Source of the DNA: Aequorivita sp.
GTDB lineage: Bacteria; Bacteroidota; Bacteroidia; Flavobacteriales; Flavobacteriaceae
Direction: 5' to 3'
Assembly: GCA_020435825.1 (NCBI GenBank)
Contig: JAGQYY010000021.1
Location: 1-36,029, forward strand
Length of the DNA: 36,029 bases
Shown here: positions 1 to 36,029 of the stretch, in pieces
Layout of the letters: the number at the start of each line of letters is the position of its first letter
Position numbering within the stretch: position 1 is the stretch's first letter
Notes under the pieces: generated by a model
What the model saw: the letters and a program-made list of their open reading frames with translations, nothing else
Database searches by the model: none
What the model was told of the DNA's origin: nothing
Made by a program: the position numbers and the translations under genes

Positions 1-988
1 CTTCAATTTTCTCAGCTTTATAAGCGTCAATTTTGTTGAAAACCATAATCGTTGGTTTGTCTGCACTCCCAATTTCTTTAAGAATTTTATCTACAGAATC
101 AATATGGTGTTCAAAGGACGGATGGCTAATATCCACAACGTGCAACAACAAATCTGCTTCGCGCACCTCATCCAGCGTACTTTTGAAAGATTCAACAAGT
201 TGCGTTGGCAGTTTTCTGATGAAACCCACTGTATCCGTAAGCAAAAAGGGAAGATTCCCAATAACAACTTTCCGAACGGTTGTATCAAGTGTTGCAAAAA
301 GCTTGTTTTCTGCAAAAACATCACTCTTGCTAATTACGTTCATCAAAGTAGATTTGCCAACGTTTGTGTAACCAACCAAAGCTACGCGCACCAGTGACCC
401 GCGATTGCCACGTTGCACATCCATTTGGCGGTCAATCCTTTTTAATTTTTCCTTTAGCAAAGCTATCCGGTCACGCACAATTCGTCTATCCGTTTCAATC
501 TCCGTTTCCCCCGGACCGCGCATCCCGATACCTCCACGCTGTCGCTCTAAGTGGGTCCACATTCCTGCAAGCCGTGGCAATAAATATTGATATTGTGCAA
601 GTTCTACCTGTGTTCGGGCATAGCTTGTTTGCGCTCTTTGTGCGAAAATATCCAAAATCAAATTGGTGCGGTCCAAGACTTTGCAGTCCAACTCTCGCTG
701 GATGTTTTTTTGTTGCGACGGCGAAAGTTCATCATCAAAAATTACCACTCCAACCTCGTTTTCCTCTATAAAATTTTTCACTTCCTCCAATTTTCCGGTA
801 CCAATAAAAGTTTTCGGATTGGGCACGTCCATTTTTTGGGTAAAGCGTTTTAGCACTTCGCCTCCTGCCGTATAGGCCAAAAACTCAAGTTCGTCCAGAT
901 ATTCGTTGGATTTTTCCTCGTCTTGATATTGGGTTATCAATCCAATTAAAACCGCCTTTTCATAAGATATATCCGTTGGTTCAATCAT
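1..988 (-). CDS. hflX: GTPase HflX, partial (C-terminus beyond left edge)
   Basis: Ribosome-associated GTPase of the HflX/Obg-like TRAFAC group, known in other bacteria to split or rescue stalled ribosomes, especially under heat stress. About 329 codons are visible and the end lies outside the window. The start is the ATG at 986-988 (MIEPTDISYEKAV). The N-terminal HflX domain (VPNPKTFIGTGKLEEV, then a glycine-rich GGIGMRGPGETEIETDRR linker) is followed by a complete G domain: P-loop GYTNVGKS near residue 205, DTVGF switch II, and NKID for guanine recognition. No frameshift is seen. The next gene (1248) is divergent, so the 259-base gap between them must hold promoters for both; a TAnnTTTG-like box for hflX lies at 1058-1065 but lacks a clear -33 partner. 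Confidence 0.95.
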   Translation of the reverse strand, partial: MIEPTDISYEKAVLIGLITQYQDEEKSNEYLDELEFLAYTAGGEVLKRFTQKMDVPNPKTFIGTGKLEEVKNFIEENEVGVVIFDDELSPSQQKNIQRELDCKVLDRTNLILDIFAQRAQTSYARTQVELAQYQYLLPRLAGMWTHLERQRGGIGMRGPGETEIETDRRIVRDRIALLKEKLKRIDRQMDVQRGNRGSLVRVALVGYTNVGKSTLMNVISKSDVFAENKLFATLDTTVRKVVIGNLPFLLTDTVGFIRKLPTQLVESFKSTLDEVREADLLLHVVDISHPSFEHHIDSVDKILKEIGSADKPTIMVFNKIDAYKAEKIE

Positions 989-1247
989 AATAAAACTCTA
1001 AGTAGTTGTAGTCATCTATTCTTAAGTTACAATATATTTTAAGTATCAATATTTCCACAAATGTACAAAACACATGTTGAGACCTCTAGCTCCTTATGGC
1101 CAATTTACTATTGCAATTTAAGACTTAAAAGCCTTTTTTGTTCAAACTGAAAAAAATGAAAAGGTATTCCTTAGAAAATTCATATATTTCGCTGTTAAAA
1201 AAAAGTTAACGCTTAATGCCATGTAATAACAACCAACAAAAAACTTT

Positions 1248-3977
1248 ATGAATAAAAAACTACCTCTCTATTTACAAAGTTGCCATCATTTTTTTAAAGT
1301 CAACTTTAGATCGCAAACACTAACACTTTTTAGTTTCCTTTTACTTTCTTTTAATGCATTTTCGCAAGGGCCGGGATGCCCAAACGTATATGCCGGGGAT
1401 GATGTAGAACTGGATTGTGGTGAACCTTGCACGAATCTTACAGCAAGTTATCTTGACACTGGAGAAACCTCCAGTTATGCTGTTTCTTCAATTCCATATG
1501 CCCCACCTTTTCCATTTACGGGAGGAACTCCTGTATCTGTAAATACTGATGACATTTGGTCTGATGCCATTCAATTACCTTTTGATTTCTGCTTTTTTGG
1601 ACAAACCTATACCCAAATGGTTATTGGCTCTAATGCAGTAGTTTCATTTGATTTGGCAAACAATCCACCAAGCGGTTATTGTGATTGGTCTTTTGATGAT
1701 TCAATTCCCAATCCCAACTTATTTTTAACAACTATCTTTGGCCCTTATATGGATGTAGACCCATCAGTAGGCGGCTCTGGTATTATAAACTGGACTGTTT
1801 TTGGAGAATCTCCTTGCCGGACTATGGTAGTTAACTTTCCTAACATTCCTTACTATGGGTCAGCCTGTCCCAATCTTTCACTTACTTCCCAAATAGTTAT
1901 TTATGAAACAACCAATGTGGTGGAAGTCTATGTGCAAGATAGACCTAGCGGTTGTACCTGGAATGATGGAAACGCCGTCTTAGGAATCCAAAACCAGAAC
2001 GGCACTATAGGCTATACCGCTCCAGGAAGAAACACTGGAGATTGGGCAGCATTTAACGAAGCTTGGCGCTTTACGCCCAATGGCGCATCAAACGTTGTTT
2101 TCTCTTGGCTGGATTCCAGTGGTACAGTTATTGGCACCGATCCTACTATCAACGTTTGTCCAACAGAAACATCAACCGTTTATACCGCCCAAGCTGTTTA
2201 CACAAATTGTAATGGCGATGTTATTACAGAAACAGATGATGTTACCGTCACTAGAATAGGCTCCTTTACAGTAGATCTTGGTGGTGACCAGGAACTTTGT
2301 GAAGCACAAAGCTATGATATCACTGCTGAAATAACCGGAGGAAACCCCGCTGATGCTACTTTTTTGTGGAACACAGGTGAAACTACACAGACCATTACCG
2401 TAACAACTTCCGGAACCTATACTGTGGAAGTTACTATCGGCACTTGCTCCATTACTGCTTCCGTAGTTATAAACTTTAATGAAATCCCTCTGATTGAATT
2501 GGGAGATAACGTTGAAGCTTGCTTCTATGAACCCGTTGTTTTAGATGCTTCCCCTTCCAATTACAACCCTGCAGATGCTACTTATGAATGGAGTTTGGAC
2601 GGCGTTTTGCTGGCTGGAGAAATTAATCCAACCCTCAATGCTACTCAATATGGGGTTTATAGCGTTATTGTTTCTGTGGCTGGATGTCCAGCTACTGATG
2701 AAGTAACCATTTCGCAACAAGATCTTCAAGTTTCATTGGGCGATGATTTTACTACTTGCTTTGAAACACCTGAAACCCTTACCGCTGAAGCAATAAACTA
2801 TGACCCAACCCTAGCCACCTATGAATGGAGCATAGATGGTGTTGTTATTGCTGGCGAAACTAACCAAACCCTTATTGCTGCTCAATATGGGGTTTATTCC
2901 GTAACCGTTACTTTAGGAAGTTGTATTACTACAGATGAAGTAACCATCTCGCAAAAAGAACTTCAGGTTTCATTGGGTGATGATTTTACTTCTTGCTTTG
3001 AAGTACCCGTTACAATTACTGCAGAAGCAATAGATTTTGACCCAACTTTAGCAACCTATGAATGGCGCATGAACGGTGTTGTTCTTGCTGGCGAAACAAA
3101 CCAAACCTTGGATATTACACAACCTGGAGCCTATTCCGTTACGGCGACTGTTGAATCCTGTAGTACTACAGACAGTGTTACGGTGAGTTTAGGAAATATA
3201 GAAGTAACCGTTAACGATGACTTCCAGACCTGTTTCGACTCTCAAGTTGTTTTGGAGGCAATGCTTTCAGTTCAAAATCCAGATGCAACTTACGAGTGGA
3301 GCCTTGATGGAAATATAATAGCTGGCGAGACCGATTCTACGTTAATAATTACTGAAATTGGCACTTATACTGTAACCGCAACTGTTGGAAGCTGTTCTGC
3401 ATCAGATATAGTAACAGTTTCCTATAGAGATGATCTTGAAGTTAACGTTGGTGAAGATTTTCTAACCTGTCCAAACGAGCCACAAACATTAACCGCCACA
3501 ACAATTGAAGATGGCGCCACCTATCAGTGGTATCTCAACGGAACTTTATTGACCGGAGAAACAAACAGCACGCTCAATTTTATGGTTGAAACAGGAACAG
3601 TGGGCACTCAAACCTATTCCGTTGTAATTTCAGTGGGAGGATGCGCTGGTACTGATTCAGTAGATGTCAATTTGTACGATGTTGGCAACTGTGTAATTTC
3701 CGAAGGGCTTTCGCCAAACGGAGATGGCTATAATGACACCTTGGACCTTACTTTCCTAAACGACAGAACTGGAATCAATAAGCTTCAAATCTTTAACAGA
3801 TTGGGGACATTGGTTTATGAACAGAACAATTACATCAACCAATGGAGCGGGCAGACCAATGATGGAAACGACCTACCCACCGGGACGTATTTCTATGTAA
3901 TTGACCTTGCAGGAAACGATGCTGTCTATGGCTCGCAAGCCACAGGTTGGATTTATCTTAACCAGAAAGCTAACTAA
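1248..3977 (+). CDS. T9SS type B sorting domain (gliding motility-associated C-terminal) Ig-repeat surface protein
   Basis: A 909-residue secreted protein. The N-terminus has a long signal peptide whose hydrophobic core (about residues 25-38) ends in FSQ. Residues about 45-330 form a Cys-rich beta-sandwich-like region. Residues about 344-815 carry six Ig/PKD-like units of about 78 residues, each opening with LG(D/G)(D/N) and a Cys about five residues on, and containing YEWSLDG and a GxYxVxxxxGxC strand. The last ~90 residues start with EGLSPNGDGYNDTLDL and contain LQIFNRLGTLVYEQ and GTYFYVI, the hallmarks of the type B CTD (CHU_C) that sends cargo through the T9SS. By family knowledge such proteins are adhesins or matrix proteins at the cell surface. 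The two genes downstream encode a PorP/SprF protein and an OmpA-like anchor, fitting a dedicated export set. The ligand cannot be told from sequence. Confidence 0.93.
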   Translation: MNKKLPLYLQSCHHFFKVNFRSQTLTLFSFLLLSFNAFSQGPGCPNVYAGDDVELDCGEPCTNLTASYLDTGETSSYAVSSIPYAPPFPFTGGTPVSVNTDDIWSDAIQLPFDFCFFGQTYTQMVIGSNAVVSFDLANNPPSGYCDWSFDDSIPNPNLFLTTIFGPYMDVDPSVGGSGIINWTVFGESPCRTMVVNFPNIPYYGSACPNLSLTSQIVIYETTNVVEVYVQDRPSGCTWNDGNAVLGIQNQNGTIGYTAPGRNTGDWAAFNEAWRFTPNGASNVVFSWLDSSGTVIGTDPTINVCPTETSTVYTAQAVYTNCNGDVITETDDVTVTRIGSFTVDLGGDQELCEAQSYDITAEITGGNPADATFLWNTGETTQTITVTTSGTYTVEVTIGTCSITASVVINFNEIPLIELGDNVEACFYEPVVLDASPSNYNPADATYEWSLDGVLLAGEINPTLNATQYGVYSVIVSVAGCPATDEVTISQQDLQVSLGDDFTTCFETPETLTAEAINYDPTLATYEWSIDGVVIAGETNQTLIAAQYGVYSVTVTLGSCITTDEVTISQKELQVSLGDDFTSCFEVPVTITAEAIDFDPTLATYEWRMNGVVLAGETNQTLDITQPGAYSVTATVESCSTTDSVTVSLGNIEVTVNDDFQTCFDSQVVLEAMLSVQNPDATYEWSLDGNIIAGETDSTLIITEIGTYTVTATVGSCSASDIVTVSYRDDLEVNVGEDFLTCPNEPQTLTATTIEDGATYQWYLNGTLLTGETNSTLNFMVETGTVGTQTYSVVISVGGCAGTDSVDVNLYDVGNCVISEGLSPNGDGYNDTLDLTFLNDRTGINKLQIFNRLGTLVYEQNNYINQWSGQTNDGNDLPTGTYFYVIDLAGNDAVYGSQATGWIYLNQKAN
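2274..3690 (+). repeat. Six tandem Ig-like coding repeats
   Basis: Within the adhesin-like gene, units of roughly 225-240 bases repeat six times. The second to fourth units are the most alike: the stretches starting near 2697 and near 2934 share long near-identical nucleotide runs (for example gatgaagtaaccat followed by tcgcaa, and tttcattggg then gatgattttact), offset by about 237 bases, or 79 codons. This offset keeps frame. It suggests recent duplication and a capacity to change length by recombination. Confidence 0.8.
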
Positions 3978-4002
3978 ACCACTAACTACCAAAAAGATAA
4001 AA

Positions 4003-4920
4003 ATGAAAAAACATATATATATCATAATAGTATTGATGGCAGTGTTACTCTTTCAGAATACACAGGCACAGCAAGACCCTCAGTACACACAATACATGTA
4101 CAATATGAACGTGGTGAATCCTGCCTATGCGGGGTCAAAGGAGAGCCTTTCGCTTACCGCGCTATACCGAAACCAATGGTCTGGAATGGACGACAACCCC
4201 GTTACTTTTACCTTTTCGGCACATTCGCCAATAAGTGATAAAATTGGTCTCGGTCTTTCCGCAATAAAAGATGAATTGGGCCCCGTAAAAGAAACCAATG
4301 TGTTTGCAGACTTTTCCTATACCCTTCAATTGGGAAGCACTGTAAAACTTGCCTTGGGCCTTAAGGCCGGCGCAACATTTCACGATGTGGGCCTTTCAAC
4401 TTTAGAATTGCAGGACCCCAATGACCCCTTCTTTTCACAAGACATAAACAAGACCTATCCAAACATCGGTGCGGGTGCTTTTCTTTATGGTGAAAAATTC
4501 TACATAGGTTTATCTGTTCCGAATATGTTGAAATCTGTTCACCTTGACGAAAACGGAATAAAATACGGTTCAGAAACAAATCACTATTTCGCAACTGCAG
4601 GATATGTATTCCAAGTTTCTGAAAACTTTAAACTGAAGCCTTCCGTAATGGTGAAATCTGCCTTTGACGCTCCCGTTTCTTATGATGGAAACCTGAATGC
4701 GCTATTTTACGACAGATTTGAACTTGGGGCATCTTACAGACTGGACGATTCCTTTAGCGGTTTGGTCGGGTTCCAGATTACCCCAAACATCCGCGTAGGC
4801 TATGCTTATGACCATGTAACATCCGACCTGAAAACAGTTGGTCCAGCTTCGCACGAAGTAGTGCTAACATTCGATCTGTTCTTTAAGCCACGTGTTTTAC
4901 GTTCACCAAGATTCTTCTAA
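4003..4920 (+). CDS. PorP/SprF family T9SS outer-membrane protein
   Basis: A 305-residue outer-membrane beta-barrel protein of the PorP/SprF family. SprF-like members are known to be needed for secretion of cognate type B CTD proteins in Flavobacterium. The start is placed at the ATG at 4003, which gives a clean signal peptide (MKKHIYIIIVLMAVLLFQNTQ); reading frame is open upstream to 3901, inside the previous gene, but those codons overlap the adhesin and do not look like signal sequence. Family signature QDPQYTQYMYNMNVVNPAYAGS follows cleavage directly, then repeated amphipathic strands and the terminal VVLTFDLFF. It begins 25 bases after the adhesin stop and 23 bases before the OmpA-like gene, so the three are very likely one transcript. 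It probably links the upstream cargo to the T9SS translocon or surface. Confidence 0.92.
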   Translation: MKKHIYIIIVLMAVLLFQNTQAQQDPQYTQYMYNMNVVNPAYAGSKESLSLTALYRNQWSGMDDNPVTFTFSAHSPISDKIGLGLSAIKDELGPVKETNVFADFSYTLQLGSTVKLALGLKAGATFHDVGLSTLELQDPNDPFFSQDINKTYPNIGAGAFLYGEKFYIGLSVPNMLKSVHLDENGIKYGSETNHYFATAGYVFQVSENFKLKPSVMVKSAFDAPVSYDGNLNALFYDRFELGASYRLDDSFSGLVGFQITPNIRVGYAYDHVTSDLKTVGPASHEVVLTFDLFFKPRVLRSPRFF

Positions 4921-4943
4921 TAACCAAACAAATTTCATTTAAG

Positions 4944-6836
4944 ATGAACAAGATATATACAATCCTTTTACTCATAGCGGTAAGCAGTACAACGGCTTTC
5001 GCACAAAACAGTAAAACTAAAAAGGCAGATCAATATTACGATCGCCTGCAATATACCGATGCCGCTGAAGCCTATCAAAAACTACTAAAAAAAGGCGAAG
5101 GCAGTACCTACGTTTTTGAACGTTTGGGAAACAGTTATTACTTCATTAACGACACCAAAAAAGCCGAAACCTATTACAAAAGAGTAATAAAAAAGAAGGA
5201 TGTTGATCCTGAAACGGTTTATAACTATGCACAATCTTTAAAAGCAAATGGCAAATTTGGAGATTACAATACCTATATGAAGCAATTTGCCGGAATGAAA
5301 CCAAATGATTCTCGCGCAGTGGCATTTATGAAGAATCCTGACTATTTGCCGGAAATTATTGACGAAAATGCTCAAAAGTTTGCAGCTACAAACCTTGACG
5401 CCTTGAACTCTAAGTATTCAGATTTTGGCGGAATGGTCGTGGGCAACGATTTCTATTTTACTTCTGCCAGAAATACTGCCCGTAAAAAATACGGATGGAA
5501 CGAAGAACCATTTTTGGATATTTACAAAGCTTCCATAATTGGTGGTGTTGAAAAAAATGAAGCCCTGTTGAAAGGAGATGTAAATACGAAATATCACGAA
5601 AGCACCGTAGCCATCACCGCAGATGGAAAACGAATGTATTTTGATAGAAACGATTATTACAACGGAAAATACAAAAAGAACGAAGAAGGCATCAACCAGA
5701 TAAATATTTATTACGCCGAAAATATTGATGGCGAATGGAAAGATGTGCAATCCGCACCTTTTAACGATCACGAATATTCCACCAGCCATCCTGCTTTAAG
5801 CCCTGACGGAAATACTTTATATTTCACGAGCGACCGCCCTGGCGGAAAGGGTAAAGCTGATATTTATAAAGTGTCTATTTCAAAAGACGGCTCTTTTGGG
5901 AGTCCCGAAAATTTGGGAAGCAACATCAACACCGAAGGAAAAGAAGGCTTTCCATATATAGATTCAAACGGAACGCTTTATTTCAGTAGCGATGCGCATT
6001 TAGGAATGGGCGGACTTGATGTTTTCTCTGCGGAAGCAAGCGGAAATAGTTTCGGCGAAGCCAAAAACCTGGGTCTTGGCGTGAACAGTAGCGAGGATGA
6101 TTTTGCGTATTCTTATGATCCAGCTACGATGGAAGGCTATGTTTCTTCAAACAGAAAAGGCGGAAAGGGTAGCGATGATATTTATAAAATAAAAAAAATG
6201 GAATCCTGTGATGTTACCATAAACGCAATTGTAATTAATGAATACACCAAGGAAACTATTTCTTCTGCACGATTGGATCTATACGACGGTATGGAAAACA
6301 AACTAAATTCTGAAACCACTGACATGAATGGAAAAGGCACGCTAATGGCGGCTTGCAACCAAAAGCATGTAGTTCAAGGTTTTAAGGATGGTTTTGAAAG
6401 CAATGCCGTAACGGTAAGCGCTTCCAAAAATGATGTGAAAAACATAACTATTGAGTTGCGCCCTATTGAATCAATAATTGTTGATGATAAAGTTATTTTG
6501 AACCCTATCCTTTTTGACCTAGACAAATCAAACATTAAGCCCCAAGCGGCTTTTGAACTCGATAAGTTGGTAGCATTGATGCAGAAATATCCTTCTATGG
6601 AAATTAATGTGGAGAGCCATACAGATAACAGAGGTTCAGATACTTATAACTTGGAGCTTTCCGAAAGAAGGGCCCAATCAACCGTTCAGTATGTTATTTC
6701 AAAAGGCATTGACAAGAGCAGAATAAGCGGAAAAGGTTTTGGGGAATCAAAACCTGCAGTGGATTGCGGCGATAATTGTACTGACGAACAATATCACAAA
6801 AACAGACGTTCTGAGTTTATCATTGTGAAAAAATAA
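4944..6836 (+). CDS. TPR / beta-propeller / OmpA C-terminal-like protein (PorE-like)
   Basis: A 630-residue envelope protein with signal peptide MNKIYTILLLIAVSSTTAFA. Domains in order: TPR-like helices (about 25-140), a PD40/WD40-type propeller (about 150-420; HPALSPDGNTLYFTSDRPGG, SDAHLGMGGLDVF and VSSNRKGGKGSDDIY blades), a carboxypeptidase-regulatory-like beta domain (about 425-510), and an OmpA-like peptidoglycan-binding domain (about 520-630; NVESHTDNRGSDTYNLELSE, then NRRSEFII). This is the same domain order as PorE of Porphyromonas gingivalis, a T9SS component that ties the outer-membrane machinery to peptidoglycan. Here it sits third in the adhesin/SprF/OmpA unit, so it is better seen as a paralogue serving that cargo than as the core PorE. 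No lipobox cysteine is evident after the signal peptide. Confidence 0.9.
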   Translation: MNKIYTILLLIAVSSTTAFAQNSKTKKADQYYDRLQYTDAAEAYQKLLKKGEGSTYVFERLGNSYYFINDTKKAETYYKRVIKKKDVDPETVYNYAQSLKANGKFGDYNTYMKQFAGMKPNDSRAVAFMKNPDYLPEIIDENAQKFAATNLDALNSKYSDFGGMVVGNDFYFTSARNTARKKYGWNEEPFLDIYKASIIGGVEKNEALLKGDVNTKYHESTVAITADGKRMYFDRNDYYNGKYKKNEEGINQINIYYAENIDGEWKDVQSAPFNDHEYSTSHPALSPDGNTLYFTSDRPGGKGKADIYKVSISKDGSFGSPENLGSNINTEGKEGFPYIDSNGTLYFSSDAHLGMGGLDVFSAEASGNSFGEAKNLGLGVNSSEDDFAYSYDPATMEGYVSSNRKGGKGSDDIYKIKKMESCDVTINAIVINEYTKETISSARLDLYDGMENKLNSETTDMNGKGTLMAACNQKHVVQGFKDGFESNAVTVSASKNDVKNITIELRPIESIIVDDKVILNPILFDLDKSNIKPQAAFELDKLVALMQKYPSMEINVESHTDNRGSDTYNLELSERRAQSTVQYVISKGIDKSRISGKGFGESKPAVDCGDNCTDEQYHKNRRSEFIIVKK

Positions 6837-6877
6837 AGTAAACAAACGCTTAACTGGAAAACCAACCAGAGAAAGAG

Positions 6878-6917
6878 CCCTTACTCACCTATATACTTAG
6901 GTTTGTGAGGGTTTTTT
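6878..6917 (+). terminator. Rho-independent terminator after the adhesin/SprF/OmpA unit
   Basis: A 12-base stem (6878-6889 with 6900-6911, two central mismatches and one G-U pair) around a 10-base loop is followed by six T residues at 6912-6917. It closes the plus-strand unit and overlaps the 3' end of the convergent acetyltransferase gene. Confidence 0.7.
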
Positions 6918-7412
6918 ATTTCTTATTAGTTTCATTTTATAGTACGCTGCTGGCAACCCGATGTAATCACCATCATAATCCCATAGGAAACCTTGTTTTT
7001 CAAAGATTCTTTTAGAGCCTATATTTTCAGGATCTATAATAGCAATCAATGTATGGATTTCATCAATTTCTTTTGCTAGATTTATCAAGGTCTTGGCTAT
7101 TTCATCGCCATATCCTTTTCTCCAATGTTCTGGCATAAGAACGTACCCAATTTCCGCTTCGTTTTTTTCTGTTATTACTAGCTTTGAATGTCCAACAAAA
7201 TTCCTGTCAAATTTATATGATACTTTAAAGTGACCTATATTAGGATTCTCTTGATTAATGTTCATCATTTTTTGCAAACGTTCCCGGGCCTCGTTTTCTA
7301 AAAGAGGCCGTCCGGTTATCATCTTCATAACATCGGGATTACTTACCAATTTAAAATAATCATCAAAGTCTGATAATGTATAATGGCGAAAATTTAATCT
7401 TTCAGAATTCAT
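6897..7412 (-). CDS. GNAT family N-acetyltransferase (RimJ/RimL type)
   Basis: A 171-residue acetyltransferase that would move an acetyl group from acetyl-CoA to an amine. The N-terminus (SERLNFRHYTLSDFDDYFKL) and the block EIGYVLMPEHWRKGYGDEIAKTLI, with its acetyl-CoA pyrophosphate loop (R/K-G-Y-G-x-E), are typical of the GNAT_3 / RimJ-RimL branch. NIGSKRIFEKQGF is the usual motif of the last strand and helix. The substrate cannot be assigned; many relatives act on protein N-termini, aminoglycosides or small amines. It is monocistronic between two terminators. Its final codons lie inside the hairpin that terminates the convergent operon. Confidence 0.88.
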   Translation of the reverse strand: MNSERLNFRHYTLSDFDDYFKLVSNPDVMKMITGRPLLENEARERLQKMMNINQENPNIGHFKVSYKFDRNFVGHSKLVITEKNEAEIGYVLMPEHWRKGYGDEIAKTLINLAKEIDEIHTLIAIIDPENIGSKRIFEKQGFLWDYDGDYIGLPAAYYKMKLIRNKKPSQT

Positions 7413-7460
7413 TTGAAATGTGAGAATTAGGTAAAAATTATTTCAAAGAAAAGAAATAAA

Positions 7461-7488
7461 AAAACCGCTTCCAAAAGGAGGCGGTTTT
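7461..7488 (-). terminator. Terminator of the TonB receptor/DUF5689 operon
   Basis: A 12-base inverted repeat (7461-7472 with 7477-7488, one mismatch on the minus strand) with a 4-base loop lies 26 bases past the DUF5689 stop. On the minus strand it is followed by a run of seven T residues, giving a strong intrinsic terminator. Confidence 0.85.
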
Positions 7489-7513
7489 AAAAAATTATAT
7501 AAACTTTCCGAAG

Positions 7514-8893
7514 TTACTCAACAACAGAAACATTATCTATTTGATAAGTGGTAGTTGTTCCGTTTGAAGCTCCTACATATTGATATGCAATATAAACAAC
7601 TTGTCCAGCATAAGCAGAAAGATCTACATCACCTGAAGGGGTAAAACTGCTTCCGTAACCGCTTGTGTTTCCAGTAGAAATTGTAGCATTTAGGTCGGTC
7701 CAAGTTGCAGTAGTAACGTCACCCGTAAAATCAGTTGAAACTTTCACTGTCAAAGCATCACCATTATTAAAACCATCATTGGTGTCAAAATTTAAAGTTG
7801 GGGTGGATCCGCTTGGCAATATCAAACCTGGAGTTACCAACCAAACTTCGTAAGGATTTTCATTAGAGTTATAGGCAGTAGTTTGTGCATATTTATTGTT
7901 GTTAAACTCTCTTACTTCCCAAAGACGTGTACCCGTATTTACATTCACATTGGTCCAACCTTCAATGTTAACGGTCATTCCAGTTCCTGCTGATTGGCCT
8001 TCAAAATCCTGTGAAAAAGGTAATTCAACAGCATCACCAGGGCCACCGTTGCTGCAACGTTCACCTGTCATATCAACATCCTCGGGACCGTTGATAAACA
8101 ATTGAACATCACTGTTGAAAATGCTCAAAACAGCTGTTAACGTGCCATTACCCTCTGGAAGTGTAAGGTTTTTAAAATCTGCAAAACCACTTGTTCTAAG
8201 AATAACGGTTTGACCTTCACAATTTTCAACGGCTCTATTTACACCAAAAGTATTGTTTAGGTTTCCATAATGCTCCACGCCGGCAAGACCGTTTGGAAAC
8301 TGTACGTTTTCAAATTTCACCAAAGTATTTAACCTTGCAGGGTTGTTAGCTTCTGCCACTGAAATAACCGTTGGAACTAATTCAGGACTTTCAAGAGAGC
8401 GGAGGATACGGCTTTCAAATTCCAAAGCGTCAATTCTTCCCACTTCATCGCCGTCCTGCACACCTATTGTTGGCAAACCAGCATATTCGCCGATGAAAAG
8501 ACCGTTCACTTTTAAATAAATTTTACGGCCCGGTTCAAACTTGGTGTATAAATCTGTGGAATTGGTAGAGATTGAAACCCCTGCAGTTGGATTTTCAGGA
8601 GAATCCTGGATTACCAATGTTTTGTAAAAATTTCCAGTTTCATCACTTGAAACAACGTATCCTACCAAATAAATATCTCTTGTAGAGCCGTCACCAGCTT
8701 CAATTTCAACAGGGTCAAAACCACCATATAAATCTTTCACGGTAGCAATGCTTAGAATATCGTTCGGGTTTATGTTTGGCTCAGAGGCAGTAATTTCCGG
8801 TATGCTGTAATCATCATCCTGAACACAGGAAGTAACAATCATTCCTAAAAAGAATAGGAAGCTTAATAGTTTTATGTTTTTTAAAGTTTTCAT
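7514..8893 (-). CDS. DUF5689 domain lipoprotein with C-terminal choice-of-anchor-J-like domain
   Basis: A 459-residue predicted outer-membrane or surface lipoprotein. The signal peptide ends in a lipobox (IVTSC) followed by QDDDYS, an acid-rich stretch like flavobacterial surface-lipoprotein export signals. Residues about 35-275 match DUF5689: IYLVGYVVSSDETGNFYKTL, IQDSPENPTAGVSI and GRKIYLKVNGLFIGEYAGL, then a second beta unit ending GTLTAVLSIFNSDVQLFING. Both halves look OB-fold-like to me (inference). The C-terminal ~165 residues (FSQDFEG, then VWLVTPGLILPSGSTPTLNF and YIAYQYVG) match a choice-of-anchor-J / cleaved-adhesin jelly-roll module. It follows the TonB receptor with a 29-base gap, so it is probably its surface partner, as SusD is to SusC. 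Confidence 0.9.
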   Translation of the reverse strand: MKTLKNIKLLSFLFFLGMIVTSCVQDDDYSIPEITASEPNINPNDILSIATVKDLYGGFDPVEIEAGDGSTRDIYLVGYVVSSDETGNFYKTLVIQDSPENPTAGVSISTNSTDLYTKFEPGRKIYLKVNGLFIGEYAGLPTIGVQDGDEVGRIDALEFESRILRSLESPELVPTVISVAEANNPARLNTLVKFENVQFPNGLAGVEHYGNLNNTFGVNRAVENCEGQTVILRTSGFADFKNLTLPEGNGTLTAVLSIFNSDVQLFINGPEDVDMTGERCSNGGPGDAVELPFSQDFEGQSAGTGMTVNIEGWTNVNVNTGTRLWEVREFNNNKYAQTTAYNSNENPYEVWLVTPGLILPSGSTPTLNFDTNDGFNNGDALTVKVSTDFTGDVTTATWTDLNATISTGNTSGYGSSFTPSGDVDLSAYAGQVVYIAYQYVGASNGTTTTYQIDNVSVVE

Positions 8894-8922
8894 ATTTATA
8901 TAAATTTAATGCTTTTTCTTAA

Positions 8923-11712
8923 TTAAAATCGAACGTAAAGGTTTAGGTAATAAGTGGTTCCGTAACCATACCAGTATTTTGGGCCAAACACACGAGTATC
9001 GTTTGCGGCATCTTCGGAAAGAGTTCTGTAATTGGCATTTCTTCCCTGCTCAAAACCGCCTGTTTTATATTTTTTATCGAATACGTTATTTACTGTTGCA
9101 AAGAAACCAACGTAGTAATCTTTTATTTTCCAAGATTTTCCACCTACTACGTTTACTAACATATAGTCGTCAAATTTTTCTTGTTTCAACAATTCTCTTG
9201 CAACAGCAGGATCATAATCATTGAAAGGTACTCCGTCAGTATCTAAATAAAAGTTTTTGGTTCTTGCAAGTGGCGAAACATCTACATAGGCATTGCTAAA
9301 ATAGTTTGCTGTAGTTCCAAACCACCAGAAATCTGGATCGCGATATTCAAACCCTATTTGGTATGCCTGTTGAGGGCCTCCAGCAACTTTATAATCCTTT
9401 AAATATGAAGGACCATAATCTACTGAAGATATTCTTTGAAGCGTTTCAGCATTAAGCGCTCCACCAAAATCTGAAGTAATATATAAGTTCGGGTTATTAT
9501 CATATGTGTTCTGCCCATAAGCGGCAGCACCTTTCAACTTGATGGTTGGGGTTACTTGTGCTTCAATACCCAATTCAGCTCCTATATTCTTTTTGTTTAC
9601 ACCTGTAAGTATTTCTTGAATGAAACTGTTCTCTACTGCTCTATCAGCCCCTTGAACTGAAATACCATCTGCATAATAGAAAGAAATCTCAGAAGCATCT
9701 TGCATTAAAGTATAATAGCCAGTTAAACGCGCTTTAACAATAGGTGAACGAAAAATGTAGCTTCCGTCAACACTTATGTTTTTCTCTTCTGTCAAGCCAT
9801 TTACCGTTTCATTGTTTTGTCGTGAATTTGAAAAAGAGTTGCGTAGGGTTGGCGCATCAGTGAAATATGCCGTGTTCACTTCAAAAGCATGTCTCCCAGA
9901 TATTTTATAAGTACCTCCTGCTTTGGCACCGTATGTAGTAAAATCCAGTTGTTTGCTTTTTCCAAAGGAATTATCTGCGAAATTACCATTTCTGTATAGA
10001 CCATTTCTTTGATACGTGGTCTTCCCAACTTTTCCAGCAACATAAAAGTCAACTTTTGAATATGAAAATTGTGCTTGTGCAAAACCACTGTAATCGGTAG
10101 CGTCCAATTCATAGTTATATTTAAACATATCGTCTTTACCAACCACACGGTTTGGATTGTTCAGATCGTTTTGAGCTTCATCACCAAGGGAGAAAGTATC
10201 TATGTCCAAATACCCATTTCCGCCCAATAAATCAATCATATTTGCAAAATTGTTGGAGTTTAGGTTTCGGTAATTAAAGGAAGCAGTAATGTCAATATTG
10301 TCCGTTATCCGCGAAGTTAAAATGGTGTTGGCAGAAATTTGTTTATCGTCATTTCTATCCTCATATAAATAATAACGTGAAGTACCACCGTAAAAAAGGT
10401 TGGTTTCATAAATGTTTTGCCAGTCAATTTGACCATCGTTCACAAACTCTGAATATGCTTGGTATGCTCCCCCATAGTTTGGCCCGTTTGGATCTGCCAA
10501 AAAGTAACTCGGCAGCTTTTGGTAATAACTTGGATCTGGGTTAGGCGCATTGTCATATCCCAAACGACTATTTCCAATTTTTCCAAACTGGTAGCCAACG
10601 TTTGTATTAAGCTGGGTTTTTTCTGAAATGTCCCAATAATGGTTCAACATGATGATAGGCTCACTTACTTCCTTGATCCGCGAGTTGCGAATTTCACCAT
10701 CTTGTTTCCCCCAATAGCTATTGTATCTTGTTCCTTTAAGGTCGTAAACCTCTTGGGTATTTGCTGAAGATTTACCCCTACGGTTCGGTGTATAAAAAGC
10801 GGTAAGGTTTAAGCTGTGTTTGTCGCTCAACTTCTTTTCTACGGAAGCAAAGAAAGAGTTAGCATCATAAAGACTTCCGTCATTATAGCCTTCTTCACCA
10901 AAACGCCTTGCCAACAAAACTGAGTATGCCCAGCCACTTGGAAGTTGTCCACTATTATAGGAGCCCATCACGCGGCCACGGTAACTTCGGTTGCTAGAAG
11001 CATAAGAAATTCGTCCTCCCTTGCGATATTGTGAAGCCCGCATAATAATGTTGGTCGTTCCCGCGAGGTGCCCAAAGTTGTATTCGTTTGCAGAAGTACC
11101 CATAGAGAACATCTGGTTGCGCTGCACATCGTTCAGGCCGCCCCAGTTGGACCACTGTGGCCTTCCATTATATAGCTTGTTCATTTCCAAACCGTTGATA
11201 AGCACTTTTCCATCTTCAGAATCGTAACCTCGTGGGCGGAAAAAGGTAGCGCTAAAATCATAAGAAGCTGCGTTCAAAAACACATCTTTGGAAGCTTGGA
11301 GCAAACCCGAAACATTGAATGAGGTTCCTTCGTCTTCGTCCAATTGTTCATCTGAAAGACTTATAATTCCGATCTGTTCTTCAACCTTTAACAAATCAAC
11401 TGATAAAAGAATAGGTTTTAAGTTAACTGGAATATCATTTTGGATAGTCACCGGAATTTTCAGGCTGGTGTAACCATCTTTTGAAATTTCCAAAACCTGC
11501 TCTCCCTGTGGAAGAGTTTCCTGTGAAAAGGAAAATGTTCCTTCTGCATTTGTAACGGTATAGAAAATAGTATTCTGGATGCTTACTTTTACATCCGGAA
11601 TTGGTTCGCTGGAGTTGGTATCGAGTACCTTTCCCATTACAACAGGATTTTGGGAAAAAGCCGAAAAGGCCACCAAAAATACTGTGTAAATTGTAAAATA
11701 GAATTTGTTCAT
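8923..11712 (-). CDS. TonB-dependent receptor with carboxypeptidase-regulatory-like domain
   Basis: A 929-residue outer-membrane active transporter. Signal peptide MNKFYFTIYTVFLVAFSAFS, then a CarboxypepD_reg-like beta domain (residues about 22-105), a plug (about 130-235; includes FFRPRGYDSEDGKVLINGLEMN) and a barrel ending in YYLNLYVRF with a terminal aromatic. TonB-dependent receptors import large or scarce ligands using energy from TonB-ExbBD. No SusD-like gene is present; instead the next gene is a DUF5689 lipoprotein, and a secreted nuclease/phosphatase gene is divergent. This context suggests, but does not prove, uptake of nucleic acid breakdown products or another phosphorylated substrate. 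Iron or vitamin uptake is not excluded. Confidence 0.93.
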   Translation of the reverse strand: MNKFYFTIYTVFLVAFSAFSQNPVVMGKVLDTNSSEPIPDVKVSIQNTIFYTVTNAEGTFSFSQETLPQGEQVLEISKDGYTSLKIPVTIQNDIPVNLKPILLSVDLLKVEEQIGIISLSDEQLDEDEGTSFNVSGLLQASKDVFLNAASYDFSATFFRPRGYDSEDGKVLINGLEMNKLYNGRPQWSNWGGLNDVQRNQMFSMGTSANEYNFGHLAGTTNIIMRASQYRKGGRISYASSNRSYRGRVMGSYNSGQLPSGWAYSVLLARRFGEEGYNDGSLYDANSFFASVEKKLSDKHSLNLTAFYTPNRRGKSSANTQEVYDLKGTRYNSYWGKQDGEIRNSRIKEVSEPIIMLNHYWDISEKTQLNTNVGYQFGKIGNSRLGYDNAPNPDPSYYQKLPSYFLADPNGPNYGGAYQAYSEFVNDGQIDWQNIYETNLFYGGTSRYYLYEDRNDDKQISANTILTSRITDNIDITASFNYRNLNSNNFANMIDLLGGNGYLDIDTFSLGDEAQNDLNNPNRVVGKDDMFKYNYELDATDYSGFAQAQFSYSKVDFYVAGKVGKTTYQRNGLYRNGNFADNSFGKSKQLDFTTYGAKAGGTYKISGRHAFEVNTAYFTDAPTLRNSFSNSRQNNETVNGLTEEKNISVDGSYIFRSPIVKARLTGYYTLMQDASEISFYYADGISVQGADRAVENSFIQEILTGVNKKNIGAELGIEAQVTPTIKLKGAAAYGQNTYDNNPNLYITSDFGGALNAETLQRISSVDYGPSYLKDYKVAGGPQQAYQIGFEYRDPDFWWFGTTANYFSNAYVDVSPLARTKNFYLDTDGVPFNDYDPAVARELLKQEKFDDYMLVNVVGGKSWKIKDYYVGFFATVNNVFDKKYKTGGFEQGRNANYRTLSEDAANDTRVFGPKYWYGYGTTYYLNLYVRF

Positions 11713-11757
11713 TCCAATAAATAGGGTTTAATATAATTTTTGTTTTAAAATGCGGAG

Positions 11758-11793
11758 CAAAACTACATTTTTTAAATGAAATAGCTACTTTTG
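11758..11793. promoter_or_regulatory. Divergent -7 promoter boxes for receptor operon and nuclease
   Basis: TACTTTTG at 11786-11793 on the plus strand and TAGTTTTG at 11765-11758 on the minus strand both match the Bacteroidota -7 consensus TAnnTTTG. Each lies about 45 bases from the start it would serve (11842 and 11712). The boxes are 20 bases apart, so the two promoters would share their upstream regions. Neither has a convincing TTG -33 box. Confidence 0.4.
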
Positions 11794-11841
11794 AAACTTC
11801 ATAATGTTAAACATAACTTAAAATTAACTTTTGCCATTACC

Positions 11842-12897
11842 ATGAAATTTTCCCTTTATTTTATAGGTATTTATTTACTTTTCATTTCAGCAACTTTCGG
11901 TCAGAATGAGAAACAGTATAAAATAAATACCATTGCATTTTATAATGTTGAAAACCTCTTTGACTACGAGGACGATCCCTTAACCTTTGATGATGATCGT
12001 ACCCCAGAAGGGAAAGACCACTGGACCAAAGAGATTTACGAAGCCAAACTTGCAAACATGGCCAAGGTTATTGCTGAAATTGGGAAGGACGTTACGGGTA
12101 CTTCGCCGGTTATAATTGGCGTTTGCGAAATAGAAAACCTTCGTGTTCTGGAAGATTTAGCAAACCAAGAACCCCTGTTGCCTTTAGACTATGGGATTAT
12201 CCATTTTGACAGTCCCGATAGGCGTGGTATCGATGTGGCATTGCTATACAAAAAAGGGGTTTTTACGCCTACAAACTATAAACCCTACGAGTTGGTGATT
12301 TACGACGACCAAGACCGTAGCAAGCGGGTATATACCCGCGACCAGCTTTTGGTAAGCGGGATGCTGGATGGCGAAAAAATTCATGTAATCGTTAACCATT
12401 GGCCTTCCCGAAGTGGTGGTGAAGCCCGTAGCAGACCAAAGCGTATAAAGGCAGCACAATTGAATAAGCGTATAATCGACTCACTTTTTAGTGAAGACCC
12501 GTATGCAAAAATAATTACCATGGGCGATTTAAACGACGACCCTACAAGTCCCAGCGTAAAAGATGTGCTAAATGTAAAGAGCGAACGCGAAGGCATGAAA
12601 ATGAAAGAGCTATACGACCCTATGGTTGATATGTACAAAAAAGGACTGGGTACGCTGGCCTATCGCGATGGCTGGAACCTTTTCGATCAAATTATCATTT
12701 CTACCGAACTTACAAAAAAAGACTATTCCAGTTACCGTTTTTACAAGGCTGGCATTTATAACAAGAACTACCTTGAAACACCCCGCGGGCAATACAAAGG
12801 CTATCCATACCGAAGTTTTGCGAATGGTTTTACAGGTGGGTATAGCGACCACTTCCCGGTATATATGTACCTCATAAAGGAAAAGACTAAAAACTAA
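11842..12897 (+). CDS. Secreted endonuclease/exonuclease/phosphatase family protein
   Basis: A 351-residue DNase I-like (EEP superfamily) phosphodiesterase. All expected catalytic blocks are present: FYNVENLFDYED, GVCEIEN (metal-binding Glu), RRGIDVALLYKK, VNHWPSRSGG (catalytic His), MGDLNDDP (Asp-Asn pair) and the closing GYSDHFPVY (Ser-Asp-His). The ATG at 11842 gives a clean signal peptide (MKFSLYFIGIYLLFISATFG, then Q); the frame stays open to a TTG at 11791, but that codon falls in the predicted -7 promoter box and the extra residues are not signal-like. The protein is therefore exported, probably periplasmic or extracellular. DNA, RNA, a nucleotide or a phospholipid could be the substrate. 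It is divergent from the TonB receptor/DUF5689 operon. Confidence 0.9.
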   Translation: MKFSLYFIGIYLLFISATFGQNEKQYKINTIAFYNVENLFDYEDDPLTFDDDRTPEGKDHWTKEIYEAKLANMAKVIAEIGKDVTGTSPVIIGVCEIENLRVLEDLANQEPLLPLDYGIIHFDSPDRRGIDVALLYKKGVFTPTNYKPYELVIYDDQDRSKRVYTRDQLLVSGMLDGEKIHVIVNHWPSRSGGEARSRPKRIKAAQLNKRIIDSLFSEDPYAKIITMGDLNDDPTSPSVKDVLNVKSEREGMKMKELYDPMVDMYKKGLGTLAYRDGWNLFDQIIISTELTKKDYSSYRFYKAGIYNKNYLETPRGQYKGYPYRSFANGFTGGYSDHFPVYMYLIKEKTKN

Positions 12898-12946
12898 TTA
12901 TTATTTTACTTACCCAATAAAAACTGTTTATAAACGTTAAAGATTC

Positions 12947-13348
12947 GTGTTAAAGACGCTAAAAATTTTCTTCATTTATTTTTATACATTGGGGACTTTT
13001 TGTTTGCCGATGGGGAATTTTGCCGTACTGCCTGATCTCCCCGAAATGTATAGTCACTGCAAAACACACGAAGACAAAGATATGACCGCGTTCGATTTTG
13101 TGACAGACCATCTATTGAATTTTGATGGGATGTTCGACAAACACGATAACGGCGATGAGCAGAAACCGCACACCCCGTTTCAAACGCAGAACCATCTACA
13201 AATAACGCTATTCCAGTTTATAAGGCCATTCCATTTAAAAACGGCTACTTTTCAAAATATTGAACCAAAAGAAATCATCTATTCTTCTGAAAATCTTTTG
13301 GTTTCCGATTTCACTTCAAAAGTTTTTCACCCTCCAATAACTGCTTGA
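12947..13348 (+). CDS. Small exported His/Asp-rich protein, unknown function
   Basis: A 133-residue hypothetical protein starting at a GTG. The N-terminus has a hydrophobic segment (residues about 5-28, IFFIYFYTLGTFCLPMGNFA) that could be a signal peptide or anchor. A polar middle rich in His, Asp and Glu (SHCKTHEDKDMTAFDFVTDH, then DKHDNGDEQKPH) follows, and the protein ends in VFHPPITA. I recall short exported flavobacterial proteins with the same build, some near metal-efflux genes, but I cannot assign this one to a named family. No efflux genes are adjacent here. The GTG start is uncertain; no ATG in frame precedes the hydrophobic segment. A role in metal binding is only a guess from composition. 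Confidence 0.6.
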   Translation: MLKTLKIFFIYFYTLGTFCLPMGNFAVLPDLPEMYSHCKTHEDKDMTAFDFVTDHLLNFDGMFDKHDNGDEQKPHTPFQTQNHLQITLFQFIRPFHLKTATFQNIEPKEIIYSSENLLVSDFTSKVFHPPITA

Positions 13349-13364
13349 TTTATTTTTTAATGCA

Positions 13365-13385
13365 TTCGTTTTATTTTTAAACGAA
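13365..13385 (+). other. Perfect 7-base hairpin between two genes
   Basis: TTCGTTT at 13365-13371 pairs with AAACGAA at 13379-13385 around a 7-base loop, 16 bases past the stop of the small His-rich gene. No T run follows on the plus strand, so it may be a weak terminator or an mRNA 3'-end structure. Confidence 0.35.
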
Positions 13386-13416
13386 GCAATCAGTATTAAT
13401 TTAAAATAAGCAAAAA

Positions 13417-13869
13417 ATGAAAAATATATTTTTAATTGCCTTGGCCATTATATGTGCCAACGCAACAGGTTGTGCACAGAAAAAAGTGCCTGCTGCGGTA
13501 GATTCCGCTTTCAAAACAAAATTTACAAACGCCACAAAGGTTTCTTGGTATAAAGAAAACAATCACGAATATGAAGCCGAGTTTACAATGAATGGTGTGA
13601 AATATTCCGCAAATTTTTCCAACACAGGGAAATGGCTAGAGACCGAACGTGTAATCACTTATGAGGAATTACCAGAATTAGCAAAGCAAAGTTTTACGAA
13701 TTCCCATAAAGACGATAACTTGAAAGCTATTGCAAAAATAGAAACTTCCGAAGGCAAAATGTACTATGAAATCGAAGTGAAAAGGCTTTTAGGCTCAGAA
13801 GAGTTTTTTTATGATGCGAACGGAAAAGAGCTACAGGATGACGATACCGATAATGATGCAAAGGATTGA
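13417..13869 (+). CDS. PepSY-like domain (BLIP-like) exported protein
   Basis: A 150-residue protein with an N-terminal signal (MKNIFLIALAIICANATGCAQ); the Cys at residue 19 could be a lipobox (NATGC). It carries two copies of the PepSY-like beta-alpha-beta unit: VDSAFKTKFTNATKVSWYKE followed by YEAEFTMNGVKYSANF, and LAKQSFTNSHKDDNLKAIAK followed by YYEIEVKRLLGSEEFFYDANG. This is the usual Bacteroidota PepSY-like (formerly DUF2874) layout. The tail is very acidic (DDDTDNDAKD). Family members are periplasmic or surface proteins, often near two-component systems, and none has a proven activity that I can name. A strong terminator follows at once. Confidence 0.88.
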   Translation: MKNIFLIALAIICANATGCAQKKVPAAVDSAFKTKFTNATKVSWYKENNHEYEAEFTMNGVKYSANFSNTGKWLETERVITYEELPELAKQSFTNSHKDDNLKAIAKIETSEGKMYYEIEVKRLLGSEEFFYDANGKELQDDDTDNDAKD

Positions 13870-13876
13870 TATAACC

Positions 13877-13912
13877 AAAAAGGCAGTGCTTCAAAATGCG
13901 CTGCCTTTTTTT
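13877..13912 (+). terminator. Rho-independent terminator after the PepSY-like gene
   Basis: Stem 13877-13889 pairs with 13898-13910 (one G-U pair) around an 8-base loop, ending in a run of seven T. It separates the PepSY-like gene from the PAP2 gene although these are only 58 bases apart. Confidence 0.88.
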
Positions 13913-13927
13913 AAAACTTCTGGAACA

Positions 13928-14692
13928 ATGAAATCCAAACTCATAGCGCTTTTGCTTTTTCTTTCTGTCAATACCGTATTTTCACAGGAAGTAACGAAAA
14001 CGGACAGTATTGTTCCTATAAAAAAAGAAGTTTTAAAATTTGACTATAAAGCGTTGATCATCCCTTCCGCACTGATGGCCTATGGAATTATTGGTATTGA
14101 GAGCGATGGTTTAAAAGGATTTAATGCCAATATTCGGGAAGAGGTAACGGAAGATATAGACGATAGGTTCACCGTAGACGATTTTTCGCAATACGCTCCA
14201 GCAGTAGCGGTTTATGGCCTAAATATTTTTGGTATTGAAGGCAGGAACAATTTTAAGGACCGAACCATTATTATGGGCACTTCCTATCTGCTTATGGGAA
14301 CGTGGGTTACTGTAATGAAGAAAACAACACGTATTGAGCGACCCGATAAAAGTAGTTTTAATTCCTTTCCATCCGGACATACCGCTACGGCCTTTGCTTG
14401 TGCGGAATTTTTGTGGCAGGAATATAAAGATGTTTCCATTTGGTATGGAATCTCGGGCTATGCTGTTGCAGCGGGAACGGGGTTTTTCAGAATCTACAAC
14501 GATAAGCATTGGCTTACCGATGTGGCCATGGGTGCTGGCATTGGAATCCTGACTACAAAAATTGCCTATTGGGTTTTTCCGCTTATGGATAAATATATTT
14601 TCACGAAGAAAGAAAACCAAACCACTGCAATGGTCGCCCCTTTTTATAATGGAAAACAATTGGGGGCAGGAATTCTAGTAAACTTTAATTAA
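13928..14692 (+). CDS. PAP2 superfamily (type 2 phosphatidic acid phosphatase-like) phosphatase
   Basis: A 254-residue membrane or periplasmic phosphatase. All three phosphatase motifs are intact: K131-x6-R138-P139, PSGH at 148-151, and R188-x5-H194-x3-D198. The start is the ATG at 13928, giving signal peptide MKSKLIALLLFLSVNTVFSQ. The open frame reaches back to 13811, but that stretch crosses the terminator of the previous gene and is not credible coding. Substrates of the family include undecaprenyl pyrophosphate, phosphatidate and lipid A phosphates; which applies here cannot be told. Helical segments around residues 42-57, 90-105, 115-130, 170-186 and 197-215 fit the fold. The next gene begins 10 bases later, so the two are probably cotranscribed. 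Confidence 0.92.
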   Translation: MKSKLIALLLFLSVNTVFSQEVTKTDSIVPIKKEVLKFDYKALIIPSALMAYGIIGIESDGLKGFNANIREEVTEDIDDRFTVDDFSQYAPAVAVYGLNIFGIEGRNNFKDRTIIMGTSYLLMGTWVTVMKKTTRIERPDKSSFNSFPSGHTATAFACAEFLWQEYKDVSIWYGISGYAVAAGTGFFRIYNDKHWLTDVAMGAGIGILTTKIAYWVFPLMDKYIFTKKENQTTAMVAPFYNGKQLGAGILVNFN

Positions 14693-14702
14693 AAACTAAG
14701 AC

Positions 14703-15446
14703 ATGAAAAACATAAATAAAGTAGCAGAAATAACGCTGATTTTCTGGTTGATGAAAATCATTGCGACAACCCTAGGTGAAACTTTGGGTGATTTTTTATC
14801 AATGACCCTCAACCTCGGCTATGCAGTGGGAATTGGCATAACCGCCGCTTTCTTTTTTACTGTTCTTTTGATTCAGCTTTATTCAAAAAAATACATCCCC
14901 GTTTTTTATTGGCTGGTTATTATTGCGACCACAACATTGGGAACGGAGATTTCAGATTTTATGGATCGAAGCTTGAATTTAGGATATACCCTTGGCAGTA
15001 TAGTTCTTTTTGCCTGTTTGGCACTAACACTATTTCTTTGGTATAAAAAATTCAAAAGCTTGAGCGTGTTCCCGATTTTTGAAAGGCAGAAGGAAGTTTT
15101 TTACTGGATTGCCATTTTGTTTTCAAACAGTTTGGGGACCGCCTTTGGAGATTACCTCAGTGACGTTGTGGGCTTGAGTTATTTGAACGGTGCATTGGTA
15201 ACGGCAAGCATTATTTTGATTGTAGTCTTGCTGCATTATTTTACGAAAATAAATCAAATTGTACTGTTTTGGATTGCCTTTATATTCACGCGTCCTTTCG
15301 GAGCGACTTTTGGCGACTTTTTGACCAAGCCCATAGCAAAAGGCGGCTTGGATCTTGGTACACTGAACGCTTCCATTGTTTCAATTATGCTTATCGGCAT
15401 CTTGATTTTTGTTTCACACAAACGTTTAAAAACAAAAACAGCATAG
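14703..15446 (+). CDS. Multi-pass membrane protein with four internal repeats (COG4705-like)
   Basis: A 247-residue integral membrane protein with about eight hydrophobic segments. A two-helix unit repeats four times, each with a motif of the type (T/N/R)xLGxxxGDFLxxxLxLGYxxG: ATTLGETLGDFLSMTLNLGY, TTTLGTEISDFMDRSLNLGY, SNSLGTAFGDYLSDVVGLSY and TRPFGATFGDFLTKPIAKGG. The acidic residue in (G/S)D(F/Y) is kept in all four. This matches my memory of the uncharacterised membrane family COG4705; no biochemical role is known to me. Regular repeats with buried acids suggest a channel or ion carrier, which is inference. It follows the PAP2 phosphatase in a likely two-gene transcript and is closed by a strong terminator. 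Confidence 0.82.
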   Translation: MKNINKVAEITLIFWLMKIIATTLGETLGDFLSMTLNLGYAVGIGITAAFFFTVLLIQLYSKKYIPVFYWLVIIATTTLGTEISDFMDRSLNLGYTLGSIVLFACLALTLFLWYKKFKSLSVFPIFERQKEVFYWIAILFSNSLGTAFGDYLSDVVGLSYLNGALVTASIILIVVLLHYFTKINQIVLFWIAFIFTRPFGATFGDFLTKPIAKGGLDLGTLNASIVSIMLIGILIFVSHKRLKTKTA

Positions 15447-15464
15447 CCGATTTTCTTTTAAACA

Positions 15465-15497
15465 AAAAATCCTGCTGTGTTTTTCAGCAGGATTTTT
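15465..15497. terminator. Bidirectional terminator
   Basis: A perfect 13-base stem (15465-15477 with 15485-15497) with a 7-base loop, A-rich on the left arm and T-rich on the right. It lies between the plus-strand COG4705-like gene and the convergent minus-strand gene ending at 15511, and can serve both. Confidence 0.9.
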
Positions 15498-15510
15498 ATC
15501 TTGAAGTGCT

Positions 15511-15951
15511 TTATAACCACTGGCTCCACGGAATTCTACTTAGCATTAATACAAGTGCGATGGTATAAAAAATAGCTAAGGTTTTAAATTTTCCATTGGA
15601 AAGCAGTTTCTTTTTGTGTTTTGAATAACCGATTGTAATAAAAATTACGGTCAAAATCATAACCGTTGGATGTTCAACTGCGTAAAGACGGGCTGTAGCA
15701 TCTTTCATCACTGCGCCCATTCCGCTTTTTGAAATATTCTGAAAACCCAATGGCGAAACAAAATATAAAATCAGACCTATCAACAATTGAATGTGCGTTA
15801 CAATGAGCGCAAAGAGTGAAATTCTAAAATCTTTGGCGCCATATTCCCTTTTTGAGAAAAACCCGGCCAGTGCGTTGATGGTTGCAAGCAAAACAATAAG
15901 AAGCACTAAATATGCCCAATAAGAATGGAGAAATTGAAAGGTTGTATTCAT
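15511..15951 (-). CDS. Four-helix membrane protein, possibly cytochrome b-like
   Basis: A 146-residue membrane protein with four hydrophobic helices (about 8-32, 44-66, 90-114 and 126-142). The start is the ATG at 15951 (MNTTFQFLHSYWAYL); the longer open frame to 16155 runs through a terminator and the end of the neighbouring receptor gene and is rejected. His residues lie in or next to three helices: H9, H53 (ALIVTHIQLLIGLILYFVSP) and H94 (YAVEHPTVMIL). That pattern is compatible with haem coordination, and I recall similar flavobacterial proteins labelled cytochrome b, but no CxxCH or other decisive motif is present. It appears monocistronic, between two terminators. Confidence 0.75.
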   Translation of the reverse strand: MNTTFQFLHSYWAYLVLLIVLLATINALAGFFSKREYGAKDFRISLFALIVTHIQLLIGLILYFVSPLGFQNISKSGMGAVMKDATARLYAVEHPTVMILTVIFITIGYSKHKKKLLSNGKFKTLAIFYTIALVLMLSRIPWSQWL

Positions 15952-16001
15952 AACATTGTTTTTTACGATAGTGTTTTCAAAGATACGGTTTCTGCATAAA
16001 A

Positions 16002-16029
16002 AAAATGCCCCAAAAAGCTGGGGCATTTT
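16002..16029 (-). terminator. Terminator of the second TonB receptor gene
   Basis: A 10-base perfect stem (16002-16011 with 16020-16029) begins 21 bases past the receptor stop codon. On the minus strand it is followed by a T run of seven bases. Confidence 0.88.
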
Positions 16030-16049
16030 ATAAACTAATTTAGCTTTTA

Positions 16050-18683
16050 TTAGAAGTCGTAACGGATACTGGCGTTCCAGGTTCTTCCATTGCCATAAAA
16101 ATACCCGAAAGAGTCTTTTTGGCTTAAATACATTTCGTTTGTAGCGTTGTAACAATTAGCTCTAATTGTAAGGTCTTGTCCACCAAAATTAAACTTATAA
16201 GTAATTCCTGCATCCAAAACACTGTATGCCGGCAAACGCTCTGCTTGGTATTCAACTCCAGCTATTGAAGCATCTACTACATCTTCTGCATCAACAAATC
16301 CATAAAGATCTGTATAAATATTATAATCAGCATCTACGCTTAAACCGCCAAAAATGTTGTATTTGAAACCAAAACCGAAAGAAGTTTGTGGTGCATTACC
16401 AACTTTGGTGCCGCTAAGGTTAACAGTACCTTCTTCCAATAGAGTATTAGTTTGATCTTCTCTTGTTTGGAAAGGTGTTTCACCGTCATACTTCCAGTTT
16501 CCGATACTTCCGAAAGCTCTAAGCATAAAGGCACTTGAGTAGCGGTATTTTCCTTCAAACTCAAATCCTTTGTGAACTTGTGTAATATCAGTAAATCTTT
16601 GGTAACGATCAGCCTGCTCAATAGGGTTTGATGAATTTGGATCTCCTTCAATAAAACTTCCAGAAAGGAATCTATTGCCCCAACTAGTGTAATAACCGTT
16701 TAGGTCTAAACTAAATGATCCTGCACGAAGTCTATAACCTACTTCAATACCTAAAATTTCCTCGTTGTCAATTTCGTTTTCGCCTTTAAGAATATAGTTT
16801 GAATTTCTTATATCAGTGAAAATGTTATCTAAGAAAGGTTGTCTTGAGTAGTATCCTGCATTTGCGAAGATGGTGTTGTTTTCAATAAAAGTATAACCCA
16901 TTCCACCTTTAACGTTATAACCAAGTTTGTTAACTTTTTCAGATTTTCCAAGACCGTTAACGCCCTCTACTTCATTGCCCTCGGCACGACCTTCTCTTTG
17001 GTAGCTTTGGGTTGAAACAGCTCCTTGTACAAAAGCAGAAAATTGGTCTGTTTTGTATTCAGCTTGTCCAAAACCTCCAATGTAGTTGATGTTTTCTGAA
17101 TAGTCAAAGTTAAAACGTTGTGATTCATCAGCAGAATTGAACAAAGCCGCCCAAGGATTAGCTTCAAAAGTATCGCTGATTACATAATCACTATCTCTTG
17201 AATCACCGTACCCAAAGTTATCTGCATATCCTTGAAGACCCAAAAGATTGTTCATTTGGTACCAGTGGCTTCCTTTATAGAAACGTGTATCAACACCAAG
17301 GTTGAAGGTAAAGTTATCACTTACTGCACTTTCAAGATTTGTAAGAAACCCGAACCAGTTATGGTTATTTACGGACGATCTTCTTGCAAGAGAACCAGAT
17401 CCATAGCTTCCAATTCCGTTTTCGGCACCTTCAATGTTATTCTCCATGATGGTGTTAAAATTTATATCACCATCACTTTCGCGAACAATGTTTCGTGAGC
17501 TACCAGCAGGCCCTGTTCCACCACCGCGACCAAAAGATGCGTATGCAACAGAGGATAAGTTTGTTTTATCACTTATGGCCCAATCCCAGTTAAGGTTAAT
17601 GATTGGTTTGTGATAGTAGTTTCTTCTTAAAGTATATCTTTCACCATCTAAAAAACCAGAGTTGTTATTGTAACGTTTTCCATACTGTGCATAATCTTCC
17701 AAAGATTTAGAAAAGTTCTGGTCGTGCCATTGTGGCGCACCAGTCAACAAGAAGTTGAATGAGTGCTTATCATTTGGCACATAACCTATCCCAACAAAAT
17801 AGTTCTGCCCTTGACCGGCAGTACCATCAGAGTATTTTCTGTGCGCTTGCCAATGGTCTAACAAAAAGCTGTAGGCCCATTTTCCTTTAAGACCAGAATC
17901 ATAACTTATAGTTCCTTTAAAGTAGCTATCGTTACCTGTCATAAAACGAGCAAAACCACCTTCTTTTCTGCCAGCGGCGCGAGAGACGATGTTTACGGTT
18001 CCCCCAACTGATGAAATTGCCAATTTTGAAGATCCCAAACCACGCTGAACTTGCACAGCGTTTGCGACATCAGACATACCAGACCAGTTGGACCAGTACA
18101 TTTTTCCATCTTCCATTCCGTTTATTGGTTGTCCGTTCAAAAGGAACGCAGTATTTGTTTGGTCAAAACCACGCAAGAACATTTGCGAATCTCCAAAACC
18201 TCCTGCTTGGTTGGAAACGTAAACACTCGGAGTACTTTTTACAGCCTCTGGAAATTCTACGTTACCAATTGCCTTTGCCTGAATTTCAGCAGAAGTAATA
18301 GTTGAAACAGCAATAGGGGTTTGACGGTCTTTTGCCAAATCTATAATTCCTTTTCCAACGATAACAACTTCTTCAAGAGCATCAGAATCTACAGTAATTT
18401 TAACTGTGCCCAGGCTTGCAGTTCCATTCACAATTTTGAATGGCACTTTTTCAACTGTGTACCCAATGTATGAAATGGTAAGTGTACCCGCTTTTGCAGA
18501 AGTCTCTAAAATGAAGTTTCCGTCAAAATCGGTAATGGCACCATTTGTTGTGCCCGTCTCAACCACATTGGCTCCTGCCAAAGGGTCGTTTGATTCAGAA
18601 TCGATTACCGTTCCAGTAACCGTTGTTTGTGAAAAAGCGACAAAACCGCCCAGTAAAAAAACAAGAAGTAAAAGTTTTCTCAT
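16050..18683 (-). CDS. TonB-dependent receptor with carboxypeptidase-regulatory-like domain
   Basis: An 877-residue outer-membrane transporter. The ATG at 18683 is chosen because it gives signal peptide MRKLLLLVFLLGGFVAFSQ; the eleven extra codons upstream lie in the leader and overlap no consensus. Domains: CarboxypepD_reg-like (about 20-105; VTGTVIDSESNDPLAGANVV), plug (about 115-235; FLRGFDQTNTAFLLNGQPI and MYWSNWSGMSDVANAVQVQR), and a barrel ending in WNASIRYDF with a terminal Phe. It stands alone, with no SusD or lipoprotein partner, so it is more like a siderophore, haem or small-ligand receptor than a polysaccharide one. The ligand is unknown. Confidence 0.93.
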   Translation of the reverse strand: MRKLLLLVFLLGGFVAFSQTTVTGTVIDSESNDPLAGANVVETGTTNGAITDFDGNFILETSAKAGTLTISYIGYTVEKVPFKIVNGTASLGTVKITVDSDALEEVVIVGKGIIDLAKDRQTPIAVSTITSAEIQAKAIGNVEFPEAVKSTPSVYVSNQAGGFGDSQMFLRGFDQTNTAFLLNGQPINGMEDGKMYWSNWSGMSDVANAVQVQRGLGSSKLAISSVGGTVNIVSRAAGRKEGGFARFMTGNDSYFKGTISYDSGLKGKWAYSFLLDHWQAHRKYSDGTAGQGQNYFVGIGYVPNDKHSFNFLLTGAPQWHDQNFSKSLEDYAQYGKRYNNNSGFLDGERYTLRRNYYHKPIINLNWDWAISDKTNLSSVAYASFGRGGGTGPAGSSRNIVRESDGDINFNTIMENNIEGAENGIGSYGSGSLARRSSVNNHNWFGFLTNLESAVSDNFTFNLGVDTRFYKGSHWYQMNNLLGLQGYADNFGYGDSRDSDYVISDTFEANPWAALFNSADESQRFNFDYSENINYIGGFGQAEYKTDQFSAFVQGAVSTQSYQREGRAEGNEVEGVNGLGKSEKVNKLGYNVKGGMGYTFIENNTIFANAGYYSRQPFLDNIFTDIRNSNYILKGENEIDNEEILGIEVGYRLRAGSFSLDLNGYYTSWGNRFLSGSFIEGDPNSSNPIEQADRYQRFTDITQVHKGFEFEGKYRYSSAFMLRAFGSIGNWKYDGETPFQTREDQTNTLLEEGTVNLSGTKVGNAPQTSFGFGFKYNIFGGLSVDADYNIYTDLYGFVDAEDVVDASIAGVEYQAERLPAYSVLDAGITYKFNFGGQDLTIRANCYNATNEMYLSQKDSFGYFYGNGRTWNASIRYDF

Positions 18684-18713
18684 GAATTTAAATTTTAAGT
18701 TTAAAAATTTCGG

Positions 18714-18750
18714 CAAAAGTACAATCTTAAATAAGTTATAACCAACAAAA
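18714..18750 (-). promoter_or_regulatory. Predicted promoter of the TonB receptor gene
   Basis: On the minus strand an exact -7 box TACTTTTG (18721-18714) has a TTG -33 box at 18745-18743, spaced by 21 bases; TTTTG just upstream is an alternative at 24. The start codon lies about 30 bases downstream. This matches the Bacteroidota sigma consensus TTG-N17-21-TAnnTTTG. Confidence 0.6.
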
Positions 18751-18870
18751 TTGATTAAGAAATCATTAAGAAATAAACCGCTGATTAAAGATAAAATTTA
18801 AACCCTAAAGCACTGATAAATGGAGTGTTAGTTAATAACAAGGTTATCAACATTTAGAATTAAAAAAAGA

Positions 18871-20094
18871 TTAAAATGAAATACAATCCAATTGTTCCTT
18901 AATTGGAAGCATATTTGCAGAATATTGCTCGAGGAACTCTTTGGGAAGCGGTTGGGAAAAAGGGGTATCCTCCTTAAAAGGATCTACTTCTTTTCCATTT
19001 TTCCAAAAGCGATAACACACGTGCGGACCGCTGGTATTCCCGGTCATCCCAATCCAGCCAATTACATCACCCTGGCTCACATGTTGCCCCACTTTAACGT
19101 TCCGGGCTTTCATGTGAAGGTATTGGGTTTCATAGGTTCCATTGTGCTGTATTTTAACGTAGTTTCCATTGCCGCCACGACGTTCAGATTTTGTTACCAC
19201 ACCATCTGCAGTTGCCAAAATAGGGGTTCCCACAGGTGCGGCAAAATCGGTCCCGCGGTGTGGACGAAGTTTAAAACCGTAATATTTTATGCGTCTGTTT
19301 AGGTTGTAACGAGAAGATATTCTACTGAACTTTACGGGAGCTTTTAAAAAGGCACGTTTTAAGTTGTTGGCCTGTTCGTCATAATAACCAGAAATTTTAC
19401 CTAAAGAATCTGATGAAAATTTAAAAGCATAGAGCGGTTTGCCTCTATGCTCAAAATAAGCTGCCTTAATTTCCTTAAGTCCTCCAGGAATGGTATCGTC
19501 AATAAACTTTTCCGTATAAATAACCTTAAAGCGATCACCGGGTTGGAGCTTAAAAAAATTGATGGTCCAGGCATAGATATTTGCCAACTGATCGGTCATG
19601 TATGGACTTAAATTCTGTTCTTCCATAGTGGCAGAAAGGGAACTGGTAATAACCCCAGATGCTTCTCTGTCTTCATACCTAACTGGCTTTTGACTATTGA
19701 AAATGGAAAGCGTATCCCTAAAATCCACAACAGCAAAGTCAACATTATTGGTTTCATAAATAAAAACTTGGGTATTGTTCAGTGAATCTTTGGAATTAAG
19801 AAGTACATAAGGTTTTCCTACCACTATTTTCCGAACATCAAAACTGTCTCGGAATTTGGTAGCCACTTCCATAATTTTTTCTTGTGAAACGCCATTGGCG
19901 AAAAGAATATCGCCAAAAGTGTCACCTTTTCGAATCGTATCGCGAATTACATTAAAATCATTTAAAACATAACCATATTGCTCAATTATTGGCTCTTCAA
20001 CCAAGGCGTTGATGTCGGCCAAATCTTCTTTCTTATTTTCACAAGCGGTTGTAAGGAGGGTAAGCGTTAATACTACTAAAATTAAATTCTTCAA
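18871..20094 (-). CDS. M23 family metallopeptidase lipoprotein
   Basis: A 407-residue predicted lipoprotein (lipobox LTTAC, Cys18). After a linker, residues about 50-100 look like a LysM/OapA-type region (RKGDTFGDILFANGVSQEKI). The C-terminal LytM-type M23 domain (about 270-385) has H279-x3-D283 (HRGTDFAAPVGTPILATADG), H327 in YLHM, and GPHVCYRFW. In canonical M23 enzymes the last motif is H-x-H; here it is H358-V359-C360, so the third zinc ligand would be Cys. The family cuts peptidoglycan cross-bridges or stem peptides. It follows the DUF3108 gene by 26 bases, and the two are probably one operon concerned with envelope remodelling. Confidence 0.9.
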   Translation of the reverse strand: MKNLILVVLTLTLLTTACENKKEDLADINALVEEPIIEQYGYVLNDFNVIRDTIRKGDTFGDILFANGVSQEKIMEVATKFRDSFDVRKIVVGKPYVLLNSKDSLNNTQVFIYETNNVDFAVVDFRDTLSIFNSQKPVRYEDREASGVITSSLSATMEEQNLSPYMTDQLANIYAWTINFFKLQPGDRFKVIYTEKFIDDTIPGGLKEIKAAYFEHRGKPLYAFKFSSDSLGKISGYYDEQANNLKRAFLKAPVKFSRISSRYNLNRRIKYYGFKLRPHRGTDFAAPVGTPILATADGVVTKSERRGGNGNYVKIQHNGTYETQYLHMKARNVKVGQHVSQGDVIGWIGMTGNTSGPHVCYRFWKNGKEVDPFKEDTPFSQPLPKEFLEQYSANMLPIKEQLDCISF

Positions 20095-20120
20095 TGTTGG
20101 GGAGTTTTCGGTATTATGTT

Positions 20121-20897
20121 TTATTGATTTGCCAATATTTTAAAGGAATGCTGCAATCCCTTAAATTCAGTCAATGTTGCTTTTAAAGAGCCCACAGCCA
20201 AATCTGCCTTTACCAGCAATGGTATTTTGTTTTTATCATCGCTTATCCAGACCGTTAGACTTTCCTTTTCCTTAAAAACACGCCCAGACTGCACGTAGGG
20301 TCTAAAAATCAAAGTGCGAACGCGTCCAAAATTAGTATCTAAAATTTCTTTTCCAAGGAATTTTAACCTGAATTTGTAATTTTCTTTATCAAAAAACATA
20401 TTCATCTCTACAATATCACCTTCTTTGATGTTTTCAGTATCCAATTTGTTACGAAGGTAATAAAACGCCGAAATCATATCCTGCGTTTCTTCAGGGAACG
20501 AAAACACTGTGGTTTCATTGTGCTTTTTGTCGTTCACAGTGGCTTTATTGTTAGAATGGTTAAAGTCAATTTGAATATCCTTAGTATAACCACCTTCATC
20601 AATTTTACGGAGAAAGCGATACGGAATATCCTTTTCCTTGTCAATATAGGATTGATAATCGTCTTCTACTTTAAAAAACCATTTTGAGACTCCCACGGTT
20701 TCGCCGTAGCCACGTACGTGAAAAACTTCTTTTCCCTTTATTGAAGTGCTTTTTACTTTGAGTGTAGCGTAGCCTGCAGTAACAAAACCGTAGTGAACTC
20801 GAAACTTAAAATATTCGCCATCGCCGTAAGCTCTTTCTTGTGCAGAAAGGAAAAATATATTGCCAATAAGGAATAAAAGCGCAAGTAGCTTATTCAT
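20121..20897 (-). CDS. DUF3108 domain exported protein
   Basis: A 258-residue protein with signal peptide MNKLLALLFLIGNIFFLSAQ. The rest matches DUF3108: YGDGEYFKFRVHYGFVTAGY at the mature N-terminus, then VEDDYQSYIDKEKDIPYRFL, FSFPEETQDMISAFYYLRNK and VWISDDKNKIPLLVKADLAV. Family members are periplasmic, predicted beta-barrel-like lipid-binding-type folds, often next to cell-wall or membrane biogenesis genes, and lack a proven activity. It is the first gene of a two-gene unit with the M23 peptidase. No good promoter box was found in the gap to hppD, which is occupied by the hppD terminator. Confidence 0.88.
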   Translation of the reverse strand: MNKLLALLFLIGNIFFLSAQERAYGDGEYFKFRVHYGFVTAGYATLKVKSTSIKGKEVFHVRGYGETVGVSKWFFKVEDDYQSYIDKEKDIPYRFLRKIDEGGYTKDIQIDFNHSNNKATVNDKKHNETTVFSFPEETQDMISAFYYLRNKLDTENIKEGDIVEMNMFFDKENYKFRLKFLGKEILDTNFGRVRTLIFRPYVQSGRVFKEKESLTVWISDDKNKIPLLVKADLAVGSLKATLTEFKGLQHSFKILANQ

Positions 20898-20953
20898 AAA
20901 TTATGACTTAGGGAGTTTAGGATTTTAAAATTACAACTACCGTTCCAAAAAAA

Positions 20954-20987
20954 ATAAACCCCACCTTCGTAAGACGATGGGGTTTAT
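20954..20987 (-). terminator. Terminator of the hmgA-hppD operon
   Basis: A 10-base perfect stem (20954-20963 with 20978-20987) lies 14 bases past the hppD stop. An inner TCG/CGA pairing extends it, and on the minus strand it is followed by a run of eight T. Confidence 0.88.
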
Positions 20988-21000
20988 ATAATGTTACATT

Positions 21001-22161
21001 TTATAAGGTTCCGCGCTGTGCCTGTTCCCGCTCAATAGACTCAAAAAGGGCTTTGAAGTTTCCGGCACCAAAACCTTTTGCGCCCATCCGTTGGATGATT
21101 TCAAAAAACAGTGTTGGACGGTCTTCCATAGGTTTTGTGAATATTTGGAGCAGATAACCCTCTTCATCGGCATCAATCATTATGGAAAGTTTTTTGAGCT
21201 CGTTGATGTCTTCCTTCATCATTTTCATATGATCGCCCAATCGGCGCGGAATGTCATCGTAATAAGCTTGTGGTGGTGGTGGCAAAAATTCTATGCCGCG
21301 CTCCTTCAATTGGCTCACTGTTTTAATGATATCATCGGTTGCTACGGCTAAATGCTGTACTCCGGAATCTTCGTAAAAATCCAGATATTCTTCAATCTGT
21401 GATTTTTTAATTCCTTCCGCAGGCTCGTTTATTGGGAATTTGATGCGACCGTTGCCGTTGCTCATCACCTTACTCATCAATGCTGAATATTCGGTGTGGA
21501 TCTGTTTATCATCAAAGGAAAGGAAGTTCACGAACCCCATTACATCTTCATACCATTTTACCCATTTGTTCATTTGGCCCCAGCCTACATTACCGACCAT
21601 ATGGTCAATATATTTTAGTCCTGTGGGGGTTGGGTTATAATCACTTTTCCATTCGCGGAAACCTGGAAGAAATGTTCCATTATAGTTTTTACGCTCCACA
21701 AACAGGTGCACAGTCTCACCATAGGTGTATATTCCACTTCGCACTACTTCACCAAACTCGTCTTTTTCAACGGTTGGTTCCATATACGGTTTTGCTCCGC
21801 GTTTGGTGGTTTCCTCAAAAGCGCTTGTAGCATCTTCTACCCATAATGCAATAACCTTTACACCATCGCCATGCTTAACGATATGATCATTAATAGGTGA
21901 TTTACTGTTTAAAGGGGTTGTTAAAACAAGCTTGATCTTGTCCTGTTTAAGCACATAGCTGACAGAATCCTTTGATCCAGTCTCTAAACCTTTATATGCG
22001 TAGGATTGAAACCCAAACGTAGTTTTGTAAAAATGGGCAGACTGTTTAGCGTTGCCAACATAAAACTCCACATAATCGGTTCCTAATAATGGCAGAAAAT
22101 CTTCTGCGCCTTCAAATATTTTTTCCAGTCCGTAATCGACTGATTTTACTTCTTTGCTCAT
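21001..22161 (-). CDS. hppD: 4-hydroxyphenylpyruvate dioxygenase
   Basis: A 386-residue non-haem Fe(II) enzyme that turns 4-hydroxyphenylpyruvate into homogentisate, the second step of tyrosine breakdown. The three iron ligands are visible: H187 (YIDHMVGNV), H270 (GVQHLAVATDDI) and E354 (LFFEIIQRMG). The conserved C-terminal helix with KGFGAGNFKALFESIE, which closes the active site, is complete. Length fits the family. It follows hmgA with a 19-base gap on the same strand, and both enzymes are consecutive in the pathway, so this is a functional operon. The operon has no transaminase, maleylacetoacetate isomerase or fumarylacetoacetase gene in this window. Confidence 0.97.
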   Translation of the reverse strand: MSKEVKSVDYGLEKIFEGAEDFLPLLGTDYVEFYVGNAKQSAHFYKTTFGFQSYAYKGLETGSKDSVSYVLKQDKIKLVLTTPLNSKSPINDHIVKHGDGVKVIALWVEDATSAFEETTKRGAKPYMEPTVEKDEFGEVVRSGIYTYGETVHLFVERKNYNGTFLPGFREWKSDYNPTPTGLKYIDHMVGNVGWGQMNKWVKWYEDVMGFVNFLSFDDKQIHTEYSALMSKVMSNGNGRIKFPINEPAEGIKKSQIEEYLDFYEDSGVQHLAVATDDIIKTVSQLKERGIEFLPPPPQAYYDDIPRRLGDHMKMMKEDINELKKLSIMIDADEEGYLLQIFTKPMEDRPTLFFEIIQRMGAKGFGAGNFKALFESIEREQAQRGTL

Positions 22162-22180
22162 AATTTAATTCTTTAATATT

Positions 22181-23341
22181 TTAATGGTCAAGCCAACTTT
22201 GATAATACGTTCCATCAGAAAGTTTTAAGCCATCCTCGGTAACCTGCAATGGTTTAAAAGTATCTACCATAACGGCCAATTCTTGCGTTTCGGTTTTACC
22301 GATACTTCTTTCGGCAGCTCCTGGGTGGGGTCCGTGTACAATTCCTGCGGGGTGAAGGGTTATTTGGCCCGCTTCAATATCATTTCTGCTCATAAAATCA
22401 CCATCTACATAATATAACACCTCATCGCTATCAATATTGCTATGGTTGTATGGCGCTGGAATACTATCCGGGTGGTAATCATAAAGACGGGGCACGAAAC
22501 TGCAAATTACCATGGCATCGGTCTCAAAAGTCTGGTGCACTGGTGGCGGTTGGTGAATGCGTCCAGTAATAGGTTCAAACTCGTGGATTGAAAATGCGTA
22601 TGGAAAATTATACCCATCATATCCCACTACATCAAAAGGATGTGTGGCATACACCATTTCAAAAATATCATCCTGTTTTTTAACCTTTATCAAAAATTCA
22701 CCTTTTTCGTCGTGGTGCTCAAGTTCCTGCGGTTTGCGGATATCGCGTTCGCAGAAAGGCGAATGTTCCAAAAGCTGCCCAAACCAATTTCTATAACGCT
22801 TGGGAGTATAGATAGGACTTCGGGATTCAACTATAAACAACCGATTGTCTTTGGAATCAAAATCTATTTTGTAAATAATTCCGCGGGGAACCAATAAATA
22901 ATCACCGTATTTAAAATCGAGGTTTCCTAAAAAGGTACGCAGTTTTCCACTGCCCCTGTGAATAAAAATCAATTCATCGGCATCGGTATTTTTATAAAAA
23001 TAATCTTTTTGTGATTCCTGGGGGGCTGCGAGGATAATGTTGCAATCACTATTGGCGAGCACTGTTTTTCGGCTGTTTAGATAATCCTTTTCAGGTTTTA
23101 CATCAAATCCTTTAAGACGTAGGGACTCCATATTATTGGCGCGCGCAATCTTTGGAGCAACACTGTATTGTTTTTTTAATTCCTTTACTTGCGTTGGCCT
23201 GTGTTCGTGATAGATATTGCTATACATTCCATCAAAACCCACGGTACCGAAAAGCTCTTCGGAATAAAGGGTTCCGTCTGGTTTTCGGAACTGTGTATGG
23301 CGTTTGGGCGGTATTTTGCCCAGTCTGTGGTAGAAAGGCAT
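22181..23341 (-). CDS. hmgA: Homogentisate 1,2-dioxygenase
   Basis: A 386-residue Fe(II) cupin dioxygenase that opens the ring of homogentisate to maleylacetoacetate. The family signature is clear: HPFDVVGYDGYNFPYAFSIH, ITGRIHQPPPVHQTFET, then HSNIDSDEVLYYVDGDF (ligand His and Glu) and LHPAGIVHGPHPGAAE (ligand His). The N-terminus MPFYHRLGKIPPKRHTQFRK is that of the shorter bacterial form (human enzyme about 445 residues). It is first in the two-gene operon with hppD. No strong promoter is seen in the 119 bases upstream; a box one base off the consensus (GATATTTG, minus strand, near 23417-23424) is possible. Confidence 0.96.
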   Translation of the reverse strand: MPFYHRLGKIPPKRHTQFRKPDGTLYSEELFGTVGFDGMYSNIYHEHRPTQVKELKKQYSVAPKIARANNMESLRLKGFDVKPEKDYLNSRKTVLANSDCNIILAAPQESQKDYFYKNTDADELIFIHRGSGKLRTFLGNLDFKYGDYLLVPRGIIYKIDFDSKDNRLFIVESRSPIYTPKRYRNWFGQLLEHSPFCERDIRKPQELEHHDEKGEFLIKVKKQDDIFEMVYATHPFDVVGYDGYNFPYAFSIHEFEPITGRIHQPPPVHQTFETDAMVICSFVPRLYDYHPDSIPAPYNHSNIDSDEVLYYVDGDFMSRNDIEAGQITLHPAGIVHGPHPGAAERSIGKTETQELAVMVDTFKPLQVTEDGLKLSDGTYYQSWLDH

Positions 23342-23345
23342 AACT

Positions 23346-23376
23346 GATTTTAGATTTTAGATTAACGATTTAGATT
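23346..23376. repeat. Short direct repeats of a TTTAGATT-type unit
   Basis: The 119-base gap between hmgA and the patatin gene starts with a low-complexity stretch in which TTTAGATT-like units recur three times. Such stretches are common in flavobacterial intergenic DNA. No coding potential is seen. Confidence 0.4.
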
Positions 23377-23460
23377 TCAGAATAAATAGTACAGATAAAT
23401 CCTTAACAATGAATTACACAAATATCGGAAAATTATTGAAGCTAAGCTGCTAAGTTTTTA

Positions 23461-25695
23461 CTAAAACCGATACCCCAATGCCACATACCATTCACTTTCA
23501 TTTAGCTCTGGCGAGTAGGAATATTTTATTTCCATAGGCCCTAAAACGGTTTCTAGCCCATACCCCGCTGAAAATCCGGAATAATCAACCCCGTCAATCC
23601 ACTGTCCGTTTTCAAATAGGTCGTCCCCCACATTGGCGATATTCGCAGAAATATTGATATGGTTTTTTCTGAAAATTTCATAATCAAACGTAAGCGTGGA
23701 TTTAAGATAGGTGTTTCCGCGAAGTGAAATTGCTTCATAACCCATAAAGGGTATAATGTTGTTCATCTCCTTAAAGCCATAGCCTCCGAGTGCAAAGTCC
23801 AATGAAGTGCTTTCGGCCCCGCCCCATTTAAAACCGCCCTCGGTAGTTAAATGGGCCGAAATTGTGTTAAAAAATGTATGGGCATAACCAATTTTTGCTT
23901 TTGCCAAAGAGAATGGCTCAAAACTCTTGTTTCGCCCATGGGCCAATAAATACCAGTGAAAATCTCCTGAGAAATAAGCTCCTTTTTTGGGAAAGAAGCT
24001 ATTATCATAAGTGTCATACTTCAAAAAGCCAAACGCGCTGTAATAATTAGTGCTTTCAAAAACGGTTCGGGGAAGGTTGTTTTCATCCGTGCCTATCGTT
24101 TCAGATAGATAGCGAAGGTATTTGTGCTCTCCTCCCAAACCAAAAATAAAAGTTCTTCGGAAAAGTGTTTCAAAGTAAAGCTGGTTTGTAAAATCGCTGT
24201 ACTTTATAGACAAGTTATTGATTGGTAATGAAAGTTCGGTATTCAAATCTGCTCCAACAAAACTCATGGGCACGTCGGTTTCGAAAAAGTGGTATTTTGA
24301 ATTGAAACCAACGCTCCAATAAAAGCCTTTGTCTATATAATATTCAAAATTATAACGCAGGTTGTCACCAGCAATCAGATCGAGCGAGGCAATGTCGTTA
24401 TTAGTGAAAAGTCGCTTTCGGGTTACGTTTACCAAAGCCGCTGTTCGGAACAAATCATCGTAATGCGCCGCAAAACGAAGCATCATAGAAGACCTACTTT
24501 CCCGTAATTGCAACAGAAGTGTATACTCATTGTTTTCATCCTCAAAAAACCTATAATTAATATCCTGAAAATTTCCGGTTGCCGAAAGGTTGTTTATACC
24601 TTCGCTAAAATCTTCATAAGTTATCTCATCGGGCGTGCGTAGCTTCAATTTTCCCAAAACATAACTGCGAGTATATTTTTCGTTTCCCTCTATTCTAACT
24701 TCTTTAATATAAACAACATCGTTGGTCTCAAACTTAACCTTTTCCCGTTTTGCCCGCTTTTGCCTCGAAGCGATTTTCTGAAGCTCTTCCATATACGATT
24801 CAGCAGCAACAACTCCAGATTCTACAATTTTCTTACCTTCATCAAAAGAAACTACTGAAAAATCCTTAATGTTTGGGTGAATATAAACATCTGTTTTTTT
24901 TTGCTTTTCAATCATGTCTTTAATAGTTCGATAGTTATTTATCTGGACCAATACATCAAAAGCAGATTTCAAGTTATCTCTATTTTTTAAGCTATCCTGT
25001 ACATCAACCCCAATGATGACATCCATTCCTTTGGCACGTACTTCATTCACGGGATAGTTGTTTACCACGCCGCCATCAATCAACACTTTATCGTCAATCA
25101 TTACCGGACTAAAAAGTGAAGGCAATGCCCCGCTTGCAGTAACTGCAAGTGGAAGGTAGCCTCTATCAAGAATTACCTCCTTGCCAGTTTCCACATTGGT
25201 CGCTACACAGAAAAAAGGAATGGGCAATTTGCTAAAATCTGAGACCGTGCTTACGTGGCTTGTTAATTTTGAAAGCAAGTTATATACGTTCTGCCCTTTT
25301 GAAAGTCCTGATGGGAAACCAACTTTAAATTTATCAAAAGGCAAAACCAGCGCATATTTTTCAGCTTCCTGTTTTTCGTAAAAAGTTTTTGCGCTACGCG
25401 GAATATCGTCCTGTATCAACGTGCTAAAATCAGTCTGCCGAAAAATACTGTCCAACTGGTTTGCCGAATAGCCCGAAGCATAGAGCGCACCTATTATAGC
25501 GCCCATACTCGTGCCGCCAATATAATCTATACGAACCCCAGACTCCTCAATCACCTTTAAAGCACCAATATGGGCTAAACCTTTAGCGCCACCACCGCTC
25601 AATACAAGGCCAACCTTTAAGTCTTCACCATTCTTTTCCTGAGAAAAAGAAAAGCCTGTAAATAGTAGGAATAGTATGAAAAGTATTTGTTTCAT
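23461..25695 (-). CDS. Patatin-like phospholipase with POTRA and outer-membrane barrel (PlpD-like)
   Basis: A 744-residue protein resembling class Vd autotransporters. Signal peptide MKQILFILFLLFTGFSFSQ is followed by a patatin domain (about 26-310) with the oxyanion loop GGGAKG (34-39), nucleophile Ser63 in GTSMG, and catalytic Asp207 in IDGG. A POTRA-like region (about 335-400; VVYIKEVRIEGNEKYTRSYV) leads to an Omp85-type barrel ending in WYVALGYRF with terminal Phe. The esterase would cleave membrane phospholipids, and may be released or kept at the surface. It begins 98 bases after uvrC on the same strand, with a heptamer repeat in the gap and no clear promoter. Confidence 0.93.
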   Translation of the reverse strand: MKQILFILFLLFTGFSFSQEKNGEDLKVGLVLSGGGAKGLAHIGALKVIEESGVRIDYIGGTSMGAIIGALYASGYSANQLDSIFRQTDFSTLIQDDIPRSAKTFYEKQEAEKYALVLPFDKFKVGFPSGLSKGQNVYNLLSKLTSHVSTVSDFSKLPIPFFCVATNVETGKEVILDRGYLPLAVTASGALPSLFSPVMIDDKVLIDGGVVNNYPVNEVRAKGMDVIIGVDVQDSLKNRDNLKSAFDVLVQINNYRTIKDMIEKQKKTDVYIHPNIKDFSVVSFDEGKKIVESGVVAAESYMEELQKIASRQKRAKREKVKFETNDVVYIKEVRIEGNEKYTRSYVLGKLKLRTPDEITYEDFSEGINNLSATGNFQDINYRFFEDENNEYTLLLQLRESRSSMMLRFAAHYDDLFRTAALVNVTRKRLFTNNDIASLDLIAGDNLRYNFEYYIDKGFYWSVGFNSKYHFFETDVPMSFVGADLNTELSLPINNLSIKYSDFTNQLYFETLFRRTFIFGLGGEHKYLRYLSETIGTDENNLPRTVFESTNYYSAFGFLKYDTYDNSFFPKKGAYFSGDFHWYLLAHGRNKSFEPFSLAKAKIGYAHTFFNTISAHLTTEGGFKWGGAESTSLDFALGGYGFKEMNNIIPFMGYEAISLRGNTYLKSTLTFDYEIFRKNHINISANIANVGDDLFENGQWIDGVDYSGFSAGYGLETVLGPMEIKYSYSPELNESEWYVALGYRF

Positions 25696-25740
25696 TAATT
25701 GGATTTCTGAGTTTTTTTGAGTGTTTGATTGTTAGAAAGC

Positions 25741-25802
25741 TTCATTATTCATTATTCATTATTCATTATTCATTATTCATTATTCATTATTCATTATTCA
25801 TT
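25741..25802. repeat. Heptamer tandem repeat, nearly nine copies of TTCATTA
   Basis: Eight perfect copies of the 7-base unit TTCATTA plus six bases of a ninth run from 25741 to 25802. On the minus strand the unit reads TAATGAA. The repeat lies 46 bases upstream of the patatin start and includes the last codons and stop of uvrC, so the uvrC C-terminus (NE, stop) is encoded by repeat DNA. Seven is not a multiple of three. Confidence 0.97.
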
Positions 25803-27587
25803 CCTAAAATATTCAACTAATTTCTTAGCTCTGCTTGGGCCAATTACTTTTGAAAGCTCCTCAAAACTTGCGGAAGCGATCCTTTTTGTGCTTTTAAAAT
25901 GCTTCAATAATTCAACCACTGTTTTCTCGCCAATTCCGGGAATGGTTTCAAGCTCTGTATTTAAAGCCTGTTTGCTACGTTTACTGCGGTGAAAAGTAAT
26001 CCCAAATCGGTGAGCCTCGTTTCGCAATTGCTGGATTATTTTTAAAGTCTCGCTTTTTTTATCCAAATACAATGGAATTGGATCATTGGGATAAAACAAT
26101 TCTTCCAGTCGTTTCGCAATTCCTATAATAGCTATTTTTCCACGCAATTCCAACTTATCCAGACTTTTTAAAGCTGAAGAAAGTTGTCCCTTTCCCCCAT
26201 CTATGATGATAAGTTGTGGCAATGGTTGCTCCTCTTCCAGCAATCTTTTGTAACGACGATAAACAACTTCTTCCATCGAGGCAAAATCATCGGGCCCTTC
26301 CACCGTTTTAATGTTGAACTTACGATAATCCTTTTTACTCGGTTTTCCGTTTTTGAAAACCACACAGGCCGCCACGGGGTTTGTACCTTGAATATTACTG
26401 TTGTCAAAACATTCTATATGTCGTGGTTCTTCACTTAACCTTAAATCTTTTTTCATCTGTGCCATGATGCGCTTTTCATGACGGTCTGGATCTACAATTT
26501 TTGCCTGCTTAAAACGCTCCATTCGGTAATATTTCGCATTTCTTTCGGAAAGGTCCAGAATAGCTTTTTTATCGCCCAGTTTCGGTATGTGTACTTTTAT
26601 GTCCTCGCCCAGTTCCACTTCAAAAGGTGTATAAATTTCTTTTGAAAGCGAATTGAACCGCTGCCGAATTTCCACAATGGCAAGCTGTAGCAATTCCTCA
26701 TCGGTTTCGTCCAACTTCTTTTTAATTTCCAAAGTGTGCGAACGGATAATAGCGCCGTGCGAAAGCTGCAGAAAATTTACATACGCATAGCTTTCATCAG
26801 AAATGATTGAGAAAACATCCACATTGTTGATCTTCGGATTTACAACCGTGCTTTTGCTTTGGTAATTCTCCAAAATATCAATCTTTTCCTTTACGCGCTG
26901 CGCCTGTTCAAACTTTAAATTTGCAGCCAATTCCTTCATTTGGCTTTTAAATTTGTGCAGCGAATCCTTAAAATTTCCTTTTACGATATTTCGGATGGCT
27001 TCTATGTTTTCCTGGTATTCCGCTTCGGAATACAGGCCCTCGCAGGGTCCACTGCAATTTCCCAAATGATATTCCAAGCACACTTTATACTTGCCCGCCC
27101 TAATTTTTTCTTCGGAAAGGTCGTAGTTGCAAGTGCGTAGTGGGTACAATCCTTTTATTAAATCGAGCAAGGTGTGCACGGTTTTCATACTCGTATATGG
27201 CCCGTAATATTCGCTGCCATCCTTTATCATTCTTCGTGTAGGAAAAACGCTTGGAAACCGTTCGTTTTTTATACAGATCCACGGGTAGCTTTTATCGTCC
27301 TTCAGCATCACGTTGTAGCGCGGCTGATAGTTTTTAATCAAATTGTTTTCCAACAAAAGCGCATCGGTCTCTGTTTTTACGACGATGTGCTTTATGGTTT
27401 CAATTTTTTTTACGAGAATTCGGGTTTTGCCATTGTCCTGCGTTTTGTTGAAATAGGACGAAACACGTTTTTTTAGGTTTTTCGCCTTGCCCACATACAG
27501 CAGTTTCCCATCCTTATCATAATATTGATAAACACCGGGCGAATCAGGAAGGGTTGCAATTTGAAGCGTTACCGAAGCATTGGCCAT
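25794..27587 (-). CDS. uvrC: Excinuclease ABC subunit C
   Basis: A 597-residue UvrC, the dual-incision nuclease of nucleotide excision repair, acting with UvrA and UvrB on damaged DNA. Order: GIY-YIG nuclease (about 10-95; SPGVYQYYDKDGKLLYVGKA) for the 3' cut, Cys-rich patch and UVR domain that binds UvrB (about 160-235), the RNase H-like endonuclease (HIECFDNSNIQGTNPVAACV, catalytic Asp) for the 5' cut, and a tandem helix-hairpin-helix (TIPGIGEKTVVELLKHF) at the C-terminus. The start at 27587 is the only Met ahead of the GIY-YIG domain. Its stop lies in the heptamer repeat, and the C-terminus after the HhH is short. Confidence 0.97.
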   Translation of the reverse strand: MANASVTLQIATLPDSPGVYQYYDKDGKLLYVGKAKNLKKRVSSYFNKTQDNGKTRILVKKIETIKHIVVKTETDALLLENNLIKNYQPRYNVMLKDDKSYPWICIKNERFPSVFPTRRMIKDGSEYYGPYTSMKTVHTLLDLIKGLYPLRTCNYDLSEEKIRAGKYKVCLEYHLGNCSGPCEGLYSEAEYQENIEAIRNIVKGNFKDSLHKFKSQMKELAANLKFEQAQRVKEKIDILENYQSKSTVVNPKINNVDVFSIISDESYAYVNFLQLSHGAIIRSHTLEIKKKLDETDEELLQLAIVEIRQRFNSLSKEIYTPFEVELGEDIKVHIPKLGDKKAILDLSERNAKYYRMERFKQAKIVDPDRHEKRIMAQMKKDLRLSEEPRHIECFDNSNIQGTNPVAACVVFKNGKPSKKDYRKFNIKTVEGPDDFASMEEVVYRRYKRLLEEEQPLPQLIIIDGGKGQLSSALKSLDKLELRGKIAIIGIAKRLEELFYPNDPIPLYLDKKSETLKIIQQLRNEAHRFGITFHRSKRSKQALNTELETIPGIGEKTVVELLKHFKSTKRIASASFEELSKVIGPSRAKKLVEYFRNE

Positions 27588-27592
27588 AGGTT

Positions 27593-27624
27593 CAAAGATA
27601 GTGGTTTGTAGGTTTTATGCGCAA
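27593..27624 (-). promoter_or_regulatory. Predicted uvrC promoter, implying a very short or absent leader
   Basis: On the minus strand TATCTTTG (27600-27593) matches the TAnnTTTG -7 consensus exactly. A TTG lies 21 bases upstream of it (27624-27622). The box ends five bases before the uvrC ATG, so transcription would begin at or almost at the start codon. Confidence 0.5.
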
Positions 27625-27783
27625 TGAATTTAAAGCGTAAAATGTTAAATGATAATCTTATTGTTTTCAAGACTTTTTTGTTGCTCGAATACACAGAATT
27701 TAATGAAGAGACAGTGAAGCTCTAATGACTTTTTTTGCCATTTGATGAAATTGATTTAACTCAAAATCCTGTCCTTTTGGGTT
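27601..27783. other. Non-coding stretch upstream of the relic
   Basis: AT-rich DNA between the uvrC promoter and the sorting-domain relic. I see no credible reading frame, tRNA or hairpin here; it may be further decayed sequence of the same lost gene. Confidence 0.4.
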
Positions 27784-28010
27784 TTGGCTCGGTCCGCAAC
27801 CCACATCGTTGCCATAAACCTTCCCAACCTTGGATCTGATAGGCTGGCTATTAAGGTGACCAATAACTTAGGCCAAGTTTTGGAGAAAAAGAACAACTGG
27901 AAAACACAACTGTTATCCCTTTGGATGTTTCAGGCTATGCTGCGGGAGTTTATTTTGTATCCCTAAAAGTGAGGAATGATATTACTACTAAGATGTTAGT
28001 CGTGCAGTAA
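27784..28010 (+). pseudogene. Relic of a T9SS type A cargo C-terminal sorting domain
   Basis: Two adjacent reading frames together resemble a type A T9SS sorting domain (Por_Secre_tail). The first (about 27808-27890) reads IVAINLPNLGSDRLAIKVTN followed by NLGQVLEK, matching the xVxVxNxLGQxV strand. The second frame, 27900-28010, reads IPLDVSGYAAGVYFVSLKVR and ends with TTKMLVVQ and a stop, matching the closing (I/D)LSxLxxGVYxVxxxxxxxxxxKxxV pattern. The frames differ by one step near 27890-27900, so a frameshift has broken it, and no passenger domain or start is found upstream. I take it as the remnant of a lost secreted protein. A terminator follows. Confidence 0.6.
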
Positions 28011-28030
28011 GTTTTGGAATTTATAAAACT

Positions 28031-28059
28031 AAAAAGGGAGCTGTTATTACTTCCTTTTT
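28031..28059 (+). terminator. Hairpin terminator after the sorting-domain relic
   Basis: AAAAAGGGA at 28031-28039 pairs with TTCCTTTTT at 28051-28059 (one G-U) around an 11-base loop, 20 bases past the relic's stop. It supports the idea that a real gene once ended here. A second, shorter hairpin (28127-28133 with 28137-28143) lies before rimK. Confidence 0.6.
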
Positions 28060-28173
28060 GGTTTTAAAAGAGCTGTGTATCTACCCCAAAATATGTTAAT
28101 AATGGATTAAAATCTTTAAGGCATTTAAGGCCCTTTGGGCTTTTTGGTTAAATTGCACCATTAATAACCAACT

Positions 28174-29046
28174 ATGAACATTGCCATTTTATCGCGTGGA
28201 GAAGCGCTATATTCCACCAAAAGTCTTTTAAAAGCTGGCGAAGAACGCAACCACGCCATGGAGGTTTTGGACCCTTCCTACTGCAACCTTACCGTGGAAA
28301 GCGGAAAAGCGGTGCTCTATTTTCAAAATGAATTGGTGGATGACCTGCACGCAGTAATCCCAAGAATTGGTGCTTCAAACACCTATTTTGGCACAAACGT
28401 GGTCCGCCATTTTGAGGCGATGGGCGTTTTTAGCGTGGTCTCTTCCGAAGGAATTAACAATAGCCGCGACAAATGGACTTGCTTTCAAATTTTGGCAAAG
28501 AACCAAATTCCCGTGCCTCGAACTATTTATGCATCTTTTTTTGAATTTGAGGAACAACTCAAAACCTTCAACGGCAAGCCAATAATCATCAAACTTTTGG
28601 AAGGCACGCATGGCGAAGGCGTTATTCTTACCGAAAGTCCGCAGAATGCCTTGGCAACCATTGAAACCTTAAATGCGGCTGGCGTAAAATTTTTGCTGCA
28701 GGAATTTATTGAGGAAGCAAAAGGTGCTGACGTTCGTGCAATTGTTGTGGACGGAGTTGTGGTTGCGGCAATGCGAAGGAAATCTAAGGTCGGCGATTTT
28801 CGAAGTAATCTGCATCGTGGCGGGACTTCAGAAATGATTTCACTTTCTTCCGCTGAGGAAAAAATTGCCATAAAAGCTGCAAAGGCGATGAATTTGGGCT
28901 TCTGTGGGGTAGATATTCTGCAATCGAAAAACGGGCCGCTAGTTTTGGAAATCAACAGCACGCCAGGATTGGAAGGCATTGAAAATACTTCGGGCAAAAA
29001 TGTTTCGAAGAGTGTGATTGGGTTTATTGAGCGGAATAAAAGATAG
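28174..29046 (+). CDS. RimK-type ATP-grasp alpha-L-glutamate ligase, divergent copy
   Basis: A 290-residue ATP-grasp ligase of the RimK family, which adds glutamate by peptide bond to a protein C-terminus (RpsF in E. coli) or makes short poly-glutamate. Visible blocks: PRIGASNTYFGTNVVRHFEA, SRDKWTCFQIL, the ATP lid [25 protein letters not shown], and the metal site GPLVLEINSTPGLEGIE (Glu and Asn ligands kept). Compared with the second copy and with my memory of E. coli RimK, two blocks differ: TQGIGV is THGEGV and RDKLRS is RDKWTC, while the metal ligands are intact. It is first in a likely four-gene operon, 92 bases ahead of the RimB-like gene. A different acceptor or amino acid is possible. 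Confidence 0.93.
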   Translation: MNIAILSRGEALYSTKSLLKAGEERNHAMEVLDPSYCNLTVESGKAVLYFQNELVDDLHAVIPRIGASNTYFGTNVVRHFEAMGVFSVVSSEGINNSRDKWTCFQILAKNQIPVPRTIYASFFEFEEQLKTFNGKPIIIKLLEGTHGEGVILTESPQNALATIETLNAAGVKFLLQEFIEEAKGADVRAIVVDGVVVAAMRRKSKVGDFRSNLHRGGTSEMISLSSAEEKIAIKAAKAMNLGFCGVDILQSKNGPLVLEINSTPGLEGIENTSGKNVSKSVIGFIERNKR

Positions 29047-29138
29047 CGCTTTTAGGCAGTAATTTCATTTTTTATCCTTATTAATTATCAGGATGGAATT
29101 TTTATTATTTAAATTGCAATTACAAAACCTCCAATACT

Positions 29139-29564
29139 TTGAAAAGAAACATCGGCAGAATAGACAAAGTAGATTTTCCATTGCTGAATCTCCTCGACAT
29201 TGAAGTGAAAATTGACACGGGTGCCTACACTTCTTCCATACATTGCAAAAACATGAAAGTGGAAGATTGTTATTTAAAATGCAACTTTCTGGACGAGGAA
29301 CATCCCAGCTATCACGAAAAGGAAATCGTTTTTGACGAATATGACGTGAAAGTGGTGAAAAGCAGCAACGGTCAATCTGAAGCCAGATATAGAATAAAAA
29401 CAGAAATTTTACTTTTCGGTAAAACACAGGAAATATATTTAACCCTAAGCGACCGTGAAGAGATGCGTTTTCCCGTACTTTTGGGAAGAAATTTTTTAAG
29501 TAACAAATATGTGGTTGACATAAATAAAACCAACCTTTCCTTCAAACTAAAAAACAAAAAATGA
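29139..29564 (+). CDS. RimB-like aspartic (retropepsin-like) peptidase, RimK-associated
   Basis: A 141-residue protein of the family annotated as ATP-dependent zinc protease / RimK-LysX peptidase, which has a retropepsin-like fold. In Pseudomonas the homologue RimB trims glutamate tails made by RimK. The active-site motif is [12 protein letters not shown] with D26-T27-G28-A29; the later [10 protein letters not shown] is the conserved second psi-loop-like strand. The start is a TTG at 29139 because the N-terminus ([13 protein letters not shown]) fits the family there and no ATG exists in frame before the active site. Its stop overlaps the next rimK start in an ATGA (29561-29564), indicating translational coupling. 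Confidence 0.9.
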
Positions 29565-30433
29565 ACATCAAGATATTATCGGCGAACGCAAATTTATATT
29601 CCACCAAACGTCTTGTGGAGGCGGCAAAAGCCAGAAAACATAACGTAGAGGTTATAAATCACGCGAAATGTGATATTGTTATTGAAAAGAAAAATCCGGT
29701 AATAATCTACAAAGGCCACAAGTTAGACCATACTGATGCAATTATACCGCGCATTGGGGCTTCTGTAACTTTTTATGGTACGGCGGTAGTGCGTCAATTT
29801 GAAATGATGCGTGTTTTCACAACCACCGAATCGCAGGCTTTGGTTCGTTCACGCGATAAATTGAGAAGCCTTCAGATACTTTCCCGTGCTGGATTGGGGT
29901 TGCCAAAAACCGTTTTTACCAACTATTCCAAAAACGTAAAGGAAATTGTTGACCAAGCTGGCGGTGCGCCCGTAATCATTAAATTGCTTGAAGGGACGCA
30001 GGGTATCGGAGTTATTTTGGTAGAAACCAGAAAAGCAGCAGAATCCGTAATTGAAGCTTTTAACAATTTACAGGCGCGAGTTATAGTTCAGGAATTTATA
30101 AAAGAGGCCGGGGGCGCAGACATTCGTGCATTTATTGTAGATGGACAGATTGTTGGCGCAATGAAAAGACAGGGGAAAGAAGGCGAATTCCGCAGTAATT
30201 TACATCGCGGAGGAACTGCTACAGTAATAAAACTTACCGATGAAGAAGAGACCGCAGCCTTGAAAGCCGCAAAAGCTTTGGGACTTGGCATTGCTGGGGT
30301 AGATATGTTGCAATCAGCCAGAGGACCGCTTATTCTGGAAGTAAATTCATCCCCCGGTTTGGAAGGAATTGAACAAGCTACAGGCAAGGACATAGCAAAC
30401 TCAATCATAAAATACATAGAACGCAACGTTTAA
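29561..30433 (+). CDS. rimK: RimK-type ATP-grasp alpha-L-glutamate ligase, orthodox copy
   Basis: A 290-residue RimK closely matching my memory of the E. coli enzyme: [20 protein letters not shown] then [15 protein letters not shown], lid [27 protein letters not shown] and [17 protein letters not shown]. All ATP and Mg residues appear intact. It has the same length as the first copy and roughly half the residues in common by eye. It overlaps the protease stop by four bases and is followed two bases after its own stop by the desuccinylase-like gene, so ligase and peptidases are made together. The substrate could be ribosomal protein S6 or another acidic tail. Confidence 0.94.
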
Positions 30434-30435
30434 TT

Positions 30436-31437
30436 ATGGCCAAAAAGGAAGAACGTGATATTGTAATCTTGAATGAACGCATCGCTCTTGGCGAAAGTAA
30501 AACAGTGGATTTCAGCATTGCAAAACTTTATACTTCCACCAAAGTTGAAATTCCAATAATCATTGAGCGCTCAAAAATTCCCGGACCAACAGTTTTAATA
30601 ACTGCGGCCATTCATGGAGACGAAATAAATGGGGTGGAAATTGTGCGCCAGCTCATTGCCCGAAAATTAAACAAACCTAAACGCGGCACCATTATTTGTA
30701 TCCCTATTTTGAATGTTTTCGGATTTTTAAACGGTAACCGTTCCTTTCCCGATGGACGCGATTTAAACAGGGTTTTTCCCGGAACGAAAACAGGTTCATT
30801 GGCAAGCCGGGTTGCATACCATTTCACAAAAAAAGTGTTACCACATGCAGATTATTGCCTCGATTTTCACACTGGCGGTGCCAGCAGGTTCAATGCAGCG
30901 CAAATCCGTATAAAACCCGACGATGAAAAATTATTGGAACTTGCAAAAGTTTTCAATGCCCCATTTACAGTATATTCCAATACTCTTGAAAAATCATACC
31001 GAAAAACATGTCAGAGAATGGGTATTCCTATACTTCTTTTTGAAGGCGGCAAAAGCCTTGAGAGCAACAAACACATTGCAAAGGAAGGCGTTGATGGAAT
31101 TATGCGTTTTTTGGAACATTTGGATATGTTGGGCAAAAGGCACTTTGCCCCAGACCCTTCTACAAAAACGGTAATTATAGAAAAAAGCAAATGGATACGC
31201 GCTCACCGCAGCGGTTTGCTTCACGTAAAAGTTGATTGTAATAAACACGTAGAAAAAGGAGAATTTTTGGCAACAATAACAGACCCTTATGGGAAAATGA
31301 GGTTTAAGGTTACTTCGCCCAACGAAGGTTATATAATTAATGTGAACCAATCTCCAATTGTAAATCAAGGCGACGCTATTTTTCATATTTCAACCGTAAA
31401 CACTGCAAATACGGAAACCGAGGAAATGGAAGATTAA
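30436..31437 (+). CDS. Succinylglutamate desuccinylase/aspartoacylase-like zinc carboxypeptidase
   Basis: A 333-residue M14-like zinc hydrolase of the AstE/ASPA family. Zinc ligands H60 and E63 (AAIHGDEINGVE) and H145 (DFHTGG) are present, as is the substrate-binding DLNRVFPG (109-116). After the catalytic domain (about 1-235) the C-terminal ~90 residues (IRAHRSGLLHVKVDCNKHVE, then GDAIFHI) form a barrel-sandwich-like beta domain typical of the longer family members. Linked to rimK it is more likely to remove or trim glutamate or acylated glutamate than to act in arginine breakdown; no other ast genes are near. Its ATG is two bases past the rimK stop and its own stop is four bases from the folate gene. 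Confidence 0.92.
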   Translation: MAKKEERDIVILNERIALGESKTVDFSIAKLYTSTKVEIPIIIERSKIPGPTVLITAAIHGDEINGVEIVRQLIARKLNKPKRGTIICIPILNVFGFLNGNRSFPDGRDLNRVFPGTKTGSLASRVAYHFTKKVLPHADYCLDFHTGGASRFNAAQIRIKPDDEKLLELAKVFNAPFTVYSNTLEKSYRKTCQRMGIPILLFEGGKSLESNKHIAKEGVDGIMRFLEHLDMLGKRHFAPDPSTKTVIIEKSKWIRAHRSGLLHVKVDCNKHVEKGEFLATITDPYGKMRFKVTSPNEGYIINVNQSPIVNQGDAIFHISTVNTANTETEEMED

Positions 31438-31441
31438 TGTA

Positions 31442-32002
31442 ATGGAAAAAAAAGCGCTCCGTTTAAAATATAAAAAGCTTCGGGAAAACCTTTCTGAAGA
31501 ATCTATTGAGGAAATGAGCCTTCAGATTGCAAACCAGGCGCTGAAACTTCCAATTTGGAACAAAACCTATTACCATATTTTCCTGCCCATTTTGTCAAAA
31601 AAAGAAGTGAATACCGAATACTTATTGCACATTCTACAAGGAAAGGACAAGAGCATCATTGTCTCAAAAGCAGATTTTGATTCGGGAGAAATGAAGCATT
31701 TTTTGTTGCAGGAAAACACGGTTTTAAAAACTTCGGAATATGGAATTTCCGAGCCCGTTTCGGGCATAGAAATTTCACCGGAAATTTTAGATGTCATTTT
31801 TGTCCCTCTTTTGGCTTATGACCAAAATGGGAATCGCATTGGTTATGGGAAAGGGTTTTACGATCGTTTTTTGGAAAAATGCGGTTCAAATGCAGTTTTT
31901 GTTGGACTTTCTTTTTTTGAACCAGAACCTGAAATAGATTTTGAACCTAGAGACATCCCACTAAATTTTTGCATCACACCAAAAAAAATAATTGATTTTT
32001 AA
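31442..32002 (+). CDS. 5-formyltetrahydrofolate cyclo-ligase
   Basis: A 186-residue enzyme that uses ATP to turn 5-formyl-THF into 5,10-methenyl-THF, in the cytoplasm. The family signatures are clear: N-terminal RLKYKKLRENLSEESI, then IFVPLLAYDQNGNRIGYGKG with YDRFLEKC (Mg/ATP and folate site) near residues 120-145. Length is typical. It starts four bases after the peptidase gene and so is probably in the same transcript, though folate metabolism has no evident link with glutamate tailing (folates themselves are poly-glutamylated, which is a thought only). No terminator is visible before the next gene. Confidence 0.95.
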   Translation: MEKKALRLKYKKLRENLSEESIEEMSLQIANQALKLPIWNKTYYHIFLPILSKKEVNTEYLLHILQGKDKSIIVSKADFDSGEMKHFLLQENTVLKTSEYGISEPVSGIEISPEILDVIFVPLLAYDQNGNRIGYGKGFYDRFLEKCGSNAVFVGLSFFEPEPEIDFEPRDIPLNFCITPKKIIDF

Positions 32003-32021
32003 AAATAACCTCTTATCTTTA
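31992..32021 (+). promoter_or_regulatory. Predicted promoter of the CD225-DUF2752 pair
   Basis: TTG at 31992-31994 and TATCTTTA at 32014-32021 are spaced by 19 bases, one base off the TAnnTTTG consensus. The start codon at 32060 gives a leader of about 32 bases, A-rich just before the ATG. The -33 box overlaps the end of the folate gene. Confidence 0.5.
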
Positions 32022-32059
32022 TGAGATATAAACCATTATTAACCAATTAAATAAAAAAA

Positions 32060-32347
32060 ATGGAAACAACCAATCAACCTATGGAAACCCCACCAGACAA
32101 CAACCTTGTATGGGCAATTCTATGTACCGTTTTATGCTGCCTACCTTTGGGTATCGTATCAATAATTAAATCAACAAAAGTGAAAGAACTTTGGGCGCAG
32201 GGCGATAAAGCGGGTGCACAAAAAGCTGCTGATGATGCCAAAAAATGGGCTATATGGGGTGCAGTAGCAGCAGCCATAGTTTGGGTGCTTTATGTTATAT
32301 TCTTTGTAGTTATTGGTCTTGGTGGGGCTTTCGCAGGATACAATTAA
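32060..32347 (+). CDS. CD225/dispanin family small membrane protein
   Basis: A 95-residue protein with two hydrophobic segments (about 16-38 and 65-92). The first carries the CD225 pattern WAILCTVLCCLPLGIVSIIK, followed by VKELWAQGDKAGAQKAADDA with the basic/Ala-rich loop. The fold is shared with animal IFITM proteins; the bacterial role is unknown to me. The N-terminus is a proline-rich polar stretch (TNQPMETPPDNN). Its 3' end overlaps the DUF2752 gene, a pairing I recall from other Bacteroidota. Confidence 0.93.
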   Translation: METTNQPMETPPDNNLVWAILCTVLCCLPLGIVSIIKSTKVKELWAQGDKAGAQKAADDAKKWAIWGAVAAAIVWVLYVIFFVVIGLGGAFAGYN

Positions 32348-32747
32348 ATTTTTAAAAATAGCCCTCATCTTTATTTTATTTGGGGGCTTTTTTATTCTCT
32401 ACTTTTTCTACAATCCTTCGGAAAACTCTTTTTTCATTCCCTGTCCCTTTCATTATATAACTGGGTTTTACTGTCCAGGTTGTGGCTCACAACGCGCAGT
32501 GCATTTATTGTTACACGGAGATTTTATTGGAGCATTTAGGTTCAACCCGTTAATGGTCTTAACCTTGCCTATTTTAATTTACGGTTTGGGAATTACAATC
32601 GGCAATTGGATTTTTGGCACGCATTATAGATTCAAGCTTTTTTATAGCAACCTATTTATCTTTGGATATTTTGGGATTGCAATTCTTTATTGGCTTTTAA
32701 GGAATTTATCTTTCTATCCTTTCAACTTGCTTGCACCTACGGGCTAA
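32313..32747 (+). CDS. DUF2752 membrane protein overlapping the CD225 gene
   Basis: An up-to-144-residue membrane protein with the DUF2752 core: YNPSENSFFIPCPFHYITGF then YCPGCGSQRAVHLLLHGDF and FRFNPLMVL, with the CPFH, CPGCG and R residues expected. Three or four helices follow. No ATG fits; possible starts are TTG at 32313 or 32319, or GTG at 32322, each inside the last 35 bases of the CD225 gene in another frame. Translation is therefore probably coupled. Function is unknown. It ends four bases from convergent lspA, with no clear terminator between. Confidence 0.8.
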   Translation: MVLVGLSQDTIKFLKIALIFILFGGFFILYFFYNPSENSFFIPCPFHYITGFYCPGCGSQRAVHLLLHGDFIGAFRFNPLMVLTLPILIYGLGITIGNWIFGTHYRFKLFYSNLFIFGYFGIAILYWLLRNLSFYPFNLLAPTG

Positions 32748-32750
32748 ATA

Positions 32751-33362
32751 TTACCCTGCAGTTTCTTTTTTTGGAAATGCCTTTTTATTAAAAATAAGCA
32801 GCAAAATTACCCCAACACTGATGGAAGAGTCAGCGACATTGAAAACAGGGTCGAAGAAGGTAAAATACTCACCGCCCCAAAAAGGAAACCATTCCGGCAA
32901 TGTACCTCCGTAAAGCGGAAAATAAAGCATGTCAACTACCTTTCCGTGAAATAGCGTACCGTAGCCTCCAGCTTCGGGAAATAAAGTAGCTACTTGGTGA
33001 TGGCTATCATTGAAAATTATTCCGTAAAAAACAGAATCGATGATATTCCCCAAAGCGCCCGCAAAAATCAAGGCAACGCAAAAAATGAGGATTTTGGGCA
33101 TGTTCTTTCTCACAGAATCCCAAAGCCAATAACCGATTCCTGCAATTGCCACAATTCTAAATAAAGTTAAAAAGAGCTTTCCATATTCTCCCGGAATCTT
33201 AGCGCCCCAAGCCATTCCTTCATTTTCAACGAAAAGAATACGGAACCAATCAAAAACCCGGATTTCTTCACCTAAAACAAAATGTGTTTTGATATAAAAT
33301 TTTGAAATCTGGTCTATCAAGAGAATCAGTACAATAATAAAAGTGGCTTTTCTTAGGTTCAT
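32751..33362 (-). CDS. lspA: Lipoprotein signal peptidase (signal peptidase II)
   Basis: A 203-residue inner-membrane aspartyl peptidase that removes signal peptides from prolipoproteins. Four helices are visible. Catalytic Asp109 lies in AGALGNIIDSVFYG (usual GNxxDR, with Arg replaced by Ser) and catalytic Asp178 in FNVADSSISVG. VENEGMAWG (45-53) is the conserved N-E-G loop. The loop between the aspartates is about 45 residues longer than in E. coli (164 residues in total), as I recall for Bacteroidota. It lies downstream of ileS and the DksA-like gene, but a separate gene and a terminator intervene, so it is not simply the classical ileS-lspA transcript. Confidence 0.94.
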   Translation of the reverse strand: MNLRKATFIIVLILLIDQISKFYIKTHFVLGEEIRVFDWFRILFVENEGMAWGAKIPGEYGKLFLTLFRIVAIAGIGYWLWDSVRKNMPKILIFCVALIFAGALGNIIDSVFYGIIFNDSHHQVATLFPEAGGYGTLFHGKVVDMLYFPLYGGTLPEWFPFWGGEYFTFFDPVFNVADSSISVGVILLLIFNKKAFPKKETAG

Positions 33363-33378
33363 AGTTTTTTCGACGAAG

Positions 33379-33406
33379 GCACTCTCTCGCTAAAGCTTCG
33401 GAGTGC
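33379..33406. repeat. Imperfect palindrome upstream of lspA
   Basis: GCACTC at 33379-33384 pairs with GAGTGC at 33401-33406 across a spacer holding AAGCTT. Its GC content is higher than the surrounding intergenic DNA, and it resembles short repeats I recall between flavobacterial genes. It lies in the leader of lspA. Confidence 0.4.
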
Positions 33407-33425
33407 GGAGGCAAAAATAGCAATA

Positions 33426-34055
33426 TTATTCGGTTTGCAGCAACGAAATAACACCATTGATACTTTCTGCCTCAATATTAAATTTTCCTTGGCCTGAAAG
33501 CTTATTTACCAAAGTTCCGTACTTCGAAATTGCTTTCCCCGAAACATTTTTTTGGGCGTGGACGGTTATATTTCCTGCTATTGTTTTAAGTTGGGCATTT
33601 CCGGAAAAATGTTTTAAAGTGCAGTTTCCGTTTTCCAAGGAAATGTCGAGATTCTCAAAAATTCCATTGGTATATACTGAGGCCAGTTTCGATTTAATTA
33701 TAACAGTCATTTTCTTCGGAAGTGTTATATTCACTTCAATAGCCATTACTTTATGCGCTGCAAGTTTGTCATTTTCCAAAGTGAAAAATGGGGCAAACCC
33801 AGTTTTCAAGGAAAGGGTTCCATCAACGATTTTCTCTTCCATAATCACACTTTCAGAATGTTCGCCAGAAATGCGTGCCAAAATTTTGATGGTCGATTCT
33901 TCGGAAGATTGTACGGTTATTTTAAAAATGTCATTATCTGCTATGGAAAGCGTGTGTATTCCTTCCGAATCGAATTCCTTTTGAATGGTTTTTTGGGCCA
34001 CGCAGCAATAGCTTCCAAAGAACAGAATAACGATTATGGAGAATATTTGGCGCAT
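33426..34055 (-). CDS. Exported DUF4097/DUF2807-like beta-repeat protein
   Basis: A 209-residue protein with signal peptide MRQIFSIIVILFFGSYCCVAQ. The rest is a run of short beta-strands (HTLSIADNDIFKITVQSS, then VNITLPKKMTVIIKSKLASV and ENLDISLENGNCTLKHFSGN) suggestive of the right-handed beta-helix in DUF4097/DUF2807 adhesin-like proteins. I recognise the style, not a named family member. It is likely periplasmic or surface-exposed. It lies between the DksA-like gene and lspA, behind a terminator, so it probably has its own promoter. Function is unknown. Confidence 0.75.
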   Translation of the reverse strand: MRQIFSIIVILFFGSYCCVAQKTIQKEFDSEGIHTLSIADNDIFKITVQSSEESTIKILARISGEHSESVIMEEKIVDGTLSLKTGFAPFFTLENDKLAAHKVMAIEVNITLPKKMTVIIKSKLASVYTNGIFENLDISLENGNCTLKHFSGNAQLKTIAGNITVHAQKNVSGKAISKYGTLVNKLSGQGKFNIEAESINGVISLLQTE

Positions 34056-34099
34056 AATTTAACCACAAAGGTCGCGAAGAATTTGATACAATAAAAAAG

Positions 34100-34119
34100 C
34101 CCCGAAAAATTTCAGGGCA
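34100..34119 (-). terminator. Terminator of the ileS-dksA-like unit
   Basis: On the minus strand an 8-base stem (one G-U pair) with a 4-base loop at 34119-34100 is followed by TTTTTTATTG. It lies 50 bases past the stop of the DksA-like gene. Confidence 0.78.
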
Positions 34120-34138
34120 ATATGTTGCGAATCAACTC

Positions 34139-34155
34139 CCTTCCCTTTGGGAAGG
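34139..34155. repeat. Perfect GC-rich palindrome at the end of the DksA-like gene
   Basis: CCTTCCC, a TTT loop and GGGAAGG (34139-34155) form a 7-base hairpin, followed by the G-rich CTGGGGATGGG that runs to the gene's stop codon. I recall this sequence as a common dispersed element in flavobacterial genomes. It is not followed by T residues. Confidence 0.6.
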
Positions 34156-34168
34156 GCTGGGGATGGGC

Positions 34169-34552
34169 TTATTTCTGCATATTCTTCGCCTCAATACTCA
34201 AAGTTGCGTGAGGCACAAGTTTCAAACGCTCTTTATTGATAAGTTTTCCCGTTACACGGCAAATGCCGTAGGTTTTGTTTTCAATACGGACCAAGGCATT
34301 TTTAAGGTCGCGGATAAATTTTTCCTGACGAATGGCCAACTGCGAATTCGCTTCCTTGCTCATCACTTCACTGCCTTCATCAAAAGCCTTAAAAGTAGGC
34401 GAAGTATCGTCTGTTCCGTTGTTACTATCGTTTTTATAAGAACTTTGGATTAACTCCAACTGTTCCATTGCCTTCTTTATTTTATCTGTAATCAAGGTTT
34501 TAAATTCTTCCAGTTCGGCATCGCTATATCTGGTTTTTTCTGTGTCTGTCAT
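34169..34552 (-). CDS. TraR/DksA-family RNA polymerase-binding protein with degenerate zinc finger
   Basis: A 127-residue DksA-like protein. The N-terminal helices (about 10-90; SDAELEEFKTLITDKIKKAM, then SQLAIRQEKFIRDLKNAL) form the coiled-coil that reaches the polymerase secondary channel in relatives, with acid residues near the tip. The C-terminal motif YGICRVTGKLINKERLKLVP followed by HATLSIEAK keeps C4 finger spacing, but only Cys98 is left: Thr101, Ser119 and Ala122 replace the other three. That variant is, to my memory, usual in Bacteroidota. Its start is two bases from the ileS stop, so it is cotranscribed with ileS. It probably modulates transcription under stringent control. Confidence 0.9.
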   Translation of the reverse strand: MTDTEKTRYSDAELEEFKTLITDKIKKAMEQLELIQSSYKNDSNNGTDDTSPTFKAFDEGSEVMSKEANSQLAIRQEKFIRDLKNALVRIENKTYGICRVTGKLINKERLKLVPHATLSIEAKNMQK

Positions 34553-34554
34553 AT

Positions 34555-36029
34555 TTAATTTTTTATAATGCTTATACGTGTTTCAATTTCATCGAATGCA
34601 ATTTCTGTTCCGTTATTTATTTCTGGCTGAAATTGCAAAACCTCTGTTAATGTTTCTTCTTTAATATAACGAAGGTTTTGGTTTACCGCCTCAATCAGTT
34701 TTTCATTATTTTGAAGCATTACCTCAATGCGGTCAGTCACTTCAAAACCGCTATCTTTTCGCAAGTTTTGGATTCTGTTTACCAATTCTCGGGCAATTCC
34801 CTCATTTTTCAAATCGGGTGTTATCGTAACATCCAGTGCCACAGTAACTCCATCTGCATTTGCAACCAACCATCCCTCAATATCCTGTGAACTAATGATT
34901 ACGTCATCGAGCGCCAAAGTAGTATTTTTTTCATTAATAGAAACAGTTATTTCACCATCTTTTTCAAGAGTTGCAATTTGTTTCTGATCAAAGCCTGAAA
35001 TGGCCGTAGCCACCGTTTTCATGTCTTTTCCAAAACGTGGGCCAAGAGTCTTGAAATCGGGTTTTATTTGTTTAACCAACAGACCCGAACCTTCATCAAT
35101 CAGTTCAACTTCCTTTACGTTCACTTCACTTTTGATCAAATCTGAAACTGCAAGGATTTCCTCTTTTTCTGCATCTTCCAAAACCGGGATCATTATTTTT
35201 TGAAGCGGTTGGCGCACTTTAATCTTCTCTCTCTGCCGTAACGAAAGCACCAACGATGATATTGTTTGCGCCTTCTGCATTTTGTGCTCCAAGTTTTTAT
35301 CAATGAACGAAGCGTCTGCCTTTGGAAAATCGGTCAAATGTACCGATGCTTCGACTGCGCTCAGCACAGGTTCGTTTTTATCTTTAGCTGTTCCCTGCGT
35401 TAAGTCTATGTAAAGTCTGTCCATAAAGAACGGAGCTACGGGAGCACCAAGTTTTGCAACGGTTTCCAAACAAGTATAAAGGGTTTGGTATGCCGAAATC
35501 TTATCGTCATTATAGCTTCCTTTCCAATATCTTCTTCGACTTAATCGAACAAACCAGTTGCTCAAATTTTCCTGTACAAATTCTGAAATTGCACGGGTAG
35601 CCTTTGTCGGCTCATAATCTGCGTAATAATCATCTACTTTTTGGATGAGCGTATGCAATTCTGAAAGTATCCAGCGGTCAATTTCTGGACGTTTTTCCAA
35701 CGGAAGGTCTTTTTCAAGATACTGAAAATTATCGAGATTGGCGTAAAGGCTGAAGAAACTGTAAGTATTGTAAAGTGTTCCGAAGAATTTATTGCGCACT
35801 TCCGAAATACCGTCTTGGTCAAATTTTAGGTTATCCCATGGGTTGGCGTTGCTAATCATGTACCAGCGCGTTGCGTCGGGTCCGAAAACATCCAAGGTTT
35901 CGAAAGGATCTACGGCATTGCCGAGACGCTTGCTCATTTTCTGTCCGTTTTTGTCCAAAACAAGTCCGTTGGAAACTACATTTTTATACGCAACATCGTC
36001 AAAAATCATCGTTGCAATTGCATGTAATG
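34555..36029 (-). CDS. ileS: Isoleucyl-tRNA synthetase, partial (N-terminus beyond right edge)
   Basis: The C-terminal ~490 residues of a class I synthetase that charges tRNA-Ile. The frame is open to the window edge; codons before the first visible Met (36009) continue the family sequence (LHAIATMIFDDVAYKNVV). KMSKR is in GQKMSKRLGNAVDPFETLDV; the anticodon-binding helix bundle follows (WILSELHTLIQKVDDYYADY, then NWFVRLSRRRYW), then the long C-terminal domain ending VNQNLRYIKEETLTEVLQFQ. Around residue 221 of the visible part there is an extra EPVLSAVEAS, encoded by a repeat-like insert at about 35346-35371. The gene is followed two bases on by the DksA-like gene. Confidence 0.97.
   Translation of the reverse strand, partial: LHAIATMIFDDVAYKNVVSNGLVLDKNGQKMSKRLGNAVDPFETLDVFGPDATRWYMISNANPWDNLKFDQDGISEVRNKFFGTLYNTYSFFSLYANLDNFQYLEKDLPLEKRPEIDRWILSELHTLIQKVDDYYADYEPTKATRAISEFVQENLSNWFVRLSRRRYWKGSYNDDKISAYQTLYTCLETVAKLGAPVAPFFMDRLYIDLTQGTAKDKNEPVLSAVEASVHLTDFPKADASFIDKNLEHKMQKAQTISSLVLSLRQREKIKVRQPLQKIMIPVLEDAEKEEILAVSDLIKSEVNVKEVELIDEGSGLLVKQIKPDFKTLGPRFGKDMKTVATAISGFDQKQIATLEKDGEITVSINEKNTTLALDDVIISSQDIEGWLVANADGVTVALDVTITPDLKNEGIARELVNRIQNLRKDSGFEVTDRIEVMLQNNEKLIEAVNQNLRYIKEETLTEVLQFQPEINNGTEIAFDEIETRISIIKN
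35346..35371. repeat. Repeat-like insert within the ileS coding sequence
   Basis: The plus strand reads GCTTCGACTGCGCTCAGCAC around 35348-35367, with TGCT/AGCA ends that can pair. It encodes PVLSAVEA in frame on the minus strand. I recall this sequence as a dispersed short palindrome of Bacteroidota genomes, normally intergenic. It interrupts an otherwise typical stretch of the synthetase (KDKNE ... SVHLTDFP). Confidence 0.6.

Follow-up and report, generated by a model that had tools for sequence, protein, structure and literature searches.

The double-RimK locus of Aequorivita sp. may well have arisen by the merger of two modules, a reading to which we give somewhat better than an even chance. 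The window analyzed is a stretch of 36,029 nucleotides (contig JAGQYY010000021.1), in which two RimK-family ligases, K1 and K2, lie on either side of a RimB-like peptidase gene and are followed by a gene for an AspA-like hydrolase (Table 1). The rimB-rimK2-aspA genes are an ordinary, widespread module, and rimK1 is the addition. In the merger that we favor, K1 would have come from a RimB-free rimK-aspA module, and AspA would now serve both ligases. The most likely arrangement is that a RimB-coupled ligase and a RimB-free ligase share one exo-hydrolase.

Table 1. Genes of the double-RimK locus and its flanks (positions in the window)
Gene	Position	Strand	Length (aa)	Description
uvrC	25794..27587	-		Usual left flank of the site
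rimK1 (K1)	28174..29046	+	290	Divergent RimK-family alpha-L-glutamate ligase, RDKW/THGxGV clade; PF08443 and PF18030
rimB-like retropepsin	29139..29564	+	141	TTG start; PF05618; DTGA motif
rimK2 (K2)	29561..30433	+	290	PF08443 and PF18030; orthodox RimK by score, Arg8 replaced by Ala
AspA-like hydrolase (aspA)	30436..31437	+	333	AstE/aspartoacylase superfamily; PF24827; candidate exo-trimming enzyme
5-Formyltetrahydrofolate cyclo-ligase (MTHFS)	31442..32002	+		Neighbor 3' of aspA

An ORF check found all four genes intact and in the order that the initial annotation had described. The same annotation had placed the last three genes within 4 bases of each other or overlapping, and this was borne out by a 4-base overlap between rimB and rimK2 and a 2-base gap between rimK2 and aspA. 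The gap between aspA and the MTHFS gene is also short (4 bases). With 92 bases between it and rimB, rimK1 may be transcribed on its own. A hairpin 5' of rimK1 (28127-28143) scored no better than shuffled sequence and was discarded. Among the matches listed in a search of literature titles and abstract openings, we found no description of a double-RimK operon.

K1 looks like an old, working relative added to an ordinary set of genes. It has the motifs RDKWTC and THGEGV, and W101 and H147 are present in all 42 K1 sequences. It scored 280.3 bits against the NCBIfam equivalog for the S6--L-glutamate ligase (NF007764), under the cutoff of 331, and 240.9 against the RimK-family subfamily model TIGR00768, over the cutoff of 143.4. 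Its predicted structure matches RimK 7qys with a TM score of 0.94. As a reference for the active site, we used the contacts of Pseudomonas RimK (7 with poly-Glu and 6 with ADP) given in the available portion of PMC10092738. Each of these positions is conserved in 40 to 42 of the 42 K1 sequences, and the poly-Glu contact Arg8 is retained in 40 of the 41 that include it. Judged by dN/dS, which was 0.043 to 0.072 (6/8 pairs with usable dS), K1 is under purifying selection. It does evolve faster than K2, with mean identities by region of 57 to 76% versus 78 to 92% among the 20 genomes with both ligases. The initial annotation had raised the possibilities of a recent duplication confined to this strain and of an inactive first copy. 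Because K1 forms one clade found in 42 of 397 sampled Flavobacteriaceae genomes, has intact contacts, and is under purifying selection, it appears to be neither a recent duplicate nor dead by these tests.

K2 has the RDKLRS and TQGIGV motifs and passes the S6 ligase equivalog (377.7 bits; cutoff, 331). The proposal that only the second copy is orthodox therefore holds for the motif blocks but is incomplete, because Arg8 is lost in K2 and retained in K1. Otherwise, the K2 proteins of double loci keep all of the Pseudomonas RimK contacts, and 19 of 20 have Ala in place of Arg8. We had considered that this loss was tied to the arrival of K1. However, that idea was weakened by three related K2 loci without K1, in which Arg8 is Thr or Gly (L345-L347), and by a genome that has K1 and keeps the arginine (G087). 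Arg8 is conserved in the K2 of G087 and of L348-L356 (10/10). K1 and K2 are only 40% identical in residues 125 to 175, the region that sets the response of Pseudomonas RimK to RimB, according to the part of PMC10092738 consulted.

The RimB-like protein scored 61.6 bits against PF05618 (cutoff, 27), and its D26, G28, and A29 are invariant in 12 sequences. The assignment as a RimB-like aspartic peptidase holds for the DTGA motif, which is that of retropepsin-like peptidases, but the protein falls far under the NCBIfam RimB equivalog (NF052261; 56.6 bits versus a cutoff of 200). A similar qualification applies to the AstE/aspartoacylase-like peptidase. The superfamily domain is clear (PF24827; 128.5 bits, cutoff 25), and H60, E63, H145, and E203, which we take to be zinc ligands or the catalytic Glu, are invariant in 21 sequences. 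However, the protein is under the equivalog cutoffs for AstE (18.5 versus 305.65), aspartoacylase (19.4 versus 180), and DoeB (101.8 versus 402.7). By both sequence and structure it is nearest to DoeB (TM 0.78), and its fold neighbors include the cyanophycin dipeptide hydrolase CphZ (TM 0.71), which is not the nearest. The nearest solved relatives are deacylases, which counts against a role in trimming oligo-Glu, and we regard AspA as a candidate exo-trimming enzyme.

Both ligases were present in 20 of the 397 Flavobacteriaceae genomes, and all 20 had RimB and AspA. K1 was the sole RimK found (E of 1e-20) in 22 of its 42 carriers, and several of these 22 are incomplete drafts (e.g., 64 to 76%). 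A further 28 K1 loci, partly duplicate assemblies behind the 42, were excluded from this count. RimB was found in 20/20 genomes with K1 and K2, 0/22 with K1 only, 8/19 with K2 only, and 0/15 without RimK, where the 19 K2-only genomes were the top of a list ranked by similarity to K1 and so are not a random sample. Among independent pairs, it tracked K2 every time (7 of 7; P = 0.016). An AspA orthologue was found in 20/20, 20/22, 19/19, and 0/15 of the same classes, respectively. Overall, 59 of the 61 family genomes with a RimK, whichever its type, have AspA. The two trimming enzymes that had been proposed are present as candidates, but they do not partner the ligases in the same way: RimB goes with K2 alone, whereas AspA accompanies any RimK in the Flavobacteriaceae. 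Outside this family, AspA was downstream of RimK at only 27 of 52 generic RimK loci, a nonrandom set made up of the 80 best matches of one scan minus K1 loci. The rimB-rimK-aspA order recurs in several phyla, and rimB-K2-aspA occupied the same site without K1 at 19 of 20 loci from relatives, which had been picked because their K2 was highly similar and K1 was missing.

The two RimK copies fall in separate clades, with support of 100/100 for K1. A single clade of K1 and the K2 of double loci was rejected (AU test, P = 0.0076). K1 grouped with the RimK of another Flavobacteriaceae lineage in two careful trees (99/93 and 94/93). AspA-beta, the variant found in 15 of the 22 K1-only genomes, grouped with the AspA of that same lineage (99/94; 12 sequences, careful tree). 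Together, these groupings suggest two merged modules rather than an initiator and elongator pair. A quick AspA tree disagreed: in it, AspA-beta was closer to AspA-alpha than it was to the AspA of the other lineage (SH-aLRT only, 92). The affinity with the other lineage appears only in the careful tree with more relatives, and that is the tree we relied on. Because the K1 stem is very long (0.65 and 0.92 in two trees), the placement of K1 might reflect long-branch attraction. FastTree put K1 beside Saprospiraceae (support, 97), a position that we did not rely on because of the long branches. A tree uniting the K2 of both family lineages without K1 was not rejected at 0.05 (P = 0.068). The trees leave out near-copies and some long rows, and after more relatives were added, the presence of K1 requires three changes. 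K1 and AspA-beta are not bound together, because the remaining K1-only genomes have AspA-alpha (5) or no AspA (2), and an independent-pairs test of AspA type was not significant (4 to 5 of 7; P = 0.06 to 0.125). We had also considered K1 to be native and rimB-K2-aspA to be inserted, based on a 61-row tree. This was dropped after a K2 search and 20 more K2-type loci showed that the K2 module is native.

The initial annotation had named RpsF (S6) as the known target of RimK, an acceptor that is doubtful here. In 70 Flavobacteriaceae genomes (70 of the 73 S6 genes found, leaving out those of G161, G016, and G082), no S6 ends in Asp or Glu, with or without RimK, and the last 10 residues are net basic in all 70. 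The tail is net acidic in 21 of 30 other Bacteroidota with RimK and in 13 of 30 RimK carriers of other phyla. None of the family tails is acidic or ends in Glu, a feature that RimK may or may not require. The available text of PMC11957791 raises another RimK substrate for bacteria in which S6 does not end in Glu. Going by these tails, the RimK acceptor in Flavobacteriaceae is probably not S6.

We propose that, on one or a few occasions, a lineage of marine Flavobacteriaceae gained a second RimK at its rimB-rimK-aspA module. K1 most likely would have arrived with its own RimB-free rimK-aspA module, akin to the one in another Flavobacteriaceae lineage, and the modules would then have sorted, leaving K1-rimB-K2-aspA at this locus and K1-aspA at others. 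K1 and K2 would each be expected to add L-glutamates in alpha linkage onto a carboxyl end, in an ATP-dependent manner. Pseudomonas RimB is an endopeptidase that stimulates RimK and cuts Glu runs of about 6 or more. In Aequorivita, K2 would be coupled to RimB and K1 would not, and AspA would be expected to strip C-terminal glutamates singly or hydrolyze short oligo-Glu for either ligase.

A different origin would be duplication in place followed by division of labor, with K1 starting the tail or taking another acceptor, K2 elongating, and RimB and AspA setting the length. The retention of both copies in 20 of 397 genomes fits this, and the Arg8 loss in the K2 of doubles could mark specialization. 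There is also precedent in the synthesis of methylofuran, where two ATP-grasp ligases, MyfA and MyfB, are involved in a single polyglutamate side chain (PMC8141765, as far as its available text goes). However, the two copies are not always together. In 22 of its 42 carriers, K1 has no K2 beside it, and many relatives have a K2-type ligase but no K1 (including the 20 loci picked for that), so an obligate split between initiation and elongation is unsupported. The rejected single clade and the exceptions to the Arg8 pattern, in both directions, also argue against this origin, and we consider it unlikely. The relic hypothesis, that K1 has no function, is scarcely credible. Its faster evolution would fit, but purifying selection, the conserved contact residues, and the 22 genomes in which it is the sole RimK found all speak against it.

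Other alternatives concern the product. RimK might make free poly-alpha-glutamate in a cyanophycin-like metabolism, with RimB cutting it, AspA hydrolyzing the pieces, and S6 uninvolved. The basic S6 tails and the presence of CphZ among the AspA fold neighbors are consistent with this. Also, in the part of PMC11957791 available, RimK makes free poly-alpha-Glu, and RimB speeds this up from 47 to 196 nmol/min/mg with no S6 present. However, DoeB is a nearer fold neighbor than CphZ and the acceptor could just as well be some protein that is not S6, and we view this as rather improbable. A broader form, also doubtful, is that RimK-RimB-AspA of Flavobacteriaceae might be a pathway to make, cut, and recover poly-alpha-glutamate, not on S6, with AspA as the last enzyme and one lineage running RimB-controlled and RimB-free versions in parallel, swapped as modules. 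That form would have the polymer either free or on a protein other than S6, and AspA would be the counterpart of the Pseudomonas "reset" protease. Much less likely is an acceptor such as folate or another cofactor, as for archaeal MptN and CofF. MTHFS directly 3' of aspA was a hint, and the MptN model scores K1 (174 bits) about the same as K2 (166), both far under the cutoff of 350. However, a search of 20 RimK-less genomes showed uvrC beside MTHFS at 11 of 13 MTHFS loci. MTHFS thus stays beside uvrC without RimK and is not specific to the RimK system, and so we dropped it as specific evidence for a folate link. Nor did we find an MTHFS match at 1e-6 in the available flanks of the 52 generic RimK loci, a threshold that distant homologues could escape.

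The model of reversible ribosome modification in Pseudomonas needs a second protease that returns tails to zero, which is unidentified in the text available from PMC7343187. In the Flavobacteriaceae, AspA is present in 59 of 61 genomes that carry RimK, whether or not they have RimB, and no orthologue was found in the 15 RimK-less genomes. This makes it a concrete candidate, although the link is looser outside the family (27/52 loci). The basic S6 tail makes an alternative RimK substrate testable. Genomes with K1 only, K2 only, or both are natural single mutants for comparison, including two in one genus (G156 and G337).

The locus shares with Pseudomonas rimABK a RimK next to a retropepsin-like RimB, with conserved contact residues and DTG motif. 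It differs in that the ligase is doubled, the operon also encodes an AspA-like hydrolase, and S6 has no acidic tail. Compared with DoeB, AstE, and aspartoacylase, AspA has the superfamily domain, the conserved H/E/H and Glu, and the fold, but it is under all three equivalog cutoffs and its genomic partner is RimK. Cyanophycin synthetase and CphZ likewise pair an ATP-grasp amino acid ligase with an AstE-superfamily hydrolase acting on pieces of the product. The likeness is of plan only, because the ligase architecture and the amino acids differ. MyfA and MyfB are also two ATP-grasp glutamate ligases, but their acceptor is a cofactor, and the available part of that account mentions no peptidase (PMC8141765). 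Finally, RimBK hybrids, as described in the accessible text of PMC11957791, join RimB with RimK and occur in Rhodobacterales and in Flavobacteriales, the order to which Aequorivita belongs. Elsewhere in Flavobacteriaceae, some ORFs of about 460 aa may be such hybrids, whereas in Aequorivita the two are separate genes.

The four genes that the initial annotation described as two RimK ligases flanking a RimB-like peptidase, followed by an AspA-like enzyme, are all intact and lie where it had placed them. Domain searches returned RimK twice, PF05618 once, and PF24827 (AstE/AspA catalytic domain) once, and then the 5-formyl-THF cyclo-ligase. From rimB onward the genes are packed, with a 4-base overlap and then gaps of 2 and 4 bases; 92 bases separate the end of rimK1 from rimB. 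On the curated S6--L-glutamate ligase model (cut-off 331), K2 scored 377.7, whereas K1 scored 280.3 and was recognized by the RimK-family model. The predicted K1 structure (mean pLDDT 86.7) matched solved RimK over its full length, with TM 0.94 to 7qys and 0.93 to 5zk6 (entry title "RimK complexed with RpsF"). In a close relative (L033), an ORF of 758 aa resembling a TonB-dependent receptor lies between uvrC and rimK1 in place of the window's reading-frame scrap, so this gap has been remodelled.

Features of the locus and its flanks (window positions)
Feature	Position	Strand	Description
Short repeat	25729-25800		Between patatin-BamA-like gene and uvrC; ORF is repeated FIIHYSL by eye
uvrC	25794-27587	-	
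Reading-frame scrap	27860-28010		5' of rimK1; by eye like C-terminal sorting tail of type IX secreted protein
rimK1 (K1)	28174-29046	+	Divergent RimK
rimB-like	29139-29564	+	
rimK2 (K2)	29561-30433	+	Orthodox RimK
aspA-like	30436-31437	+	AstE/aspartoacylase-superfamily hydrolase
Cyclo-ligase	31442-32002	+	

K1-type RimK occurs in 42 of 397 family genomes, the window included (58 to 100% identity), and forms a single clade with full support. The doubled ligase is a true lineage feature. Named relatives come from Aequorivita, Ulvibacter, Altibacter, Luteirhabdus, Thermobacterium, and Flavobacteriaceae MAGs; Aequorivita soesokkakensis is the closest (94% identical). Beyond these carriers, identity was at most 54% among the matches listed, and in a phylum sample of 296 genomes the best K1 match apart from the window's own was 52%. 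The 19 K2-only loci from the top of the match list were K2-type. One K1-type locus with Flavobacteriaceae gene order (L146, OMJU01000054.1) comes from a record labelled Candidatus Rokubacteria, which is probably a bin assigned in error.

The arrangement is K1-rimB-K2-aspA in 20 of the 42 carriers; the other 22 have K1 but neither rimB nor K2 (aspA present in 20, absent in 2). Every K1 locus had uvrC or cyclo-ligase/lspA within the stretch examined. We also took 20 further K2-type loci from family genomes selected for absence of K1. In 19 the order was rimB-K2-aspA and then the cyclo-ligase, with uvrC on the other side in 14 of the 19. Therefore, rimB-K2-aspA is the native content of the site. 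The twentieth (L363, G370:C53:177000-190000) is K2-aspA elsewhere in the genome, away from uvrC and lspA; its RimK has Ala at position 8, and its AspA is on a very long branch. Outside the family, 52 generic RimK loci from one scan (7 with short flanks, 3 with aspA in another position) had rimB upstream and aspA downstream in 17, only rimB in 19, only aspA in 10, and neither in 6. The AspA-like gene stood in other positions at L170, L200, and L176, so its partnership with RimK outlasts changes in gene order. In Arcobacter and Sulfuricurvum MAGs it lies upstream of rimB-rimK in divergent orientation, and in a Woeseiaceae MAG it separates rimB from rimK.

We searched 76 whole genomes, some of them incomplete drafts: 20 with K1 and K2, 22 K1-only, 19 K2-only, and 15 without a RimK match. 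RimB (PF05618) was found in 20, 0, 8, and 0 of these, respectively. An AspA orthologue (E below 1e-100) was found in 20, 20, 19 (one broken, G061), and 0, and distant AspA matches (28 to 29% identity) occurred in 3 of the 15 genomes without RimK. Two of the eight K2-only RimB matches sit in ORFs of 464 to 469 aa, which may be RimBK hybrids. At about 460 aa, ORFs matching RimK or PF05618 in genomes such as G127 and at G145:C6:80878-81285 and G085:C26:143954-144358 may be such hybrids; G145 and G085 also have a locus with separate K2 and aspA. In a tree of 61 loci built on flanking genes, at least eight changes between the K1-only and double states are required, and RimB tracks K2 in 7/7 independent pairs (p 0.016).

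In two careful trees, the closest relative of K1 was the RimK from a second Flavobacteriaceae lineage (99/93 and 94/93). A single clade of K1 and the K2 of double loci was rejected (AU p 0.0076), whereas a topology joining the K2 of both lineages without K1 was not (p 0.068). The K1 stem is long, and FastTree puts K1 elsewhere. Fifteen K1-only genomes carry a variant, AspA-beta, distinct from the AspA of double loci. In the careful AspA tree (12 of the 15 AspA-beta rows, near-copies dropped), AspA-beta grouped with the AspA of the second lineage (99/94), and the AspA of double loci grouped with that of the native module (AspA-alpha). A quick tree made earlier from fewer relatives put AspA-beta closer to AspA-alpha (92, SH-aLRT only). 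If the careful trees are right, the odd affinity shared by K1 and AspA-beta suggests that the native site took in another lineage's rimK-aspA module, which was sorted later. The independent-pairs test on the two AspA types was not significant (4 to 5 of 7 agree, 0 against, p 0.06 to 0.125). With extra relatives added, three changes are needed to explain K1 presence (its occurrence in the main clade, its occurrence in G087 outside that clade, and its absence from G041 within it); none of the 11 RimK-less loci with uvrC fell inside the K1 clade.

K1 appears to be a maintained ligase. In Pseudomonas RimK, seven residues are described as contacting the poly-Glu chain and six as contacting ADP (PMC10092738); each is retained in 40 to 42 of 42 K1 rows, one of which is cut at its start. 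Estimates of dN/dS, rough because several dS exceed 1, were 0.043 to 0.072 for K1 (6 of 8 pairs with unsaturated dS), 0.009 to 0.030 for K2 (7 of 8), and 0.028 to 0.043 for UvrC (3 usable pairs). K1-specific residues include S17, H79, W101, T102, H147, T166, and L167. Exchanging residues 125 to 175 of Pseudomonas RimK is described as turning RimB stimulation into suppression (PMC10092738). K1 and K2 are 40% identical there, and residues 1 to 60 are just as divergent (38%). Given this divergence and the absence of RimB from K1-only genomes, we infer that K1 is not RimB-controlled. In this lineage K2 has lost Arg8, a chain contact, having Ala in 19/20 doubles (the exception is G087); in loci without K1, position 8 is Thr or Gly in L345 to L347 and Arg in L348 to L356.

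We examined ribosomal S6 from 70 family genomes (20 K1-only, 20 double, 18 K2-only, and 12 without RimK). None of the 70 ended in Asp or Glu, and the last ten residues were net basic in all. Among RimK carriers, S6 was net acidic in 21/30 and net basic in 3/30 other Bacteroidota, and 13/30 and 15/30, respectively, in other phyla. Basic tails in RimK carriers are thus not confined to Flavobacteriaceae. A basic tail is no proof of unmodified S6, but it takes away the chief ground for assuming that S6 is modified. RimK has been suggested to have other roles where S6 lacks terminal Glu (PMC11957791).

The double-RimK arrangement is genuine and old. Its best reading is a pair of adjacent modules of known kind that share an AspA-like hydrolase, the first coupled to RimB and the second independent of it. 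The chief points of interest are the S6 without an acidic tail and the constant AspA partner in Flavobacteriaceae. Four putative zinc/catalytic residues of the AspA-like enzyme do not vary across 21 sequences drawn from several phyla. Its predicted model (mean pLDDT 90.6) is nearest to DoeB, an N-acetyl-diaminobutyrate deacetylase (TM 0.78); after DoeB and related structural-genomics entries comes CphZ, a cyanophycin dipeptide hydrolase (TM 0.71), and AstE, human aspartoacylase, and the deglutamylase CCP5 are at TM of about 0.5. Known members of the AstE/aspartoacylase superfamily release amino acids by cleaving off an N-acyl group, which is chemically near to removal of a C-terminal residue. 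In Pseudomonas, RimB alone is described as unable to bring back unmodified S6, a second, unidentified protease being required (PMC7343187). The AspA-like partner of RimK would be a natural candidate for the second protease of that model.
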